Positions 1-64,000 of a DNA stretch of 64,000 nt are shown here, piece by piece. Location of the stretch: NCBI RefSeq assembly GCF_017306545.1, contig NZ_JAFKID010000020.1, forward strand, positions 24,615-88,614, given 5' to 3'. The DNA is from Mesorhizobium sp. GTDB taxonomy: Bacteria > Pseudomonadota > Alphaproteobacteria > Rhizobiales > Rhizobiaceae. Position 1 is the stretch's first letter; each line of letters begins with the position of its first letter. Both the position numbers and the translations under genes were made by a program. A model generated the notes under the pieces. It did not search any database, had not been told where the DNA came from, and saw only the letters and a list, made by a program, of their open reading frames with translations.

Positions 1-944
1 ACGACAAGGCCGACCCGGCCGTGGCGGCGCAGGCGGCGCGCGACCTGATCGACAACAAGGAAGCCGTGGCGCTGGTCGGCTCGGCCAGCCTGCTCGACTG
101 CGCGGTGAACGGCGCCACCTATGCCCGTAAGGACATCCGCTCCATCCAGGGGCTCGGCGTCGACGCCGCCTGCTTCTCCTCGCCCAACATCGCGCCCGTC
201 AATGTCGGTCCGTTTACGCTGACGACGGCGATGGGCTACTACGCCACCAACGTGCTGAAGTCGAAGAAGCTGTGCGCCTTCTTCATCATCATCGGCGGCA
301 CGCAGGAAGCCTACAAGAAGAGCATCGAGGACTGGGAAAAAATCACCGGCCAGAAGATCCATGTCCTCGATCTCACCTTGCCGTTCCAGGGCGACCTGAC
401 GCCCTATGTGATCAAGGCGCGCGACGCCGGCTGCGACACCGTGCTGACCAACCAGGTCGAGCCGCAGGTGGTGCAGCTCATCAAGACGGTCGACGCGCAG
501 AAGATCACCGGCATCAACTGGCTTTTCCTGGCGCCGGGCTACACCGAGCAGGTGGCCAAGGCGCTGGCCGACACCAAGCAGCCGATCTATGCCGGCACCG
601 AGTGGGAGCCCTATACCGAGACGGACTCGGCGGCCAACGCCGACTGGATCGCCTCCATGAAGAAGGCGAACCGGCCGCTCACCGCCTTCTCGCAGGGCGG
701 TTATCTCGCCGCGCAGATGTTCCTCAAGGTCGTCGGCAGCATCGACGGCGAGGTCACGCGTGACAGCGTCAATGCCGCTCTGCTGAAGATGCAGCCGATC
801 TCCAATCCGCTCGCCGGCTCGCCTTACGTCTTCGGCGAGGGCAGGACGCATTCGCCGATGCGCGCGACCAAGGTCATGAAGCTCGAGAAGGGCAAGTGGA
901 TGGTCGAGACGGCGGACTGGGTGCACCTGCCGGACGTCAAATAG
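1..944 (+). CDS. Branched-chain amino acid-type ABC transporter substrate-binding protein (5' partial)
   Basis: This is the C-terminal part of a periplasmic binding protein of the Leu/Ile/Val type (type I fold). It would capture an amino acid or related small molecule in the periplasm and deliver it to the permeases that follow. The frame is open from the first bases of the window (codon phase at base 3), so the start and signal peptide lie upstream; about 313 residues are visible. Family-like stretches include the second-lobe region near VLTNQVEPQVVQLIKT and the late SQGGYLAAQMFLK segment. The stop is at 942-944. A permease, a fused permease-ATPase and an ATPase follow on the same strand, which supports the assignment. 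The substrate cannot be read from the sequence. Confidence 0.88.
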   Translation, partial: DKADPAVAAQAARDLIDNKEAVALVGSASLLDCAVNGATYARKDIRSIQGLGVDAACFSSPNIAPVNVGPFTLTTAMGYYATNVLKSKKLCAFFIIIGGTQEAYKKSIEDWEKITGQKIHVLDLTLPFQGDLTPYVIKARDAGCDTVLTNQVEPQVVQLIKTVDAQKITGINWLFLAPGYTEQVAKALADTKQPIYAGTEWEPYTETDSAANADWIASMKKANRPLTAFSQGGYLAAQMFLKVVGSIDGEVTRDSVNAALLKMQPISNPLAGSPYVFGEGRTHSPMRATKVMKLEKGKWMVETADWVHLPDVK

Positions 945-968
945 GGTTCCTCCCTGGACTTCCTCCCT

Positions 969-1000
969 GGGCGGCGGCATCGTCCGCCGCCCGCTTTTTT
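969..1000 (+). terminator. Terminator-like hairpin between binding-protein and permease genes
   Basis: A perfect 9-bp stem (GGGCGGCGG / CCGCCGCCC) with loop CATCGT is followed by GC and six T. It lies 24 nt after the binding-protein stop and just before the permease start. In an operon this is likely a partial terminator that keeps the binding protein in excess over the membrane subunits. The structure is seen directly; the effect is inferred. Confidence 0.75.
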
Positions 1001-1015
1001 CTCGCAGGACGGGTC

Positions 1016-1885
1016 ATGGACGCATTGCTCACATCCGCGGTGGCGGGGCTGACGGCGGGAGGGACATACGCCCTCCTCGGCGTCTGTGCCGTCTTCACCT
1101 ACCGGCTGGTCTCGGTGGTCAATTTCACCGGTGCCGCGATCGGCACGGCGGGAACCTTCGCGCTGATCGCGCTGACGGAGGCGGGCTATCCGACATGGCC
1201 TTCGGTGTTCGCCGGCATTCTCGTCGGCACGTTCGTCGGCGTTGCCATCGGCTATGTGATGACGCGTTGGTTCGCAGAATCCAGCGCCTCGACCAAGGCC
1301 GCGGTCACGGTCGCGCTGCTGGTCGGGCTGATCGCCGTCGGCCTCAGGCTGACCGGCGGCCAGCATCCGCATGTGATGCCGGAACTGTTCCCCGGTTCGG
1401 CCTTCCGCCTTGCCGGCGTAGAAGTCACCATCGCCTCGATGCTGACCATCGGACTGGCGGTGCTGTTCACCGTGCTGTCCGACCTGTTCCTCAACCGCAC
1501 GCGGGTCGGGCTGCATCTGCGCGCCCTGTCCGACCGGCCGATGGCGGCCGAACTGCTCGGCGTCAAGGTGCAACTGCTGTCGCTCCTGGTCTGGGGGCTG
1601 ACGGGCGCCTTCACCACCTTCGCGCTGATGATCATCGCGCCGCAGCGCTCGCCCAATTTCATGACGCTCAGCCTGCTCGTCGTGCCGGCGCTGGCGGCGG
1701 CCCTCGTCGGCCTGTTCCGCAGCTTCTGGCTGACGCTGGCCGGCGGCATCCTGCTCGGCGTCATCGAAGGCATGGCGAGCACGGTGGATTCGATCAGCCA
1801 GTACCGCAGCGCCATTCCCTTCCTGGTGGTGCTCGCCGTGCTGCTGTGGTCGCAGAGGGAGGCCCGCTGGGATGAAGCGCGCTAG
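1016..1885 (+). CDS. Branched-chain amino acid-type ABC transporter permease (LivH family)
   Basis: An inner-membrane permease of 289 residues, the usual LivH length. Hydrophobic helices run through the whole protein, and the family-typical VVNFTGAAIGTAGTFAL stretch lies in the first third (compare VVNFAHG in LivH). The open frame extends to 896, but the ATG at 1016 is preferred because AGGA lies just upstream (gcaggacgggtcATG) and the protein then begins with a normal membrane segment. It overlaps the next gene by 14 bases. It forms the translocation path with the permease half of the following fused protein. Confidence 0.88.
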   Translation: MDALLTSAVAGLTAGGTYALLGVCAVFTYRLVSVVNFTGAAIGTAGTFALIALTEAGYPTWPSVFAGILVGTFVGVAIGYVMTRWFAESSASTKAAVTVALLVGLIAVGLRLTGGQHPHVMPELFPGSAFRLAGVEVTIASMLTIGLAVLFTVLSDLFLNRTRVGLHLRALSDRPMAAELLGVKVQLLSLLVWGLTGAFTTFALMIIAPQRSPNFMTLSLLVVPALAAALVGLFRSFWLTLAGGILLGVIEGMASTVDSISQYRSAIPFLVVLAVLLWSQREARWDEAR

Positions 1886-3587
1886 CCTCAGAGCCTCGCT
1901 GGCGCTCGCCGCCGCCCTTGCCGCCGGCGGCGCGGCGGTCGTCGGCCTGTTGCCGTCCTACTGGGTGTTCCTGGCCACTTCGGTGCTGATCACCGGCGTG
2001 GCGCTGCAAAGCCTCGGGCTGGTGGCCGGCCGCACCGGCATGATCGCGCTGTGCCAGATGTCGTTCGCCGGCGTCGGCGCGTGGACGGTCGGCTATCTCA
2101 ATCTGGCGGAGGCGCCGGGCGGGCTCACTGTATGGATTCTGCTCGGCGGGCTGGCGGCGGTGCCGTTCGGCGTCGCCATCGGGCTGCCGGCGCTCCGGCT
2201 GCGCGGCATCAACCTCGCCATCGTGACGCTCTCCTTCGCCACGGCCTTCGACACGATCCTCGCCACCATCACTTATCCGGGGCAGGCCGCCTTCATCCAG
2301 GTGCCGCGGCCGGCGCTATTCGACAGCGACGGCGGTTATTTCATCTTCGTACTGATCGTCTATGCCGTCATTGCCGTGGCGCTGGAATTTCTCGCCCGCT
2401 CGCGGCTCGGCGCGTCGTGGCTGGCGGTGCGGCATTCGGAGCGCGCGGCGGCTGCGCATGGTGTGAGCATCGCCGCTTCGAAACTGTCCGCCTTCGCCAT
2501 CTCGGCCTTCATCGCCGGCATTTCCGGCGGTCTGCTCGCCGGTTATCTCGGCACGCTGGTGGCCGAGAATTTTTCCATGATGGCCTCGCTCAGCCTTTAT
2601 GCGGTGGCGGTGATGACTGGGGCGCATTTCGCCGAAGGCGCCATCATCGGTGGAATTCTGGTGGTGATGTTCCCGGAAATCCTGCGCCGCTTCGACCTGC
2701 CGCAGGACATCGGCAACGTGCTGTTCGCCATTGGCGCGACGCAGGCGCTGTCGACCGGCGAGACGATGAGCGAGACGTTCCGCCGGCTGTGCCGCAAGCT
2801 CAGGCCGGCCCGCCGCGCCAAGGCGGCGGATGCCGCTGGGTCCAGCCTGCCGCAGCCGGCCGCCCATGCGGCACCGGTGGCGCTGGAGATCGATAACCTC
2901 AGCGTCCGTTACGGCAGCGTCGTGGCGCTGGACCATGTCAGCCTGAAGGTGACGGCCGGCACGGTGGCTGGCCTGATCGGCCCGAACGGTGCCGGCAAAT
3001 CCACCTTCATCGATGCGGTGACAGGTTTTCTCAACGCCTATGACGGCGGCGTGAAGCTGGCGGGCGCTGCGCTGGAAGGCCATTCGGCGCATCAGCGCGC
3101 CCGTGCCGGCGTGCGCCGCACCTGGCAGACGAACCGCATCGCGCCGGAACTGACGGTCGGCGGCTATCTCAACCTCGCTGCGAAGGGGCTGACGGAAAGC
3201 GAGATCAGGGCCGTTCTCCACTGGCTCGATTGTCCCGACCCGGAGACGCCGGTGACGACGGTCGATGCCGGCACGCGGCGCCTGCTCGATGTCGCCGGCG
3301 TCGTCGCCGCGCGGCCCGCGGTGGTGCTGCTGGACGAGCCAGCGGCGGGGCAGTCGCATGAGGAATCGGTGCGGCTAGGCCAGCGGATCGCGCAGATCCC
3401 AAAACTGTTCGGCTCGGCGGTGCTGCTGGTCGAGCACGACATGGACCTCGTGCGCTCGGTTTGCTCCGAAATCACGGTGCTGGACTTCGGCAAGGTCATC
3501 GCCTCCGGTCCGCCGACGAAAGTGCTCGGCGAGCCGGCCGTCAAGAAGGCCTATCTCGGCATTGAGGAAGAAAGCGTGGCGGCATGA
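1872..3587 (+). CDS. Fused LivM-type permease and LivG-type ATPase
   Basis: A 571-residue fusion. Residues 1 to about 310 are a hydrophobic LivM-type permease. About 335-571 are an ABC ATPase with Walker A GPNGAGKST (370-378), Q-loop Q419, Walker B VVLLDEP (484-490) and H522. The expected LSGGQ signature before Walker B is not recognisable; the stretch around 464-472 reads VDAGTRRLL. The ATPase half is about 235 residues, a little short for LivG. One continuous frame crosses the junction through a basic, Ala/Pro-rich linker at about 305-335, so this is a true fusion and not two overlapping genes. It overlaps the next gene by 4 bases. The separate ATPase that follows has a normal signature. 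Confidence 0.9.
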   Translation: MKRASLRASLALAAALAAGGAAVVGLLPSYWVFLATSVLITGVALQSLGLVAGRTGMIALCQMSFAGVGAWTVGYLNLAEAPGGLTVWILLGGLAAVPFGVAIGLPALRLRGINLAIVTLSFATAFDTILATITYPGQAAFIQVPRPALFDSDGGYFIFVLIVYAVIAVALEFLARSRLGASWLAVRHSERAAAAHGVSIAASKLSAFAISAFIAGISGGLLAGYLGTLVAENFSMMASLSLYAVAVMTGAHFAEGAIIGGILVVMFPEILRRFDLPQDIGNVLFAIGATQALSTGETMSETFRRLCRKLRPARRAKAADAAGSSLPQPAAHAAPVALEIDNLSVRYGSVVALDHVSLKVTAGTVAGLIGPNGAGKSTFIDAVTGFLNAYDGGVKLAGAALEGHSAHQRARAGVRRTWQTNRIAPELTVGGYLNLAAKGLTESEIRAVLHWLDCPDPETPVTTVDAGTRRLLDVAGVVAARPAVVLLDEPAAGQSHEESVRLGQRIAQIPKLFGSAVLLVEHDMDLVRSVCSEITVLDFGKVIASGPPTKVLGEPAVKKAYLGIEEESVAA

Positions 3588-4285
3588 GCAGGCTCGTCGT
3601 TTCCGATCTTTCGGTCAATCGCGCCGAATTGCCGGTCGTCTCGCAGGTGAGCCTGGTTGCTGAAAGCGGGGCCATCAGCGTGCTGCTGGGCGCCAACGGC
3701 GCCGGCAAGACGACGCTGCTGGAAGGGCTGTCGGGGATCATCCCGGTGGCTGGCGGCAGGATCGAACTGGACGGGCGGGAAATCCAAAAGGCGCGGCCCG
3801 GTGTCCGCTCGCGCGAGGGGCTGGCGCATGTCGAGCAGGGGCGCACGGTCTTTCGCCAATTGACGACGGAGGAAAATCTTAAAGTGGGCCTCAGCCGAGA
3901 GGCGGAACTGGCGCAAGCCTATGACCTGTTTCCCGAGTTGGTGCAGCGGCGCACGATCCGCGCCGGCCTGCTGTCGGGCGGCGAGCAGCAGATGCTGGTC
4001 ATCGCGCGCGCCTTGCTGACGCGGCCGAAGGTGCTGTTCATCGACGAGATGTCGGCGGGACTGGCGCCGGTCATCGTCACACGGCTGATGAACGCCGTGC
4101 GCCGACTTGCGGACGAAGGGCTGGCGGTCCTTCTGGTCGAGCAGTTCGCCGCCCTTGCACTGTCGATCGGCGACCGCGCCTATGTCATGCGGCGCGGCAG
4201 GATCGTCCATGACGGAGAATGCAAGGCGCTGGCTAAAAAACCGGACGAGTTGCACCGGCTCTATCTCGGCACCGAGGCCGCCTGA
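3584..4285 (+). CDS. Branched-chain amino acid-type ABC transporter ATPase (LivF family)
   Basis: A 233-residue ATPase with Walker A GANGAGKTT (36-44), VEQGRTVF Q-loop region (83-90), signature LSGGE (130-134) and Walker B LFIDE (151-155). The D-loop region is the LivF-like SAGLAP, preceded by M in place of the usual P after the catalytic Glu. The start overlaps the previous stop (ATGA), indicating translational coupling. With the fused subunit it would complete the nucleotide-binding pair. Because the partner has no clear signature motif, this subunit supplies the only obvious one. It ends the first operon, 24 bases from the convergent epimerase gene. Confidence 0.9.
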   Translation: MSRLVVSDLSVNRAELPVVSQVSLVAESGAISVLLGANGAGKTTLLEGLSGIIPVAGGRIELDGREIQKARPGVRSREGLAHVEQGRTVFRQLTTEENLKVGLSREAELAQAYDLFPELVQRRTIRAGLLSGGEQQMLVIARALLTRPKVLFIDEMSAGLAPVIVTRLMNAVRRLADEGLAVLLVEQFAALALSIGDRAYVMRRGRIVHDGECKALAKKPDELHRLYLGTEAA

Positions 4286-4309
4286 GGCTTTTCAAATGGG
4301 TTCCGGAAA

Positions 4310-5209
4310 TCAGGCGTAGCCGGGCACGTATTTGCGCCAGTTGTGCTCGGGCCGGAAGCCCAGCATGTCGTGCGCCTTGCGATTCGACAGCAGCGTCTCG
4401 AACTTGCCCAATTCGCGCTTCAGCGGCACGCCGGGATAGAAGCGCTCGATCAGTTCCGCGGTCGGCAAGTCGGACGACGTCTCGTCGTTGACGGCGTTGA
4501 AGACCTGGAAGCCGAGCCCGTCCTTGCCGACGGCGAGATCGGTGATCTGGCCGAGGTCGCGGGCATCGACATAGCTCCAGGCGATGCGCTGGCGAAAGCC
4601 AGGATCGGCGAACCATTTCGGGAACAGCGCGTATTCGTGCGGTTCGATGACGTTGCCGATGCGCAGCGCATAGATGTCGAAGCCGGACCGCAGGGCGAAG
4701 GCGCGCGCCGTCTTCTCGTTGACCACCTTGGACAAAGCGTAGCTGTCCATCGGATCGGCGTCGTAATCCTCGTCCAGCGGGAAATAAGCTGGCTTTCTCG
4801 GTTCGTTGGCGAAGACCAGCCCGTAGGTCGTTTCGCTTGAGGCGATGACGATCTTGCGGATGCCGAGCTTCACCGCCGCCTCGATGACGTTGTAGGTGCC
4901 CATGGCGTTGATCCGGAAAAGCTCGTTGTCGGGCTTGATCATGATGCGCGGGATGGCGGCGAAGTGGACGACGGCGTCCACCGGCTGCGGCCGCAGCGAC
5001 GGGTCGAACTCGTGCAGGCCCATGTAGCTGGACAGCGCGTTGAAGACCTGGCCGCTGTCGGTGATGTCGGTGGTCAGCGTGCGCACCTTCGGGTTGTCGA
5101 GTGGGCGGGTGTCGAGGTTGAGCACCTGATGGCCGCGCTCGACAAGGTATTGGGCGACATGCCTGCCTGCCTTGCCGCTGCCGCCCGTGAACATGATGCG
5201 CTTGGCCAT
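4310..5209 (-). CDS. NAD-dependent epimerase/dehydratase family protein (extended SDR)
   Basis: A 299-residue soluble oxidoreductase of the extended short-chain dehydrogenase type. The nucleotide-binding glycine motif GGSGKAG is at 9-15, and the catalytic Tyr157/Lys161 pair lies in DSYALSKVVNEK. Such proteins epimerise or oxidise sugars or uronates using NAD(P). The start at 5209 is chosen over the GTG at 5236 because GGAGA lies 6 bases before it and the fold begins at once (MAKRIMFTGG). It follows the sugar-binding protein gene on the same strand, across a hairpin, so it probably acts on the imported sugar or sugar acid. The exact substrate is unknown. Confidence 0.85.
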   Translation of the reverse strand: MAKRIMFTGGSGKAGRHVAQYLVERGHQVLNLDTRPLDNPKVRTLTTDITDSGQVFNALSSYMGLHEFDPSLRPQPVDAVVHFAAIPRIMIKPDNELFRINAMGTYNVIEAAVKLGIRKIVIASSETTYGLVFANEPRKPAYFPLDEDYDADPMDSYALSKVVNEKTARAFALRSGFDIYALRIGNVIEPHEYALFPKWFADPGFRQRIAWSYVDARDLGQITDLAVGKDGLGFQVFNAVNDETSSDLPTAELIERFYPGVPLKRELGKFETLLSNRKAHDMLGFRPEHNWRKYVPGYA

Positions 5210-5272
5210 TTCCGTCTCCTTGTCCTGTCTGGCCACGTCGGGCCTGTCCTTCCAACTGTATACCGCAAAGCA

Positions 5273-5300
5273 GACGGCGCGGCCTGTCGGCCGCGCCGTC
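5273..5300 (-). terminator. Perfect GC hairpin between sugar-binding protein and epimerase genes
   Basis: A 12-bp perfect stem (GACGGCGCGGCC / GGCCGCGCCGTC) with a 4-nt loop lies 16 bases after the binding-protein stop. No T-tract follows on the minus strand, so it fits an mRNA 3'-end stabiliser or partial terminator better than a strong intrinsic terminator. Confidence 0.6.
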
Positions 5301-5316
5301 GTTCATGTTCCGGTCC

Positions 5317-6306
5317 TTATTTCTGGATGCAGGTGTCGGCGTTGTCCTTGGTGCATTCGTCGAGGCCGGTGAAGACCGGATCGCTGACGATCTTGCCGGT
5401 GATCAGGTCGAGCATCACCGAGGGCGCCTTGTAGCCCATCTCGAACGGCCGCTGGCCAACCAGTGCGGTGACGAGCCCCTCCTTGGCGATCGCCACCTCG
5501 TCGCCGATCGTGTCGGCGGCGCCGATGGCGAACTCGTTCTTGGCGAGCTTGTCGGCCAGCGGCTTGACGAGGTCGCGATAGGGCTGCGGCGCGCCGAACA
5601 GCGGCCAGCCGCCCATGATGCCGAAGGCGGTGAGATTGGGATTGGCCGCGAGGATATCGCTCATCGCCTGCACGCCCTTGGCGCCGTCGTCATTGGTGAA
5701 GACCGGACAGCCGGAGACTTCCGACCAGCCGCCTTCACCCTTGAGTTCGGCCAGTCCTTCCTTGCCCGACAGCGAGTCGCGCATGCCTTGCGCGCGGCGC
5801 AGGATGTTGTCGGCGGCCGCATTGCCCTCGATGGTGCAGATCGTACCGCCCTTCGGAATGGCCTGCTTGATGTAGTCGCCGATGCGCTTGCCCATCAGGT
5901 AGTTGTCGGTGCCGAGATAGGTCTTGCGCAGGCCGGCGTCCTCCTTGGCGAGATCGGCGTCGACGGTCATGATCGGGATCGTCGGATTGGCGCTCCTGAT
6001 CGTCTGGGCGATCAGCGGCGCGTTCGACGGCGAGATGGCGACCGCGGCGGTGTCCGGCTTGCTCAGAATGTCCTGAAGGATCTGCGCTTCGCCGGCCTCG
6101 TCGGATGTGGACGCCGGGCCGGTGTAGAAGCACTCGTATTCGGAACTCTTGTTTTCCGAATTCCATTTCTCGCAACCCTGATGGATCGATTCGAAGAAGG
6201 GGTTGTCGAGCCCCTTCACGACGATGACCAACTGCTTCTTGGCAAGCGCCGGGCCGGCGCCGATCACCAGCGCGGCCGTGGCAGCCAGCAACAATGATTT
6301 CTTCAT
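5317..6306 (-). CDS. Sugar ABC transporter substrate-binding protein (ribose/galactose type)
   Basis: A 329-residue periplasmic binding protein of the ribose-binding family. The N-terminus MKKSLLLAATAALVIGAGPALA is a standard Sec signal peptide. Family features include VVKGLDNPFFESIHQGCEKW near the start of the mature chain and a SPSNAPLIAQTIRSAN stretch. The start at 6306 is favoured over 6354 because it begins the signal peptide and has GGAGG just upstream. The gene diverges from the matching ATPase and permease across a 323-base control region. Several cysteines (for example in YECFYTG, GTICTIEG and DECTKDNADTCIQK) could form disulphides. The ligand is not evident. Confidence 0.88.
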   Translation of the reverse strand: MKKSLLLAATAALVIGAGPALAKKQLVIVVKGLDNPFFESIHQGCEKWNSENKSSEYECFYTGPASTSDEAGEAQILQDILSKPDTAAVAISPSNAPLIAQTIRSANPTIPIMTVDADLAKEDAGLRKTYLGTDNYLMGKRIGDYIKQAIPKGGTICTIEGNAAADNILRRAQGMRDSLSGKEGLAELKGEGGWSEVSGCPVFTNDDGAKGVQAMSDILAANPNLTAFGIMGGWPLFGAPQPYRDLVKPLADKLAKNEFAIGAADTIGDEVAIAKEGLVTALVGQRPFEMGYKAPSVMLDLITGKIVSDPVFTGLDECTKDNADTCIQK

Positions 6307-6456
6307 TCGCTCAGTCCTCCCTTGATGTCGTTTTCGTCCAAGCGGGCGTGACATGTCTTTACGGCTCGCAGCTTGTGCGAATGCCGGTCCAGGCTCCTCC
6401 TTCGGTCCGCGCGCCGAGGGAAAGCTAATCTGCGCGCCTTCGCGCCGTCAATCTTA

Positions 6457-6469
6457 TTTGTCAGACAAA
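6457..6469. promoter_or_regulatory. Candidate GntR/FadR-type operator, copy 1
   Basis: TTTGTCAGACAAA is a perfect 13-bp palindrome (6-bp arms around a central A). It matches the general GTC-N-GAC core of FadR-subfamily GntR operators. No GntR gene is in the window, so the regulator is inferred. Confidence 0.5.
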
Positions 6470-6489
6470 ATAGAAACTTTTCGAGCATT

Positions 6490-6500
6490 TCGTCAGACAA
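6490..6500. promoter_or_regulatory. Candidate GntR/FadR-type operator, copy 2
   Basis: TCGTCAGACAA matches copy 1 at 10 of 11 core positions. The centres are 32 bp apart, about three helical turns, so dimers would sit on the same DNA face. Confidence 0.45.
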
Positions 6501-6629
6501 TTGATTGACGCTGGGCAAAGCCTTCCGCATAAATACCGTCGTTGCCGGTGACGAAAGACAGGGCCGCAAGAGCCGTCGGAGCGGGCACGATCAGGATGCA
6601 ACCTGCGCAGAGCTGGGAGGCAAGGGCGC

Positions 6630-7370
6630 TTGGCTGTTCTCGAACTTATCAACGTTTCCAAGCATTTCGGCGCGATCCAGGCCGTCAACGATGTCTCCTT
6701 CTCGCTGGAGCCGGGCGAGGTGGTCGGGCTGATGGGCGACAACGGCGCCGGCAAATCGACGCTGGTGAAGATGATCGCCGGCAACTTCCGCCCGAGCCAC
6801 GGCGCCCTGCGCATGGACGGCGGCGAACTGGTCATGCACAAGCCGGTCGACGCGCGCCGCAGCGGCATCGAGATCGTCCATCAGGATCTTGCGCTCTGCG
6901 ACAACCTGACGGCGGCTGCGAACGTTTTCCTCGGCCGCGAAATGCGGCGCGGCGTCTGGCCCTTCAGCGTCCTCGACTACGCTTCCATGTATCGCCGCGC
7001 CGGCGAGATCTTTATCGAACTCAAGTCGGAAACGCGGCCGCGCGACCTGGTACGCAAGATGTCCGGCGGTCAGCGCCAGGCGGTGGCGATCGCCCGCACC
7101 ATGCTGTCCAAGGCGAAGATCGTGCTGATGGACGAACCGACGGCGGCGATCTCGGTCAGGCAGGTGGCGGAGGTGCTCAACCTCATCCGCCAGTTGCGTG
7201 ACAGCGGCATCGCCGTGGTGCTGATCAGCCACCGCATGCCTGACGTATTCGACGTCGCCGACCGCGTCATCGTCATGCGGCGCGGCCGCAAGGTGGCCGA
7301 CAAGGTGATCGCCGCGAGTTCGCCGGAGGAAGTCACCGGGCTGATTACCGGCGCCGTCGAAGCCGCCTGA
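6630..7370 (+). CDS. Sugar ABC transporter ATPase, single domain
   Basis: A 246-residue nucleotide-binding subunit with Walker A GDNGAGKST, signature SGGQRQ and Walker B LMDEPTAA. It is a single-domain type like the rhizobial fructose transporter ATPase FrcA, not the tandem RbsA type. The start is read as TTG at 6630, because GGGAGG lies 9 bases upstream and the fold starts directly (AVLELINVSKHFG). No better ATG precedes the conserved N-terminus. It is followed after 37 bases by the permease. It would energise sugar uptake with the divergently encoded binding protein. Confidence 0.9.
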   Translation: MAVLELINVSKHFGAIQAVNDVSFSLEPGEVVGLMGDNGAGKSTLVKMIAGNFRPSHGALRMDGGELVMHKPVDARRSGIEIVHQDLALCDNLTAAANVFLGREMRRGVWPFSVLDYASMYRRAGEIFIELKSETRPRDLVRKMSGGQRQAVAIARTMLSKAKIVLMDEPTAAISVRQVAEVLNLIRQLRDSGIAVVLISHRMPDVFDVADRVIVMRRGRKVADKVIAASSPEEVTGLITGAVEAA

Positions 7371-7407
7371 ATTGCCGTCCAATCCCTCGAAGCCGCGAAG
7401 GTCGACA

Positions 7408-8406
7408 ATGGCAGTCACTCTTGACCAGACGATAGAACACAAGCAGCATACGTTCCTGTCGCGCCTGCTCGGCAACCAGACCTTCTGGGTCGTCATCGCC
7501 GTCGTGCTGGCCTGTGTGTTCCTGTCGTTGTCGACGGATTCTTTCGCGACGGCGAAGAACCTCTACAACATCACCCGCAACGTCACCTTCGTCGCCATCG
7601 TGGCGCTCGGTATGACCTTCGTTATTATAACAGGCGGCATCGACCTGTCGGTTGGATCGGTGCTTTGCTTGTCCTCGATGGTGCTGGCGGTGACGATGCA
7701 CGCCGGCTACAGCATCGAACTCGGCATCCTGGCGGCGGTCGCGACGTCGCTGGTCATCGGCGCTTTCAACGGCATCCTGATCGCCTATCTCGGCTTTCCG
7801 TCCTTCGTCGTGACGCTCGGCATGTTGTCCATCGCCCGCAGCCTTGCCATGGTGGCCTCCAACAACACGGTGGTCTTCCAGTTCGGCCCCGACCACGACA
7901 AGCTCTTGGCGCTCGGCGGCGGAGCCTGGCTGTTCGGTATCGCCAATCCGGTGCTCTATATGATCGTCCTGGCGCTGCTGACCGGCTTCGTCATGCGCTG
8001 GACGCGCTTCGGGCGGCACATCTTCGCCATTGGCGGCAACGAACAGGCGGCGATGCTGACCGGTGTTCCGGTGAAGCCGATCAAGGTCGCCGTCTACATG
8101 ATCTGCGCGCTTTCGGCGGCCATCGCCGGTATTATCCAGACCGGCTGGCTGGGCGCGGTGACGACCAATATCGGCACCGGCATGGAATTGCAGGTGATCG
8201 CCGCCGCCGTCATCGGCGGGGCGAACCTCGCCGGCGGCGTCGGCACCGCCTTCGGCGCGCTGGTGGGCGCGGCGTTGATCGAAGTCATCCGCAACAGCCT
8301 CGGCCTGCTCGGCATCAACGCCTTCTGGCAGGGAACCTTCATCGGCGGCGCCATCGTGCTGGCAGTGCTTTTCGACAGGCTGCGCAACATCCGGCAATCG
8401 GACTGA
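7408..8406 (+). CDS. Sugar ABC transporter permease (ribose/fructose type)
   Basis: A 332-residue inner-membrane permease of the RbsC/FrcC family with about ten hydrophobic segments. The typical GMTFVIITGGIDLSVGSV motif occurs about a fifth of the way in. The ATG at 7408 is preferred to an upstream TTG because it has GAAGG 6 bases before it. The gene ends 14 bases from the convergent VWA-protein gene. A short inverted repeat (CTGACG...CGTCAG, 8403-8424) spans the junction and could weakly terminate both transcripts. Confidence 0.9.
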   Translation: MAVTLDQTIEHKQHTFLSRLLGNQTFWVVIAVVLACVFLSLSTDSFATAKNLYNITRNVTFVAIVALGMTFVIITGGIDLSVGSVLCLSSMVLAVTMHAGYSIELGILAAVATSLVIGAFNGILIAYLGFPSFVVTLGMLSIARSLAMVASNNTVVFQFGPDHDKLLALGGGAWLFGIANPVLYMIVLALLTGFVMRWTRFGRHIFAIGGNEQAAMLTGVPVKPIKVAVYMICALSAAIAGIIQTGWLGAVTTNIGTGMELQVIAAAVIGGANLAGGVGTAFGALVGAALIEVIRNSLGLLGINAFWQGTFIGGAIVLAVLFDRLRNIRQSD

Positions 8407-8420
8407 CGTCCAACCGGTCG

Positions 8421-10664
8421 TCAGCGGCCGAGCGTGAGGTAGAGTTTCGGCAGAAGGTCCGTCAGCCGCTCCACCGTGGCGATGGAGATGGCGTTCTTTT
8501 GGCCGAAGATTCGACTGAGATAGGAGTCGGCGCTGGAATCGAGGCCGGCGCAGAAGGTGTCGATGGCCAGCCGGCTGAGCCCCTGTACGGCCTTGCGGGC
8601 GTCCTCGACCAGGTAGTGCCGGTCATCGACGTCGATGTCGGAGGGCTCGCCGTCGGTGACGACCAGAAGCAGGCGGCGATAGCTGCGTTGCGTGGCGAGG
8701 TCGGCGCCGGCGTGCCGCATGGCAGCACCCAGCCGAGTCGAGAAGCCGCTTTGTAGGCCGGCCAGCCTCGATTCAACCAGTCCGTCGTAGGGCTGGCCGA
8801 AATCCTTGATGCGCATGTAGCGCACGTCGTCACGCTTGTCCGAGCAGAAGGCAGCGAGCGCGAACGGGTCGCCAAGGCCCGCCATCGCCTGCGACAGCAG
8901 CGCGGCCGCCTGGCGCTCGACGTCGAGCACGGTCTGCCGGCCGTCGCGCACCCGGTCGCTGGTCGATTGCGAGGCGTCGAGCAGCAGCAACACGGAAAGG
9001 TCGCGGCTGCGGCGCTCGTAGCGGCCGTGGATGCGCGGGCTGGGCGGCTCGCCGATGCGGCGCGCGACCGCCGCGTCGATGCAGGCGTCGATATCGAGGA
9101 AATCGCCTTCCGATTGCCGGCGCAGGCGCTCGGCGCGGCTGACACGGGCCGAGCGGATGAGCGCCGTCAGCCGGTTGGCGAGGTCGGCGCGCTGCTCGCG
9201 CAGGCGCGCCACCCGCTCGGCCGGCCCGGAATCGGCGAGATATTCCTTGACCGATGTCCAGTCGCGCTGCTCGCGCCCGGTGACGTAGTCGAATTCCGGG
9301 TAGCGGGCGACCAGCACGCCGTTCATTTCGACCTGCTGGATCTCGACCTGGCCGGCTTCGCTGTCCGGCTTGTTCTCGGGTTCGACCCGGTCGGGCCGGT
9401 CTTCGTTTTCCTCCTGCCGGATGCGGGCGCTCGACAGCACTTCCTCGGCGTCGGCGTTCTGCTGGTCGTCGTCGCCGAAATCCCACAGGCCGAGATTGTC
9501 GTCGCGGTAGGGCGGCTGGACGACGTAGGTCTTGGCGTCGAACTGGAGCCGCATCTGGCCGAGGTCGTTGCCGAGCAGGTTGCCGATACGGCGGCTGAGC
9601 TGCTGGTCGCGCAGGTCGGGTTCAGCGAGGAAAGCTTCCCGCGCCTTGATCACCCAGGGGTTCGGGTCTTCGTAGGCCGGATCGGCCAATGCGCGGGAGA
9701 GCCGGGCAAACAGGGTTTGCGCGTTGACGGCGCTCGTCGGCTGCGCCGTGTGGAAGGGCTGGAACAGCCGCGCCAATCCCGGCAAGTCCTGCATGGCCAG
9801 GTGCTCGACGCGGGCGTCCTCGATCAGCGACACCAGCGCGATCTGCATCGGCCGCAGGCTGCCGAGCGGGAAGCGCTCGCGCGTGAAGCGCAGATGCGCG
9901 CCGATATGGGCGACGGCGGCCCGGTAGAGGCGCTCGGCCTCGGTGCGCTGGAAGCCGGGATAGGCGGACGGCAGGCGCACGATGCTGCCGTCGAAGCCCG
10001 GCCGGCGACGCGCCTGTTCGGGTGCGTTGGCCGGCGTTTCCCTGAGCGGCGGGTTGTCGCCCCATAGGGCGGTGAGGAACGGCTTCAGTCTCGCCTCCAT
10101 GTCGGCGAAGCCGGCCTGGCCGCTGGTTCGTTGCAGCCAGCGGATGGCGGACGGGTCTTCCAGCGTGAAGAACCGCAAGCGCCGTTTGGCGTCGCCTTCG
10201 GCGGAGCGGACGCCGATGCGCAGCCAGGCTTCCAGCCCGTCGAGGTCGATCTCAGCCAGGAGTTTCGGCATTGCCTTCAGCAGCGCCGTCAGGGATTCGG
10301 GAGCGGTCGTGTTGGCGTATTCCATCAGCGCGACCCAGCGGACGAAGCCGCCTTCGCCGAGCCTGCCCGCGGCATCGAGCGCGGTTTCGGAGAGCAGGGC
10401 GGCGGCGGTGCGGCCGGAGCGGATGGCGACGCTCGAAACGGTGCCGGCAAGATCGATCGCCGCCTGCGGGGTCGTCGCGCGGGCGATGTCGGGAGAGGAG
10501 CGGATATAGGCGTCGGTGACGGCGTCGCCGTAGCCTGCCCCGGCGAGACGGCGGCAGGCGCGAATCCAGGCCGGATGCCGGTCGCCCGGAAACGCCGAGG
10601 GCGCGTCACGGTCGAGCGCCTGCTGATGGACGGCGTCGCGCCGGTCCGGCGCATTCTCATTCAT
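8421..10664 (-). CDS. NorD/CbbO-like VWA-domain protein
   Basis: A 747-residue protein with a C-terminal von Willebrand A domain. The MIDAS motif DASQS (D563, S565, S567) and a VVTDGEPSD strand are visible. The long N-terminal part is helical and rich in Arg, Ala and Glu, as in NorD and CbbO. Known relatives pair with a MoxR-type AAA ATPase and help activate or insert cofactors into a target enzyme (nitric oxide reductase for NorD, Rubisco for CbbO). Here the partner gene is 5 bases upstream, and the neighbours are amide genes, with no nor or cbb genes. The likely client is therefore the amidase or transporter (inference). It is the last gene of the amide unit. Confidence 0.85.
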   Translation of the reverse strand: MNENAPDRRDAVHQQALDRDAPSAFPGDRHPAWIRACRRLAGAGYGDAVTDAYIRSSPDIARATTPQAAIDLAGTVSSVAIRSGRTAAALLSETALDAAGRLGEGGFVRWVALMEYANTTAPESLTALLKAMPKLLAEIDLDGLEAWLRIGVRSAEGDAKRRLRFFTLEDPSAIRWLQRTSGQAGFADMEARLKPFLTALWGDNPPLRETPANAPEQARRRPGFDGSIVRLPSAYPGFQRTEAERLYRAAVAHIGAHLRFTRERFPLGSLRPMQIALVSLIEDARVEHLAMQDLPGLARLFQPFHTAQPTSAVNAQTLFARLSRALADPAYEDPNPWVIKAREAFLAEPDLRDQQLSRRIGNLLGNDLGQMRLQFDAKTYVVQPPYRDDNLGLWDFGDDDQQNADAEEVLSSARIRQEENEDRPDRVEPENKPDSEAGQVEIQQVEMNGVLVARYPEFDYVTGREQRDWTSVKEYLADSGPAERVARLREQRADLANRLTALIRSARVSRAERLRRQSEGDFLDIDACIDAAVARRIGEPPSPRIHGRYERRSRDLSVLLLLDASQSTSDRVRDGRQTVLDVERQAAALLSQAMAGLGDPFALAAFCSDKRDDVRYMRIKDFGQPYDGLVESRLAGLQSGFSTRLGAAMRHAGADLATQRSYRRLLLVVTDGEPSDIDVDDRHYLVEDARKAVQGLSRLAIDTFCAGLDSSADSYLSRIFGQKNAISIATVERLTDLLPKLYLTLGR

Positions 10665-10669
10665 GGCGG

Positions 10670-11509
10670 TCAGATGCAGGCGGCGACGGCGGCCTTCAGC
10701 GCGTCGCGCATGTCGGGGTCGTCGGTGATCGGCAGAACAAGGGCGACCTCGCAGGCTTCGTCGACCGGAATGCCGCGCTTCGCCAGGAGGCCTGCATTGA
10801 TGAGCATGCGGGTGGAGGCGCCTTCTTCCAGCCCGTGACCTTTCAGGTTGCGCGCGCGCTGGCCGATGCGCACCAGCGTCGCAGCCGTCTTGCGGTCGAC
10901 GCCGGATTCGGTGGCGACGATCTCCGTCTCGATCGCCTCGTCGGGGTAGGAGAAGGCGATCGCGGCGAAGCGCTGCTTGGTCGATTCCTTCAGGTCTTTC
11001 AGCACGCTCTGGTAGCCGGGGTTGTAGGAGATGACGAGATGGAAGTCGGGGTGGGCCTTCAGCACCTCGTTTTTCTTCTCAAGCGGGAGGATGCGGCGGT
11101 CGTCGGTCAGCGAGTGGATGACGACGGTGGTGTCCTGGCGCGCCTCGACGATCTCGTCGAGGTAGCAGATGGCGCCGGAACGTACGGCGAGCGTCAGCGG
11201 TCCGTCATGCCAGACGGTGCCATCGGCATCGAGCAGGTAACGGCCGACGAGGTCGGAGGCTGTCATGTCTTCGTGGCAGGAGACGGTGACGAGCGGGCGC
11301 TTCAGCCGCCAGGCCATATGCTCGACGAAGCGCGTCTTGCCGCAGCCGGTCGGACCCTTGAGCATGATCGGCATGCGCGAGGAAAAGGCCGCTTCGAACA
11401 GGCCGATCTCGTTGGCGACGGGCCGGAAATACGGCTCGGACGCAATGCGGAAATCATCGAGCCTTTCGCCGCCGGAAGCGCCGGCGACAAAACCCGTACC
11501 TTGGTGCAT
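10670..11509 (-). CDS. MoxR-family AAA+ ATPase (CbbQ/NirQ/NorQ type)
   Basis: A 279-residue AAA+ ATPase with Walker A GPTGCGKT (52-59), Walker B ICYLDE (114-119) and sensor-1 Asn163 in SYNPGY. Length and motifs fit the CbbQ/NorQ group. These ATPases form rings that, with a VWA partner, remodel a client enzyme. The start has GGAGA 5 bases before it. It lies between the amidase gene and the VWA gene, where the Pseudomonas amide operon has the unrelated ATPase AmiB. A role as an amidase or transporter maturation factor is inference. Confidence 0.88.
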
Positions 11510-11549
11510 TTCAGTCTCCAGAATTCACGTTGTTTCCAGCGCGCCCGGT

Positions 11550-11579
11550 GCGCCGCGGCCTCCTCGTCGGCCGCGGCGC
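11550..11579 (-). other. Strong GC hairpin between amiE and the MoxR ATPase gene
   Basis: An 11-bp perfect stem (GCGCCGCGGCC / GGCCGCGGCGC) with an 8-nt loop lies 17 bases after the amiE stop. No T-tract follows on the minus strand. It probably tunes amidase against MoxR/VWA expression through mRNA stability or partial termination. Confidence 0.55.
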
Positions 11580-11596
11580 CCAAGGTTGCCCCCGGC

Positions 11597-12634
11597 CTAA
11601 CGGTGGGCGGCAACCTTGTTGGGAATGCCCTCGATTGGGGCTTCCGGCGTGCCGACGGTCTGTCGGGTCATCGCCTCGACCTTTTCGCGGGTGCCTTCCG
11701 GGTCGGTGATCCACTGTTTGTAGAAGTTGTACGGGCACACCGCATGGCCGCGCGTGTCGTCACCGGAATTGATGAGGCCGGTGTAGCCGCGGTGCAGAAG
11801 CTTGAAGAGGTGGTTCTGCGACTGCATGTTGCGGCGGGCGTCGCGGATCAGCGACACCGAGAGCTGGCCGTACTGGATGCCGTTCTCCTCCGTGCCGCAT
11901 TCGCCCAGCGTGCGGCCGTCGAAACCGATGATGGAGGAATGACCGAAGTAGGAATAGACGCCGTCGAAGCCGGCCGCGTTAGCGACCGCCACGTAGACGT
12001 TGTTGGCCCATGCCATCGCCCTGGAGATGAGGATCTGCTGTTCCTTGGCGGGGTACATGTAGCCCTGGCAGCGGATGATCAGTTCGGCGCCGCGCATGGC
12101 GCAGTCGCGCCAGATCTCGGGGTAGTTGCCGTCGTCGCAGATGATGAGGCTGATCTTCAGGCCCTTCGGGCCTTCGGTGACATAGGTGCAGTCGCCCGGA
12201 TACCAGCCCTCGATCGGCACCCAGGGCATGATCTTGCGGTATTTCTGCACGATCTCGCCCTTGTCGTTGATCAGGATCAGCGTGTTGTAGGGCGCCTTGT
12301 TGGGATGTTCCTCATGCCGTTCGCCGGTGAGCGAGAAGACGCCCCAGACGCGCGCCTTCTTGCAGGCGTCGGAGAAGATTTTCGTCTCCTCGCCGGGGAT
12401 GGCCGAGGCGGTTTCGTACATCTCCTTCTGGTCGTACATGATGCCGTGCGTGGAATATTCGGGGAAGATCACCAGATCCATGCCCGGCAGGCCGGCCTTC
12501 ATGCCCTCCACCATCTTGGCGATGTTGCGGGCGTTGGCGAGCACTTCGTCGCGCGTATGCAGCCGAGGCATCTTGTAGTTGACGACGGCAACGCCGACGG
12601 TGTCGTTGCTGCTCGAAATATCGCCGTGATACAT
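11597..12634 (-). CDS. amiE: Aliphatic amidase
   Basis: A 345-residue nitrilase-superfamily amidase that hydrolyses short aliphatic amides (acetamide, propionamide) to acid and ammonia in the cytoplasm. The sequence closely follows Pseudomonas aeruginosa AmiE over nearly its whole length. It opens [20 protein letters not shown], and the catalytic triad falls at the same numbers as in AmiE: Glu59 (FPEYS), Lys134 (KYRKI) and Cys166 (IICDDG). The start at 12634 has GGAGGAG 8 bases upstream; the upstream extension to 12676 is not needed. The extreme C-terminus differs from the Pseudomonas enzyme. It follows the importer genes by 34 bases, so uptake and hydrolysis should be co-expressed. Confidence 0.97.
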
Positions 12635-12668
12635 GTCATACTCCTCCTTGGGGTTTACCGGTGTCCGT

Positions 12669-13364
12669 CTAGACAACCAGATGCTGTTGGATCATCTCGT
12701 CGCTGAGTTGGCCGATCGGCCCTTCGACCGCGACGCTGCCTCGATTGAAGATGGCGAAATGCCGCGAGGCGCGGCGGGCGAAGGCGATGTTCTGCTCGAC
12801 CAGAATGACGGTCAGGCCGTGCTTGCGGTTCAGGTCGATCAGAACGTCTTCGATCTGTTCGACGATGTTGGGCTGGATGCCCTCGGTCGGTTCGTCGAGC
12901 AGCATGATCTTGGGTTCGGACAGCAGCGCGCGCGCTATGGCGAGCTGCTGCTGCTGGCCGCCCGACAGGTTGCCGCCCCGCCGGTTGAGGAATTCCTTGA
13001 GAATGGGAAAGAGATCGAGCACCCATTCGGCGATGCGGCCGCCGCCGCCCTTGGCGGCGAAGGTGCCGACCATCAGGTTCTCGCGGACGGTGAAGGAAGG
13101 CAGGATGCCGCGCCCCTGCGGCACGTAACCGACGCCGGCCAGCGCGCGCTTGTGGGTCGGCTGGTCGACCAGTTCCTCGCCGTCGAGGCGGATCGAGCCG
13201 GTGGTGCGGCTCATCAGGCCGAGCACAGTGCGCAGCAGCGTGGTCTTGCCGACGCCGTTGCGGCCGAGGACGGAAAAGAAGTCGCCCGCCTCGACCTTGA
13301 GCGAAACCGATTGCAGCGCCCGGCTGCGGCCGTAGAAGCCGTCGACATTGGCAAGCTCAAGCAT
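12669..13364 (-). CDS. Urea/short-chain amide ABC transporter ATPase (UrtE/FmdF-like)
   Basis: A 231-residue ATPase with Walker [10 protein letters not shown] (34-42), signature LSGGQ (133-137) and Walker B IMLLDE (153-158). The stretch [15 protein letters not shown] after Walker B is characteristic of UrtE. It overlaps the previous gene by 8 bases. With the UrtD-like ATPase it forms the motor of the amide/urea importer encoded just upstream. Confidence 0.92.
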
Positions 13365-14121
13365 GGCCGATTCCTCCCGAGCCGAGATAGGCGTCGCGCA
13401 CGGCCTGGTTGGCTTCGATCTCGGCGATCGTTCCTTCGGCGAGCATCTTGCCCTGGTGCATGACGGAAATGGTCTGGGCGATGTCGCGCACGAAGCCCAT
13501 GTCGTGCTCCACGACGATCAGCGTGTGCTTGCCGCGCAGGCGGCAGAACAGTTCCGCCGTCTTCTTGGTTTCCTGCTGCGTCATGCCTGCTGTCGGCTCG
13601 TCCATGAGGATGAGGAGAGGGTTCTGGGCGAGGATCAGCGCGATCTCCAGCCACTGTGTCTGCCCGTGCGACAGGAAGGCGGCCGGCGTTTCCAGTTCGT
13701 CCTGGAGGCCGACCAGCGCCGCCAGCCTCTCGATCTCTTCCTTCTCGCCGCTCTGGCCGAAGCTGAACAGGTTCGCCAGGATTCCCGGCTGGCCGGAACG
13801 ACCGATATAGAGATTGTCGCGCACGCTGAGTTCGCGAAAGACGCTCGGCACCTGGAATTTGCGGCCGATGCCGGCGCGGGCGATCGAATGTTCGCTGAGC
13901 CTGTGGATAGGCTTGTCGCGGAAGCGGACCTCGCCGGCGGACAGTTTCGTCTTGCCGCAGATGACGTCGAGGGCGGTGGTCTTGCCGGCGCCGTTCGGCC
14001 CGATGAGGCAGCGCAGTTCGCCCTGGCCGACGCCGAGGGTCAGGTCGGAGATGGCGATGAAGCCGCCGAACGAGACCTGGGCCCGGTCGATCAGAAGCTG
14101 CGATTGCGGGGCCGGGTTCAT
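13357..14121 (-). CDS. Urea/short-chain amide ABC transporter ATPase (UrtD-like)
   Basis: A 254-residue ATPase with Walker A GPNGAGKTT (41-49), Walker B ILMDEP (171-176) and the UrtD-like GMTQQETKKTAELF stretch. The signature reads LSHGQ (150-154) in place of LSGGQ, a variant normal for this subfamily. The open frame runs far upstream, but the ATG at 14121 starts the conserved domain and overlaps the permease stop by 4 bases (ATGA). Confidence 0.92.
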   Translation of the reverse strand: MNPAPQSQLLIDRAQVSFGGFIAISDLTLGVGQGELRCLIGPNGAGKTTALDVICGKTKLSAGEVRFRDKPIHRLSEHSIARAGIGRKFQVPSVFRELSVRDNLYIGRSGQPGILANLFSFGQSGEKEEIERLAALVGLQDELETPAAFLSHGQTQWLEIALILAQNPLLILMDEPTAGMTQQETKKTAELFCRLRGKHTLIVVEHDMGFVRDIAQTISVMHQGKMLAEGTIAEIEANQAVRDAYLGSGGIGHA

Positions 14122-15281
14122 GACAGGCTCTCCGCGTGACGGGTGTTGGCGACCGCTTCCGTGCGCTGCGGTTGCAGTTGCGGCGGTGGCACCGGGGCCG
14201 CCCGCCTGTGTCCGAACTTGCCGGCGAGCTTCTCGACGGCGCCGGCGATGCCTTTGGGCAGGAACAGCACGACGAGGACGAACAGCAGGCCCATGATGAG
14301 CGTCCAGCTGTCGAGGAAGGTTTCGGATTCGGAGAGCGCGCCCTGAGTGCCGGTGACGACCAGCGCGCCGAGCATGGCGCCCAGCAGGCTCTGCCGGCCG
14401 CCGACGGCGACCCAGATGACGACGGAAAGGGAGAGCGGCACGCCGAGGAAGGTCGGCGAGGCGAACTCCATGACGATGGTGTAGAGCATGCCGGCGAGGC
14501 CGGCGATCGCCGCCGAAACCGAGAAGATGAAGATCTGGTAGAGCGCCACGTCGTAGCCGAAGAAGCGGACGCGGTCCTCCTGGTCGCGGATCGCCTGGAC
14601 GATGAGGCCGGTCTTGCTCTTGGTGACGGCCAAAGCGAGGAACAGCGAAACCGTCAGGCAGATGGCGACGAGGTAGTAGCTGGACGAAGAGTAGGCGTCG
14701 AAGGTGAAGCCGGCGACGTCGAACTGGGCGAGGTCGGTGATGCCGTTGAAGCCGCCCGTATAGGCCTGCTGGTCGATGATGAGGAGTTGCACCACCACCA
14801 TCGCCGCCAGCGTGGTGATGGCCGCATAGACGCCGGTGACGCGGCCACGGAACATGAACCAGCCGAGCAGGGCGGCGAACAGCATCGGCACGACGATGCC
14901 GGCGGCGACGCCGAAGGTCATGGAATAGAAGGGTTTCCAGAACCAGGGCAGCTCGGGAACGTTGTTCCAGACCATGAAGTCGGGCAGGCCGTCGGCGCCG
15001 GTATGGATGGGGATGGTCTTCAGCTTCAGCGCCATCGCCATGCAGTAGGAGCCGAGGCCGAAGGTGGTGGCCTGGCCGAGATTGAGGATGCCGGCATAGC
15101 CCCACGACAGGCTGAGCGAGACGGCGAGGATGCCGAGCACCAGATAGCGGGCGTATTTGTTGAGCAGGAACGCATCGTGAAGGACGAGCGGAAGCGCCAG
15201 GATCGCCAGGCACACGGCCGCGTAGACGGCGATCTCCAATTTGGTCTTGCCGGACACTTTGTTCTTTCCCTGGACTGGCAT
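14118..15281 (-). CDS. Urea/short-chain amide ABC transporter permease (UrtC-like)
   Basis: A 387-residue inner-membrane permease of the LivM/UrtC family. The family-typical LSWGYAGILNLGQATTFGLG motif lies near residues 59-78. The C-terminus has a basic, Pro/Gln-rich cytoplasmic tail. The open frame on this strand continues over 2 kb further upstream in shadow; the ATG at 15281 was chosen because the hydrophobic protein begins there. It lies 8 bases after the UrtB-like gene. Confidence 0.9.
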   Translation of the reverse strand: MPVQGKNKVSGKTKLEIAVYAAVCLAILALPLVLHDAFLLNKYARYLVLGILAVSLSLSWGYAGILNLGQATTFGLGSYCMAMALKLKTIPIHTGADGLPDFMVWNNVPELPWFWKPFYSMTFGVAAGIVVPMLFAALLGWFMFRGRVTGVYAAITTLAAMVVVQLLIIDQQAYTGGFNGITDLAQFDVAGFTFDAYSSSSYYLVAICLTVSLFLALAVTKSKTGLIVQAIRDQEDRVRFFGYDVALYQIFIFSVSAAIAGLAGMLYTIVMEFASPTFLGVPLSLSVVIWVAVGGRQSLLGAMLGALVVTGTQGALSESETFLDSWTLIMGLLFVLVVLFLPKGIAGAVEKLAGKFGHRRAAPVPPPQLQPQRTEAVANTRHAESLS

Positions 15282-15289
15282 GGGCGGGC

Positions 15290-16159
15290 TCACGCACGCA
15301 CGCGGGCGGTGAAGAGGCCTTGCGGCCGGAAGCGGATGATGACGACGATGGCCAGCAGCACGAGCGCCTTGGCGATGGTGTCGTTGGAATAGAAGGCGAG
15401 GTAGCCGGACAGTTCGCCGAGGATGCCGGAGCTTGCCAGCGTGCCCATCAGGCTCTGCGCGCCGCCGAGCACGACGACCATGAAGGCGTCGACGACGTAG
15501 GTGGTGCCCATTTCGGGCGAGACGCTCTTGAGCGGCGAAACCAGCGCACCGGCGAGGCCCGCGATGCCGGCGCCGTAGGCGAAGGTCAGGCGGTAGATGC
15601 GGCTGGCGTTGATGCCGAAGGAGGAGGCGACGGACCTGTTCTGGGTGATGGCCCTCAGCTTCAGGCCGAAGCTGGTGTAGCGGTAGATGCCCCAGGTGAC
15701 GGCAAACAGCGCCAGCGCGACGGCCAGGATGAACAGCCGGTAGGCGGACTCGGTCGCGCCGAAGACGGTGACGCTGGCGGAAAGCGATTCCGGCATCTGC
15801 ACGTAGCGCAGTTCGCCGCCGGCGGTCAGCCGGATCGCCTGCTGGGCCATGACGCCGATGCCCCAGGTGGCGAGGATGGTATCGAGAGGCCGGGCGTAGA
15901 GGTGACGGATGACCAGCACCTCGACCAGCCAGCCGACCGCGGCCAGGATGAGGAAGATCGCAACCAGGCTGGGCAGGAGGCTGAGGCCGAGTTCGGTCTG
16001 CAATGCCCAGGCCGCATAGGCGCCGAGCATGACGAACTCGCCATGCGCCAGGTTGATGACGCCGGTGACGCCGTAGATGACGGCAAGGCCGAGCGAGACG
16101 AGCATCAGGATCGAGGCGATGCTCAGTCCGGTCATGATCTGCGAAACGACGATGTCCAT
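15290..16159 (-). CDS. Urea/short-chain amide ABC transporter permease (UrtB-like)
   Basis: A 289-residue LivH/UrtB-type permease. It carries GVTGVINLAHGEFVMLGAY early in the chain, a hallmark of the family. It lacks the long N-terminal periplasmic domain that some UrtB proteins carry. It forms the translocation path with the UrtC-like subunit. Confidence 0.92.
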   Translation of the reverse strand: MDIVVSQIMTGLSIASILMLVSLGLAVIYGVTGVINLAHGEFVMLGAYAAWALQTELGLSLLPSLVAIFLILAAVGWLVEVLVIRHLYARPLDTILATWGIGVMAQQAIRLTAGGELRYVQMPESLSASVTVFGATESAYRLFILAVALALFAVTWGIYRYTSFGLKLRAITQNRSVASSFGINASRIYRLTFAYGAGIAGLAGALVSPLKSVSPEMGTTYVVDAFMVVVLGGAQSLMGTLASSGILGELSGYLAFYSNDTIAKALVLLAIVVIIRFRPQGLFTARVRA

Positions 16160-16189
16160 GGCGCGTGCTTTTCGAAACGGAGGAGCGTT

Positions 16190-16215
16190 GGCGGCGATGG
16201 CGAACCATCGCCGCC
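16190..16215 (-). other. Perfect hairpin after the amide-binding-protein gene
   Basis: An 11-bp perfect stem (GGCGGCGATGG / CCATCGCCGCC) with a 4-nt loop (TTCG on the transcribed strand) lies 13 bases after the binding-protein stop and before the UrtB-like gene. No T-tract follows. It is a likely mRNA stabiliser that raises binding-protein yield. Confidence 0.6.
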
Positions 16216-16228
16216 GCGCGGGGCGCGA

Positions 16229-17476
16229 TCAGATCTGCTTGAGGCCTTCGGCCGTGCACTTCTGGTGCGGGTAGGCCTTGTAGGGATCGGGCTCGAGCCA
16301 GTTGTCCGACTGCTTGAGGATCTTGAACTGGCCGTCGGGCTGGCACTGGCCGATCTTCGGCCACAGCCAGGTGTGCTGGTTTTCCGGCTCGATGCGCACC
16401 TTGCCTTGCGGTGCGATCATCTCCTGGCCCTTGAGCGCTTCGCGGATGCCGAGGGGCGTGATGTCGCTGCCGGCCAGCTTCTCGGCCGCCTGCTTGAACA
16501 GGTGGACCTGGAAATAGGACGGCTCGGAGACGAAGTGCGTGACCTTGTCGGCGCCCCAACGCTTCTTGTAGGCATCGACGAATTTGTGGTTTTCCGGCGA
16601 ATCCCAGACCATGAAGTAAGGGGCCGAGGTGAAGTGGCCGGCGGCGGCTTCGCCGCCCATCGCCGCCACTTCGTTCTCGGACGTGGTCAGGCTCGCCATC
16701 GGCATGGTCGCCGGATCGAGGCCGGCCGCGTGATACTGCCGATGCAGCGCCACCACCGAGTCGCCGACGACGGTGGAGAAGATGACGTTCGGCTTTTCCG
16801 CCTTCAGCTTGTTGATGACGGAAGAGAACTCCGAGTGGCCGAGCGGCACGTATTCCTCGGCCACCACTTCGGCGCCGAGTTCGGCCAGAAGCTTCTTGCA
16901 GTAGTTGTTCTCTTCCTTCGGATAGATGTAATTGGAGCCGATCAGGTACCAGCGCTTGCCGAACTTCTCGACCAGCCAGGGGATGAAGTCGTCCTGCTGC
17001 TGGTTGGGCACGGCGCCCGTGTAGACGACGTTCTTCGAGCACTCGCGGCCTTCGTAGAGGGTCGGGTACCAGAACAGGTTTTCCTGCTTCTCGAACACCG
17101 GCAGCACCGCCTTGCGGCTGGCGGAGGTGTAGGCGCCGAACACCGACACGCACTTGTCGGACATCACCAGCTTGCGCGCCTTCTCGGCGAAGGTGGCGGG
17201 ATCGGATGCCGGGTCTTCCACCACCGCCTCGATCTGCATGCCGTTGATGCCGCCGGCCGCGTTGATCTCCTCGATGGCGAGGATGGTGGCCTTGTTCAGC
17301 GATTCCTCGATGATGGCGGTGGTGCCGGTCAGCGAAAACAGCACGCCGACCTTGACCTTGCCGTCGGCGGCGCGCGCCAGCGAATAGTTCTTGTTCCAGA
17401 TATGCGGAAAGCCGACCAGCGTGGCGGTGCCGAGCGCGGCGGTTCCCTTTAGGAAATTGCGACGGTTCTTGTTCAC
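16229..17476 (-). CDS. Urea/short-chain amide ABC transporter substrate-binding protein (FmdD/UrtA-like)
   Basis: A 415-residue periplasmic binding protein. The N-terminus carries a twin-arginine motif (NRRNFLKG) followed by a hydrophobic stretch, so export by Tat is likely. Motifs shared with UrtA, FmdD and the sensor AmiC include YPTLYEGRE and YTGAVPNQQQ. The start is a GTG at 17476 with an AGGGGAGAAAG ribosome site; the upstream in-frame extension runs into the leader and has no site. It is the first gene after the antitermination leader at 17600-17676. The ligand is inferred to be a short amide or urea from the amiE/amiC/amiR neighbours. Confidence 0.92.
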   Translation of the reverse strand: MNKNRRNFLKGTAALGTATLVGFPHIWNKNYSLARAADGKVKVGVLFSLTGTTAIIEESLNKATILAIEEINAAGGINGMQIEAVVEDPASDPATFAEKARKLVMSDKCVSVFGAYTSASRKAVLPVFEKQENLFWYPTLYEGRECSKNVVYTGAVPNQQQDDFIPWLVEKFGKRWYLIGSNYIYPKEENNYCKKLLAELGAEVVAEEYVPLGHSEFSSVINKLKAEKPNVIFSTVVGDSVVALHRQYHAAGLDPATMPMASLTTSENEVAAMGGEAAAGHFTSAPYFMVWDSPENHKFVDAYKKRWGADKVTHFVSEPSYFQVHLFKQAAEKLAGSDITPLGIREALKGQEMIAPQGKVRIEPENQHTWLWPKIGQCQPDGQFKILKQSDNWLEPDPYKAYPHQKCTAEGLKQI

Positions 17477-17599
17477 CTTTCTCTCCCCTGAAAATGAAAT
17501 GGCCCCGAAGCGAGCTGCGCGAGGCAGACCGTTTCGAGGCCACAGTGCCGTTTCGATTTCAGCGGCGCGGAGCCGCACGCGAACCCTGTCGTTCGCAAC

Positions 17600-17638
17600 A
17601 AAAAACCCCACGTCTCGCTTGCGCGAAGGCCGTGAGGT
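17600..17638 (-). terminator. Intrinsic terminator of the amiR-transporter leader
   Basis: On the minus strand ACCUCACG pairs fully with CGUGGGGU (8 bp, one G-U), an inner UCGC/GCGA stem caps it, and six U follow. Its first four bases (ACCU, 17635-17638) are also the 3' arm of the second ANTAR hairpin, so the two structures exclude each other. Confidence 0.85.
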
Positions 17639-17676
17639 TCCATTACCCGTATTTCGCTGGCGGCTTCGTTGCCGCC
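17635..17676 (-). promoter_or_regulatory. ANTAR-target antiterminator RNA (two hexaloop hairpins), leader 2
   Basis: Read on the minus strand, hairpin P1 is GGCGGC-AACGAA-GCCGCC (17659-17676). After a 10-nt linker comes P2, GGGU-AAUGGA-ACCU (17635-17648). Both loops are six bases with A at position 1 and G at position 4, the known signature of RNAs bound by ANTAR-domain proteins. P2 shares its 3' arm with the terminator stem that follows. AmiR, an ANTAR protein, is encoded immediately upstream. Binding of AmiR should hold P1/P2 and prevent termination, switching on the transporter, amiE and the MoxR/VWA genes. Confidence 0.85.
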
Positions 17677-17688
17677 AATTCAAAAACG

Positions 17689-18357
17689 CTAGCTGAGAAG
17701 ATCGTAGGAGTCAACAATGGCGGTAGCGACGGCGCCGATGGTGACGCGGCGCTCCATCGCCTGCCGGCGCAGGTAGTTGTAGGCCTCTTCCTCGGTGATG
17801 TTCTTGACGCGGATCAGCAGCGATTTGGCGCGCTCGACGCTGCGCATGGTGCGCAGGCTTTCGTCCAGCTTCTCGATGCGTCCGCGCAGGCGCCGCTCGT
17901 AGAGGAAGTGGCTGCGCGCCAGCGACAGCACGGTCTGCACCGAGCGCACGGTCGTCGGATAATGCAGCACGCCGTGGGCGGCGCAGTTGTGCAGAAGCTT
18001 GAGATCGAGCGGGCCCTCGCCGCGGTCGACCACCACCAGCGCAGCGCCCGGCTCTCCCGGTATCCACGGCAGCCGCTGCGGCAGGTCGGCCGAGAGCGTG
18101 CAGAAAACGACGTCGCAATGAACCGGGATCTGCGGCGGCATGGGCCATTCGTGATGGACCTGGCAGCGCAGGCGCTGCAATTCCCGGATGAGGCGTTCGC
18201 CGTCGTCGTCGCGCTCGACGACGGCGGCCACCTTCAGATCCCACAGGGCAGGGGAGGCGCCGGTCGCGGGCGGGGTGTGCGGCGTTTCCTTGCGCGGTGA
18301 GCCCGCCTGTCCGGTCCTGTCGCGGCCAAAACTCTTCATGCCGATCGTCTCTTGCAC
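17689..18357 (-). CDS. amiR: ANTAR-domain antitermination regulator AmiR
   Basis: A 222-residue RNA-binding regulator. Residues about 40-145 form a pseudo-receiver domain. A coiled-coil helix follows at about 150-172, then an ANTAR domain at about 163-217 with the typical ERAKSLLIRVKNITEEEAYNYLRRQAM. In Pseudomonas, AmiR is held inactive by AmiC and, once released by amide, stops transcription termination in the ami leader. The first 35 residues form a polar extension. The start is GTG at 18357 with AAGGGAG 6 bases upstream, 21 bases after amiC; an ATG at 18339 is an alternative. The stop lies 12 bases before the leader-2 hairpin. Confidence 0.93.
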   Translation of the reverse strand: MQETIGMKSFGRDRTGQAGSPRKETPHTPPATGASPALWDLKVAAVVERDDDGERLIRELQRLRCQVHHEWPMPPQIPVHCDVVFCTLSADLPQRLPWIPGEPGAALVVVDRGEGPLDLKLLHNCAAHGVLHYPTTVRSVQTVLSLARSHFLYERRLRGRIEKLDESLRTMRSVERAKSLLIRVKNITEEEAYNYLRRQAMERRVTIGAVATAIVDSYDLLS

Positions 18358-18378
18358 GATGTTCTCCCTTGCGCGCCG

Positions 18379-19539
18379 TCAGCACAGTTCCAGCGCGCGC
18401 TGGCCGAGGCTGCGTCCGTAGCCGAGCAGGTAGGGGTCGGAGCGGACGCAACTTTGCGATTCGTAGACGAGGTCGAACTGGCCACGCCGGTTCGCCCGGC
18501 CGATGCGGGTCCAAAGGTCGGCGTGGCCCCACATGGGATTGATGGAAACGTCGCCCTGCGGCGCCTCGAATTCGGACCCCATCACCGAGGCCCGCAGGAT
18601 CTCGGTGTCCATGGAATTGGTTTCCTCCAGCGTCTTGGCGAAGACGTTGACCTGGAAATAGGAGGCCTCCAGGCACATGTTGGTCGGCTCGTCTTCGCCG
18701 TAACGCTTCTGGTAGCGGCGCACGAACGTGGAATTGCGTTCGTTTCCGACACCCTGGAAATAGGGCGCGGCGGTGATGTGGCCTTCGCCGACGTCATGGC
18801 CCATGACGCGGATTTCGGCTTCCGTCGTGGTCAGGCTGGCGATCGGCATGACTTTCGGGTTCAAGCCCAGTTCGGCATAGGCCTGGTAGAGATAGACCGT
18901 GGCGTCGCCGACGACGGTGGAGAAGATGACGTCGGGCTGCGCGCGCTTGATGTCGCGCATGACGGGCAGGAATTCGGCTCGCTTGGCGCCCAGGTTGACA
19001 TAGGATTCGCCGACCACCGTGCCGCCGCTGTTGCGCACGAGTTCGCGCATGATGCGATTGGATTCGCGCGGATAGACGTAGTCCGAGCCGATGAAATAGA
19101 AGCGCGTGCCGTAGGTTTCCATCAGGACACGGCAAAGCTCGACGCTGTTCTGGTTCGGCGTCGCGCCGGTGTAGATGACGTTCGGCGAGAATTCGAACCC
19201 TTCGTAGAGCGTCGGGTACCACAGCAGGCCGTTCAGGCGCTCGACGACCGGCACCACGGCCTTGCGACTCGACGAGGTGTAGCAGCCGAAGATGGTGTTG
19301 ACGCCGTCCTCGACCATCAGTTTCTTGGCGTAGCGCCCGAAGGCGCTCGCTTCGGAGGCAGGGTCATAGCAGATCGGCTCGATCGGCCTGCCGTTGACGC
19401 CTCCCGCGGCGTTGATTTCCTCTATGGCCGTCAGCGTGCCCCTCAACTGCGTTTCCTCGATCACGGCCATGAAGCCGGAACGGGAAAAGAGGACGCCGAC
19501 GCGCCAAGGTTCGGAGGTATTGCTCGATTTGATCAACAT
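18379..19539 (-). CDS. amiC: Amide sensor / negative regulator AmiC
   Basis: A 386-residue protein with the periplasmic-binding-protein fold but no signal peptide, so it acts in the cytoplasm as the amide sensor. Motifs match Pseudomonas AmiC: FGCYTSSSRKAVVPVVER, YPTLYEGFEFSPNVIYTGATPNQNS, FIGSDYVYPRESN and VIFSTVVG. AmiC binds AmiR and releases it when an amide is bound. The start at 19539 is preferred over 19623; a GGGAG lies close upstream, though spacing is short. It stands before amiR, as in Pseudomonas. It is clearly paralogous to the exported binding protein at 16229-17476. Confidence 0.93.
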   Translation of the reverse strand: MLIKSSNTSEPWRVGVLFSRSGFMAVIEETQLRGTLTAIEEINAAGGVNGRPIEPICYDPASEASAFGRYAKKLMVEDGVNTIFGCYTSSSRKAVVPVVERLNGLLWYPTLYEGFEFSPNVIYTGATPNQNSVELCRVLMETYGTRFYFIGSDYVYPRESNRIMRELVRNSGGTVVGESYVNLGAKRAEFLPVMRDIKRAQPDVIFSTVVGDATVYLYQAYAELGLNPKVMPIASLTTTEAEIRVMGHDVGEGHITAAPYFQGVGNERNSTFVRRYQKRYGEDEPTNMCLEASYFQVNVFAKTLEETNSMDTEILRASVMGSEFEAPQGDVSINPMWGHADLWTRIGRANRRGQFDLVYESQSCVRSDPYLLGYGRSLGQRALELC

Positions 19540-19619
19540 ACGCTCCCAGGGTTCCCCAACCGCTTTTCTTTTCTGTGGGATCGCGGCCGCCGTCATCCTG
19601 ATAGCGGCCGCGATCACGG

Positions 19620-20636
19620 TCAACCGGCGAGAAGCTCCTTGAGCTTGCCGTCGAGAAATTTCACGTCCTCAACGCTGGTGCCCGGTCCGCCGGCGAAGTG
19701 TCCCCATACGGATTCGAAAGGCACGAGCCTGGCGTTCGGCATGTTCGCGACCTCGACCTCGCTGTCTTCGGGCGGGAAGTAGAGATCGGTGCGGCACGGC
19801 ATGACGTAGGCCTTCGGCTTGATGGCGGCGAGCGCCTTCTTGAAGTCGCCGTGATAGAGCTCGTTGTCGGAGATGTCGCCGTACTGCCAGGTCCAAAGCA
19901 TTGCCAGAAGATCGTTGGCGTCACGGGCCAGGAAGTGCCCTTCCCAGAACGCGACCAGGAAGTCCTCCATGCTGGAATAGCCGAGATCCTTGCTGTCGAG
20001 CTGCTGGCGGTAAAATGCCTGCGAAAGCCCCCAGCCGGCATAGACGCGCCCTACGGCGCGCAGGCCCCGCGTCGGCCTTTCCTTGTAGAAACCTTCGGCC
20101 CAGACGGCATCGGCGGTGAGGGCGGCCTTGACCCCTTCGAGGAAGACGAAGTTGTGGCGCGAGCATTTGGCGGAGCCGCAGAAGGGCACGATGATGTCGA
20201 CCATGTCGGGGTAGAGCGCGCCCCACTGGAACGCCTGCAAGGCGCCCATCGACCAGCCCACCACCATGCGGATCTTCTCGATGCCGAACTTCTCCGTCAC
20301 CAGCCGGTGCTGGGCGCGGACGTTGTCGTAGATGGTGACGTTGGGAAAACGGCCAGCATTGTAGGGCTCGGGCGTGTTCGACGGCGAGGACGACATGCCG
20401 TTGCCGAACATGTTGGGGATGATGATGAAATACTTGTCGGGGTCGAGCGCCATGCCCTTGCCGATCAGCCAGTAATTGTCCTGCTGGAAGCCGGAGTACC
20501 AGGTCGGGTAGACGATGACGTTGTCCTTGGCGGCGTTCAGCTTGCCGAAAGTCTTGTAGGCAAGCTTGGCGTTGCGCAGCGTGGCGCCGCGCTGGAAGGA
20601 AAAGGCGCCGAGGTCGAAGATTTCGTAGTCTTCCAT
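19620..20636 (-). CDS. Alpha/beta hydrolase (homoserine acetyltransferase-like fold)
   Basis: A 338-residue cytoplasmic alpha/beta hydrolase of the MetX-like group. The nucleophile Ser129 lies in GWSMG, with Asp284 (CRTDLYFPP) and His313 (WGHFAGG) as the rest of the triad. A MetX activity is unlikely in this context; hydrolysis of an ester, amide or lactam is more plausible (inference). It lies between the NCS1 permease gene (60 bases upstream) and amiC (80 bases downstream) in the amide unit, downstream of leader 1. It is not part of the classical Pseudomonas ami operon, so it may widen the substrate range. Confidence 0.82.
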   Translation of the reverse strand: MEDYEIFDLGAFSFQRGATLRNAKLAYKTFGKLNAAKDNVIVYPTWYSGFQQDNYWLIGKGMALDPDKYFIIIPNMFGNGMSSSPSNTPEPYNAGRFPNVTIYDNVRAQHRLVTEKFGIEKIRMVVGWSMGALQAFQWGALYPDMVDIIVPFCGSAKCSRHNFVFLEGVKAALTADAVWAEGFYKERPTRGLRAVGRVYAGWGLSQAFYRQQLDSKDLGYSSMEDFLVAFWEGHFLARDANDLLAMLWTWQYGDISDNELYHGDFKKALAAIKPKAYVMPCRTDLYFPPEDSEVEVANMPNARLVPFESVWGHFAGGPGTSVEDVKFLDGKLKELLAG

Positions 20637-20696
20637 ATGCGTTACTCTCTGTTGGAACGATGAAGGGGCCGACGGGCCGGCCCCTCCGGTGAGGGA

Positions 20697-22010
20697 TCAG
20701 GCCGGTGCCCGAGCGGCGACCGACTGGCGGCCGATGATGGCGTAGGCGATGCCGCCGGCCAGCATGGCGCAGATGGCCGTGCAGTATTGCGGCGCGTAGA
20801 AGTCCACGACAAAGGCGACGGCCGATCCGATCGCCCAGGCGACGAAGGCGGTCGGGCGCCAGTCTTCGCTGATTTCCGCGTTCTTCCTGTAGAGGTACTG
20901 GTCGACCAGGATGATGGCGCCGATCGGCGGCACCAGAATGCCGAGCAGGGTCAGCCACTGGATGAAGAAGGCCCAGACGTTGCCGGCGGCGACGACGATG
21001 CCGACGATGCCGAGCACCACCGCCATGACGCGCATGCGGGTGCCGATGATGCGCGACCAGCCGGTGGCCGCATGGTAGAGGACGTGGGCGCAGACGGAGC
21101 CGAGGTTGCAGTAAAGGAACAGGAAGGCGAGCAGGCCGAGCCAGCCGATCTGCTTGGCGTGCATGTAGCCGAACATGTTGTCGGCGCCGAACGGATTGGC
21201 GTTCGGAACCGCAAGGGCCGCCGTCATGACGCCGCCGACCAGCATGGCGGCGAGGTTGGCGAAGGGGAAGGCCGAGAAGGTGGCGATGATGGAGCTTTTC
21301 GAATCTTTTGCCCAGCGGTTGATGTCGCCGCTGACCGTGCCCGCGTCGATGAACAGCGCGATCACCACCGTCAGGCCGACGCCCATCGACATGCTGGCGG
21401 CGCCGTTGTTGCCGGCATAGGCGAAGACCGCGTCCCAGCCGGCGGTCGAGGCGGAATCGAACACCACCCAGCCGCCCAGGATGACGAACAGCGGCACGGA
21501 AACCAGTCCGATCAGGTGCAGGCCGTGCACGCCGATGAAGGTGATGCCGATGTAGAGCAGGCCGGCGACGATGGTCATCGTCACGTAGTTGAGGTCGTAG
21601 GCCGAACTGATGAGCGCTCCGGTGATGCCTGTCTGCACCGCGTACCAGCCGAGCAGCAGCGTCGACAACAGCCCCGAGGCGAAGACGTAGCCCTTCTTGC
21701 CGAAGACGATGGAGGCGAGCAGCGCGAAGTTCATGCCGCGGCGGGTTCCCAGCACGCCGATCGCGCTGATATAGGCGAACATGACGAGGTTGCCGATCAG
21801 CATGGCCCAGAAGGCGCTCTTGAAGCCCATGCCGAGGACAAGGATGGAGCCGGTCATGGCGCCGGTGATGATCATCGGAAAGCCGATCCAGACGGTCGTC
21901 ACGGAAAACAGGCTGCGGCGGGCCGCCATCGGCACGGGCTGATGTTCGTATTCTTCTCCGAGAACGTGGTCGACGTCGTCGATCGCGTCGACATTGCTTG
22001 TTTTGGTCAT
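20697..22010 (-). CDS. NCS1/cytosine permease family transporter (CodB-like)
   Basis: A 437-residue inner-membrane transporter with about twelve hydrophobic segments. It shows NCS1 features such as GFPMIITGAMTGSILVLGMG in the first helix region and FIDAGTVSGDINRWAKDSK around helix 6. NCS1 carriers import nucleobases, allantoin, hydantoin and similar ring amides with H+ or Na+. The start at 22010 has AGGAGGG 6 bases upstream. It is the first gene of the amide unit and follows an untranslated leader of about 320 bases with an ANTAR-type attenuator. A ring amide or ureide substrate is therefore a reasonable guess, but it is not shown by the sequence. Confidence 0.87.
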   Translation of the reverse strand: MTKTSNVDAIDDVDHVLGEEYEHQPVPMAARRSLFSVTTVWIGFPMIITGAMTGSILVLGMGFKSAFWAMLIGNLVMFAYISAIGVLGTRRGMNFALLASIVFGKKGYVFASGLLSTLLLGWYAVQTGITGALISSAYDLNYVTMTIVAGLLYIGITFIGVHGLHLIGLVSVPLFVILGGWVVFDSASTAGWDAVFAYAGNNGAASMSMGVGLTVVIALFIDAGTVSGDINRWAKDSKSSIIATFSAFPFANLAAMLVGGVMTAALAVPNANPFGADNMFGYMHAKQIGWLGLLAFLFLYCNLGSVCAHVLYHAATGWSRIIGTRMRVMAVVLGIVGIVVAAGNVWAFFIQWLTLLGILVPPIGAIILVDQYLYRKNAEISEDWRPTAFVAWAIGSAVAFVVDFYAPQYCTAICAMLAGGIAYAIIGRQSVAARAPA

Positions 22011-22231
22011 TGCACCCTCCTGGGTCAATCGCGTTGCGTGGGTGAGGCCCGTCGTCGCGATGGGACGCCCTTGTCCACGTCCGCTACTGCCTGGTCGGCG
22101 CCGTCAGCCATGAATTCGTCGAACAGTTGTTCTGCACGGTGGGCTCATGCCTTCTTCCGCGTCCGTCCTCGTCCTCCAGGCCGGCCGGCCCTGTTCCCCC
22201 AGGCTTCTCGGTCGGGTATCGCACAAACGAC

Positions 22232-22277
22232 AAAGGCCTCCCGATGGCTCCTGACGCGGAGACAAAGGGAGGCCTTT
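22232..22277 (-). terminator. Terminator hairpin of leader 1 upstream of the NCS1 permease
   Basis: An 11-bp perfect stem (AAAGGCCUCCC / GGGAGGCCUUU on the minus strand) with a 24-nt loop. The U-rich tail is modest (CCUUUGUCGUUUG), so terminator strength is uncertain. The 5' arm overlaps the second small hairpin of the ANTAR-type element. Confidence 0.7.
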
Positions 22278-22311
22278 CTGCCTTGATCTGATTGGTGGCC
22301 TCGTTGCCACC
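22270..22311 (-). promoter_or_regulatory. ANTAR-target antiterminator RNA (two hexaloop hairpins), leader 1
   Basis: On the minus strand P1 is GGUGGC-AACGAG-GCCACC (22294-22311). It is followed by a 10-nt linker and P2, AGGC-AGAAAG-GCCU (22270-22283). P1 has the canonical A1/G4 hexaloop and nearly the same loop as leader 2 (AACGAG against AACGAA). The linker length is identical. P2 keeps A1 but has A at position 4, so it is non-canonical. P2 overlaps the 5' arm of the terminator. The element should respond to the AmiR encoded downstream in the same transcript. Confidence 0.75.
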
Positions 22312-22337
22312 TTCCTGCTTATTTAACAGGCGAAACA

Positions 22338-22366
22338 ACGCTACATTCAAGGAACTTTCGAGTCAA
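22338..22366 (-). promoter_or_regulatory. Sigma70-like promoter for the amide unit
   Basis: On the minus strand, TTGACT (22366-22361) and TAGCGT (22343-22338) are separated by exactly 17 bases. Transcription would begin near 22331, about 20 bases before ANTAR hairpin P1. The -10 match is moderate (3 of 6). Confidence 0.5.
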
Positions 22367-22578
22367 ATGCTATGTAGGACAAATCTTACAGAGCGTCTTG
22401 CGGTTCCGAGGCCGGCTGCGCGCTGGCGCCCCACCTTTCCGACTGCCGGCCGATAAAATGAAAGTGGACAGGCATCGCCTGGTTTTTTGACCATGTGGAC
22501 AAAGCTTTGGCCGCGATCCATAGTCGCCCGGCGGCCCCGCAAGAAGGACGCGCCGCATATCCAAAAGAGGGTCGAACA

Positions 22579-23613
22579 ATGGATAATGGGAGCAGGAGCA
22601 AAGTGCTGTTGGCCGGCATGAAGCCGTCGCGGCGCGAGGTGCTGGGGCTGGGTGCCGCCGGCGTGGCGGCGCTGGTGCTGCAGCGCGGAGCGTCGGCCGC
22701 AGGCGAAAAGCTGAAGGTGGCGGCGGTGTTCGCCACGCCGATCGAGGAGCCGTGGGACAATCAGGTCCATGTCGCGCTGCAAAAGGCGGAAAAGGAACTC
22801 GGCATCGAATACAAATGGTCGGAAAAGGTACAGACCGCCGATTTCGGCCGCGTCATGCGCGAGTACGCGCAGGGCGGCTATGATCTTGTGCTGGGCGACG
22901 CCTTCGCCGCCGAGCGTGAATCGCGCCGTACCGCCAAGCAGTTTCCCAAGACCGCTTTCCTGTTCGGTTCCGGCGCCGGGCCGGCCGAACCGAATTTCGG
23001 CGTCTTCGACAACTGGATTCATGAGCCGGCCTATCTGTCCGGCATGATCGCCGGCAAGATGTCGAAATCGGGCGTGGTCGGCGCGGTCGCGGCGATGGGC
23101 ATCCCGGAGGTCAATCGGCTGGTCAACGCCTTCTTTGCCGGGGCTAAGGAGACGAACCCGAACGTCAAGAAGAAGGTGACGTTCATCGGCTCCTTCTTCG
23201 ATCCGCCCAAGGCTAAGGAAGCGGCGCTGGCGCAGATCGACGCCGGCGTCGACGTCATCTATGCCGAGCGCTTCGGCGTTATCGAGGCGGCGCAAGAGAA
23301 GAAGGTCTACGCCATCTCCAACATGTCCGACCAGTCGAGCCTGGCGCCCGACACGGTTATCACCGGACCGGTGTGGGACATGTACCCGACCGTCGAGCAG
23401 GCGGTGAAACTGGTCAAGGCCGGCGTCTTTACCGCGCAGGACTATGGCGACTTCTCGCGCATGGCCAAGGGCGGTTCGTCGCTGGCGCCTTACCACAAGT
23501 TCGACACGATCCTGCCGGCCGACGTCAAGGAGATGGTCGAGAAGAAGAAGGCCGAGATTCTCGACGGCAACTTCCGCGTCGACGTGGACGAGAACACGCC
23601 GACTTCGGATTGA
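22579..23613 (+). CDS. BMP-family ABC transporter substrate-binding protein
   Basis: A 344-residue binding protein of the basic membrane protein (PnrA/BMP) family, which usually binds nucleosides or related compounds. The N-terminus carries a Tat-type motif (SRREVLGLGAAGVAALVL) and would be exported. Typical features include VAAVFATPIEEPWDNQVH at the mature N-terminus and an IGSFFDPPKAKEAALAQIDAGVDVIY stretch. The ATG at 22579 has GAGGG 7 bases upstream and is preferred over 22495. It opens the operon with one tandem ATPase and two permeases, separated from them by a palindromic repeat. Confidence 0.9.
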   Translation: MDNGSRSKVLLAGMKPSRREVLGLGAAGVAALVLQRGASAAGEKLKVAAVFATPIEEPWDNQVHVALQKAEKELGIEYKWSEKVQTADFGRVMREYAQGGYDLVLGDAFAAERESRRTAKQFPKTAFLFGSGAGPAEPNFGVFDNWIHEPAYLSGMIAGKMSKSGVVGAVAAMGIPEVNRLVNAFFAGAKETNPNVKKKVTFIGSFFDPPKAKEAALAQIDAGVDVIYAERFGVIEAAQEKKVYAISNMSDQSSLAPDTVITGPVWDMYPTVEQAVKLVKAGVFTAQDYGDFSRMAKGGSSLAPYHKFDTILPADVKEMVEKKKAEILDGNFRVDVDENTPTSD

Positions 23614-23618
23614 GGCTA

Positions 23619-23791
23619 ATCTTCCTTCTCCCCGTTCACGGGGAGAAGGTGGCCCGAAGGGCCGGATGAGGGGCGGCGCTAACTTCGATCGCTTGTACCA
23701 CCCCTCACCTGCCTGCCCGTCCTCCGCAGCTGCGGCGCAGCCGCTACGGAAGGTGGACCGGCATCCTCTCCCTGTCAAAAGGGAGAGGGAC
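23619..23791. repeat. Rhizobial-type intergenic palindromic repeat element
   Basis: It begins with a perfect 11-bp hairpin (CCTTCTCCCCG / CGGGGAGAAGG, 23624-23649), then GTGGCCCGAAGGGCCGGATG, and ends near CTCTCCCTGTCAAAAGGGAG. I recognise this as a widespread Mesorhizobium-type intergenic element; the copy number cannot be counted from this window. It lies inside the BMP operon between binding-protein and ATPase genes and may act as a stabiliser or attenuator. Its last bases (GGGAGAGGGA) also look like the ribosome site of the next gene. Confidence 0.75.
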
Positions 23792-23800
23792 GCTGTTCGA

Positions 23801-25345
23801 ATGCTCGGCTTCCAACTTGGATTATCCGTGACCACACCTCCCCCCCTCATCGAGATGCGCGGCATCTCCAAGAGCTTCGGTCCGGTGAAGGCCAACGAGG
23901 CCGTCGATCTTGCCGTCGCGCCGGGCGAAATCCTAGGCCTGCTCGGCGAGAACGGCGCCGGCAAGACGACGCTGATGAACATTCTGTTCGGCGTGTACCA
24001 GCCCGATGCCGGAGACATCCTCGCCAACGGGACGCGCGTCAGCATCCGCAATTCGGCCGACGCGCTGGCGGCCGGCATCGGCATGGTGCACCAGCATTTC
24101 CACCTCGCCTCGCGGCTGACGGTGTTGGAAAACCTGTTGATCGGCATTCCGGGCAAAAGCGGGCGGTTGGATCGCGCCGGTGCGTTGGTGCGACTGGACG
24201 AGATTGCCGCCAACTACGGGTTACGGCTCGATCCCGACCAGCCCGTCTCGGCGCTTTCCATCGGCGAGCAGCAGCGGCTGGAGATCATCAAGGCGTTGTT
24301 CCGTCGCGCGCGGCTCTTGATCCTCGACGAGCCGACAGCGGTGCTGGCACCGAGCGAGGTGGACGGCCTGTTTGCGGCTCTGCGGGCGATGACAACGCAG
24401 GGGCTCGGCATCATCTTCATTTCGCACAAGCTGAACGAAGTGCGTGCGCTGACCCATCGCTGCGTCGTGCTCAGGCACGGCCGCGTCGCCGGCCGCGTCG
24501 ACGTGCCGGCCGAGACGACGGCGCTGGAGATGGCGCAATTGATGTGCGGCCATGAGATCGTGCCGCCTGAGCGCGGCCCGTCGGTGCCGGGCGCGACCGT
24601 GTTGTCGCTCGACGCCGTGTCGACAGCCGGCCATGGCGGCATGCCGCTGCGCGAGGTCACGCTCTCCGTTCGCGAAGGCGAGATCGTCGGCATCGCCGGG
24701 GTTTCGGGCAACGGCCAGCGTGCGCTGGCCGACGTCGTCTCCGGCATGCTGAAACCGCAGTCCGGCATGATGGAGATCGCCGGAAAGCGTGTCGCGGCCT
24801 TTACCCCGCGCGAGGTTCAGGCGCTCGGCCTCGGCCGCATCCCCGAGGACCGCATGACGACCGGGCTGGTGACGAACCTGCCGCTCGCCGATTCCATGGT
24901 GCTGCCGCGCATCGGCACGGAAGCCTTCTCAGCCAAGGGGCTGCTGAAACCCGGCGCCATCGTCGCCTTCGCCGAGGCGCAGATCGAGGCCTATGACATT
25001 CGCTGTCCGGGGCCGATGGTGCGGGCCGGCGCGCTGTCCGGCGGCAATCTGCAAAAGGCGCTGCTGGCGCGCGAACTCGCCTTCGATCCGAAGGTGCTGA
25101 TCGCCGCGCAGCCGACGCGCGGGCTGGACATCGGCGCGGCGCGATTCGTGCACGAGAAATTCCTGGCTCTGCGGGCAAAGCGTTGCGGCATCGTCGTCGT
25201 CAGCGAGGACCTGGAGGAACTGCTGGTGCTCAGCGACCGCATCGTCGTCATGTACGAGGGCCGCATCGTCGGCGTTCTCGATGCGGCGGACGCCAGTGTT
25301 TCGCGGCTCGGCCTGTTGATGAGCGGGGCAGGGGGGAACGCCTGA
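23801..25345 (+). CDS. BMP-type ABC transporter ATPase, two nucleotide-binding domains
   Basis: A 514-residue tandem ATPase of the YufO/RbsA-like type. Domain 1 has Walker A GENGAGKTT (49-57), the typical GIGMVHQHFHLASRLTVLEN Q-loop stretch and Walker B LILDEPTAV. Domain 2 has the usual degenerate Walker A (GVSGNGQRALADVVSG) and signature LSGGNLQK. The start is uncertain: ATG at 23801 uses a GGGAGAGGGA at the end of the repeat element, while GTG at 23828 is nearer the conserved domain but has a weak site. The open frame upstream to 23444 only reads through the repeat. It overlaps the next gene by 1 base. Confidence 0.9.
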   Translation: MLGFQLGLSVTTPPPLIEMRGISKSFGPVKANEAVDLAVAPGEILGLLGENGAGKTTLMNILFGVYQPDAGDILANGTRVSIRNSADALAAGIGMVHQHFHLASRLTVLENLLIGIPGKSGRLDRAGALVRLDEIAANYGLRLDPDQPVSALSIGEQQRLEIIKALFRRARLLILDEPTAVLAPSEVDGLFAALRAMTTQGLGIIFISHKLNEVRALTHRCVVLRHGRVAGRVDVPAETTALEMAQLMCGHEIVPPERGPSVPGATVLSLDAVSTAGHGGMPLREVTLSVREGEIVGIAGVSGNGQRALADVVSGMLKPQSGMMEIAGKRVAAFTPREVQALGLGRIPEDRMTTGLVTNLPLADSMVLPRIGTEAFSAKGLLKPGAIVAFAEAQIEAYDIRCPGPMVRAGALSGGNLQKALLARELAFDPKVLIAAQPTRGLDIGAARFVHEKFLALRAKRCGIVVVSEDLEELLVLSDRIVVMYEGRIVGVLDAADASVSRLGLLMSGAGGNA

Positions 25346-26391
25346 TGCTGCGTCTGGAAGCCCGGCAGAAGACGCCGGCATGGCTGAACCTAACCCTGCC
25401 GCTGGTCGCCATCGCGGTCACGCTGATCCTGTGCAGCGGTCTCATCTTGATGGCCGGCGCCGGCGTCCTGGACGCCTATGGCGTGATGTTCAAGGCCTCG
25501 CTCGGCGACAGCTACGCGATCACCGAAACGTTGGTGCGCGCCGCGCCAATGATCTTCACCGGGCTCGCGGTGACGCTGGCCTTCCGCGCGAAATTCTGGA
25601 ACATCGGCGCCGAGGGCCAGCTTCTCGCCGGCGCGATGGCGAGTTGCTTCGTCGGCGCCATTCCGATGCCTGGCCCGCTCGCCATGCTTTTGATGGCGGT
25701 GGCGGGTGCGGCCGCCGGTGCTGCCGTCGCGCTCATTCCGGCGCTGCTGCGCGTTCGGCTCAAGGTCGATGACGTGGTGAGTTCGCTGCTGCTCAACTCG
25801 GTCGTCTTCTATATCCTGATGGCGCTGATCGAGGGGCCGTGGAAGGACCCTTTCAGCGGCTATCCGATCTCGCCGCCGATCGAAGATTCGGCCAATCTGC
25901 CGGTGCTGATCGAAGGGACGCGGCTGCATCTGGGCGTGCTGGTGGCGGTGCTGGCGGCACCGCTGGTCTGGCTGCTGATGGCGCGCACGGTGCTCGGCTT
26001 CCGCATCCGCGTCACCGGCGAGAACCCGGAGGCGGCGCGCTACGGCGGCATCGACGTGCAGCGCGTCATCGTCGTCGCCGCGCTGCTATCCGGTGCGCTG
26101 GCGGGGCTGGCTGGCGTCGGCGAGGTCGGCGGCGTGCACTTCCAGGTGATGAGCGACATTTCGCCGGGCTACGGCTATTCCGGCATCGTCATCGCCATGC
26201 TGGCCAGGCTCAACCCGCTCGGCGTCGTGCCCGTCGCCATTTTCCTGGCCGCCGTCATGACGGGCGCGGAGGCGATGTCGCGTGCCACCGGCGTGCCGGC
26301 GTTCCTCAGCGACGTCATCCAGGGCACGGCGCTGCTCGCCATGCTGGTGGCGCTGCTGTTCACCGCCTATCGCGTCAGGAGGAGCGCATGA
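25345..26391 (+). CDS. BMP-type ABC transporter permease 1
   Basis: A 348-residue inner-membrane permease of the YufP/BMP group. The family motif AKFWNIGAEGQLLAGAM lies in the first third, and VTGENPEAARYGGIDV comes later in a cytoplasmic loop. The ATG shares a base with the ATPase stop. It overlaps permease 2 by 4 bases (ATGA), so all three are translationally coupled. Confidence 0.92.
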   Translation: MLRLEARQKTPAWLNLTLPLVAIAVTLILCSGLILMAGAGVLDAYGVMFKASLGDSYAITETLVRAAPMIFTGLAVTLAFRAKFWNIGAEGQLLAGAMASCFVGAIPMPGPLAMLLMAVAGAAAGAAVALIPALLRVRLKVDDVVSSLLLNSVVFYILMALIEGPWKDPFSGYPISPPIEDSANLPVLIEGTRLHLGVLVAVLAAPLVWLLMARTVLGFRIRVTGENPEAARYGGIDVQRVIVVAALLSGALAGLAGVGEVGGVHFQVMSDISPGYGYSGIVIAMLARLNPLGVVPVAIFLAAVMTGAEAMSRATGVPAFLSDVIQGTALLAMLVALLFTAYRVRRSA

Positions 26392-27332
26392 GCGCGGTGC
26401 TGGAACAGGTCTTCCAGGTCGGCTTCCTCGCCGCCATCATCCGCATTGGCACGCCGCTGGCCTTCGCGACGCTGGGTGAGATGTTTTCCGAGCGTGCCGG
26501 CGTGCTCAATCTCGGCATCGAGGGCATCATGCTCTTGGCCGCCATGGCCGGCTTCACCGGTGCCTATTTCTCCGGCAGCCTGTGGATCGGCGTGCTGGCC
26601 GCCATCGCGGTCGGCGCACTGATGGGCGCGCTGCACGCGCTGTTCACCGTCGTGCTCGGCCTGTCGCAGCATGTGTGCGGTATCGGGGTTACGCTGTTTG
26701 CCTCCGGCCTCGCCTATTTCCTCTACAGACTGGTCTTCGGCCAGCAATCGGTGCCGCCGAGCATCAAGGGTTTTGAGCCGGTGCCGATCCCGGTCCTGTC
26801 CGATATTCCGATCCTCGGGCCGGCGGTCTTCAACCAGTTCACGCTGGTCTATATGGCGATCCTCGCCGTTCCGATCGCCGCCTTCATCCTTTACCGCACG
26901 CCATGGGGCCTTTCGGTGCGCATGGTCGGCGAGAATCCGCGCGCCGCCGATTCGGCCGGCGTGTCGGTGGTTTCGACGCGCTTCCAGGCCGTCGTGCTCG
27001 GCGGCTCGCTGATGGGACTGGCCGGCGCTTTCCTCGTCATGGCGCAGTTCAACGCCTTTACCTTCGGCGTCGTTTCCGGGCGCGGCTGGGTGGCGATCGC
27101 GCTGGTGGTGTTCGGCCGCTGGGACCCGTGGCGCTCGGCTGGAGCGGCGCTGCTGTTCGCCTTCGTCGACGCACTCCAGCTTCGGTTGCAGGCGGCGGGG
27201 CTCGGCCACATCCCCTACGAAGCCTTCCTGATGCTGCCTTTCGTGCTCACCATCGTCGCCATGGCCTTCATGTCTCGCAACGCGGTTGCGCCGTCGGCGT
27301 TGCTTAAGCCGTTCCGTCGCGAAGAACGCTGA
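26388..27332 (+). CDS. BMP-type ABC transporter permease 2
   Basis: A 314-residue permease of the YufQ group. It has GEMFSERAGVLNLGIEGIMLL near the N-terminus and MVGENPRAADSAGVSV in the conserved cytoplasmic loop. The ATG at 26388 has GGAG upstream; the longer open frame is a shadow of permease 1. The stop is directly followed by a long inverted repeat. Confidence 0.92.
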   Translation: MSAVLEQVFQVGFLAAIIRIGTPLAFATLGEMFSERAGVLNLGIEGIMLLAAMAGFTGAYFSGSLWIGVLAAIAVGALMGALHALFTVVLGLSQHVCGIGVTLFASGLAYFLYRLVFGQQSVPPSIKGFEPVPIPVLSDIPILGPAVFNQFTLVYMAILAVPIAAFILYRTPWGLSVRMVGENPRAADSAGVSVVSTRFQAVVLGGSLMGLAGAFLVMAQFNAFTFGVVSGRGWVAIALVVFGRWDPWRSAGAALLFAFVDALQLRLQAAGLGHIPYEAFLMLPFVLTIVAMAFMSRNAVAPSALLKPFRREER

Positions 27333-27473
27333 GAGCCCGTTCGGGAATTCGCTTCGGCGGCCATCTGACGGCGTTTTCTGCGCTTCCGTTGCTCACGGAC
27401 CCAATGTCCGCTGCGCTACGGTTCTCGAAACCACTGCCATATGGCTCGCCGGAGCGAATTCCCGAACGGGCTC
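27333..27473. repeat. Long inverted repeat after the BMP operon
   Basis: A perfect 21-bp arm (27333-27353) recurs inverted at 27453-27473. With a few mismatches the match extends about 10 bases further inward. The arm starts on the base after the BMP permease stop. The roughly 100-base interior shows no gene. It may terminate transcription before the mrp operon or be a palindromic mobile-type repeat (inference). Confidence 0.7.
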
Positions 27474-27619
27474 TGAGGCGTCTTTTCGCACCTTTCGCTT
27501 GTTGTCATGGGCGCGGGCTGCGGGTAGGAAATCAGAACGAGTGTTGTCGGCATGCCTGTTTCGGGCGCGCCGGCTGCGGAGGTGACACGGCGCATCGAAT
27601 AGGCGAGGACGGATAAACC

Positions 27620-30541
27620 ATGCAGGACGGCAACCTGTTGGCGGTGCTGATCGTCCTGCCCTTCCTCGGCTCCCTTCTGGCCGCGCTCTTGACGCCGATG
27701 GCGCGCAACGCCGAAGCCTGGCTGTCGGGGGTTGTCGCGCTCGCCGCCTTCGCGGTCGCCGCTTCCTTTTATCCGCATGTCACCGACGGCGGCGTCGTCA
27801 AGCAGACCATCGAGTGGGTACCGGCGCTCGGCCTGTCGGTGACGCTGCGCATGGACGGCTTCGCCTGGATGTTCTCGATGCTGATCACCGGCATCGGTCT
27901 GCTGGTCGTCGTCTACGCCCGCTACTACATGTCGCCGAAGGATCCGGTGGCGCGCTTCTACGCCTTCCTGCTCGCCTTCATGGGCGCCATGCAGGGATTG
28001 GTCATCGCCGGCAACCTGATCCTGCTCGCCGTCTTCTGGGAACTGACCAGCGTCTTTTCGTTCCTGCTGATCGGCTACTGGCACCACAACCAGAACGCCC
28101 GTGACGGCGCCCGCATGGCACTCACACTGACCGGTACGGGCGGACTTTGCCTGCTGGTCGGCCTGATCCTGATCGGTCATATCGTCGGCAGCTACGATCT
28201 CGACGCGGTGCTGGCCTCGGGCGAGGCGATCCGTTCGAGTCCGCTCTATGTTCCGGTGCTGTTGCTGGTGTTGGCCGGCGCGCTGACCAAGAGCGCGCAG
28301 TTTCCTTTCCATTTCTGGCTTCCCAATGCGATGGCTGCGCCGACGCCGGTATCGGCCTACCTGCATTCGGCGACAATGGTAAAGGCCGGCGTCTTTTTGC
28401 TGACCCGCTTCTGGCCGGTGCTGTCCGGCACGCCGGAATGGTTCAATCTTGTCGGCATCGCCGGTCTGGCGACGCTGCTGCTCGGCGCCTACTTCGCCAT
28501 CTTCCAGCAGGATCTGAAAGGGCTGCTCGCCTATTCGACCATCAGCCATCTCGGCCTCATCACCGCGCTGCTTTCCTTCGGCAGTCCGCTGGCGGCGGTG
28601 GCGGCGATCTTCCATATGGCCAACCACGCCACCTTCAAGGCGTCGCTGTTCATGGCGGCTGGCATCATCGACCACGAGGCCGGCACGCGCGACATGCGCA
28701 AGCTTTCCGGCCTGTTTTCCTTCATGCCGATCACCGCGACGCTGGCCATGGTGGCGAGCGCGGCGATGGGCGGGGTGCCGCTGCTCAACGGGTTTCTTTC
28801 CAAGGAAATGTTTTTTGCCGAGGCGCTGGAGCAGCATCGGGCGTCGCTGCTCGACAGCGCCGCGCCCTATATCGCCACGCTTGCCGGCGCCTTCGCCGTG
28901 ACCTATTCGGCGCGCTTCATCCATACCGTCTTCTTCGGCCCGAAGCCGGTCGACCTGCCGCACGAACCGAACGAGCCGCCGCGGTTGATGCGCCTGCCGG
29001 TCGCGCTGCTCGTCGTCGCCTGCGTCGTCGTCGGCGTCATCCCGGCCGTCAGCATCGGTCCGTTCCTCGATACCGCCGTCAGGGCGGTGCTCGGCGCGCG
29101 GACGCCCGCCTACAGCCTCGTCGTCTGGCACGGCTTCACCACGCCGCTCTTGATGAGCGTCATCGCGCTGGCCGCCGGGTTGGCGCTCTATGCGGTTCTG
29201 CACACCTATCTCGCCACCAGCGAGGAGGGCGCGCCGTTCTTCCGCCGCTTCAAGGGGCAGCGCATCTTCGAGCGCATCCTCGTCACGGTGAGCTGGCGCT
29301 GGGCGCGGGCGCTGGAAGCGGTCGTGGCGACGCGGCGGCTGCAACCGCAGGTGCGGCTGATCGTGGTGGCGGCGATCCTCGCCGGTTTCTGGGCGATGTG
29401 GGGCGACGGCGACCTGATGCCGCGTCTCACCGTGCACGGCATGGACCCGGTGCTCGGCTCGCTGTGGGCCATCGGCGCGGTCTGCGCCGTTTCGGCCGCC
29501 GTCATGGCGAAGTATCAGCGGCTGGCCGCGCTGATCCTGATGAGCGGCACCGGGCTCATCACCTGCCTGTCCTTCGTCTGGCTGTCGGCGCCGGACCTTG
29601 CCGTCACGCAGCTTCTGGTCGAGATCGTCACCACGGTGCTCATCCTGCTCGGCCTGCGCTGGCTGCCGAAGCGCGACAAGGCGGTGGCCGAGGCCATCGA
29701 CACGATGACGCGCATCCGGCGCCTTCGCGATCTGGCCATCGCGCTGGTCGCCGGCTTCGGCATCGCGGCGCTCGCCTATTTCGCCATGCTGACGCCACGG
29801 CCGCCTTCTGTCGGCGACTTCTACCTGAAGCATTCTTATGCCGATGCCGGCGGCACCAATGTCGTCAACGTCATCCTGGTCGATTTCCGCGGCTTCGACA
29901 CGATGTTCGAGATCGTCGTGCTGGCCATCGTCGCGCTCACCGTGTTCGCCCTGCTGCGCCGCTTCCGGCCGGCGGAGGATAACGCCGAGGCGCCGTACCA
30001 GCAGCGCGAGCAGGACGAGTTCGACTCCGTGCGCCGCGACCGCGAGGTCGGCGAGACGCTGAAAGACTATTTGTTGGTGCCGTCGATCATCATGCGCTGG
30101 ATGTTCCCGGCGATCGTCGTGCTCGCCGTCTATCTGTTGCTGCGCGGCCACGACCAGCCCGGCGGCGGCTTCGCGGCCGGCATCGCCATGGCGACCGGCT
30201 TCCTGCTGCAATATCTGGCCGGCGGCGCGCGCTGGGTGGAGGAGCGGCTGCGTATCCTGCCGGTGCGCTGGATCGCCGTCGGCCTGATTACCTCCGTGGC
30301 GACCGGCCTCGGTTCGCTGGTTTTCGGCTATCCGTTCCTGACGTCCTACTTCCAGTACACGCCGATCCCCTACATCGGCAAAATGCCGATGGCCTCGGCA
30401 ATGCTGTTCGATCTCGGCGTCTTCAGCCTCGTCGTCGGGGCGACGGTACTGATGCTGATCGCCATCGCCCACCAATCGCTGCGCATCCGCGCCCGGCCGC
30501 GCAAGTTGACGGATGGGCCGACCGAAAGGGAGGGCGCCTGA
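27620..30541 (+). CDS. mrpA: Mrp Na+/H+ (or K+/H+) antiporter subunit A fused to B
   Basis: A 973-residue inner-membrane protein. About the first 800 residues are MrpA, related to NADH dehydrogenase subunit NuoL, with conserved stretches such as FHFWLPNAMAAPTPVSAYLHSATMVKAGVFLL. The C-terminal part matches MrpB (MRWMFPAIVVLAVYLLLRGHDQPGGGFAAG). This A-B fusion is the arrangement of rhizobial Pha/group 2 Mrp systems. A GAGGACGGA ribosome site precedes the ATG. It overlaps mrpC by 1 base. The complex exchanges cytoplasmic Na+ or K+ for protons for pH and salt tolerance. Confidence 0.95.
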   Translation: MQDGNLLAVLIVLPFLGSLLAALLTPMARNAEAWLSGVVALAAFAVAASFYPHVTDGGVVKQTIEWVPALGLSVTLRMDGFAWMFSMLITGIGLLVVVYARYYMSPKDPVARFYAFLLAFMGAMQGLVIAGNLILLAVFWELTSVFSFLLIGYWHHNQNARDGARMALTLTGTGGLCLLVGLILIGHIVGSYDLDAVLASGEAIRSSPLYVPVLLLVLAGALTKSAQFPFHFWLPNAMAAPTPVSAYLHSATMVKAGVFLLTRFWPVLSGTPEWFNLVGIAGLATLLLGAYFAIFQQDLKGLLAYSTISHLGLITALLSFGSPLAAVAAIFHMANHATFKASLFMAAGIIDHEAGTRDMRKLSGLFSFMPITATLAMVASAAMGGVPLLNGFLSKEMFFAEALEQHRASLLDSAAPYIATLAGAFAVTYSARFIHTVFFGPKPVDLPHEPNEPPRLMRLPVALLVVACVVVGVIPAVSIGPFLDTAVRAVLGARTPAYSLVVWHGFTTPLLMSVIALAAGLALYAVLHTYLATSEEGAPFFRRFKGQRIFERILVTVSWRWARALEAVVATRRLQPQVRLIVVAAILAGFWAMWGDGDLMPRLTVHGMDPVLGSLWAIGAVCAVSAAVMAKYQRLAALILMSGTGLITCLSFVWLSAPDLAVTQLLVEIVTTVLILLGLRWLPKRDKAVAEAIDTMTRIRRLRDLAIALVAGFGIAALAYFAMLTPRPPSVGDFYLKHSYADAGGTNVVNVILVDFRGFDTMFEIVVLAIVALTVFALLRRFRPAEDNAEAPYQQREQDEFDSVRRDREVGETLKDYLLVPSIIMRWMFPAIVVLAVYLLLRGHDQPGGGFAAGIAMATGFLLQYLAGGARWVEERLRILPVRWIAVGLITSVATGLGSLVFGYPFLTSYFQYTPIPYIGKMPMASAMLFDLGVFSLVVGATVLMLIAIAHQSLRIRARPRKLTDGPTEREGA

Positions 30542-30879
30542 TGGAACTGGTCATCGCCGCCGCCATCGGCGTCCTTTCGGCCTCGGGTGTCTGGCTGATC
30601 CTGCGCCCGCGTACCTACCAACTCGTCATCGGGTTGGCGCTGCTGTCCTACGCCGTCAACCTGTTCATCTTCAGCATGGGCCGGCTGCGCGTGAACGCAC
30701 CGCCGGTGCTCGACGGGTCCGGCCCCGTGGACGTGACCGCCTATATCGATCCTGTGCCGCAGGCGCTGGTGCTGACCGCCATCGTCATCAGTTTCGCGAC
30801 GACGGCCCTGTTCCTGGTGGTGCTGATCGTCTCGCGCGGCATCTCCGGCACCGACCACGTCGACGGGCGGGAGGGCTGA
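30541..30879 (+). CDS. mrpC: Mrp antiporter subunit C
   Basis: A 112-residue protein with three hydrophobic helices, related to NuoK, of normal MrpC length. It includes GLALLSYAVNLFIFSMG and TAIVISFATTALFLVVLI. The start shares a base with the mrpA stop and a single base separates it from mrpD. Confidence 0.94.
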   Translation: MELVIAAAIGVLSASGVWLILRPRTYQLVIGLALLSYAVNLFIFSMGRLRVNAPPVLDGSGPVDVTAYIDPVPQALVLTAIVISFATTALFLVVLIVSRGISGTDHVDGREG

Positions 30880-30880
30880 C

Positions 30881-32497
30881 ATGGTTCAGCCCGCCCATCT
30901 CGTCGTCGCGCCGATCCTCATCCCGCTCGTGGCGGGCACGCTGATGCTGTTCTTCGACGAGCGCGAGCGGCGGCTGAAGACGGCGTTGTCGTTCGTCTCC
31001 ATCCTCGCGCTCATCAGCACGGCCACCGCGCTTCTGCTGATCGTCCATCGCGGCGGCCAGGCGGCGGGCCTCGTCTATCTGGTCGGCAACTGGCCGGCGC
31101 CGATCGCCATCAACCTGGTGGCGGACCGGCTGGCGGCGGTCATGCTCGTCCTGACCGCGCTGCTGGCGCTGCCGGCGATGATCTTTTCCACGCAGCGCTG
31201 GGAGAAGCTCGGACCGCATTTCCATACGCTGTTCCAGTTTCTGCTGGTCGGCCTCAACGGCGCCTTCCTGACCGGCGACCTGTTCAACCTGTTCGTCTTC
31301 TTCGAGGTGATGCTGGCGGCTTCCTACGGGCTGGTGCTGCATGGCGGTGGCGCGTTGCGGATACGCGGAGGGCTGAACTACATCGTCGTCAACCTCGTCG
31401 CCTCGCTGATCTTTCTGATCGGCATCGCCATGGTGTTCAGCGCCGCCGGCAGTCTCAACATGGCCGAGATCGCCTTGCGGGCCGAGACGATGCATGGCTT
31501 TGCGGAGCCGGCGCTGCATGTGGGGCTGGCCATGCTCGGCCTTGCTTTCCTCATCAAAGCCGGCATGTGGCCGCTCGGCCTGTGGCTGGTGCCGGCCTAT
31601 TCGGCCGCCGCCGGTCCGGTCGCGGCGATTTTTGCGATATTGAGCAAGGTCGGGGTCTACGCGCTCTTGCGGCTCGCCCTTCTGGTGCCGAACGACGGCA
31701 TCGCCTTCGGGGCGCTGGTCATCTTCATCGGCGGCGTGGCGACGCTGGTGTTCGCCTCCATCGGCATTCTCGCCTCGCAATCGCTAAAGCGGGCGGGCGG
31801 CTATTTTCTGCTGATGTCGTCGGGCACGCTGCTTGCCGCCTTCGGCATGTCGCAGTCCACCGTCACCGCCGGCGCGCTGTTCTACATGGTCAGCTCGACG
31901 CTGGCGGTCGGCGCCTTCTTCCTCGTCGTCGAACTGATCGAGCGTGAGCAGGACGCCGCCTCCAGCGTGCTTGCCGTTACCATGGAAGCTTATGGCGACG
32001 GCGAGGAGGAGAGCGAAGAGGACGGCGCCGAGGTCGGCCGCATCATGCCGGGCGCGGTGGCGATCCTCGGCATTGGCTTCTGCCTGCTCGCCATGGTGCT
32101 GATCGGCCTGCCGCCGCTGCCGGGCTTCATCGCCAAGTTCGCCATTCTGACGGCGCTGCTGGGGCCGGACGCGGCGGTGCCGGCGGCCACGAACTTCATG
32201 CGCGGCACGCTGGCCGTTCTGCTGATCGCCTCCGGTCTCGTCTCGCTGGTGGCGCTGTCGCGCGCCGGCATTCGCGTCTTCTGGGCGCCGGTCGAGCCGT
32301 TCCTGCCGCGCATCACCGTCACCGAGACGGCGCCGATCCTCTATCTGCTTGGATTGCTTGTCGCGCTCGTTCTTGCGGCCGGACCGGCGATGACCCTGCT
32401 TCTGGCCACTGCCGACGACCTGCACCATCAGGTCCGTTATCTCGACGCGGTGCTTGGCGCCGAGCGCGTTCCGCCTTTCGCGGGGGCGCATCCATGA
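30881..32497 (+). CDS. mrpD: Mrp antiporter subunit D
   Basis: A 538-residue NuoM/NuoN-like membrane subunit with about 14 helices. It contains LFNLFVFFEVMLAASYGLVLHGGG and the channel-type AFLIKAGMWPLGLWLVPAYSAAAGPVAAIF. An acidic cytoplasmic loop (GDGEEESEEDGAEVGR, about 367-382) interrupts the C-terminal half. It overlaps mrpE by 4 bases. Confidence 0.95.
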   Translation: MVQPAHLVVAPILIPLVAGTLMLFFDERERRLKTALSFVSILALISTATALLLIVHRGGQAAGLVYLVGNWPAPIAINLVADRLAAVMLVLTALLALPAMIFSTQRWEKLGPHFHTLFQFLLVGLNGAFLTGDLFNLFVFFEVMLAASYGLVLHGGGALRIRGGLNYIVVNLVASLIFLIGIAMVFSAAGSLNMAEIALRAETMHGFAEPALHVGLAMLGLAFLIKAGMWPLGLWLVPAYSAAAGPVAAIFAILSKVGVYALLRLALLVPNDGIAFGALVIFIGGVATLVFASIGILASQSLKRAGGYFLLMSSGTLLAAFGMSQSTVTAGALFYMVSSTLAVGAFFLVVELIEREQDAASSVLAVTMEAYGDGEEESEEDGAEVGRIMPGAVAILGIGFCLLAMVLIGLPPLPGFIAKFAILTALLGPDAAVPAATNFMRGTLAVLLIASGLVSLVALSRAGIRVFWAPVEPFLPRITVTETAPILYLLGLLVALVLAAGPAMTLLLATADDLHHQVRYLDAVLGAERVPPFAGAHP

Positions 32498-32976
32498 GAG
32501 CGCTGCTTCCCTATCCGCTGCTGGCGCTGATGCTGGCGATCATGTGGCTGCTGCTTGCCGGTGTTTCGCCGGGACAGGTCGTGATCGCAGCCGGCGTGGC
32601 GACGGGCGCTTCGCATGCATTGTCCGCGCTTGGCGAGGCAAGCCCCGCCATCCGCCGCTGGCTGGCGATCCCGGAACTCGCGGGGGTCGTGTTCTACGAT
32701 ATCGTCGTTTCCAATCTGGAGGTCGCGGGCATCCTGCTCGGCGTCAGACGAATGCGCAGCGCCGGCTTCGTCACGGTGCCGCTCACCACGCGCAGCCCTT
32801 CGGCGCTGGCGATCCTGTCCATCATCGTCACCAGCACGCCGGGCACCGCCTGGATCGACTACGACGCGGCCCGTAACGAAGTGCTGGTCCATGTGTTCGA
32901 CCTGGACGACGAGGCGCATTGGCGACACCTGATCACTGAGCGCTACGAGCGGCGGCTCATGGAGATATTTCAATGA
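32494..32976 (+). CDS. mrpE: Mrp antiporter subunit E
   Basis: A 160-residue protein with N-terminal membrane helices and a soluble C-terminal domain, as in MrpE. Family features are the [16 protein letters not shown] stretch and the [27 protein letters not shown] segment. It overlaps its neighbours on both sides by 4 bases. Confidence 0.94.
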
Positions 32977-33254
32977 GCGAGACGATCATCCTCGCCGCCG
33001 TATGGTTCGCGCAGATCGCATTGGCGCTCGCCATGTGCCTGTGCGCCTGGCGCATGATCGCCGGGCCGCGCGCGCAGGACCGCATCCTTGCGCTCGACGC
33101 GCTCTATCTGTGCGCCATGCTGCAACTGCTCGCCTTCGGCATCCGCACCGGCAGCACGGTCTATTTCGAAGCGGCCCTCATCATCGGCATGCTGGGCTTC
33201 GTCGCCACGGTATCGCTGGCGAAATTCCTGATGCGTGGCGAGGTGATCGAATGA
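32973..33254 (+). CDS. mrpF: Mrp antiporter subunit F
   Basis: A 93-residue subunit with three membrane helices and the MrpF-typical [20 protein letters not shown] loop. It overlaps mrpE by 4 bases at the start and mrpG by 4 bases at the end. Confidence 0.94.
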
Positions 33255-33634
33255 GCGTGCATCTCGCCGACGTGCCGCTGTGGGCGGCGATCCTGGCAGC
33301 CTTCTTCCTGGCGCTGGGGGCGGGGCTTACCCTGCTCGGCACCATCGGCTTGGTGCGGCTGCCGACCTTCTATCAACGCATCCATGCGCCGACGCTCGGC
33401 ACCAGTTGGGGCGCCGGCGGCATGGTAATGGCCTCGATGATCGTCTTCACCGCCGGTTCCGGACGGCTGGTACTGCACGAAGTCCTGATCGGCCTTTTCG
33501 TGACGGTGACGACGCCGGTGACGCTGATGATGCTCGGCCGCTCGGCGCTCTACCGTGACCGTAGCGAGAGCAATCCGCACGTGCCGCCGTTCGGCAGGGC
33601 GGACGCGACCGCCGAAGCGCCGGACGGCGAGTAG
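33251..33634 (+). CDS. mrpG: Mrp antiporter subunit G
   Basis: A 127-residue subunit with three helices and the MrpG pattern [29 protein letters not shown]. The ATG at 33251 overlaps the mrpF stop; the longer open frame from 33002 is a shadow. The acidic tail after [13 protein letters not shown] is soluble. It completes the six-gene operon (AB, C, D, E, F, G) and ends 13 bases before the convergent aminotransferase gene. Confidence 0.94.
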
Positions 33635-33647
33635 AGGATCCCGGCCG

Positions 33648-34982
33648 TCAGGCCGATTGCGTTGCCTCGATGGCCGCGTCCACCGCATCGCCAAGCCGCT
33701 CGACGATGGCATCGACCGTGGCGTCGTCAACAATGAAGGGCGGCGCCAGAAGCACGTGGTCGCCGCTTCGCCCGTCGACCGTGCCGCCCATCGGATAGAC
33801 CATCAGCCCGCGCCTCATCGCCTCCGCCTTGATGCGGGCGTGCAGTTTGCGGGACAGATCGAACGGCGCTTTTGTCGAGCGGTCGGCGACCAGTTCGATG
33901 CCCTGGAACAGCCCGCGGCCGCGGATGTCGCCGATATGATGGTGGTTGCCGAAGCGCTCGGCCAGCCTTCGCTCCAGCCGGGCACCCATCGTCTTGACGT
34001 TGTCGAGCAGGCCGTCGCGGCGGATAACCTGCTGCACGGCAAGTCCGGTGGCGCAGGCGAGGGGATGGCCGATATAGGTGTGGCCGTGCTGGAAATCGCC
34101 GCCCTTGGAAAAAACCTGATAGATGCGGTCTGAAATCAGCACCGCGCCGATCGGCGCGAAGCCGCCGCCGAGGCCCTTGGCGATGACCATCAGGTCGGGC
34201 GCCACGCCGTCCTGTTCGCAGGCGTGCAGCGTGCCGGTGCGGCCCATCCCGCACATCACCTCGTCGAGAATGAGCAGGATGCCGTGGCGGTCGCAGATTT
34301 CGCGGATGCGCTTGAAGTAGCCGGGTGCCGGCGGCACCGCGCCGAGCGTCGCGCCCACCACCGTCTCGGCGACGAAGGCGACCACGGTTTCCGGGCCGAG
34401 TTCCTGAAGCTTCCGCTCCAGTGCGTCGGCCGCTCGTTCACCGTAAGCCTCGGCACTCTCGCCCGGCTGCTGGTGCCGATAGGCATAGCAGGGGTCGATG
34501 TGATGCGCCTCGATCAGCAGCGGCTCGAAGGGCGCCTTGCGCCAGGCGTTGCCGCCGACCGAGAGCGCGCCCAGCGTGTTGCCGTGGTAACTTTGCAGCC
34601 GCGCGACGAAGCGGCGGCGGCCGGTTTCACCGCGCTCGACGAAATACTGCCGCGCCATCTTCAGCGCCGTCTCGATTCCTTCGGACCCGCCCGAGACGAA
34701 ATAGACATGATCGAGATCGCCCGGCGCGTTGGCGGCGAGGTCGTCGGCCAGCGCTTCCGCCGGCTCGCTGGTGAAGAACGAGGTGTGCGCATAGGCCAGC
34801 CGGTCGAGTTGCGCATGCATGGCGGCCAGCACGTCCGGATGCTGGTGGCCGAGACAGGACACGGCGGCGCCGCCCGAGGCGTCGATGTAGCGGCGGCCTT
34901 CGCGGTCGATGACGGTGACGCCTTCGCCGCCGACAGCAATCGGGTAATCGTGGTGGATCTGGCGATGGAGGATATGGCTCAT
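33648..34982 (-). CDS. Class III PLP-dependent aminotransferase
   Basis: A 444-residue fold-type I aminotransferase. The PLP lysine is K269 (MVIAKGLGGG), with D240 in LLILDEVMCGMGRTG and a YFVSGGSEGIETALKMAR phosphate-binding region at about 94-111. Such enzymes move an amino group from omega-amino acids, diamines or similar donors to 2-oxo acids. It is co-transcribed with an RpiR-family regulator (18-base gap) that diverges from a Liv importer, so the amino donor may be the imported solute. The substrate cannot be assigned. Confidence 0.9.
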   Translation of the reverse strand: MSHILHRQIHHDYPIAVGGEGVTVIDREGRRYIDASGGAAVSCLGHQHPDVLAAMHAQLDRLAYAHTSFFTSEPAEALADDLAANAPGDLDHVYFVSGGSEGIETALKMARQYFVERGETGRRRFVARLQSYHGNTLGALSVGGNAWRKAPFEPLLIEAHHIDPCYAYRHQQPGESAEAYGERAADALERKLQELGPETVVAFVAETVVGATLGAVPPAPGYFKRIREICDRHGILLILDEVMCGMGRTGTLHACEQDGVAPDLMVIAKGLGGGFAPIGAVLISDRIYQVFSKGGDFQHGHTYIGHPLACATGLAVQQVIRRDGLLDNVKTMGARLERRLAERFGNHHHIGDIRGRGLFQGIELVADRSTKAPFDLSRKLHARIKAEAMRRGLMVYPMGGTVDGRSGDHVLLAPPFIVDDATVDAIVERLGDAVDAAIEATQSA

Positions 34983-35000
34983 GGCGCCCGGCCTCGTGAA

Positions 35001-35864
35001 CTAGACGTGGGTGGAAAGATCCTGGAATTGCCGCTCCATCGTGCGCACGGCGGCGAGCGCCTTGTCGCCTGCCGAGGCGGCGAGGATGGCGGCCAGCGCC
35101 TCGGCGACAGCGAATGCGGGCGCCATGGTGTGGAAGAAGGAGGGACTTTCGGTGGGCGCGATGATCGCCGTGCGGGCACGCGCCACCAACGGCGAGACGA
35201 CGCTGTCGGTAATCGCGACGACATCGAGGCTGCGCTCCAATGCGTAGTCGACCAGTTCGACCGCGGCGCGCGTGTAGGGTTTGACACTGACGGCCAGCAG
35301 CGCCGAGCCCGGCCCGGCGGCGCGCAGGGCATCGGGCCCGGTGCCGCCCGGCCCGTCGAGCAGCCGCACATTGCCCCCGGCGAGGCCATAGACATAGGCG
35401 AAATGACAGGCGACCGGATAGCTGGAGCGGAAGCCCAGCGCATAGACGCTCTCCGCCCCCGCCAGAACCGCTGCGGCCCGCGTCACTGCCTCCAGCGCTT
35501 CGGGCCGGCAAAGGGCGGCCATATGGCGCTCGACCGTTTCGGCAATGTCGAAGGCGAGGGCCGCCTCGCCCTCCTGGCGGCGGCGGTCCACCAGCGCCTG
35601 CGTCTTGCCGGAAAAGTCGCCTTCGCCGCGTCGCAGCCGTTCGGCATGGACGGCGCGCAGGTCCTCGTAGCCGGGAAAGCCCATGCGTTGGGCGAGCCGG
35701 GTCATTGAGGCCGGCGCCACGCCGGCGCGGCGGGCTTGTTCGCTCATCGTCAGCAGCGCCACATCGCGCGGATTGTCGAGCACCCACTGGGCAGCCGTAC
35801 GCATGCGACGCGGCATGGAGTCGAAGCTGTCCAGGAGGCGGGAGCGGAAATCGGTTTGCGGCAT
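35001..35864 (-). CDS. RpiR-family transcriptional regulator (HTH plus SIS domain)
   Basis: A 287-residue regulator. An N-terminal RpiR-type helix-turn-helix (about 15-75, with LTMSEQARRAGVAPASMTRLAQRMGFPGYEDLR) is followed by a SIS sugar-phosphate-binding-like domain (about 125-260). It diverges from the Liv binding-protein gene and precedes the aminotransferase on its own transcript, so it probably controls both through the 113-base intergenic region. Confidence 0.9.
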   Translation of the reverse strand: MPQTDFRSRLLDSFDSMPRRMRTAAQWVLDNPRDVALLTMSEQARRAGVAPASMTRLAQRMGFPGYEDLRAVHAERLRRGEGDFSGKTQALVDRRRQEGEAALAFDIAETVERHMAALCRPEALEAVTRAAAVLAGAESVYALGFRSSYPVACHFAYVYGLAGGNVRLLDGPGGTGPDALRAAGPGSALLAVSVKPYTRAAVELVDYALERSLDVVAITDSVVSPLVARARTAIIAPTESPSFFHTMAPAFAVAEALAAILAASAGDKALAAVRTMERQFQDLSTHV

Positions 35865-35907
35865 GACGGCAAAATCTACCGCTGTGAACAGCGCGCTGCA
35901 ATGGATA

Positions 35908-35943
35908 TTTCAAAACGAAAAAAATGAGTGTAGTGTTTCAAAA
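35908..35943. promoter_or_regulatory. Candidate RpiR operator: repeated TTTCAAAA in the divergent region
   Basis: TTTCAAAA occurs at 35908-35915 and 35936-35943, 28 bp apart. The first copy is also part of TTTC-N5-GAAA. The sites lie in an AT-rich patch between the regulator and the importer. Binding by the adjacent RpiR protein is inference. Confidence 0.4.
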
Positions 35944-35977
35944 AATCGCCGAACATAAGAGCAGGGAGAACACAAGC

Positions 35978-37201
35978 ATGGAACACTCGATCCGCAATCA
36001 TCTCGGTGCGCTGGCGCTGTTCGCGCTCGCAGCCGTGCCGCTGGCGAGCGCGCCGGCGCTAGCGGAAGACCCGATCCAGCTTGGCTGGGTAGGGCCGCTG
36101 TCGCCGCCCGGCAACTATTCCGGTGGGCAGGAAATGCAATGGGCCGTCCAGCTCGGCGTCGACGAGATCAACAAGGCCGGCGGCCTGCTCGGACGCCAGC
36201 TCGAAGTCACCTACGAGGACACCAAGGGCCAGCCGGCCGAGGGAAGTGCGGCCGCCGTGCGCCTCATCACCAAGAACAACGTTTCGGCGATCTTCGGCGA
36301 GTTCCATTCATCGGTGGCGCTGGCCGAGATCGAGGAAGCGCACAAATACGGCGTGGCGTGGATGGGCACGGACGTCTGGGCCGACGACATCACCGCCAAG
36401 CAGTATCCGGAGGTGTTCCGCGTCTCACCCGCCAATTCGCTCGTCTACGTGAAGGCGGCGGACTGGACGGTGGAGCAGGGCTTCAAGAACATCGCCATCA
36501 TCGCCGAGAACACCGACTTCGGGCAGGGCGGCGCCAAGATCATCGCCGACGAACTCCAGGCCAAGAACGTCGCCCACACGCTGGCGACCATCGACTTGAA
36601 CCAGCAGGATTTCACGCCGGCGCTGCTGCGCCTGATGAACCAGAGCCCGCGCCCCGACGCCATCCAGATGGTTGTGGCCGGCCAGGCGCAGTATCAGCTG
36701 GTCAAGCAGGCCTGCCAGCTCGGTCTCGCGCCGACCGCCGAAACGAAGCTGATCGGCTCGTCGGGCCTGTTGCAGAAGGAGGTCTGGGAGGTTGACGGCG
36801 CCTGCGCGAAAAACCTTCTGATCGTCAACGTGGCGCAGCCCAAGTCGCAATGGAACGACAAGGCGAAGGCCTTCGTGGCGGCCTTCACCGAGCGTTACAA
36901 GCGCGCGCCGACGGGCGTTGCGCTGGAAGCCTACGACACGCTTGGTGTCGTCGCGGAAGCGATCAGGAAGGCCGGTTCGGCTGACCGCGCGGCGATCGTC
37001 AGGGCGCTGGAGGAGATCAAGTACGAAGGCGCCAACGCCACTTACAGCTTCCCGACGACGAAGGAGCCGGCCTGGGCCTTCCACCAGTTCATGGACGTGC
37101 CCTTCACGATCATCCAGTATACCGAGGAGAATCAGGGGCCGGAGGAAGCGGCGATCGTCTACCCGAAGAACTGGGCGACGACCGACAAGATCCTGCCCTG
37201 A
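35978..37201 (+). CDS. Branched-chain amino acid-type ABC transporter substrate-binding protein
   Basis: A 407-residue periplasmic protein with a Sec signal peptide (hydrophobic core at about 10-25, cut near APALA-ED). The mature start EDPIQLGWVGPLSPPGNYSGGQEMQWAVQLGVDEINKAGG is typical of the Liv/Urt-type fold. The ATG at 35978 is preferred over 35924 because it starts the signal peptide and has AGGGAG 9 bases upstream; the longer frame overlaps the presumed operator. It opens a complete five-gene Liv operon. Confidence 0.92.
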   Translation: MEHSIRNHLGALALFALAAVPLASAPALAEDPIQLGWVGPLSPPGNYSGGQEMQWAVQLGVDEINKAGGLLGRQLEVTYEDTKGQPAEGSAAAVRLITKNNVSAIFGEFHSSVALAEIEEAHKYGVAWMGTDVWADDITAKQYPEVFRVSPANSLVYVKAADWTVEQGFKNIAIIAENTDFGQGGAKIIADELQAKNVAHTLATIDLNQQDFTPALLRLMNQSPRPDAIQMVVAGQAQYQLVKQACQLGLAPTAETKLIGSSGLLQKEVWEVDGACAKNLLIVNVAQPKSQWNDKAKAFVAAFTERYKRAPTGVALEAYDTLGVVAEAIRKAGSADRAAIVRALEEIKYEGANATYSFPTTKEPAWAFHQFMDVPFTIIQYTEENQGPEEAAIVYPKNWATTDKILP

Positions 37202-37222
37202 CCGACCACGGCAAGCATCACG

Positions 37223-37246
37223 GGCCGGCGGCCAGCGCCGCCGGCC
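37223..37246 (+). other. Perfect GC hairpin after the binding-protein gene
   Basis: A 10-bp perfect stem (GGCCGGCGGC / GCCGCCGGCC) with loop CAGC lies 21 bases after the stop and 39 before the permease. Only three T follow. It is a likely stabiliser or partial terminator. Confidence 0.6.
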
Positions 37247-37285
37247 GTTTCCCGACCATCCGGCCGCAGGGATCGTGACCGCAGC

Positions 37286-38185
37286 ATGAGCTATTTCCTT
37301 CTTCTCGCCGTCAACGGGCTGGTCGTCGGCCTGATCTATGCGCTTGTCGCTTCGGGGCTAACCCTGGTCTTCTCGGTGCTGAAGGTCGTCAATTTCGGCC
37401 ACGGCTCGCTCTATATGCTGGGCGGCTACGCCTCCTACTATCTGATCTCCGGCCTCGGCCTGCCGCCGCTGCTCGGCGTCGTCGGCGCCATGGTGACGCT
37501 GTTCGTCTTCGGCGTCGTCTTCGAGCGGTTGGTGATCGCGCCGATGTATACCGACAAGGTGGAACGCAAGGACGAATACGCCATCATCGTCACCTTCGGG
37601 CTCACCATCCTGATCACCAATCTGGCGCTGGTCGTGTTCGGACCGTTCGCCAAGTCACCGCCTTCCTTCATGACCGGAGCACTGATCGCCGGGCCGTTGA
37701 TCCTGCCCTACGACCGGCTGATCGCGGCGGTCGCCGCTGTCGTGCTCCTTGTCGGGCTTTCGCTTTTTCTCAAACGCACGGCGCTCGGACAGGCGCTCGA
37801 CGCGGTCAGCCAGAGCCGCGAGTCGGCCGCCGTCATCGGCATCGATCCGAAGCGGATGTATACCGTCGCTTTCGGCCTCGGTTCGGCGCTGGCCGGCGGC
37901 GCCGGCGCGCTGATCGCGCCGGTGTTCGCGTTGTCGCCGTCGATGGGTGACCTGCCGGCGGTGCAGGCCTTCATCATCATCGTTCTGGGCGGTATGGGTT
38001 CCGTCGGCGGCTCCGTTGCCGGCGGCGTCCTGCTCGGACTGGTGCAGGCGCTCGGCGTCGGCTACCTGCCCGACCCCAATCGTGCGCTGGCCTACACGCA
38101 GGCCTTCGGCGCGCTGCTTCTCGTCATCACGCTGCTGGTGCGGCCGACCGGCCTGTTCGGGCGCCCGCATCTCAGGCTGGAATAG
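37286..38185 (+). CDS. Branched-chain amino acid-type ABC transporter permease (LivH)
   Basis: A 299-residue LivH permease. The signature SVLKVVNFGHGSLYMLGGY lies near residue 35. The loop SQSRESAAVIGIDPKRMYTVAFGLGSALAGGAGAL is the conserved EAA-like region that contacts the ATPases. It is followed after 9 bases by the LivM gene. Confidence 0.93.
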   Translation: MSYFLLLAVNGLVVGLIYALVASGLTLVFSVLKVVNFGHGSLYMLGGYASYYLISGLGLPPLLGVVGAMVTLFVFGVVFERLVIAPMYTDKVERKDEYAIIVTFGLTILITNLALVVFGPFAKSPPSFMTGALIAGPLILPYDRLIAAVAAVVLLVGLSLFLKRTALGQALDAVSQSRESAAVIGIDPKRMYTVAFGLGSALAGGAGALIAPVFALSPSMGDLPAVQAFIIIVLGGMGSVGGSVAGGVLLGLVQALGVGYLPDPNRALAYTQAFGALLLVITLLVRPTGLFGRPHLRLE

Positions 38186-38194
38186 GGGCGCGGG

Positions 38195-39160
38195 ATGGGA
38201 AGCCTCTCCTTCTCGCGCGCCGTCCAGGCCGTTCTGCTGGCTGTCGCGCTGCTCCTGCCGCTGGCGGCAGGGCCGTACTGGATTCATGTCGGCGCGATCG
38301 CCTGGTATTATGCCATGCTCGCCGCAAGCTGGGCGCTGCTTGCCGGCTTCGCCGGCCAGTTCTCCTTCGCCCATGTCGCCTTCGCGGCGCTCGGAGGTTA
38401 CGCCTCGGCGCTCGGGGTCGGCCTGCTTGGCCTGCCTGTCGGTGTCTCCATGCTTCTTGCGATCGTCCTGGCGATCGTCACCGGCGCGCTGATCGGGGCG
38501 CTGGTGCTGAGGCTTTCCGGTCCGTACCTCGCTTTGTTCACGCTGGCGATTTCCGAAATCTTTCGGCTCATCCTCGTGGCCGAGGAAGACCTGACGCGCG
38601 GCATGCTCGGCCTGCCGGTGCCCGGCCTGTTTTCCGGCCAGTCGGACGTTCCCTACTATTATCTCGGCCTCGGTCTGGTCGTCATGGCCATGCTGGCGAT
38701 GAACTGGCTATTGTCCACCCGCGTCGGCCTGTTCCTGCGCGCAATTCGCGAGGACGAAGGAGCGGCGCGCGCCAGCGGCATCGACACCACCCGCTACAAG
38801 ATCCTGGTCTTCGTCGTCACGGCCGTCATCGCGGCGATCGCCGGCATCTATTATGGCCATTTCATCGGTATCCTGACGCCGAACATCGCCATCCTGCCGG
38901 AGATGGGGCTGGTCATCGCCATGGCGGTGATCGGCGGCATCGAGAGCCTGCCGGGCGCCGTGATCGGTGCGGTCGTGGTCTTCCTTCTGTCGGAATCTCT
39001 GCGCGCCTACGGCGAATGGCGCTTCGTGCTGATGGGACTGGCGCTGATCCTGGTGCAGCGCTTCGCCCAGAACGGGCTTTACCCGATGATCGAGCAATGG
39101 AGCCGTGCGCGCGCCAAGCCTCGGGCGGCCGCAACCGTGGAGGATCGCCATGCCGGCTGA
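38195..39160 (+). CDS. Branched-chain amino acid-type ABC transporter permease (LivM)
   Basis: A 321-residue LivM permease with SWALLAGFAGQFSFAHVAFAALGGY in the first third and FLRAIREDEGAARASGIDTTRYKILVF in the cytoplasmic coupling loop. Its 3' end overlaps the LivG gene by 11 bases. Confidence 0.93.
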   Translation: MGSLSFSRAVQAVLLAVALLLPLAAGPYWIHVGAIAWYYAMLAASWALLAGFAGQFSFAHVAFAALGGYASALGVGLLGLPVGVSMLLAIVLAIVTGALIGALVLRLSGPYLALFTLAISEIFRLILVAEEDLTRGMLGLPVPGLFSGQSDVPYYYLGLGLVVMAMLAMNWLLSTRVGLFLRAIREDEGAARASGIDTTRYKILVFVVTAVIAAIAGIYYGHFIGILTPNIAILPEMGLVIAMAVIGGIESLPGAVIGAVVVFLLSESLRAYGEWRFVLMGLALILVQRFAQNGLYPMIEQWSRARAKPRAAATVEDRHAG

Positions 39161-39887
39161 TCCGTTCTTCGCCGTTGCCGGGCTCGCCAAGCATTTCGGC
39201 GGCATCCACGCCGTCGAGGACCTGTCGTTCACGCTGGCGCGCGGCGAGATCCTAGGACTGATCGGACCGAACGGGTCCGGCAAGACCACCACAATCAACA
39301 TAGTGACCGGCGCGCTGAAGCCGGATGCAGGGTCGATCAGCGTCGAGGGTTCGGATATGGCCGGGCAGGCCGCGCACCTGTTCGCGCGCCGGGGCGTGGC
39401 TCGCACTTTCCAGGTGCCGCGGTTGTTCCGCCGCATGACGGTGATGGAAAACCTGATCGTGCCGGCACTGTCGGATGCGTCCGAACGCCGGCCTTCCGCA
39501 GAGGAGCGTGCGCGCGGCGTGCTGGCCTTCCTCAAGCTCGAGCACCTTGCCGACGACTATGCGCGCGCGCTCTCCGGCGGCCAGCAGAAACTGCTGGAAC
39601 TCGGCCGGGCGCTGATGCTGAAGCCGAGCCTCCTGCTGCTCGACGAGCCGTTCGCCGGGGTTCATCCGAAATTGCTGGAGCAGATCATCGAGCACATCCG
39701 CACCCTCAACCGCGACGGTCACACCATCGTGCTGGTCGACCACAATCTGGACGCGGTGCAGTCGATCGTCTCGCGGGTTCTGGTGATGGCGCGCGGGCGC
39801 AAGATCGCCGACGGGGCGGTGGCCGAGGTGCTGCAGAATCCCGAGGTTGTGCGCGCCTATACCGGCTCGCGCGCAGGAGCGCAGTAA
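39150..39887 (+). CDS. Branched-chain amino acid-type ABC transporter ATPase (LivG)
   Basis: A 245-residue ATPase with Walker A GPNGSGKTT (39-47), Q-loop in RTFQVPRLF, signature LSGGQ (141-145) and Walker B LLLLDE (161-166). The ATG at 39150 has GGAGG 6 bases upstream, inside the end of livM, so translation is coupled. The upstream start at 39105 is a shadow of livM. Confidence 0.93.
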   Translation: MPADPFFAVAGLAKHFGGIHAVEDLSFTLARGEILGLIGPNGSGKTTTINIVTGALKPDAGSISVEGSDMAGQAAHLFARRGVARTFQVPRLFRRMTVMENLIVPALSDASERRPSAEERARGVLAFLKLEHLADDYARALSGGQQKLLELGRALMLKPSLLLLDEPFAGVHPKLLEQIIEHIRTLNRDGHTIVLVDHNLDAVQSIVSRVLVMARGRKIADGAVAEVLQNPEVVRAYTGSRAGAQ

Positions 39888-39888
39888 G

Positions 39889-40671
39889 ATGAGCCAGGCC
39901 GCTTCTGCGCAATCCGCCACCCAGCGCTGGACCGACGCGCCGGCCCGGCTCGCCTGCGAGGACCTGGTCGCCGGCTATACGCGCGACATCGACATTCTGC
40001 GCGGACTGTCGGCGAAAGCCTGGTCCGGTCGTATTTCCTGCGTGGTGGGACCGAACGGCACCGGCAAGTCGACGCTGCTGAAGGCGCTGTTCGGCTTCCT
40101 CAAGCCGAGTGCTGGCCGCATCCTGCTGGACGGTGCCGACATCACCGGCCAGCCGCCGTTCCGCATGCTCGGCCACGGCCTTGCCTACCTGCCACAGCGG
40201 CCGAGCCTGTTTCCCTATCTCAGCGTCGAATCCAACCTGAAGCTCGGCCTATGGCATGCGCGGCCGAGGAAGGCGATGCTGGCCGAGCGGCTGGAACGCG
40301 CCTACGAGCGGTTTCCCGTCGTGCGGGAAAAGCGTGGCCAGCCGGCGGGCCAGCTTTCCGGCGGCCAACAGCGGCAGGTGGAGATCGCCCGCTCCCTGAT
40401 GGCCGACCCGTCCGTCTACCTGATCGACGAGCCGACCGCCGGTGTCGATCCGCAAACCAGCGAAACGATCTACGAGATCGTCCAAAACCTTGCGCGCGAT
40501 CTCTCCAAGGCGGTGCTTCTGGTCGACCAGGATATCCGCGCCGCGCTTGCCATAACCGACTATGTCTATGTGGTGAAGAACGGCGCGGTGTTCTCCGAAG
40601 GCGCACGCGAGGATTTCGGCGCCGATACCGACGCGCTGGTGGCGCGCTGGCTCTACGCCAGCGGCGAGTGA
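39889..40671 (+). CDS. Branched-chain amino acid-type ABC transporter ATPase (LivF)
   Basis: A 260-residue ATPase with Walker A GPNGTGKST (54-62), signature LSGGQQRQVEIARSL and Walker B VYLIDEPTAGVDP. The first 20 residues form an extra polar N-terminus. The ATG follows the previous stop by one base and has GGAG 9 bases upstream. It ends the operon before a palindromic terminator-like repeat. Confidence 0.92.
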   Translation: MSQAASAQSATQRWTDAPARLACEDLVAGYTRDIDILRGLSAKAWSGRISCVVGPNGTGKSTLLKALFGFLKPSAGRILLDGADITGQPPFRMLGHGLAYLPQRPSLFPYLSVESNLKLGLWHARPRKAMLAERLERAYERFPVVREKRGQPAGQLSGGQQRQVEIARSLMADPSVYLIDEPTAGVDPQTSETIYEIVQNLARDLSKAVLLVDQDIRAALAITDYVYVVKNGAVFSEGAREDFGADTDALVARWLYASGE

Positions 40672-40692
40672 AGCCGTCCCGGATCGTTTTAC

Positions 40693-40736
40693 GCAATTCC
40701 GGACGGAGAACCGCTTCGCGCTTTTCCTGGAATTGC
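40693..40736. repeat. Palindromic repeat acting as bidirectional terminator
   Basis: GCAATTCC (40693-40700) pairs with GGAATTGC (40729-40736), and the stem extends inward (CGGA against TCCT). The interior is GACGGAGAACCGCTTCGCGC-like. I recognise this as a common intergenic palindrome in Mesorhizobium genomes. It fills the gap between the convergent livF and amidase genes. Confidence 0.7.
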
Positions 40737-40737
40737 T

Positions 40738-42147
40738 CTACGGCGTTTCGTAGCCGGCAGGCGTCTGGAACAGGCCGCCGCGCTTGCGTTCCAGCGCCCG
40801 GCCGATACGCAGCGCCGTCGCTTCCTCGAAGCGCGGCACGACGATCTGAAGACCAGTCGGCAGGCCACCCCCGGCGAGGCCCATCGGCACGCTGAGCGCT
40901 GCCGCATCCATCAGATTGACGAAGCGGGTGAAGGTGCCGAGCGGCGTTTTCGTCTCGTCGATTTCGGTGAGCGGCGGCGGCAGGATCGGCGAGGTCGGCG
41001 TCAGGAACGCGACCGCGCCGTCGAGATAGCGAGCGAAGGCGATCTGTGCGGCGCGGCGGTCCTCCAGAAGTTGCTGATAGCGCGGGGCATCGACCTCGCG
41101 GCCCCGGAGCACGCGCGCGCGGATGTCCGGGTGGACGACGCTGTCTTCTGGGGCGACATAGCGCCCGAGATTGTGCCAGGCTTCCGCCGCCATCAATTCG
41201 CCGGTGAGCGCCATATAGGCTTCCGGTGGGCTCGGCATCGGCCTTTCCTCGATGATGGCGCCGAGCGCCTTGAGATCGGCAAGTGCTGCCCGGAAATGCT
41301 CCAGCACGGCAGGGTCCACGCTGCCGAGATCGGCTGGAGCGGGTATGCGCAGATGCAGGCCGGCGACGCCTTGCTCCAGCGTGTCGAGCTGGATCGACGG
41401 CACGCCGAAGGTCGCGGGATCGTCCGGATCGCGGCCCGACAGGGCCTTGAACAACAGCGCGGCGTCTTCCACCGAACGGGTGAGAGGGCCGACGCTGTCG
41501 AAAGAGGTGGCGAGCGCGAGCAGCCCGCCGCGGCCGACGCGGCCTACGGTGGTCTTCAGGCCGACGACGCCGCACATGGCCGACGGATTGCGGACCGAGC
41601 CGCCGGTGTCGGTGCCGAGGGCGGCCGGCACCAGCCCTGCGGCGACCGCGACGCCGGAGCCGCTGGAGGAGCCGCCCGGCGCGCGCGGCACGGCCGGATC
41701 GCGCGGGTTGAGCGGGGTGCCGGCGATCGGGTTGGTGCCCCAACTACCGAAGGCGAATTCGACCGTCTGCACCTTGCCGACCAGCACCATGCCCGCATCG
41801 GTGAGCCGCGTCACCGCGTTGGCGGTGACAGCCTGCGGCTTGCCGTCGAGGGCGTTTGAGCCGGCGCGGGTCGGCTGGCCGGCGACGTGGAACAGGTCCT
41901 TGGCGGCGAAGGGCACGCCGTCGAGCGGGCCTTTTGCCTTGCCCTGCCGGCGCCGCTCGTCCGATTTTCTCGCCGCGTCGAGCGCCGCTTCCGGAGAGGT
42001 CAGGACGAAGGAATGCAGCGCGCCGTCATGGGCGGCGATACGGTCCAGCGCGCGCCGGGTCACGGCCTCGGCGGTGGTTGCGCCTGCGGCCAGTGCGCGG
42101 CCGAGGCCAGCCGCCGTTGCGAATGCGGAAATGTCGTCGGTGCTCAC
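40738..42147 (-). CDS. Amidase-signature family hydrolase
   Basis: A 469-residue cytoplasmic amidase with the Ser-cisSer-Lys triad: Lys83 (GVPFAAKDLF), the cis-Ser in GGSSSGSGVAVAAG (158-171) and the nucleophile Ser184 in GTDTGGSVRNPSA. It hydrolyses a carboxamide or aryl/alkyl amide of unknown identity and is unrelated in fold to amiE. The GTG start at 42147 has AAGGA upstream and removes a non-conserved extension to 42177. It is the last gene of a minus-strand unit with a Liv importer and a GMC oxidoreductase, suggesting stepwise breakdown of an imported amide. Confidence 0.92.
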   Translation of the reverse strand: MSTDDISAFATAAGLGRALAAGATTAEAVTRRALDRIAAHDGALHSFVLTSPEAALDAARKSDERRRQGKAKGPLDGVPFAAKDLFHVAGQPTRAGSNALDGKPQAVTANAVTRLTDAGMVLVGKVQTVEFAFGSWGTNPIAGTPLNPRDPAVPRAPGGSSSGSGVAVAAGLVPAALGTDTGGSVRNPSAMCGVVGLKTTVGRVGRGGLLALATSFDSVGPLTRSVEDAALLFKALSGRDPDDPATFGVPSIQLDTLEQGVAGLHLRIPAPADLGSVDPAVLEHFRAALADLKALGAIIEERPMPSPPEAYMALTGELMAAEAWHNLGRYVAPEDSVVHPDIRARVLRGREVDAPRYQQLLEDRRAAQIAFARYLDGAVAFLTPTSPILPPPLTEIDETKTPLGTFTRFVNLMDAAALSVPMGLAGGGLPTGLQIVVPRFEEATALRIGRALERKRGGLFQTPAGYETP

Positions 42148-42241
42148 GCTTGCTTCCTTTGACCAAATTGGTGCCACAACAACACGATGTTGCCGGGCAT
42201 GGGAGAGCCACGCCGGTGCAAACGATGGCCCTTGCCCGGCG

Positions 42242-43831
42242 TCAGGCCGACGTGATGAGGCTTGCGGCCTTTTCGGCGATCATCAGCGTCGGCGAATTGG
42301 TGTTGCCGGAGGTGATGGTCGGCATGATCGAGGCGTCGGCGATGCGCAGCCTTGCCACGCCGCGCACGCGCAGCTTTTCGTCCACCACCGATTCCGGGTC
42401 CGCGCCCATGCGGCAGGTGCCGACCGGGTGGAAGATGGTGGTGCCGATCTCGCCGGCCGCGCGCACCAGGTCTTCCTCCGTTTCGTAGTCCGGGCCTGGC
42501 TTGAATTCCTGCGGATGATAAGGTTGCAGCGGTGCCTGCGCGGCGATGCGGCGGGTCAGGCGGATGGAATCGGCCGCGACCAGACGGTCGGTTTCGGTCG
42601 CGAGGTAGTTCGGCCGGATCGCCGGCTGGCGACGGAAATCGGCCGATGCGGCGTGGATTGTGCCGCGGCTTTCGGGACGCAGGTTGCAGACCGAGGCGGT
42701 GAAGGCAGGGAAGGGGTGCACCGCGTCGCCGAACTTGTCGAGGCTGAGCGGCTGGACATGGTATTGCAGGTTCGGCGTCTCGAAATTAGACGACGAGCGG
42801 GTGAAGATGCCGAGCTGGCTCGGCGCCATCGCCATCGGCCCGGAGCGCTTCAGAAGATATTCCAGCCCGATCGCCATCTTGCCGAGCAGGCGGCTTGCCT
42901 GTTCGTTCAGCGTGCGGATGCCGGAGACTTTGTAGGCCAGTCTCAGTTGCAGATGGTCCTGCAGGTTTTCGCCGACCTGATTGCGCTCGACGGCGACGGG
43001 AATGCCGGCCTGCTGCAAGGCGGCGCCTGGGCCGATGCCGGAGAGTTCGAGGATATGCGGCGAGCCGACGGAGCCGGCGGCGAGGATCACCTCGCGGCGG
43101 GCGCGGACCGCGCGGCGCACGTCGCCCTGGACGAACTCGACGCCGCGCGCGGCGCCGTCTTCCAGCACAAGGCGGGCGACCTGTGCGCCGGTTTCCACCT
43201 TGAGGTTCTTGCGGCCGGAAACCGGATGCAGGAACGCCTTGGCCGAATTCACCCTGACGCCGTGGCGCTGATTGACCTTGAAATAGGACGAGCCTTCATT
43301 ATCGCCGCGGTTGAAATCGTCGGTGCGGGGAATGCCGGCTGCCTCGGCGGCGGCACGGAAGGCGTCGAGGATGTCCCAGTGCAGCCGCATCTCCTCGACG
43401 CGCCATTCGCCGCCGGCGCCGTGATATTCGTCGGCGCCAGCATAATAGTCCTCAGACTTGCGGAAGAAGGGCAGCACGTCGTCCCAACCCCAGCCGGTGC
43501 AGCCCATCTGCCGCCAGCGGTCGTAGTCGCGCGCCTGGCCGCGCATATAGAGCATGCCGTTGATGGACGAGCAGCCGCCCAGCACTTTGCCGCGCGGATA
43601 GGCGAGCGCGCGGCCGTTCAGGCCGGCTTCCTTTTCGGTGGTGAAGCACCAGTCGGTGCGCGGGTTGGAGATGCAGTAGAGGTAGCCGACGGGAATGTGG
43701 ATCCAGTGGTAGTTGTCGCGGCCGCCGGCCTCCAGCAAAAGCACGGTGGCGTTCGGATCGGCGGAAAGGCGGTTTGCCAATAGGCAGCCGGCCGTGCCGG
43801 CGCCGACGATCACATAGTCGAACTCGTCCAT
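42242..43831 (-). CDS. GMC-family FAD-dependent oxidoreductase
   Basis: A 529-residue glucose-methanol-choline oxidoreductase of the choline/alcohol dehydrogenase type. The FAD-binding motif GAGTAG lies at 10-15, PRGKVLGGCSSINGM near 80-95, the active-site His in IFHPVGTCRMG near 465 and the Asn in SGNTNSPTLMIAEKAA near the C-terminus. It oxidises an alcohol to an aldehyde. It lies 30 bases after the LivM gene and 94 before the amidase gene, so the imported compound may carry both an alcohol and an amide (inference). Confidence 0.93.
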   Translation of the reverse strand: MDEFDYVIVGAGTAGCLLANRLSADPNATVLLLEAGGRDNYHWIHIPVGYLYCISNPRTDWCFTTEKEAGLNGRALAYPRGKVLGGCSSINGMLYMRGQARDYDRWRQMGCTGWGWDDVLPFFRKSEDYYAGADEYHGAGGEWRVEEMRLHWDILDAFRAAAEAAGIPRTDDFNRGDNEGSSYFKVNQRHGVRVNSAKAFLHPVSGRKNLKVETGAQVARLVLEDGAARGVEFVQGDVRRAVRARREVILAAGSVGSPHILELSGIGPGAALQQAGIPVAVERNQVGENLQDHLQLRLAYKVSGIRTLNEQASRLLGKMAIGLEYLLKRSGPMAMAPSQLGIFTRSSSNFETPNLQYHVQPLSLDKFGDAVHPFPAFTASVCNLRPESRGTIHAASADFRRQPAIRPNYLATETDRLVAADSIRLTRRIAAQAPLQPYHPQEFKPGPDYETEEDLVRAAGEIGTTIFHPVGTCRMGADPESVVDEKLRVRGVARLRIADASIMPTITSGNTNSPTLMIAEKAASLITSA

Positions 43832-43861
43832 TTCAAGCCTTCGCTCTCAGCTCTTCGCGGC

Positions 43862-44827
43862 TTATTTCTTGATGCCCGGCAGCTTCGCGTAAATCTCGCC
43901 GACGATGCCGCGCCGGAACAGAAGCACGCAGATCATGAAGATCAGGCCGGTGGCGATGGTGACGGGAAAGCCGGAGGTCGCCAACGTGTTTTGCAGCGTC
44001 ACTACCAGGGTCGCGCCGACGGCGGGGCCGATCATGGTGCCGATGCCGCCGAGCAGCGTCATCAGGATGACTTCGCCCGACATCTGCCAGGTGACGTCGG
44101 TGAGCGTCGCGAACTGGAAGACGATCGCCTTGGTGGCGCCGGCCAAGCCCGCAAGGGCGGCCGACATGACGAAGGCGGCCAGCTTGTAGTTGGCGACCGA
44201 GTAGCCGAGCGAGACGGCGCGGTTCTCGTTCTCGCGGATCGAGCGCAGGATCATGCCGAAGGGCGAGTTGACGATGCGCCAGATGGCGAACAGGCCGATC
44301 AGGAAGATGGCGGCGACGGTGTAATAGATGTTGAGCGGCTGGGAAAGATCGACGAGGCCGAACAGATGGCCGCGCGGCACGCCCTGGATGCCGTCCTCGC
44401 CGCGCGTGAAGGGTGCCTGCACGCAGAAGAAGAAGAACATCTGCGCCAGCGCCAGCGTGATCATGGCGAAGTAGATGCCCTGCCGGCGGATGGCGAAAAA
44501 GCCCATGACGAGGCCGAGCAGCGCAGCGCCGACGGTGCCGAGCAGGATGCCGGCCTCCGGCGTCCAGCCCCAGTCCTTGACGGCGTGGGCGCAGAAATAG
44601 GCGGCGCCGCCGAAAAAGGCGGCATGGCCGAAGGAGAGCAGCCCGGTATAGCCGAGCAGCAGGTTGAAGGCGCAGGCGAACAGCGCGAAGCACATGATCT
44701 TCATGAGGAAGATCGGGTAGAGGAAGAAGGGGGCCGCGAGCAGCCCGGCGACGCCGAGCCCGACCAGCAGCCATTCCAGCCTGGCCGTCGCGCTTGCCTG
44801 TCGCGCTGTCGCGCCGAGATCGGTCAT
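43862..44827 (-). CDS. Branched-chain amino acid-type ABC transporter permease (LivM)
   Basis: A 321-residue LivM permease. The motif FNLLLGYTGLLSFGHAAFFGGAAYF lies near residue 55, and IRENENRAVSLGYSVANYKLAAF forms the coupling loop. A second long frame overlapping it (43833-44774) lacks a permease pattern and is a shadow. It starts one base after the LivH stop. Confidence 0.93.
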   Translation of the reverse strand: MTDLGATARQASATARLEWLLVGLGVAGLLAAPFFLYPIFLMKIMCFALFACAFNLLLGYTGLLSFGHAAFFGGAAYFCAHAVKDWGWTPEAGILLGTVGAALLGLVMGFFAIRRQGIYFAMITLALAQMFFFFCVQAPFTRGEDGIQGVPRGHLFGLVDLSQPLNIYYTVAAIFLIGLFAIWRIVNSPFGMILRSIRENENRAVSLGYSVANYKLAAFVMSAALAGLAGATKAIVFQFATLTDVTWQMSGEVILMTLLGGIGTMIGPAVGATLVVTLQNTLATSGFPVTIATGLIFMICVLLFRRGIVGEIYAKLPGIKK

Positions 44828-44828
44828 G

Positions 44829-45716
44829 TCAGGCGTCCTTTCCGAACAGGCCGGCGGGGCGCACCAGAAGCACGATCGCCATGATGACGAAGACGACGAT
44901 GTTGGACGCTTCGGGATAGAAGACTTTGGTGAGGCCTTCGGCGAGGCCGAGAACGTAGCCGGTGATGACGGCGCCGAGGATCGAGCCCATGCCGCCGACG
45001 ACGACCACGGCGAAGACGACGATGATGAGGTCCGAGCCCATCAGCGGGCTGACCTGGTAGACCGGCGCGGCGAGGATGCCGGCGAGCCCGGCGAGCGCCG
45101 AGCCCAGGCCGTAGGTGAGGGTCAAGAGCACCGGCACGTTGACGCCGAAGGCCTGTACCAGTTTGGGGTTTTCCGTCGCCGCGCGCAGATAGGCGCCGAG
45201 CTTCGTCTTTTCGATGGCGAGCCATGTGCCGAGGCAGACGACCAGCGACGACACCACGACCCAGCCGCGATAGTTGGGCAGGAACATGAAGCCGAGATTG
45301 GTGCCGCCGGAAAGCGCATCCGGCGCCGCATAGGGCTGGCCGGAGACGCCGTAACAGTAGCGGAAGACGCCTTCGATGACGAGGGCGAGGCCGAAGGTGA
45401 ACAGAAGGCCGTAGAGCGGATCGAGGCTGTAGAGGCGCGACAGCATGGTGCGCTCGACCACCATGCCGACCACGCCGACGACCAGCGGCGCCAGGACCAG
45501 CGCCGGCCAGTAGCCGATGTTCAGCCATTGCAGCAGGAGGAAGCCGACGAAGGCGCCGAACATGTACTGCGCGCCGTGGGCGAAGTTGATGATCTTGAGC
45601 ATGCCGAAGATGACGGCGAGGCCGAGGCTCAGCATGGCGTAGAAGGAGCCGTTGATCAGCCCCACGAGAAGCTGGCCGAGAAACGCCTGGAGCGGGATTC
45701 CGAAGATCATGGTCAT
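44829..45716 (-). CDS. Branched-chain amino acid-type ABC transporter permease (LivH)
   Basis: A 295-residue LivH permease with VIFGMLKIINFAHGAQYMFGAFVG near residue 34 and RAATENPKLVQAFGVNVPVLL in the coupling loop. The first codons (MTMIF) allow starts at 45716 or two codons later. It follows livF by 3 bases. Confidence 0.93.
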   Translation of the reverse strand: MTMIFGIPLQAFLGQLLVGLINGSFYAMLSLGLAVIFGMLKIINFAHGAQYMFGAFVGFLLLQWLNIGYWPALVLAPLVVGVVGMVVERTMLSRLYSLDPLYGLLFTFGLALVIEGVFRYCYGVSGQPYAAPDALSGGTNLGFMFLPNYRGWVVVSSLVVCLGTWLAIEKTKLGAYLRAATENPKLVQAFGVNVPVLLTLTYGLGSALAGLAGILAAPVYQVSPLMGSDLIIVVFAVVVVGGMGSILGAVITGYVLGLAEGLTKVFYPEASNIVVFVIMAIVLLVRPAGLFGKDA

Positions 45717-45719
45717 CGC

Positions 45720-46424
45720 CTACACCCCCAGCACTTCGCCGAGCAGCGCCATGCGCTGATCGAGTTCACCCACCGGGAAGCTGGCGGTGATCTTGCCGTG
45801 CTCCATCAGGTAGAAGCGGTCGGCGATGCGGCGGGCGAAGCGGAAGTTCTGCTCCACCAGCAGGATCGTCATGCCGCGCGCCTTGAGTTCGGCCAGCACT
45901 TCGCCGATGCGCTGCACGATCACCGGCGCAAGTCCTTCGGTCGGCTCGTCGAGCAGCAGCATCTTGACGCCGGTGCGCAGCATGCGGGCCATCGCCAGCA
46001 TCTGCTGCTCGCCGCCGGACAGTTTCGTTCCCTGGCTGTTGCGGCGCGTCTTCAGGTTGGGGAACAGGGTGAAAATCTCGTCCAGGCTCATGCCACCGGG
46101 TGCCACGACCGGCGGCAGGTTGAGGTTTTCGTCCACCGAGAGCGTGGAGAAGATACCGCGTTCCTCCGGCACGAAGCCGAGGCCGGCGCGCGCCACATGA
46201 TGCAGCGGCATGTGCATCAGGTCGCGGCCGCCGAAGGTCGTGGTGCCTGTGCGCTTGCGGATCAGGCCCATGATGGCGCGCAGCGTCGTCGTCTTGCCGA
46301 CGCCGTTGCGGCCGAGCAGCGTCACCGTTTCGCCGGGGAAGACGTCGAGGTCGACGCCGTGCAAGGCGTGGCCTTCGCCATACCAGGCGTTGAGTCCCCG
46401 GAGGGCAAGCAGCGGCTCACTCAT
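45720..46424 (-). CDS. Branched-chain amino acid-type ABC transporter ATPase (LivF)
   Basis: A 234-residue ATPase with Walker [10 protein letters not shown] (38-46), FVPEERGIFSTLSVDENL Q-loop region, signature LSGGEQQMLAMARML and Walker [13 protein letters not shown]. It overlaps the LivG gene by 8 bases. Confidence 0.94.
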   Translation of the reverse strand: MSEPLLALRGLNAWYGEGHALHGVDLDVFPGETVTLLGRNGVGKTTTLRAIMGLIRKRTGTTTFGGRDLMHMPLHHVARAGLGFVPEERGIFSTLSVDENLNLPPVVAPGGMSLDEIFTLFPNLKTRRNSQGTKLSGGEQQMLAMARMLRTGVKMLLLDEPTEGLAPVIVQRIGEVLAELKARGMTILLVEQNFRFARRIADRFYLMEHGKITASFPVGELDQRMALLGEVLGV

Positions 46425-47217
46425 CTTCGGTCCCCATATAGGCGACCCGGACCCGCTCGTCGGTGCTGACGGTGGCGTAGTCGCCGGCGGCGAGGATTTT
46501 TCCGGCCTGCAAGACGGTGATCCAATCGCAGAGTTCCGATACCACGTCGAGATTGTGCTCGACCATCAGGATGGCGCGGTCGGCGGCGAGCGAGCGGATG
46601 ATGCCGGCGACCACGGCGACGTCCTCGTGGCCCATGCCGGCCATCGGCTCGTCGAGCAAAAGCACCTTGGGGTCGAGCGCCAGCGTGGTGGCGATCTCCA
46701 GCACGCGCTTGCGGCCGTAGGAGAGGTCGCCCGCCTGCCGGTGACGGGCCTCGGCGAGCCCGACCGTTTCAAGCAGCTCGAGCGCGTGCGGCGTCAGCGC
46801 ATCCAGCGCGCCCGCCGGTCGCCAGAACTGGGTGGCGAGCCCGTTCGGCCGCTGCAAGGCGACGCGCACGTTGTCGAGCACGGACAGGTGCGGGAAGATG
46901 GCCGAGATCTGGAACGACCGCACCAGCCCCATGCGCGCCACCTTGGCCGGCGGCGTACGGGTGATGTCCTGGCCGAGCAGTTCGATCCTGCCGCCGGTGG
47001 GCGGCAGGAACTTCGTCAGAAGGTTGAAGACCGTGGTCTTGCCGGCGCCGTTGGGACCGATCAGCGCATGGATCTTGCCGTGGCGCACGTCGAGATCGAC
47101 GCCGCCGACCGCGACGAAGCCAGCGAACTCCTTGCGCAAGCCGCGGGCGGACAACACCACCCGCGCCTCTGCATCGGTCTTTTCAGGCGCCGCGGTCACG
47201 GCCGCCGCCGCCGTCAC
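46417..47217 (-). CDS. Branched-chain amino acid-type ABC transporter ATPase (LivG)
   Basis: A 266-residue ATPase with Walker A GPNGAGKTT (54-62), RSFQISAIFPHLSV Q-loop region, Walker B LLLDEPMAGMG and the signature variant LSYGRKRVLEIA. LSYG is common in LivG proteins. A polar, Ala-rich stretch of about 20 residues precedes the domain. It overlaps the binding-protein gene by 4 bases, unlike the other importers here, which have a hairpin gap. Confidence 0.93.
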   Translation of the reverse strand: MTAAAAVTAAPEKTDAEARVVLSARGLRKEFAGFVAVGGVDLDVRHGKIHALIGPNGAGKTTVFNLLTKFLPPTGGRIELLGQDITRTPPAKVARMGLVRSFQISAIFPHLSVLDNVRVALQRPNGLATQFWRPAGALDALTPHALELLETVGLAEARHRQAGDLSYGRKRVLEIATTLALDPKVLLLDEPMAGMGHEDVAVVAGIIRSLAADRAILMVEHNLDVVSELCDWITVLQAGKILAAGDYATVSTDERVRVAYMGTEDE

Positions 47218-48425
47218 TTAGCGGCGGAGAGTGGACAGCCGCTCTTGTCGGCCGGCAGGAAGGCCTCGTTACCGGGAATGGTGGCAAGATAGGTGTAGTA
47301 GTCCCAATCCTTCTTGCTCTCTTCCGGCTTCTTGACTTGGAACAGATACATGTCGTGCACCATGTTGCCGTCCGCCTGGACCTTGCCGTTCTGGGTGAAG
47401 ACGTCGTTCACCGGCATTTCATGCAGTTCCTTGGCGACGGCTTCCGTCTCGTCGGTGCCGGCCTTGTCGATCGCCTTCAGATATTGCAGCACCGCCGAAT
47501 AGGTGCCGACCTGGATCATGTTCGGCATGCGGTTGGTGCGCTTGAAGAAGCGTTCGGCGAATTCGCGGTTCTTGTCGTTCTGGTCCCAGTACCAGCCTTC
47601 GGTCAGCACCACGCCCTGCGCCGCCTTGAGGCCGAGGCCGTGGACTTCGGCCAGCGTGAACAAGAGGGCCGCGAGGCGCTGGCCGCCGGAAACGATGCCG
47701 AACTCGGCCGCCTGCTTGATCGAATTCGAGGTGTCGAGGCCGGCGTTGGCGAGGCCGACGATCTTGGCGCCGGACGACTGCGCTTGAAGCAGGAAGGACG
47801 AATAGTCGGTGGCGCCGAGCGGGTAGCGCACGTCACCCAGAACCTTGCCGCCTTTCTCCTTGACGAAATTGGCCGTCTGTTCCTCCAGCGAATGGCCGAA
47901 GGCATAATCGACGGTGATGAAGAACCAGCTGTCGCCGCCCTGCTTGACCAGCGCGCCGCCGGTGCCGACGGCCTGCGAATGGGTGTCGTAGGCCCAGTGG
48001 AAGCCGTACGGCGAGCACGCCTTGCCGGTCAGGTCGGTGGTCGCCGCGCCGGTGACGATGTCGATCTTCTTCTTTTCCTTGGAGATGCCCTGCACGGCCA
48101 GTGCCACCGATGAGGTGGTCAGTTCCATGATGGCGTCGACCTGCTCGGTGTCGTACCACTGGCGGGCGATGTTGGAGGCGATGTCGGGCTTGTTCTGATG
48201 GTCGGCGTCGACGATCTCGATCGGCGCGCCCTGGACCTTGCCGCCGAAATCCTCCACCGCCATCTTGGCGGCCTCGACCGACCACTTGCCGCCGAAGTCG
48301 GCATAGACGCCGGACTGGTCGTTGAGGATTCCGATCTTGACCTTGCCGTCCGAAATCTCGCCGGCTGCGGCGGGGATGACGGTAGCGGCAAGCAACGCCG
48401 CCGAAACGAGGGGCAACAATTTCAC
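47214..48425 (-). CDS. Branched-chain amino acid-type ABC transporter substrate-binding protein
   Basis: A 403-residue periplasmic protein with a Sec signal peptide (MKLLPLVSAALLAATVIPAAAG). The mature start ISDGKVKIGILNDQSGVYADFGGKWSVEAAKMAVEDFGG is typical of the family. It is the first gene of the minus-strand unit with LivG, F, H, M, the GMC oxidoreductase and the amidase, and diverges from a LysR gene. It is the only binding-protein gene in the window without a hairpin after it. The ligand is unknown. Confidence 0.92.
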   Translation of the reverse strand: MKLLPLVSAALLAATVIPAAAGEISDGKVKIGILNDQSGVYADFGGKWSVEAAKMAVEDFGGKVQGAPIEIVDADHQNKPDIASNIARQWYDTEQVDAIMELTTSSVALAVQGISKEKKKIDIVTGAATTDLTGKACSPYGFHWAYDTHSQAVGTGGALVKQGGDSWFFITVDYAFGHSLEEQTANFVKEKGGKVLGDVRYPLGATDYSSFLLQAQSSGAKIVGLANAGLDTSNSIKQAAEFGIVSGGQRLAALLFTLAEVHGLGLKAAQGVVLTEGWYWDQNDKNREFAERFFKRTNRMPNMIQVGTYSAVLQYLKAIDKAGTDETEAVAKELHEMPVNDVFTQNGKVQADGNMVHDMYLFQVKKPEESKKDWDYYTYLATIPGNEAFLPADKSGCPLSAAK

Positions 48426-48617
48426 TGGTGGTTCCTCCCTTATGGTCAGCCTTCCCTGAGCGGAGACTGGCTGCGACGGCTCTGACGTGGCCGACCGACT
48501 TCTTCGGATCGCGGGACGCTCCTCCGCGTCCCCGGTGCAAAATCACACGAGCGCAATCGCGCTGAAATCTGCACGCGGGCAAAGCGTAACATTGACCCGG
48601 CAAGGCGAGAACAGTTA

Positions 48618-48642
48618 TTTTTGTACAAGTTCCGTACGAAAA
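48618..48642. promoter_or_regulatory. Candidate LysR operator in the divergent region
   Basis: TTTTTGTAC and GTACGAAAA form an imperfect inverted repeat (8 of 9 positions) with a 7-base spacer. It lies 59 bases before the LysR start and about 190 bases before the divergent binding-protein gene. LysR proteins usually bind such interrupted dyads; the pairing is inference. The rest of 48426-48701 shows no gene. Confidence 0.4.
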
Positions 48643-48701
48643 CGCACGGAAAACCATGAGCGGGGAACCACAATGCTCGATGCAGCGAGCGGCACGACCT
48701 G

Positions 48702-49655
48702 ATGCGCCGCTTCACATGGGACGACCTGCAATTCTTCCTCGCCGTGGCGCGCAGCGGCCAACTCGCCAGCGCGGCCCGCCAGTTGCGCACCAACCATGCC
48801 ACCGTCTCGCGCCGCATCGACCGGCTGGAGCAGGCGTTGTCGGCCAAGCTGTTCGAGCGCAACCCGCGCGGCTACATGCTGACCGCCATCGGCGAACGGC
48901 TGGTGCAGTCGGCCGAGCAGATCGAGCGCGAGGCGGCCAATTTCCGCAACGAGGCGGCCAGCGGCGCCTCGCAGATGACGGGCGTGCTGCGCCTGTCGTC
49001 GCTGGAAGGGTTCGGTTCCTATTTCCTTGCGGACCGGCTGCCGCGCTTCACGCAAGCGCATGCCAATCTGTCGATCGAGCTTGTCACCATCCAGCAGATC
49101 GTGTCGCTGTCGCGGCGCGAAGCCGACATGTCGATCACGCTGACCTCGCCGCGCACCGATTTCTATCACTACGAGAAGATCACCACCTACCGGCTGTTCG
49201 TCTACGGCACGCGCGCCTATCTCGACGCCCATCCGCCGATCGCCAAGCGCGAGGACCTGCTGTCGCATCGCATGATCGGCTACATCGAGGACATGATCTT
49301 CACGCCGGGCCTGGACTATCACCGGGAAATCCTGCCCGGCCTGCGCGCCAGCTACCAGAGTTCCTCCATCCATGCCCAGCTTCGCGCCACGTTGAAGGGC
49401 GTCGGCCTGTGCGTGCTGCCACACTTCATGGCGGCCGGGTTCGACGAACTGGTGCCGGTGCTGGAACGCGACATTTGCCTGGAGCGCGACTACTGGTGCG
49501 TCAGCCATCGCGACCTGTCGGCGGCGCCGCGCATCCGCGCGCTGGCCGAGTTCGTGCGGACGGAAGCCAAGCAGGCCGAGCAGCTTTTCCTGGCCGACCA
49601 CCTGGTCGGCCGTGGCCGGGACGAGGTTCTTGCCGCAAGCCCGGCGGCCTCATAG
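48702..49655 (+). CDS. LysR-family transcriptional regulator
   Basis: A 317-residue LysR regulator. The N-terminal winged helix (about 5-65: FTWDDLQFFLAVARSGQLASAARQLRTNHATVSRRIDRLEQALSAKLFER) is followed by a substrate-binding-like effector domain (about 95-295). It diverges from the Liv/GMC/amidase unit and is the likely regulator of it. The ribosome site is weak. Confidence 0.92.
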   Translation: MRRFTWDDLQFFLAVARSGQLASAARQLRTNHATVSRRIDRLEQALSAKLFERNPRGYMLTAIGERLVQSAEQIEREAANFRNEAASGASQMTGVLRLSSLEGFGSYFLADRLPRFTQAHANLSIELVTIQQIVSLSRREADMSITLTSPRTDFYHYEKITTYRLFVYGTRAYLDAHPPIAKREDLLSHRMIGYIEDMIFTPGLDYHREILPGLRASYQSSSIHAQLRATLKGVGLCVLPHFMAAGFDELVPVLERDICLERDYWCVSHRDLSAAPRIRALAEFVRTEAKQAEQLFLADHLVGRGRDEVLAASPAAS

Positions 49656-49687
49656 ATGAGGGGCTTTGTTGCGGGCGGAACCACGCA

Positions 49688-50572
49688 ATGCAGCTACGTC
49701 ACCTGAGGACTTTCTCGGCCGTTGCCGAGACGCTGAATTTCACCCGCGCGGGCGAGCGCATCCATCTGGCGCAATCGAGCGTGACCGAGCAGATACAGGC
49801 GCTGGAAAGCGACCTCGGCGTCGCGCTTTTCGACCGGTCGCGCCGGCGCCTGGCGCTCACGCCCGCCGGAGAACGGCTGGCCTTCTATGCCGCCGAGATG
49901 CTGAGGCTTGCGGGCGAGGCCCGCTCGGCGGTCGTCGAGGCCGCCGGCACCGTTTCGGGAAAGCTTGTCGTCGGCGGGCTTGAGACACTTTGCGCGACGC
50001 GGCTGCCTCGGCTGCTCGCCACGTTCCATCGTCTTCATCCGGCGGTCGAACTGACGCTGGAGACGGCCGACAGCGGGTCGCTGCACAGCGGCGTTAAAAG
50101 CGGCGACCTCGATGTCGGGTTTTTCTTCGGCGATGCGCGAGACGGTTCCAACTTCCGCAGCGAGGCGGTGGCGCGGGACGAACTGATGGTCATGCTGCCG
50201 CCGAACCATCGGCTGGTCGGGCACGGTGAAATCGAGCCGGCGGATCTTGCCAGCGAGGCGTTCCTGGTGACGCGACCGGGCTGTATCTATCGCCGCCTGT
50301 TCGACGAGGCGTTTGCCGACAGCCCTTCCGGCCGACCGAAGCTGGTCGGCGAGTTCGCCAGCATCGGCTCGATACGCGGCCTCGTTCATGCCGGCCTCGG
50401 CTGCGCGCTGGCGCCCCGGACCGCGCTGGAGGGCGGGCCGGACGGCCTTGCCGCCGTTCCATGGGTCGGCCGGCAGCGGTCCGCGCCCGTCACCATGCTG
50501 TGGCGCGGCGGCAGGCCAGCCGCCGCGACCGCCGCCTTCCTGGCGGTGGCCAGGAAGGATTTCGGCGCTTAG
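49688..50572 (+). CDS. LysR-family transcriptional regulator
   Basis: A 294-residue LysR regulator with winged helix at about 1-60 (MQLRHLRTFSAVAETLNFTRAGERIHLAQSSVTEQIQALE) and effector domain at about 90-290. It lies 32 bases after the first LysR gene, but the two proteins differ clearly in the helix-turn-helix and effector parts, so they are not a recent duplication. It is convergent with the SDR gene, across a terminator-like hairpin. Confidence 0.92.
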   Translation: MQLRHLRTFSAVAETLNFTRAGERIHLAQSSVTEQIQALESDLGVALFDRSRRRLALTPAGERLAFYAAEMLRLAGEARSAVVEAAGTVSGKLVVGGLETLCATRLPRLLATFHRLHPAVELTLETADSGSLHSGVKSGDLDVGFFFGDARDGSNFRSEAVARDELMVMLPPNHRLVGHGEIEPADLASEAFLVTRPGCIYRRLFDEAFADSPSGRPKLVGEFASIGSIRGLVHAGLGCALAPRTALEGGPDGLAAVPWVGRQRSAPVTMLWRGGRPAAATAAFLAVARKDFGA

Positions 50573-50616
50573 AACGGTTCCTGCTCAAATAGAATTGGCG
50601 GACCGGCAGAACCGTT
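50573..50616. terminator. Bidirectional terminator-like inverted repeat
   Basis: AACGGTTC (50573-50580) pairs with GAACCGTT (50609-50616). With a one-base bulge the pairing extends through TGC/GCA. It begins on the base after the LysR stop and lies before the convergent SDR stop. Confidence 0.6.
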
Positions 50617-50638
50617 TCACGCCTTTGCGAGAAAGGCT

Positions 50639-51373
50639 TCAGACGAGGCGCTGGCCGCCATCGACATGGACGACCGTGCCGGAGATGAAGCCGTTGTACA
50701 TAACGGCCTCGATGGCTTGCGCGATGTCCTCGGCCTTGCCGGCCCGTCCGACCGGAAGCCGCTTTGCCATTCCCTCCAGAACCGCTGCCTTGCCGTCGCC
50801 GGCGACCTGTTGCCAGATCGGCGTGTCGACCCATCCGGGCGAGATCGCGTTGACGCGGACGGGTGCCAGTTCGAGCGCGAGCGCGTAGACGAGCGATTCG
50901 ATCGCCCCGTTGACCGCCGCCACGACCGAGCCGCGCGGCGCCGGCCGATAGGCGGCGATGCCGGAGGTGAAGGTGATCGAGCCGGATGCCTTCAGGCGAG
51001 GCGCGCCATGTTTGGCAAGCAGGATCGGCGCGACGACTTTCGAATCGATGACCCGGCGCGCCGTCGCCATGTCCATTTCCGGCAGCAGCACGTAGACGCC
51101 GCTGACGTCGGCCGCCGTCGAGACGATGTGGTCGAGGTCGTCGGTCGAGCGGAACAGCCGTTCGACCTCGGCTTCCAGAGTTATGTCGGCCGCGATCGTC
51201 CGCAGACCGGCCGGATTGCCAAGCAGGCCGCGCGCCTGGTCCAGCCGCTCGGTCGAGCGGCCGGCTATGGTGACGTTGTTTCCGCGCTCCAGCACTTGCC
51301 GGGCGAGCGCCAGTCCCATCCCCGAACTGCCGCCGACGATGAGAACGTGTTGTTGCTTGGTTTTCGCTGACAT
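50639..51373 (-). CDS. Short-chain dehydrogenase/reductase-like protein lacking catalytic Tyr/Lys
   Basis: A 244-residue classical SDR fold. The cofactor motif GGSSGMG lies at 14-20, NAISPGWVDTP near 175-185, and Ser137 sits in TFTSG. The position of the catalytic YxxSK, expected at about 151-155, reads VAAVN, so the Tyr and Lys are replaced by Val151 and Asn155. It may bind NAD(P) without normal oxidoreductase chemistry, or use a different mechanism. The start at 51373 has AAGGAGA 7 bases upstream. The 231 bases before it (51374-51604) show no clear gene. Confidence 0.88.
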   Translation of the reverse strand: MSAKTKQQHVLIVGGSSGMGLALARQVLERGNNVTIAGRSTERLDQARGLLGNPAGLRTIAADITLEAEVERLFRSTDDLDHIVSTAADVSGVYVLLPEMDMATARRVIDSKVVAPILLAKHGAPRLKASGSITFTSGIAAYRPAPRGSVVAAVNGAIESLVYALALELAPVRVNAISPGWVDTPIWQQVAGDGKAAVLEGMAKRLPVGRAGKAEDIAQAIEAVMYNGFISGTVVHVDGGQRLV

Positions 51374-51604
51374 GATCCGTCTCCTTGGTTGCGCAAGCAA
51401 GGCGCAAAGGCCTCGGCGAGAGGTCTAGGAGGGAGAGGACGGAAGGGGAAACGGGAAGATACGATTGCCACCATCGGAAAAACCGATGATGCGCGGCGTC
51501 AGATTTCAGTTATGAGCGGTTTGCCTGCGGTGGCCCCGCCGCTGCTCCGCGGCGAGGCTATCCGGCCGGTCTGGGGACCGCCACCTGTCAGGGTCGCAGC
51601 GGCG

Positions 51605-52045
51605 TCAGTTGCCGGCGGCTTTTGCGAGAAGGCCGGCCATCACGGTCTTGGCCTTGCCGGGCAGCTTGGCCGCCTTGGCCTGCTCGAGATTGACCGGCTT
51701 GCCGGCGACGATCAAGGCGACCATGCCCATGCCGAAATGCGGCACGCATTTGACGCCGTAGACGCCTTCCTTGTCGAGCGTGATGGTGATCGGCTTGCTG
51801 ATCTGGCCCTTGAAGGACTGCGCGCCCTCGGGAAGCATGCCGTCGATACTGGCGGCGTCGTGTCCCTTGTCGGTCGGCACGAACGTCACCGTGTCGCCGG
51901 GAGCGGCCTGGACGAAGTTCGGCTCGAAGACCATCACGCCCTGTGCGCCCTTGTTGAGCATCTGCACCTGATGGTCGGCCGCGTAGGCGGCACCGCTCAT
52001 CATCATGGCCGCGAAGGCTGCTGCGGCGAAGCTTACATATCTCAT
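51605..52045 (-). CDS. Pseudoazurin (type I copper protein)
   Basis: A 146-residue periplasmic cupredoxin with a signal peptide (cut near AAYA-AD). The four copper ligands are in standard pseudoazurin spacing: His62, Cys100, His103 and Met108 (CVPHFGMGM). Pseudoazurin carries electrons to nitrite reductase and related enzymes in denitrifiers; no such reductase is in the window. The ATG at 52045 has AAAGG 7 bases upstream. A FNR/NnrR-type box lies about 76 bases upstream. Gene symbols such as azu or paz are used in different species. Confidence 0.95.
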   Translation of the reverse strand: MRYVSFAAAAFAAMMMSGAAYAADHQVQMLNKGAQGVMVFEPNFVQAAPGDTVTFVPTDKGHDAASIDGMLPEGAQSFKGQISKPITITLDKEGVYGVKCVPHFGMGMVALIVAGKPVNLEQAKAAKLPGKAKTVMAGLLAKAAGN

Positions 52046-52345
52046 TGTCGTGCCTTTCTGCGTTGCAACAATCCGTTGCTGCGCCGCTTCTAGAGCGGAC
52101 TTGCTACGTCCACTTTGCGCTGGCGCAAACTGCGCGACCGCGGCCGAATTTCCGTCGATCCCGATCGCGCGTTCATCCTTCCGCCTCTGCGCGGAAAAGG
52201 CCAATGAGCCATGTGGTCGCGGTCAGGGCAGCGCGAGGCGGGTGCACGGCTCGAAATTTGCCTTCGCCGCATTCCGAGCGGCGATGCGGCGCGATCCCCG
52301 CGAGTGGACACCGGGCGATCACGCCGATGCCGAAAAAGGCCGGAA
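52046..52345. other. 300-base region between pseudoazurin and the small membrane-protein gene
   Basis: It contains the FNR/NnrR-like box (52115-52128) and a possible -10 (TCTAGA, 52089-52094) for the pseudoazurin gene. The remainder, about 52150-52345, has no gene I can support. Confidence 0.5.
52115..52128. promoter_or_regulatory. FNR/NnrR-type box upstream of pseudoazurin
   Basis: TTGCG-CTGG-CGCAA is a perfect dyad of 5-bp arms with 4-base spacing, extended by T and A on the outside. It fits the TTGCG-N4-CNCAA form of NnrR/FNR-like sites that control denitrification genes in alphaproteobacteria. A -10-like TCTAGA sits 30 bases downstream from centre to centre, as expected for a class II activator at -41.5. 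Confidence 0.6.
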
Positions 52346-52627
52346 TCAGGGCCGCCGCGCCTGGTCGCGCCGGCTTGCGAGCCGCAGCCACGGTGCCGTG
52401 TGGAAAATGCACATCAAAAGGTACATCGGCGTCATGCCGGACAGTTGCATGGCGGCATGCCCCATGCAGGTGTCCATCCGTCCGTCGGCCGCGAAGGTCA
52501 GCAAGGCCATGGCGGCAAAGACGGGAGCGGCGGCGAGGCCGAGCAGGCCGGCTACGTCGCGGCCGGCCATACGGCCGGCATTTCGACCGCCTGGTGCCCG
52601 GTCCTCCGGCTTTCCCGCCGTGCTCAT
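52346..52627 (-). CDS. Small two-helix membrane protein, unknown function
   Basis: A 93-residue protein with a polar, basic N-terminus (about 25 residues), then two hydrophobic segments (about 25-47 and 65-80: LLGLAAAPVFAAMALLTF and MTPMYLLMCIFHTAPWL), and a basic tail. The ATG at 52627 overlaps the DUF899 stop by 4 bases (ATGA), which is strong support for a real, translationally coupled gene. I do not recognise the family. It may anchor or assist the DUF899 protein. Confidence 0.7.
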   Translation of the reverse strand: MSTAGKPEDRAPGGRNAGRMAGRDVAGLLGLAAAPVFAAMALLTFAADGRMDTCMGHAAMQLSGMTPMYLLMCIFHTAPWLRLASRRDQARRP

Positions 52628-53424
52628 CGCGCGCGGCCGTATTCGTCGTGGCGCCGCCACCAGATGCCGGCCTCGTTGCGGCCCTTGGGTGCGCGGTCGA
52701 GCCACTGATACATGCCCCATATGCCGTCGAGGCCGCGGGCATAGGAAGAATAGGTATGATAGACGGCGCCGTCCTCCAGCACGAAGGCGCTGAGGCCCGG
52801 CCGTTCGCGCGTATAGGTCGCGACGTCGGTTCCGGTCGTGGCGGCGATCTGCGCGACGGGGCCTTCGCTGCCCTGCGCCTTCCATTCCTGCACGGTCTTG
52901 CCGGCGAGCGGTTCGATCACGGCCGGCGGCTCGCGGCGATAGTTGTATTCGATGCCGCCCTGGCGCTGCTGCTCTTCGGTGAACCAGATGTTGAAATCGG
53001 CGTTGAAGTCACTGCCGAAGGAGGACACCCAGTCGAAGCGCCATCCCATGCGCTGCCTGTAGGCCTGCAATTTCTCGATAGGCGCACGCGAGACGACCGC
53101 GAAGGCGACGTCGTGGTTTTCCAGGTGGACGACGGAGCCGTCGACGCCGTCAATGATTGCCGAGCAGGAGGGGCAGCCGGCGGTATAGTCCGGGCCGAAC
53201 ATGAAATGGTAGACGAGAAGCTGCGAGCGGCCTTTGAACAGGTCCACAAGCGAGGCGCTGCCTCCGGCCGTGTCGAACCGGTAGTCCTTGTCGATCCGGA
53301 CCCAGGGCAGGGCCTGCCGCTGCCGGGCCAGTTCGTCGCCGCGCTCCGTCAGCGCCTTTTCCTGCGCCAGCAGGTCGAGCCGCGCCGTGCGCCATTCCTC
53401 GCGCGTTCCGATGGTGTGTGCCAT
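52624..53424 (-). CDS. DUF899-family thioredoxin-like protein
   Basis: A 266-residue soluble protein of the DUF899 family. It carries a thioredoxin-like fold with a CPSC motif (YTAGCPSCSAIIDG, about 105-112 region) where thioredoxins have CxxC. The start ATG at 53424 has GAAAGG upstream and begins the conserved TREEWRTARLDLLAQEKALTE segment. It is coupled to a small membrane protein. It diverges from a regulator gene across 101 bases. A redox role is likely from the motif, but no specific function is known to me. Confidence 0.85.
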   Translation of the reverse strand: MAHTIGTREEWRTARLDLLAQEKALTERGDELARQRQALPWVRIDKDYRFDTAGGSASLVDLFKGRSQLLVYHFMFGPDYTAGCPSCSAIIDGVDGSVVHLENHDVAFAVVSRAPIEKLQAYRQRMGWRFDWVSSFGSDFNADFNIWFTEEQQRQGGIEYNYRREPPAVIEPLAGKTVQEWKAQGSEGPVAQIAATTGTDVATYTRERPGLSAFVLEDGAVYHTYSSYARGLDGIWGMYQWLDRAPKGRNEAGIWWRRHDEYGRAR

Positions 53425-53525
53425 GTGTCGTTTCCTTTCGTCTTCGAGACTTGCCGGTTGGCTGTCGTCACGTAGGCTAGGAGGCACGTCGCAAAAGCGC
53501 GAGTAACAAGTTTGACGGGATTTAT

Positions 53526-54746
53526 ATGGACTCGCTGATCACCGCAGCCGCTCACGCGCTGGCCGCCGGCGATCCGCTCGGCGCGTTGAAGAGGGTTGCG
53601 TTGCGCGACGATGCGCCGGCGCTGGCCTTGCGCGGCATCGCCATGGCGCAACTCGGCGATTTCGACCGTGCAAAAAGCCTCCTGCGGCGGGCGGCCCGCG
53701 CTTTCGGTCCGAAAGAGGCGAGGGCGCGCGCCCGTTGCATCGTCGCCGAGGCCGAGATCGCGCTCGTCTCGCGCGACGTCGGCCAGGCGGCCGGCGCGCT
53801 CGATGCGGCGCGGGCAACGCTGGAAGCGCATGGCGACCGGCTCAACGCGGCCCATGCGCGCAATCTCGAGGCGCGGCGCCTGCTGCTGATCGGCCGTCTC
53901 GACGAAGCCGAGCGGACGCTACCCGGCGAGGATGCTGTGCCGCTGCCGCCGGCGCTCAGGACGAGCCGCGACCTTGTCGCCGCAGGGATCGCCATCCGGC
54001 GCCTGCGTGTCGCCACGGCGCGCGCCGCCATCGCCAGTGCGCAGCAGGCGGCGAGGGTCGCCGGCATCCCGGCGCTGACGGCGGAGGTCGAAAGCGCGGC
54101 GCGGCTGCTCGACGCGCCTGCCGCTCGCCTTTTCTCGCGCGACGGAGAACGGCTCCTCCTGCTCGACGACGTGGAGGCGCTGTTCGCCTCCGAAACGCTT
54201 GTCGTCGATGCTTGCCGCAATGCGGTGCGCGCCGCCGGCGCCGTGGTCCCGTTCACCACGCGGCCGGTGCTGTTCGCGCTGGTGCGCGCGCTGGCGCAAG
54301 CGTGGCCGGCCGACGTTTCGCGGCAGACGCTGGTGGCGGCGGCCTTTCGCGGCAAGCATGCGGACGAATCGCATCGCGCCCGGCTCAGGGTGGAGATCGG
54401 GCGGCTCCGCGTCGAACTGCGGGATCTGGCGGACGTGACGGCGACGAAGCGCGGCTTCGCTCTTGCGCCACGCGCCGGCCGTGGCGTCGCCGTGCTGGTT
54501 CCGCCCGTCGAGGAGAGGCATGCGACGCTGGCCGCGCTGCTGGCCGACGGCGAATCCTGGTCGAGTTCCGCGCTGGCGATCGCGCTCGGCGCCAGCGCGC
54601 GGACCGTGCAACGCGCTTTGGAGGAGCTGGCGGCGCAGGGCAAGGTGCAGCCGCTGGGGCACGGCCGGGCGCGGCGGTGGATGAAGCCGGCCGTGCCGGG
54701 ATTCCCGACGCAGTTGTTACTCCCGGCCCCTCTGCCGAACGTCTAG
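53526..54746 (+). CDS. Transcriptional regulator with repeat region and two DNA-binding-like domains
   Basis: A 406-residue soluble protein. Residues about 1-215 are Ala/Arg/Leu-rich helical repeats resembling TPR. About 240-320 look like an OmpR/SARP-type winged helix (SRQTLVAAAFRGKHADESHRARLRVEIGRLRVELRDLADVTATKRGFAL). About 335-385 form a second helix-turn-helix (LAIALGASARTVQRALEELAAQGKV). I infer a transcription regulator, perhaps of the adjacent propeller gene and the divergent DUF899 pair. The ribosome site is weak. The domain readings are by eye. Confidence 0.7.
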   Translation: MDSLITAAAHALAAGDPLGALKRVALRDDAPALALRGIAMAQLGDFDRAKSLLRRAARAFGPKEARARARCIVAEAEIALVSRDVGQAAGALDAARATLEAHGDRLNAAHARNLEARRLLLIGRLDEAERTLPGEDAVPLPPALRTSRDLVAAGIAIRRLRVATARAAIASAQQAARVAGIPALTAEVESAARLLDAPAARLFSRDGERLLLLDDVEALFASETLVVDACRNAVRAAGAVVPFTTRPVLFALVRALAQAWPADVSRQTLVAAAFRGKHADESHRARLRVEIGRLRVELRDLADVTATKRGFALAPRAGRGVAVLVPPVEERHATLAALLADGESWSSSALAIALGASARTVQRALEELAAQGKVQPLGHGRARRWMKPAVPGFPTQLLLPAPLPNV

Positions 54747-54813
54747 ACTGGTCCTGTGAACCGGCAAGGGACCGCCGGCGAAAGGCTCCCCACCTTCGAG
54801 GAAGGATAGACCG

Positions 54814-55515
54814 ATGAAGCAATCGCCAGCCGAAATCATCCGTGAATACGGTCCGTTCCCCGGCATCGATGCCGTGCATGGCGTGACCTTCGACGGCCGT
54901 CATGTCTGGTTCGCCTCCGGCAGCAAGCTCAATGCGCTCGATCCCGAGAGCGGGGATATCGTGTTTTCGATCGACGTTCCCGCGCATGCCGGCACCGCCT
55001 TCGACGGCCGGCACCTCTACCAGCTTGCCGAGGATCGCATCCAGAAGGTGGACCCCGCGACGAGCGCGGTCCTTGCCACGATACCGGCGCCCGGCGGCGG
55101 CGGCGATTCCGGCCTTGCCTGGGCCGAGGGCTCGCTCTGGGTCGGTCATTACCGCGACCGCAAGATCCATCAGGTCGATCCCGAAACCGGAGCCGTGCTG
55201 CGCACGATCGAATCCAGGCATTTCGTTACCGGCGTCACCTGGATCGACGGCGAGCTCTGGCATGCCAACTGGGAGGGCGACGACAGCGAATTGCTGCATA
55301 TCGACCCGGCTACGGGCCAGGTTCTGGAACGGCTGGAGATGCCGGACGGCACAGGCATATCGGGGCTGGAAGCCGGCGGCGACCGGTTCTTCTGCGGCGG
55401 CGGCAGCAGCGGCAAGGTGCGCGTCGTGCGCCGGCCGGTGCGGAGCGAATCGGCCCGCAGCGCTCCGGTAGCGTCTGCCGGTGCGGGAAGACAAAGGCTT
55501 CGCGCGAAAGTTTGA
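54814..55515 (+). CDS. Beta-propeller protein (glutamine cyclotransferase/PQQ-repeat-like)
   Basis: A 233-residue protein built of repeated blades of about 40 residues with recurring W(F/V)..S/G..L..LDP..G pattern (VWFASGSKLNALDPESG, LYQLAEDRIQKVDPATS, LWVGHYRDRKIHQVDPETG, LWHANWEGDDSELLHIDPATG). There is no signal peptide, so it is cytoplasmic as read. The ATG has AGGAAGGA 7 bases upstream and follows the regulator by 67 bases. The last 25 residues are basic and low-complexity. Its function is not known; streptogramin-lyase-like and glutamine-cyclotransferase-like folds share this look. Confidence 0.78.
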   Translation: MKQSPAEIIREYGPFPGIDAVHGVTFDGRHVWFASGSKLNALDPESGDIVFSIDVPAHAGTAFDGRHLYQLAEDRIQKVDPATSAVLATIPAPGGGGDSGLAWAEGSLWVGHYRDRKIHQVDPETGAVLRTIESRHFVTGVTWIDGELWHANWEGDDSELLHIDPATGQVLERLEMPDGTGISGLEAGGDRFFCGGGSSGKVRVVRRPVRSESARSAPVASAGAGRQRLRAKV

Positions 55516-55857
55516 TCGGCTTTCCTGTGCTTCGATCGATCTCCGGACGGGCTGGAAAATCTGTTTCGGAGCGCAGTATCATTCGGCGTCAGTTCGAAGC
55601 GTCGTCGCAAAAATCTTGCGAAGTCAGCGGCATATGCCTGGGCGGTTAACCTAAAAACGTCGAGTTCGCCGAATGCTTTTGACTCTATGTATATTGACGT
55701 ATATCTGTATCTGGAGGGCAACACCTGGGCATCAAAAGCAATGAAGACTTGTGTGGGTGTGCCGACGTAAATATGGATTGGTAACAAGAGGCTTGATATA
55801 AGCATATCAAGTCGAAAAGTCGGTTTGGGGCCGGCTGTTATCGTTTCAGGGTGGGCT
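55516..55857 (+). promoter_or_regulatory. AT-rich control region of the type I secretion operon
   Basis: These 342 bases are much more AT-rich than their surroundings and contain no gene I can support. GTATAT occurs at 55689-55694 and 55699-55704 (10 bp apart), with GTAT again at 55707-55710. A strong palindrome lies at 55792-55811. The promoter of the tolC-like operon must be here. Confidence 0.65.
55792..55811. promoter_or_regulatory. 20-bp palindrome before the TolC-like gene
   Basis: CTTGATAT-AAGC-ATATCAAG has perfect 8-bp arms and lies 46 bases before the start codon. The arm spacing does not fit an FNR box (8 bases between TTGAT and ATCAA instead of 4). The inner GATAT/ATATC halves recur in front of the adhesin gene. 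Confidence 0.55.
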
Positions 55858-57306
55858 ATGAAATTCTCGAAGCATTTGCGGCGCGCTGCGACGACCGCGC
55901 TGCCTGTCATGGCCTTGTGCTGGCCGCAGACCGGTTGGGCATTGTCCATCAAGGATGCTGTCGCCTCGGCGCTCAAGACCAATCCAGAGGTCGGGCAGGC
56001 GATCGAGAATCGCGAAGCCATCGAGTTCGAGATGGAGCAGGCGCGGGGACTATATCTGCCCAGTGTCGATCTGGAAGCGTCTGCTGGCGTCCGGCGCCTC
56101 GACAGCCCGTCGAGACGAGCGCTGAGCATCGAAGACAACAATCTGAACAATGCCGACGTCAGCCTTACCGTCACCCAGAAGCTGTTCGATTCGGGTGCGC
56201 GGCGGGCTGAGGTCGATCGTCAGGCCGCGCGTATCGACGGCGCTTCCTTCCGCGTGCTCGAGCGCTCGCAACTGATCGCGCTCGCAGCGGTGCAGGATTA
56301 TCTGGAATACATGCTTCAGTCGCGCGTCGTCAGCGATACGGCGGAGAACGTCCGCTTCCACCAGTCGATCCTTGGCGAAATCGGCGCGGGTATCGAAGGC
56401 GGGGCGCTCAACGAGGCCGACCGCCAGCAGGCGCAGGAACGGCTGTTCGCGGCGAAGGCGCGCAACACGCAGGCCGTTGGCGACCTCGAAGAAGCCAAGA
56501 TCCGCTTCTATAAAACCGTCGGGTTGCCGCTGACGAATCCGGTCATGCCGAAGTCGCTGGCGTCGGCCCTGCCCAGGACGCTTGAGACGGCGATCGACAT
56601 GGCGCGGAGCGCCAGCCCCAGCATCAAGGCGGCCAACGGTGATGTCGATGCCGCATCGGCCGACATCAGGGCGGCGCGGTCCAAGTATGGCCCCGAAGTA
56701 TTGGCTGAGGCTGTCGCGCGCAGCGGCAGCAACGTCGACGGTGACGAAGGGTCGACCAACGATCTCCAGGCGATGCTCGTGCTGCGATGGAACCTGTATC
56801 GCGGCGGCATCGACCGCGCGCATGAGCAGGAGACGATCCGTCGCGCCAGCGAGCAGCGGCTGAAGCTGCATCAGGTCTACAACGAAATCGAGGAGACGGT
56901 CCGGACCTCCTGGGATCGCCGGTTCCGTCAGGCCGACCTGGCCAAGACCTTGCGGGCGCAATCCGCCACCAACAACAAGCTGGTGAATTCCTATCGCGAG
57001 CAGTTCAAGGTCGGGCAGCGTTCGCTGCTCGATGTGCTGGACGCGCAGAACACGCGCTTCAACACCAAGATCCTGGCCGATACGTCCGTTTTCGCCTCGC
57101 TTCTTGCCGAATACAAGCTTCTGGCGACGACGGGCCAGCTTCTTGCCGCGCTCGGCGTATCCGCGCCGGAGCAGGCCGACGGTTATGCCCGTGCCGAATT
57201 CAACACGCCCTCGTCTCCGGAGGGAGACGATTATGCGCGACTGCCGTCCCGGCAGACGAATGACCTCCCGCTTGATCTGCTGGCTCCAATTCGAAAGACG
57301 AAATAA
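55858..57306 (+). CDS. TolC-family outer-membrane protein of the type I secretion system
   Basis: A 482-residue outer-membrane efflux channel. A signal peptide (about 1-28, ending near GWA) is followed by LSIKDAVASALKTNPEVGQAIENREA, the usual TolC opening, and two long-helix repeats. EQFKVGQRSLLDVLDAQNTRF near residue 382 is the conserved second-repeat motif. It resembles LapE/AggA channels that export large adhesins. The ATG at 55858 begins the signal peptide. It is followed after 14 bases by the exporter ATPase gene. Confidence 0.92.
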   Translation: MKFSKHLRRAATTALPVMALCWPQTGWALSIKDAVASALKTNPEVGQAIENREAIEFEMEQARGLYLPSVDLEASAGVRRLDSPSRRALSIEDNNLNNADVSLTVTQKLFDSGARRAEVDRQAARIDGASFRVLERSQLIALAAVQDYLEYMLQSRVVSDTAENVRFHQSILGEIGAGIEGGALNEADRQQAQERLFAAKARNTQAVGDLEEAKIRFYKTVGLPLTNPVMPKSLASALPRTLETAIDMARSASPSIKAANGDVDAASADIRAARSKYGPEVLAEAVARSGSNVDGDEGSTNDLQAMLVLRWNLYRGGIDRAHEQETIRRASEQRLKLHQVYNEIEETVRTSWDRRFRQADLAKTLRAQSATNNKLVNSYREQFKVGQRSLLDVLDAQNTRFNTKILADTSVFASLLAEYKLLATTGQLLAALGVSAPEQADGYARAEFNTPSSPEGDDYARLPSRQTNDLPLDLLAPIRKTK

Positions 57307-57320
57307 AACGGAGCGGGGCC

Positions 57321-59522
57321 GTGAACCAGCAGAGCCAGATCGACTCCCAGGCGGAGGTCTTTAAGGCTTGCTTCAGTATGGTTGCTTCGGCGCTCGGCCG
57401 GCCCAGCGCCGAGACTGTGCTGTTTTCCGGCGTGCCGCTTGATGCCGGAGCGGTGGATTTCGAAGACATCGAACGCGTTTCGAGCCGCATCGGCCTCGAT
57501 GCCCGGCGATTTTCGCGAGCTGACCTGGCAGCCGGCCGGGTGGAGTTTCCGGCAATCGTGTTCGCGCTCGATCGGCCGCCGGTGGCACTTCTTGCCGAGA
57601 TCGATGGCGATCGGTTCGAGGCCGGCGGCGCGCGCGGCCGCACGGAGATGCAACTGGACGATGTGCTTGCGTCGGCCATTACAATGGTCGTCGGCTTTTC
57701 GCTGATCTACGTCAATACCGCCGAGGACGCGCGGGTCGGCACGGCGGCCGTAATAGAACAGCGTCATTGGCTGGGCGGCACGCTGGCGCCGTTCTGGCGT
57801 TCGTATCTGCGGGTAGCGCTGGCGGCGTGCTTCATCAACCTGATCGCCATTGCCTCGCCGCTGTTCACGATGAACGTCTACGACCGCATCCTGCCCAACA
57901 AGGCGGTTTCCTCGCTGTGGGTGCTGGCGCTGGGCGTGGCGCTGGCGATGCTGTTCGACCTTCTCTTGAAGACTGCCCGCGCTTCCCTGATCGACTATGC
58001 CGGACGAAACGCGGACCTGCGCATTTCCTACCTGCTGTTCGAGAAGGTGCTGAATTCTTCGCTCGCGTCGAGGCCGCTGTCCACCGGTGAATACGCCAAT
58101 CGCGTCACCCAATACGAGTTCGTGCGCGAGTTTTTTACTTCGAACACCATCAGCGTTCTCATCGATACGTTCTTTATCTTCATCTTCCTTCTGGTCATCT
58201 ACATCATCGGCGGCTGGCTGGTGATCGTGCCGGCGGTCGCGTTCGTCGTCGCCATCGTCATCGGACTGGTGGCGCAGAACCGCATCGGCAAGCGCATCGC
58301 CATGGCGATGAACGAATCCTCGGAGCGGCAGGCGCTGCTTGTCGAATCGATTTCCGTGCTGGAAACGGTCAAGTCGCTGCGTGCGGAAAGCCACCTGCTG
58401 CGCAAGTGGCGCGAGCTTTCGCGCAACGCGGCCCGCACCTCCGAAGAGATCAAGGAACTGTCGGCCGCGGCGGCCAACATGACGCAGTTCGTCCAGCAAC
58501 TGGTAACGGTAGCGCTGATCGTGTGCGGCGCCTATGCCTTTGCCGACGGCAGCATCACGACGGGTGCCATCATCGCGGTGGTCATGCTGTCCTCGCGCGG
58601 CGTGGCGCCGCTCAGCCAAATCGCGCTGACGTTGGCGCGGCTGCATCAGGCGCTGCTGTCGTTGCGGATTCTCAACGGCATCATGACGCAGCCGGAGGAC
58701 CAGCCCCATACGGTCGGCTTCGTCAACCGCGCGATCCGCACCGGCTCTGTCGCCTTCAAGGACGTCACCTTCATCTACCCCGGTTCGGAAGCCAAGGTGC
58801 TGAACGGGCTGAACTTCGCCATTCGTTCGGGCGAACGGGTCGGCATCATCGGCAAGATCGGCTCAGGCAAGACCACCATCGGTCGCCTCCTTTCCCGCCT
58901 CTATCCCGCCAACGGCGGCGACATCCTGCTGGACGGGATCGATATCCGCCAGTACCACATTTCCGAGGTGCGCTCCGCTGTCGGCGTCGCCGGCCAGAGC
59001 GGCGATCTGTTCTCCGGCACCGTCAAGGACAACCTCCTGATGGCGAAGCCAGACGCGACGGACGAGGAATTGCTGGACGCGGCGCGCCGCAGCGGCATCG
59101 ACGAATTCGTCTCCCGCCATCCGCGCGGCTACGACATGAGCGTCGGCGAGCGCGGCTCCAACCTGTCCGGCGGGCAAAAGCAGGCGGTGGCCGTCGCCAG
59201 GATTCTGCTGTCCAAGCCCAAGCTGATCTTCCTCGATGAGCCGTCCGGTTCGATGGACCTCGCGTCGGAGCGGCTTCTCATCCGCAATCTGTCGGAGGCG
59301 ATCGACCGCGACGTGACCCTGGTCATTTCCACGCACCGGTTCAGCATGCTGGAACTCGTCGACCGGCTGATCGTCATCGATCAGGGGCGGGTGGTGGCCG
59401 ATGGGCCGAAGGCGCAGGTGCTTGCCGCGCTTGCCAATCCGCAGCAGGCGCCGCGCGAGCCGCTTCGCTCCGCCCCGGAAGTCGCGCCGGCGAGGCCGTC
59501 CGCTCCGGCCGGCGTATCCTGA
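57321..59522 (+). CDS. Type I secretion ABC transporter (LapB-like permease/ATPase)
   Basis: A 733-residue exporter. Residues 1-130 form a degenerate C39-like domain without the catalytic Cys/His motif. About 165-430 are the membrane domain. About 475-700 are the ATPase with Walker A GKIGSGKTT (511-519), signature LSGGQKQAVAVAR and Walker B LIFLDEPSGSMD. A Pro/Ala-rich tail follows. The absence of a working C39 peptidase fits substrates that keep their N-terminus, as with LapA-type adhesins. It works with the TolC and HlyD proteins encoded beside it. Confidence 0.94.
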   Translation: MNQQSQIDSQAEVFKACFSMVASALGRPSAETVLFSGVPLDAGAVDFEDIERVSSRIGLDARRFSRADLAAGRVEFPAIVFALDRPPVALLAEIDGDRFEAGGARGRTEMQLDDVLASAITMVVGFSLIYVNTAEDARVGTAAVIEQRHWLGGTLAPFWRSYLRVALAACFINLIAIASPLFTMNVYDRILPNKAVSSLWVLALGVALAMLFDLLLKTARASLIDYAGRNADLRISYLLFEKVLNSSLASRPLSTGEYANRVTQYEFVREFFTSNTISVLIDTFFIFIFLLVIYIIGGWLVIVPAVAFVVAIVIGLVAQNRIGKRIAMAMNESSERQALLVESISVLETVKSLRAESHLLRKWRELSRNAARTSEEIKELSAAAANMTQFVQQLVTVALIVCGAYAFADGSITTGAIIAVVMLSSRGVAPLSQIALTLARLHQALLSLRILNGIMTQPEDQPHTVGFVNRAIRTGSVAFKDVTFIYPGSEAKVLNGLNFAIRSGERVGIIGKIGSGKTTIGRLLSRLYPANGGDILLDGIDIRQYHISEVRSAVGVAGQSGDLFSGTVKDNLLMAKPDATDEELLDAARRSGIDEFVSRHPRGYDMSVGERGSNLSGGQKQAVAVARILLSKPKLIFLDEPSGSMDLASERLLIRNLSEAIDRDVTLVISTHRFSMLELVDRLIVIDQGRVVADGPKAQVLAALANPQQAPREPLRSAPEVAPARPSAPAGVS

Positions 59523-59534
59523 TCCGGCGCCGCC

Positions 59535-60824
59535 ATGAGCAGACGCATCGACAGACCACCGATCCTGGCCAATGCGGTCATTGCCATTGTCTGCGCCCTG
59601 ATCGTTTCAGCCGTGACCTGGGCCTCCTATGCCGAGGTCGACGAGGTCGCGCGCGGCGAAGGCAAGGTCATCCCCGCCTCGAAGACCCAGGTCGTGCAGG
59701 CGTCGGAACCCGGCGTGGTGCAGGAAATCGCGGTCAAGGTCGGGCAGACGGTGCATCGGGGCGACCTCATTGCCAGCCTCGACAACACCACCAATTCATC
59801 GTCGCTGGGTGAGGTGGAAGCCAAGGTTCGCGCCTTGCAGGCCAGGGCGAGCCGCTTGAGGCAGGAGCAGGCCAGCCGATTCGACGAGGCGTTTGCCTGT
59901 CCCGAGGCTGTGTTGGAGAAAGCGCCGGAGGTCTGCAAAAACGAGGAAAACCTGCTCGTCGCCCGCAAGGAAAATTATCAGAACGATATCCAGGTGGCCA
60001 GGGCGAGGCTGGTGCAGCGACAGAACGAGCTTGGCGAATCGCAAGCCGATTTGGCGCGCCTGTCCGAAAATCTCGAAATGAACGCCAAACAGCTCGATCT
60101 CGTTTCGGGCATGGTCAAGCGCGGGCTGATGGCGCAGACCGAACTGATTCGTGTGCAGACGGAAAAGACCGACATCGTCGGCCGCATCGAGGTCGGCAAG
60201 GAAACCATCGAAAAGCTGAAGGGCGCTGTCAGCGAAGCCGAACTTCAGGTCCGCGAGGTGCCGTTGAAGATGCAGCAGGAAGCGCTGAGCGACCTGACGC
60301 AGACGCTTGCCGACCTTTCCGTCGCCGAAGAGACGATGCGCGGCGCCAGCGACCGGCTGAAACGCACCGAGATCCATTCTCCGGTCGACGGCATCATCAA
60401 CACGCTGGAGGTCAACACGATCGGCTCCTTCGTCCAACCCGGCGCGCCGATCGCCGAAGTGGTGCCGACGACGGAAACCCTGCTTGTGGAAGCGCGCGTC
60501 TCGCCCAAGGACGTCGCCTTCATCCAGAGCGGGCAACCGGCGCTGATCAAGATCACCGCCTATGATTTTTCCATTTTCGGCGGCATTCCGGGCAAGGTCG
60601 CCAACGTATCGGCGGACAGCCTCGTCGACAGCACGACCGGACAGCCCTACTATCAGGTGCGGGTGACGACGGATCACGCCAGCCTGCTCAGCAAGGGCAA
60701 GTCGTATGCCATAAAGCCGGGCATGGTCTGCTCGGTCGACATCATGACCGGCCGCAAGACGATCCTCCACTACCTGCTGAAGCCTCTGAACAAGGCGCGC
60801 GACGAGGCGCTGCATGAACGCTGA
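59535..60824 (+). CDS. HlyD-family membrane-fusion protein (LapC-like)
   Basis: A 429-residue periplasmic adaptor with one N-terminal membrane helix (about 12-32). A lipoyl/barrel-sandwich half (EVARGEGKVIPASKTQVVQASEPGVVQEIAVKVGQTVHRGDLI) is followed by a long coiled coil (about 95-275) and a C-terminal beta-barrel with the HlyD pattern RTEIHSPVDGIINTLEVNTIGSFVQPGAPIAEVVP. It links the inner-membrane ABC protein to the outer-membrane channel. Its end overlaps the next gene by 11 bases. Confidence 0.94.
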   Translation: MSRRIDRPPILANAVIAIVCALIVSAVTWASYAEVDEVARGEGKVIPASKTQVVQASEPGVVQEIAVKVGQTVHRGDLIASLDNTTNSSSLGEVEAKVRALQARASRLRQEQASRFDEAFACPEAVLEKAPEVCKNEENLLVARKENYQNDIQVARARLVQRQNELGESQADLARLSENLEMNAKQLDLVSGMVKRGLMAQTELIRVQTEKTDIVGRIEVGKETIEKLKGAVSEAELQVREVPLKMQQEALSDLTQTLADLSVAEETMRGASDRLKRTEIHSPVDGIINTLEVNTIGSFVQPGAPIAEVVPTTETLLVEARVSPKDVAFIQSGQPALIKITAYDFSIFGGIPGKVANVSADSLVDSTTGQPYYQVRVTTDHASLLSKGKSYAIKPGMVCSVDIMTGRKTILHYLLKPLNKARDEALHER

Positions 60825-61437
60825 GGAAACGGCATCTTGGACGTTGGAGCGGGTCGACGACGAACTGGCGAAGCCGGAATTCCGGGTGGTCGCCAAGGGC
60901 GCCAGCAAGCGCGGCATCCGGCTTGAGCGGGTGTTCTGGCAAACGCTGAAGGCGATGGCCCAGCGCAAGAAGACCACCATGGGCAGCCTGGTGGAAATGA
61001 TGGTCGAAGCGTCGCCGGATCACCAAAACCTGGCCTCGATGATTCGCGTGAACTGCCTTCTGTGGATCGACCAGCGCCTGTCGTCGCTGGAGATTCTGAC
61101 GGCCGGCTCGACGGTCAATTCTATTCTGTCGGCCGTGCCGTCTCCGGCTTTCGCGCTCGGCGCCAACAAAAAGATCGTCGCCGTCAATGCCGCGTTCCAG
61201 GCGCTGATCCGCCGCCAGTTTCCGACGCTCGGCCCCGATCAGGACAAGCTGGACCTGAAGCTGACGCTCGACGTCAACGTCACCGATCTTTTGGCGAGGC
61301 TGGAAGCCAACGGCAATACCGTCACGATGACGGGGTTCGCGATCGGCGTGGGGGAGCGTCGCTTCCGCCGCCAGATCAACGCCATCAAGGCGCCCACCGG
61401 CGATGCCGATGTCGTTTTGGCCTTCGTCGTCGGGTGA
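60814..61437 (+). CDS. Ribbon-helix-helix (RHH_4-like) protein with a C-terminal PAS-like domain
   Basis: A 207-residue cytoplasmic protein. Residues about 24-88 match the RHH_4 pattern (RLERVFWQTLKAMAQRKKTTMGSLVEMMVEA, then ASMIRVNCLLWI). About 98-205 look like a PAS domain start and core (ILSAVPSPAFALGANKKIVAVNAAFQALIRRQF). It would bind DNA and sense a signal, or act as a small switch for the exporter. The ATG at 60814 lies inside the HlyD gene, so the two are translationally coupled. It is not a standard member of Lap operons. The function is inferred only. Confidence 0.75.
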   Translation: MNAEETASWTLERVDDELAKPEFRVVAKGASKRGIRLERVFWQTLKAMAQRKKTTMGSLVEMMVEASPDHQNLASMIRVNCLLWIDQRLSSLEILTAGSTVNSILSAVPSPAFALGANKKIVAVNAAFQALIRRQFPTLGPDQDKLDLKLTLDVNVTDLLARLEANGNTVTMTGFAIGVGERRFRRQINAIKAPTGDADVVLAFVVG

Positions 61438-61465
61438 AGTGACAGGCGGCCGGCCGTATGGCCCT

Positions 61466-62395
61466 TCATTCGATCTCCATGACGCCGTCGCCGGGAGCGA
61501 CCGTGACGAGGCTTTGCGCACTGGCTGTCGCATAGGATGAAGGCGACCTGGTCCCGTGGACCCAGGCCCGATCGGTGCTCAGCGAATAAAGCGGCTGATA
61601 ATTCGGCAATGTCCGGTCGCGCACCACGTCGGCGATGGCGTTGTCGAGGATGTAGCGGCCTTCGCTGGTGCTGACGGCAAGTACGGCGTGAAAGGCCATA
61701 TGGCGCGAATCATGCAGCACGACGATCGACAGGCTTCTCGCCGGCACGCCTTCGCGCATGAGGGCGGTCATTTTCAGGATGGCGAAGTCTTCGCAATCGC
61801 CGGTTCCCCTCGCCAGCGTTTCGGTGGGTGTCGCCCAATGATCTGCGACGCCGTAAGCAGCACGGTCGGTGCGGTAGCGCACCAGTCCGTTGACCATGCT
61901 GTTGACGATGCGCACGCGCTCCAGGAAAGGCTTGTCCTTCGCTTCCTGGTCGATCAGCGTGAGCAACTGGTTCCTGCCGCCGCAATCGGGCTGGCCGGCG
62001 CAGCGTTCGATCGCCGCCATCATCGTGGCCCACCGTCGCGCGGCCGGAAAATTGTGCATGGGAATGGCTACCGACCCGAAAACGCCGTCCGTGACGGTGC
62101 CGGTCGCGATCGGGTCGAGTATTGCGACGGGCGCGCTCTCGGCCTGCGCAATGATGTGCTCGACCGATGCGGTAGTCTCAAATGAAGGAACGGTTGCGGT
62201 CAGTGCCGAATCGATCTTCGCCGTGGTTCCGAGATTCAGGCTGATGCCGCCAAGGAAGACCGGTTCGCCGGACAGGGAAAGCGAAGGGACGCCGGCCGCA
62301 GCCGATGCCAGCGACACTGCCAACAGCCCGCCGGCCGCCGCTGCAAGTAAACCCTGTCTTGAAGCGAAGCTCCTTGCCCTTTTTCTTTTCGCCAT
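61466..62395 (-). CDS. LapG-like transglutaminase-type cysteine protease
   Basis: A 309-residue bacterial transglutaminase-like cysteine peptidase with an N-terminal signal or anchor helix (about 13-35). The catalytic triad is Cys201 (GTGDCEDFAILK), His236 (HAVLAV) and Asp251 (YILDNAIADV). In Pseudomonas, LapG cuts the N-terminal retention module of the LapA adhesin in the periplasm and releases it; LapD with c-di-GMP blocks this. The gene is convergent with the secretion operon and divergent from a large adhesin gene. No LapD homologue is in the window. Confidence 0.9.
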   Translation of the reverse strand: MAKRKRARSFASRQGLLAAAAGGLLAVSLASAAAGVPSLSLSGEPVFLGGISLNLGTTAKIDSALTATVPSFETTASVEHIIAQAESAPVAILDPIATGTVTDGVFGSVAIPMHNFPAARRWATMMAAIERCAGQPDCGGRNQLLTLIDQEAKDKPFLERVRIVNSMVNGLVRYRTDRAAYGVADHWATPTETLARGTGDCEDFAILKMTALMREGVPARSLSIVVLHDSRHMAFHAVLAVSTSEGRYILDNAIADVVRDRTLPNYQPLYSLSTDRAWVHGTRSPSSYATASAQSLVTVAPGDGVMEIE

Positions 62396-62708
62396 GTTCG
62401 CCGCCCTTGTTTTTATTTGCGACGAAACTAGTCAAAATCCCTGAAAATCAGGCCAACAAGCCTGGGCAATTTTCCCTTGTTGCTTGCGGCGAAATTCTCA
62501 TAAAATTTTATACGTTCCCGTAACGCCCCTCTGAGGAGAGGCGGAGGATCGGAGGTATTTGGAATCAATATATCCTGATATACTTCAAGGGTTAACTAAG
62601 TCTAAAAAAATTGGGACCTCACATAGAATTCTATATGTTCTAAGTTTCCAGAAGGTTGAAAAGGATGACGACGGATGTTTTCACTTCCTCAATTGAGAGG
62701 GTGGGATC
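62396..62708. promoter_or_regulatory. AT-rich divergent region between the LapG-like and adhesin genes
   Basis: The 313 bases are strongly AT-rich and hold no gene I can support. Visible dyads are TATATC-CT-GATATA (62569-62582) and the perfect palindrome ATAGAATTCTAT (62623-62634). A CCTCT-GAGG-AGAGG hairpin lies near 62528-62541. The adhesin mRNA probably has a leader of some length. Confidence 0.6.
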
Positions 62709-64000
62709 ATGGTTACTGAGCTTGATGGTACTTCGGCTGGCGATTTTCGCGATCAGGAAGGGCGGGCCGAAGCGCAGGGCAGCGACGTCTGGCAGCAGCC
62801 TCCTGTCATGGTCGCGGCCGCTGGAGATCCCCAGCCGGTAGACACCGAAGGCCAGCCGGTCGCCGGCTCCGGCACCGCCGCTCCCGCTGGTGAAACGCAG
62901 TATGTGGCCGAAGCCGGCAATGTCGTGCATCTGCCCGCCGGCGTCTCCGTCGACAATATCAAGGTCGTCGGGCAGGACATCGTTCTCCAGCAGGCGGATG
63001 GCAGCGTCATCGTCATCAAGGATGCGGCCCTGAACGTGCCGACGTTCTTTCTGGGCGACGTCGAGGTGCCGCGCGTGGCCGTGCTCGCCGCGCTGGAGGC
63101 CAACGGCATCAACGTTGCCTTCGGTGCGGACGGCTCCATGGCGGCCGGCGGCGATTCCGTTCCCAATCTAAGCTCCGGCGGCAATTTCGACGACGGTGGC
63201 CAGCATGCCCCGCCGGCGACACCAGGCTTTACGGCGCTGCTCGACGACACGACACTGGATTCGGCAAGTCAGGGCGGCCCGCAAAATCTCGATGTGTTCC
63301 CGGATACGCATCCGACTGCCGGTTCGAACGGTCCGGCCGCCTCGCTCGACGACGATGCGCTGCCAGGCGGCAATATCGGCGGCATTCTCGACGATCACGG
63401 CGCGGCGTCGCTGACGGGCGTGCTTGCGCATGACTATGATATCAACGGTGCCGGCAGCCTGCTGCTGACGGACGTCGAATTGCCGTCCGACGGCGGCTTC
63501 GCCTATGAGGTCGGCGCCGGCGGGCTGCGGATCGTCATCAGCCAGAACGGCCAGGCAGTCGTCAGGATCGACCTCACCGATACGGTTTCGGGCAACTATA
63601 CGCTTACATTGCTCGCTCCCATTCATCATCCGGCGGGCGGCGACGAAAACGACGTCGCCTTCGTCGTCGGCTATCAGGTTGCCGACCAGGATGGAGACGT
63701 TGTGCGGGGCACGCTGTCGATCAATGTCGACGACGACACGCCGGTTGTGCACGAGAACGCGCTGGTGCAGCTGGACGACGACGCGCTTTCGGGCGGCAAT
63801 GCGGGCGGCGCCGGCGACGATGCGGATGCCGTCAACGTGACGGGAACGCTTGCGCATGACGGCGGCGCGGACGGCACGGCCTCGGTTCTGTGGTCGCAGT
63901 CGGGGCTGACGCTGCCGTCGGGCTTCGAGGCGCATGTGACGGCGGGCGGCACGGTGCTGACGATCAGCCAGCAGCAGGGCGAGAGCCTGGTGGCGGTGGT
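62709..64000 (+). CDS. Large T1SS adhesin with T1SS-143-type repeats (3' partial)
   Basis: The frame is open from ATG 62709 to the window edge (430 complete codons), so it is the N-terminal part of a large secreted protein. There is no signal peptide, as expected for type I secretion. Residues about 60-145 form a compact beta-rich module (VHLPAGVSVDNIKVVGQDIVLQQADG and TFFLGDVEVPRVAVLAALEANGINVAFG). A dialanine site MAAGG lies at 143-147, a possible LapG-type cut site. Asp/Gly-rich repeats follow from about 210 with the T1SS-143 pattern (ASLDDDALPGGNIGG ... DQDGDVVRGTLSINVDDDTP), and a second repeat begins near 360. It is the likely substrate of the adjacent exporter and protease. Confidence 0.88.
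   Translation, partial: MVTELDGTSAGDFRDQEGRAEAQGSDVWQQPPVMVAAAGDPQPVDTEGQPVAGSGTAAPAGETQYVAEAGNVVHLPAGVSVDNIKVVGQDIVLQQADGSVIVIKDAALNVPTFFLGDVEVPRVAVLAALEANGINVAFGADGSMAAGGDSVPNLSSGGNFDDGGQHAPPATPGFTALLDDTTLDSASQGGPQNLDVFPDTHPTAGSNGPAASLDDDALPGGNIGGILDDHGAASLTGVLAHDYDINGAGSLLLTDVELPSDGGFAYEVGAGGLRIVISQNGQAVVRIDLTDTVSGNYTLTLLAPIHHPAGGDENDVAFVVGYQVADQDGDVVRGTLSINVDDDTPVVHENALVQLDDDALSGGNAGGAGDDADAVNVTGTLAHDGGADGTASVLWSQSGLTLPSGFEAHVTAGGTVLTISQQQGESLVAV

Follow-up and report, generated by a model that had tools for sequence, protein, structure and literature searches.

The amide locus in the window, the whole 64-kb stretch of DNA analyzed here, carries three candidate attenuators, termed leader 1, leader 2a and leader 2b, and this arrangement is usual in relatives. 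Leader 1, which stands at the head of the locus, is very likely an ANTAR-type transcription attenuator worked by the locus's own AmiC-AmiR pair; it probably ends transcription early unless released by this amide-sensing protein pair. At the base of this reading are direct observations of the anatomy of leader 1, of its conservation and covariation, and of its link to an AmiR gene. The genes of the locus are as follows:

20697-22010, minus strand: NCS1-type permease, the first gene behind leader 1, with its ATG at 22010 and AGGAGG before the ATG
19620-20636, minus strand: alpha/beta hydrolase, MetX-like (PRK07581 model)
18379-19623, minus strand: AmiC-like amide sensor (Peripla_BP_5; PDB 1pea, AmiC, E 5.9e-86)
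17689-18357, minus strand: AmiR-like regulator (AmiR_N and ANTAR; 1qo0_D, E 7.1e-14)
11597-17476, minus strand: SBP, UrtB, UrtC, UrtD, UrtE and aliphatic amidase, behind leaders 2a and 2b
10670-11509, minus strand: CbbQ-type AAA protein
8421-10664, minus strand: VWA protein

The aliphatic amidase matches 2plq (E 5.4e-196), and the AmiC-like sensor scores higher to 8tg1, an entry named only as an extracellular ligand-binding receptor, than to AmiC itself. With an AmiC-like sensor, an AmiR-like ANTAR protein and an amidase all encoded in the locus, the predicted gene content is that expected of AmiC/AmiR amide regulation. The SBP gene, whose start was read from the sequence as the GTG at 17476, is separated from amiR by a gap of about 210 nt. 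A 646-aa open reading frame suggesting a UrtC-UrtD fusion was rejected because its N-terminus is spurious; the two proteins are encoded separately. The leaders and their parts are as follows:

22366-22338, minus strand: sigma70-like promoter of leader 1, TTGACT-17-TAGCGT, read from the sequence
22330-22314, minus strand: P0, a 6-bp 5ʹ hairpin (CCUGUU-AAAUA-AGCAGG) between the likely start site and P1, from folding
22311-22294, minus strand: P1 of leader 1, 6 bp (GGUGGC-AACGAG-GCCACC), with the first ANTAR-type hexaloop (A1, G4)
22283-22270, minus strand: P2 of leader 1, 4 bp (AGGC-AGAAAG-GCCU), with the second hexaloop (A1, A4), overlapping the 5ʹ arm of the terminator
22277-22232, minus strand: intrinsic terminator of leader 1, with an 11-bp stem, AAAGGCCTCCC...GGGAGGCCTTT
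17714-17686, minus strand: promoter-like site of leader 2a, TTGACT-17-TAGCGT, inside the 3ʹ end of amiR
17676-17605, minus strand: leader 2a, found by the strict scan and by model R1 (both described below)
17676-17659, minus strand: P1 of leader 2a, loop AACGAA
17648-17635, minus strand: P2 of leader 2a, loop AAUGGA
17638-17605, minus strand: terminator of leader 2a
17576-17499, minus strand: leader 2b, imperfect, found by model R1
17576-17562, minus strand: P1 of leader 2b, with a 5-nt loop, UCCGC
17549-17538, minus strand: P2 of leader 2b, loop ACUGUG
17543-17499, minus strand: terminator of leader 2b

The promoter, both hexaloop hairpins, the 10-nt linker between P1 and P2 and the 11-bp terminator of leader 1 are all present on the minus strand as the first-pass annotation had described them. 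Its remark that the linker of leader 1 has the same length as that of leader 2a is also correct (10 nt in both), and so are the two irregularities that it had pointed out, namely A in place of G in loop 2 (AGAAAG) and a weak U-tract, which is interrupted, with 6 U in the first nine positions versus 8 in leader 2a; the U-rich stretch extends to about 22223. In leader 1, 8 nt are common to P2 and the terminator 5ʹ arm. The minimum free energy (MFE) fold consists of P1 and the terminator (-48.7 kcal/mol, z -5.8, 0 of 200 shuffles), and P2 is absent from it, forming only once the 3ʹ arm of the terminator is removed, which fits the expectation for mutually exclusive structures. A strict scan, which required a P1 stem of 5 bp or more with loop AxxG, a P2 stem of 3 bp or more with loop A-x-x-R, and an overlapping terminator stem of 9 bp or more with a U-rich stretch behind it, gave two matches in the 64-kb window, leader 1 and leader 2a; 60 dinucleotide-shuffled windows, scanned on both strands, gave one.

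Most features of the published definition of ANTAR leaders, as set out in the accessible part of PMC3369931, are found in leader 1. Its two hairpins stand in tandem, have hexanucleotide loops and exceed the minimum stem of 3 bp; loop 1 (AACGAG) has A1 and G4; P2 overlaps an intrinsic terminator in the right orientation; and the genome encodes an ANTAR protein, in this case AmiR, whose gene belongs to the same unit and lies about 3.9 kb farther downstream. The 10-nt linker lies within the defined range; for the eut leaders, the same part of that paper gives linkers of 5-12 nt and reports that linkers of 3 and 14 nt drastically lowered eutP induction. Loop 2 departs from the definition, with A1 and A4 (AGAAAG) where A1 and G4 are called for, and because loop 2 breaks this rule, leader 1 is filed as a variant functioning like an ANTAR leader. 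A shift in the register of P2 that would place G at loop position 4 was sought by eye and rejected, with no other hexaloop found (AGAAAG, AAAAGG, AAGAAG). At the gathering score, Rfam gave no matches in the 64-kb window.

Relatives were collected by an AmiR-alignment scan of the genome collection, which yielded 33 loci. Together with five further stretches and the window, these make up 39 sources, 37 of which include the sequence before the head gene; 13 of 18 additional stretches had been dropped as duplicates, judged by length, of contigs already among the 33 loci. P1 and P2 occur before the head gene (permease or amiC) in 30 of the 37 loci, window included, a count that takes in seven Shinella-type loci with a bulged P2 stem and two loci whose P1 loop has 7 nt (L070, L078). 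The Shinella-type stems have a purine-1/G4 hexaloop only with a C bulged; the unbulged loop has C1 and T4. One locus, L086, has P1 and no P2 hexaloop, and leader 1 is absent before the head gene in six of the 37 (L068, L076, L082, L085, L087, L088). All 30 leader-1 loci have a TTGAC-17/18-TA box upstream of P1, at a distance of 20-28 nt. The promoter score is at least 10 in 29 of them, a value reached by 17 of 2000 random 95-nt segments, and 9 in L048 (-10 TACGTG), a value reached by 71 of 2000. Loop 1 has A1 in 29 of 30 loci and G4 in 30 of 30, with 7-nt loops counted from the 5ʹ side.

The genes behind leader 1 are less constant. Permease and hydrolase come first in 16 of the 39 sources (the window, most Mesorhizobium, Nitratireductor, Pannonibacter and L080) and follow the amidase in 10 (Shinella- and Bosea-type), and in the remaining sources they were not seen at either place; across L058-L090, the pair shifts its position within the locus between lineages. 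In loci that do not have these two genes at the head, the leader is located directly before amiC in most. Two loci with distant AmiC relatives (49-50% identity) lack the arrangement: L132 has no match to the leader model R1 (described below), and L133 has one, echoed on the opposite strand, at some 6 kb from AmiC. In one Mesorhizobium locus (L100, 915-1063), a sub-threshold Rfam match to the Brucella sRNA BASRCI27 (44.2/59.8 bits, E 5.1e-07) lies near leader 1.

Structural conservation was assessed in alignment A2, which holds the 18 leader-1s closest to the window, by layout plus L063 and L081, in 16 distinct rows. The RNAalifold consensus of A2 is, unprompted, P1 plus the terminator. In P1, four of the six pairs change on both sides and the two apical pairs are invariant. 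For P1 and P2 taken together, the share of paired cells is 95% and the number of cells with both-side changes is 13 (0 of 500 shuffles as high for each measure), four pairs change on both sides (13 of 500 as high), and further pair types show no excess over shuffles (433 of 500 as high); all of the both-side changes in this test fall in P1. The covariation analysis proposed in the first-pass annotation is thus borne out for P1 and not for P2, which has no covariation in A2 because its pairs hardly vary, being constant apart from one broken cell. All 18 A2 rows have the same GGC in the P2 5ʹ arm, a part of P2 outside the terminator, and the adjoining linker varies. Conservation of the terminator without the two small hairpins, which the first-pass annotation had counted against its own reading, is not what relatives display: both hairpins recur, and P1 covaries.

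P0 is variable in sequence and is kept as a shape in most lineages. In 13 lineage representatives picked by hand, the MFE values of the 22 nt preceding P1 add up to -79.7 kcal/mol versus a mean of -36.3 kcal/mol for mononucleotide shuffles, and 0 of 1000 shuffles are as low; tested locus by locus, 14 of 30 are at or below 0.05. The stems are unrelated in sequence, as in CCUGUU/AGCAGG, GGCCGU/GCGGCC and CGUCAG/CUGACG. The Roseibium P0 is present by eye, the stem has only 3 bp in L078, and it is absent in two Bosea-type representatives. In leader 2a, only 9 nt separate the -10 site from P1, leaving no room for P0. As a guess, P0 might protect the 5ʹ end of the RNA.

Position 4 of loop 2 divides the leaders. 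Among the 30 leader-1 loci, it is A in 18, window included, and G in 12, although seven of these 12 G4 readings depend on a bulged register chosen by eye and five stand without re-registering. The division coincides with the selection of A2, all 18 rows of which have A4, the 12 leader-1s left out being those read as G4. The corresponding position is G in 36 of 38 and A in 2 of 38 leader 2a sequences, and in leader 2b it is G in 25 and A in 10 of the 35 scored; G4 of loop 1 is strict, occurring in 30 of 30 leader-1s and 38 of 38 leader 2a sequences. These tallies were partly re-registered by eye (the seven Shinella-type leader-1 loop 2s, which read CAATGT or CGATGC beforehand, L071, and several 2a and 2b loops). 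The leader 2a tally excludes L081 (38 rows), and that of leader 2b excludes L076, L081 and L088 (36 rows), with loop 1 scored in 28 rows and loop 2 in 35.

Loop-2 A4 looks like a fixed lineage trait of leader 1, not decay, as judged from these alignments. Within the terminator 5ʹ arm, A4 faces U in 18 of 18 A2 rows, so that terminator strength may select A4. If leader 1 were instead degenerate and unresponsive, its terminator would merely lower constitutive transcription, and leaders 2a and 2b would be the real switch. A4 and the interrupted U-tract are what such a leader might display, yet decay does not predict that A4 and the GGC of the P2 arm would both be invariant in 18 of 18 A2 rows, and G4 of loop 1 is kept in 30 of 30 loci; degeneration of leader 1 is therefore very unlikely.

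How AmiR might accommodate A4 can be considered by comparison with EutV. In the published motif, loop-2 position 4 is G, a base that is contacted in the EutV complex according to the accessible part of PMC8934654, and a loop-2 G-to-A change lowered induction by EutV according to that of PMC3369931. Leader 1 may thus be a weaker site, or the AmiR of this locus may be more tolerant. An alignment of AmiR with EutV, using our own mapping to the paper's residue numbering, shows Glu160, Tyr164, Arg168 and Met172 to be kept, and the AmiR family has Met (position 170 of alignment A1) at the site of EutV Arg142, a residue that, in the accessible description of the complex, contacts G4 of P2 and makes no contact with G4 of P1. 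A change of Arg142 to Met as the cause of A4 was rejected as correlation only: AmiR of P. aeruginosa has Gln at this site, and its leader is said to have G4 in both loops, which leaves the link between Met and A4 only suggestive. For motif searches, the consequence is practical, since 18 of the 30 leader-1s would go undetected if G4 were strictly required in loop 2.

The association between leader 1 and AmiR was followed with a leader model, R1, trained on 18 leader-1s with no leader 2a or 2b in training; its E-values are rough. R1 finds 13 of the 19 head regions outside the training set among the 39 sources. AmiR was matched at E 1e-60 or better in 10 of the 297 family genomes on which R1 was run, and these were the ten with the best R1 scores (E 1.2e-4 or better, with every R1 match at the amide locus). 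Four of these had supplied training rows (the window's genome, G224, G326 and G275) and the other six none; of the latter, five have a match at the head position (G361, G331, G360, G262, G297), and the sixth, G321, has its listed match at the 2b position. Weak matches (1.4e-4 to 0.0099) occur in 13 of the 287 family genomes without AmiR, which exceeds the number expected from the rough E-values. In the window's own genome, R1 finds nothing outside the amide locus below E 0.5.

Another test of the AmiR link, on 146 same-genus genomes, was rejected as mostly circular because all 10 strongly matched genomes had supplied R1 training rows. In that set, the 10 genomes whose AmiR reaches 73% identity or more are the ones with strong matches (E <1e-20), and no other genome of the 146 has a comparable match. 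Among those with AmiR at 63-69%, G130 has R1 matches at 1.4e-7 (2b) and 9.9e-5 (leader 1), G079 has one at 0.099 on another contig, and G121 has none; weak matches (6.1e-4 to 0.1) occur in 36 of the 133 same-genus genomes without such an AmiR. On plasmids, R1 finds leader 1 (79.8 bits), 2a and 2b in the Roseibium algicola locus, and leaders before amiC (66.4 bits), after amiR and before cbtB in Agrobacterium. The opposite strand of leader 1 is also matched by R1 in many loci because the terminator is palindromic.

With both hairpins recurring, P1 covarying and the leader model tracking AmiR, the ANTAR-type identity of leader 1 is well supported, and the placing of an ANTAR-type leader at the head of the amide unit in the first-pass annotation stands on the same grounds. 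A real ANTAR attenuator might nevertheless have another ANTAR protein as its main partner, with A4 as a mark of specificity. The genome does have a second ANTAR gene outside the amide locus (G000:C24:27210-27815), and A4 sets leader 1 apart from leader 2a (A4 in 2 of 38). Against such a partner, good R1 matches follow close AmiR in the family set (some match to the window's AmiR exists in 141 of the 146 same-genus genomes), leader 1 heads the unit that encodes AmiC and AmiR, and leader-1s with G4 exist outside the near set (5 loops without re-registering, 12 with it), making another main partner very improbable.

The same evidence bears on whether leader 1 might instead be a small RNA, regulatory or antisense, that is transcribed from its own promoter to its own terminator and in which the hairpins exert no control over downstream genes. 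Its compact promoter, hairpins and strong terminator would suit such an RNA, and Rfam reports a sub-threshold match to ctRNA_p42d (25.5 bits versus a gathering score of 50; E 0.0019 and 0.058) and a weak alignment to RF02865 ncS01 (E 1.9). However, the ctRNA_p42d match is limited to the P2-terminator part, for which reason identity with this antisense RNA was rejected, and it is not among the matches listed (E up to 0.1) for three other leader-1 loci. A small RNA would also leave the covariation of P1, the invariant P2 arm and the AmiR link unexplained, and hardly any credence can be given to it.

R1 matches also occur at some further positions. In Rhizobium subbaraonis (L081), R1-type leaders precede an amidase, follow amiR and precede the cobalt-transport genes cbtB-cbtA (leaders at 1715-1625 on the minus strand, 8608-8699 and 11955-12046), and on the Agrobacterium plasmid (L131), the leaders after amiR and before cbtB are at 8917-9009 and 12263-12354. 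The AmiR regulon may be wider than the amide locus. Weak matches at G045:C1:1581781-1581862 (E 0.043) and G091:C9:97048-97129 (E 0.013) are situated upstream of a different ANTAR gene, at a distance of about 1.15 kb, and are perhaps nas-type leaders. Another match (L076, 2538-2452, minus strand, E 0.0027) is located away from the amide genes of its locus.

Between amiR and the SBP gene, two R1 matches with E <0.05 are present in 34 of 39 sources, window included, and a single one in L068, L076, L081, L083 and L088. The first-pass annotation had counted two ANTAR attenuators in the locus, a number that the second match in this gap raises to three candidates. In the window, leader 2a is matched at 17678-17595 (29 bits) and leader 2b at 17579-17490 (22.8 bits, E 0.0028); leader 2b is not among the matches of the R1 search of the window's own genome. 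Its fold is barely above shuffles (z -1.1), and with its 5-nt loop it is too weak in the window to be accepted as a full ANTAR leader; in many relatives it is better. With a promoter-like site of its own for leader 2a, a transcript from the first promoter would meet three terminators and one from the second promoter two. The position of this promoter-like site inside the 3ʹ end of amiR also means that conservation of the AmiR C-terminus may partly reflect the promoter.

By analogy with AmiC/AmiR of P. aeruginosa and EutV of E. faecalis, leader 1 would respond to amide through AmiR binding, termination and readthrough. RNA polymerase would start near 22331. Without amide, the AmiC-like protein would hold the AmiR-like protein, the RNA would fold into P0, P1 and the 11-bp terminator, and most transcripts would end near 22225-22232. 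With amide, AmiR would be released and would bind the P1 hexaloop and then, on its emergence, the P2 hexaloop; P2 would take the terminator 5ʹ arm, so that the terminator could not form. Readthrough into the permease, hydrolase, amiC and amiR genes would constitute positive autoregulation, and it would continue to leaders 2a and 2b, which would gate the ABC transporter and the amidase likewise.

A broader reading, put forward tentatively and with considerable doubt, joins these elements into a three-stage series attenuator in which leader 1 is a distinct ANTAR class, characterized by a shape-conserved P0 and by either purine at loop-2 position 4, with the Met at A1 position 170 possibly relaxing the site. 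Leader 1 would gate the regulator unit, and the 2a-2b tandem in the gap of about 210 nt would gate the transporter-amidase unit, so that full expression would need up to three separate antitermination events; leader 1 may be tuned to a different amide threshold via the Met at the EutV Arg142 site. If the proposed working is true, the locus is a natural series of attenuators under one amide sensor in alphaproteobacteria. Such a system would allow study of the way in which a single ANTAR protein acts on sites differing at G4, the specific contact of EutV, of whether terminators in series make induction sharper, and of the contribution of a 5ʹ hairpin.

The mechanism proposed here is the same as that given for ANTAR leaders in the accessible parts of PMC3369931, PMC8934654, PMC3369936 and PMC6759348. 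Nor is a locus with several attenuators an undescribed arrangement, as the first-pass annotation had supposed: going by those parts, the eut locus of E. faecalis has four ANTAR terminators, at eutP, eutG, eutS and eutA (PMC3369931, PMC8934654), and at least 13 attenuators in six transcription units were predicted in D. acetoxidans (PMC3369931). The eut system resembles the window in having several dual-hexaloop attenuators along one catabolic locus. As far as its accessible descriptions go, it differs in that EutV is phosphorylated by a kinase, whereas ligand-bound AmiC is expected here, in having A1 and G4 in both loops, whereas leader 1 has A4 in loop 2, and in that the 2a-2b series before one gene and P0 are not found in them. 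D. acetoxidans is similar in that attenuators outnumber transcription units (PMC3369931); its case, in the accessible part of that paper, concerns nitrogen metabolism genes in general, with no amide locus, and is prediction only.

Another similar system is the amiE leader of P. aeruginosa, which belongs to the same type of sensor-regulator pair (1pea, 1qo0) and to amide catabolism. According to the accessible part of PMC3369931, this leader also has a pair of hexaloop hairpins, of which the second overlaps an intrinsic terminator. The accessible accounts describe one leader there, before amiE, whereas the window's locus has three candidates, the first of which precedes a permease-hydrolase-amiC-amiR unit and has A4 in loop 2. 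The acetamidase operon on a plasmid of Klebsiella sp. KOS9 shares amiC, amiR, an ABC transporter, amiE and a CbbQ-type AAA protein with the window (PMC13209695); this comparison is by description only, and leaders are not mentioned in the accessible part of that source. In the open-licence literature, taken without the supplementary tables of PMC3369931, no description of an amide locus with several leaders was found, which is weak evidence that none exists. Compared with these systems, what is new here is the amide setting with its three stages, the loop-2 A4 class and P0.
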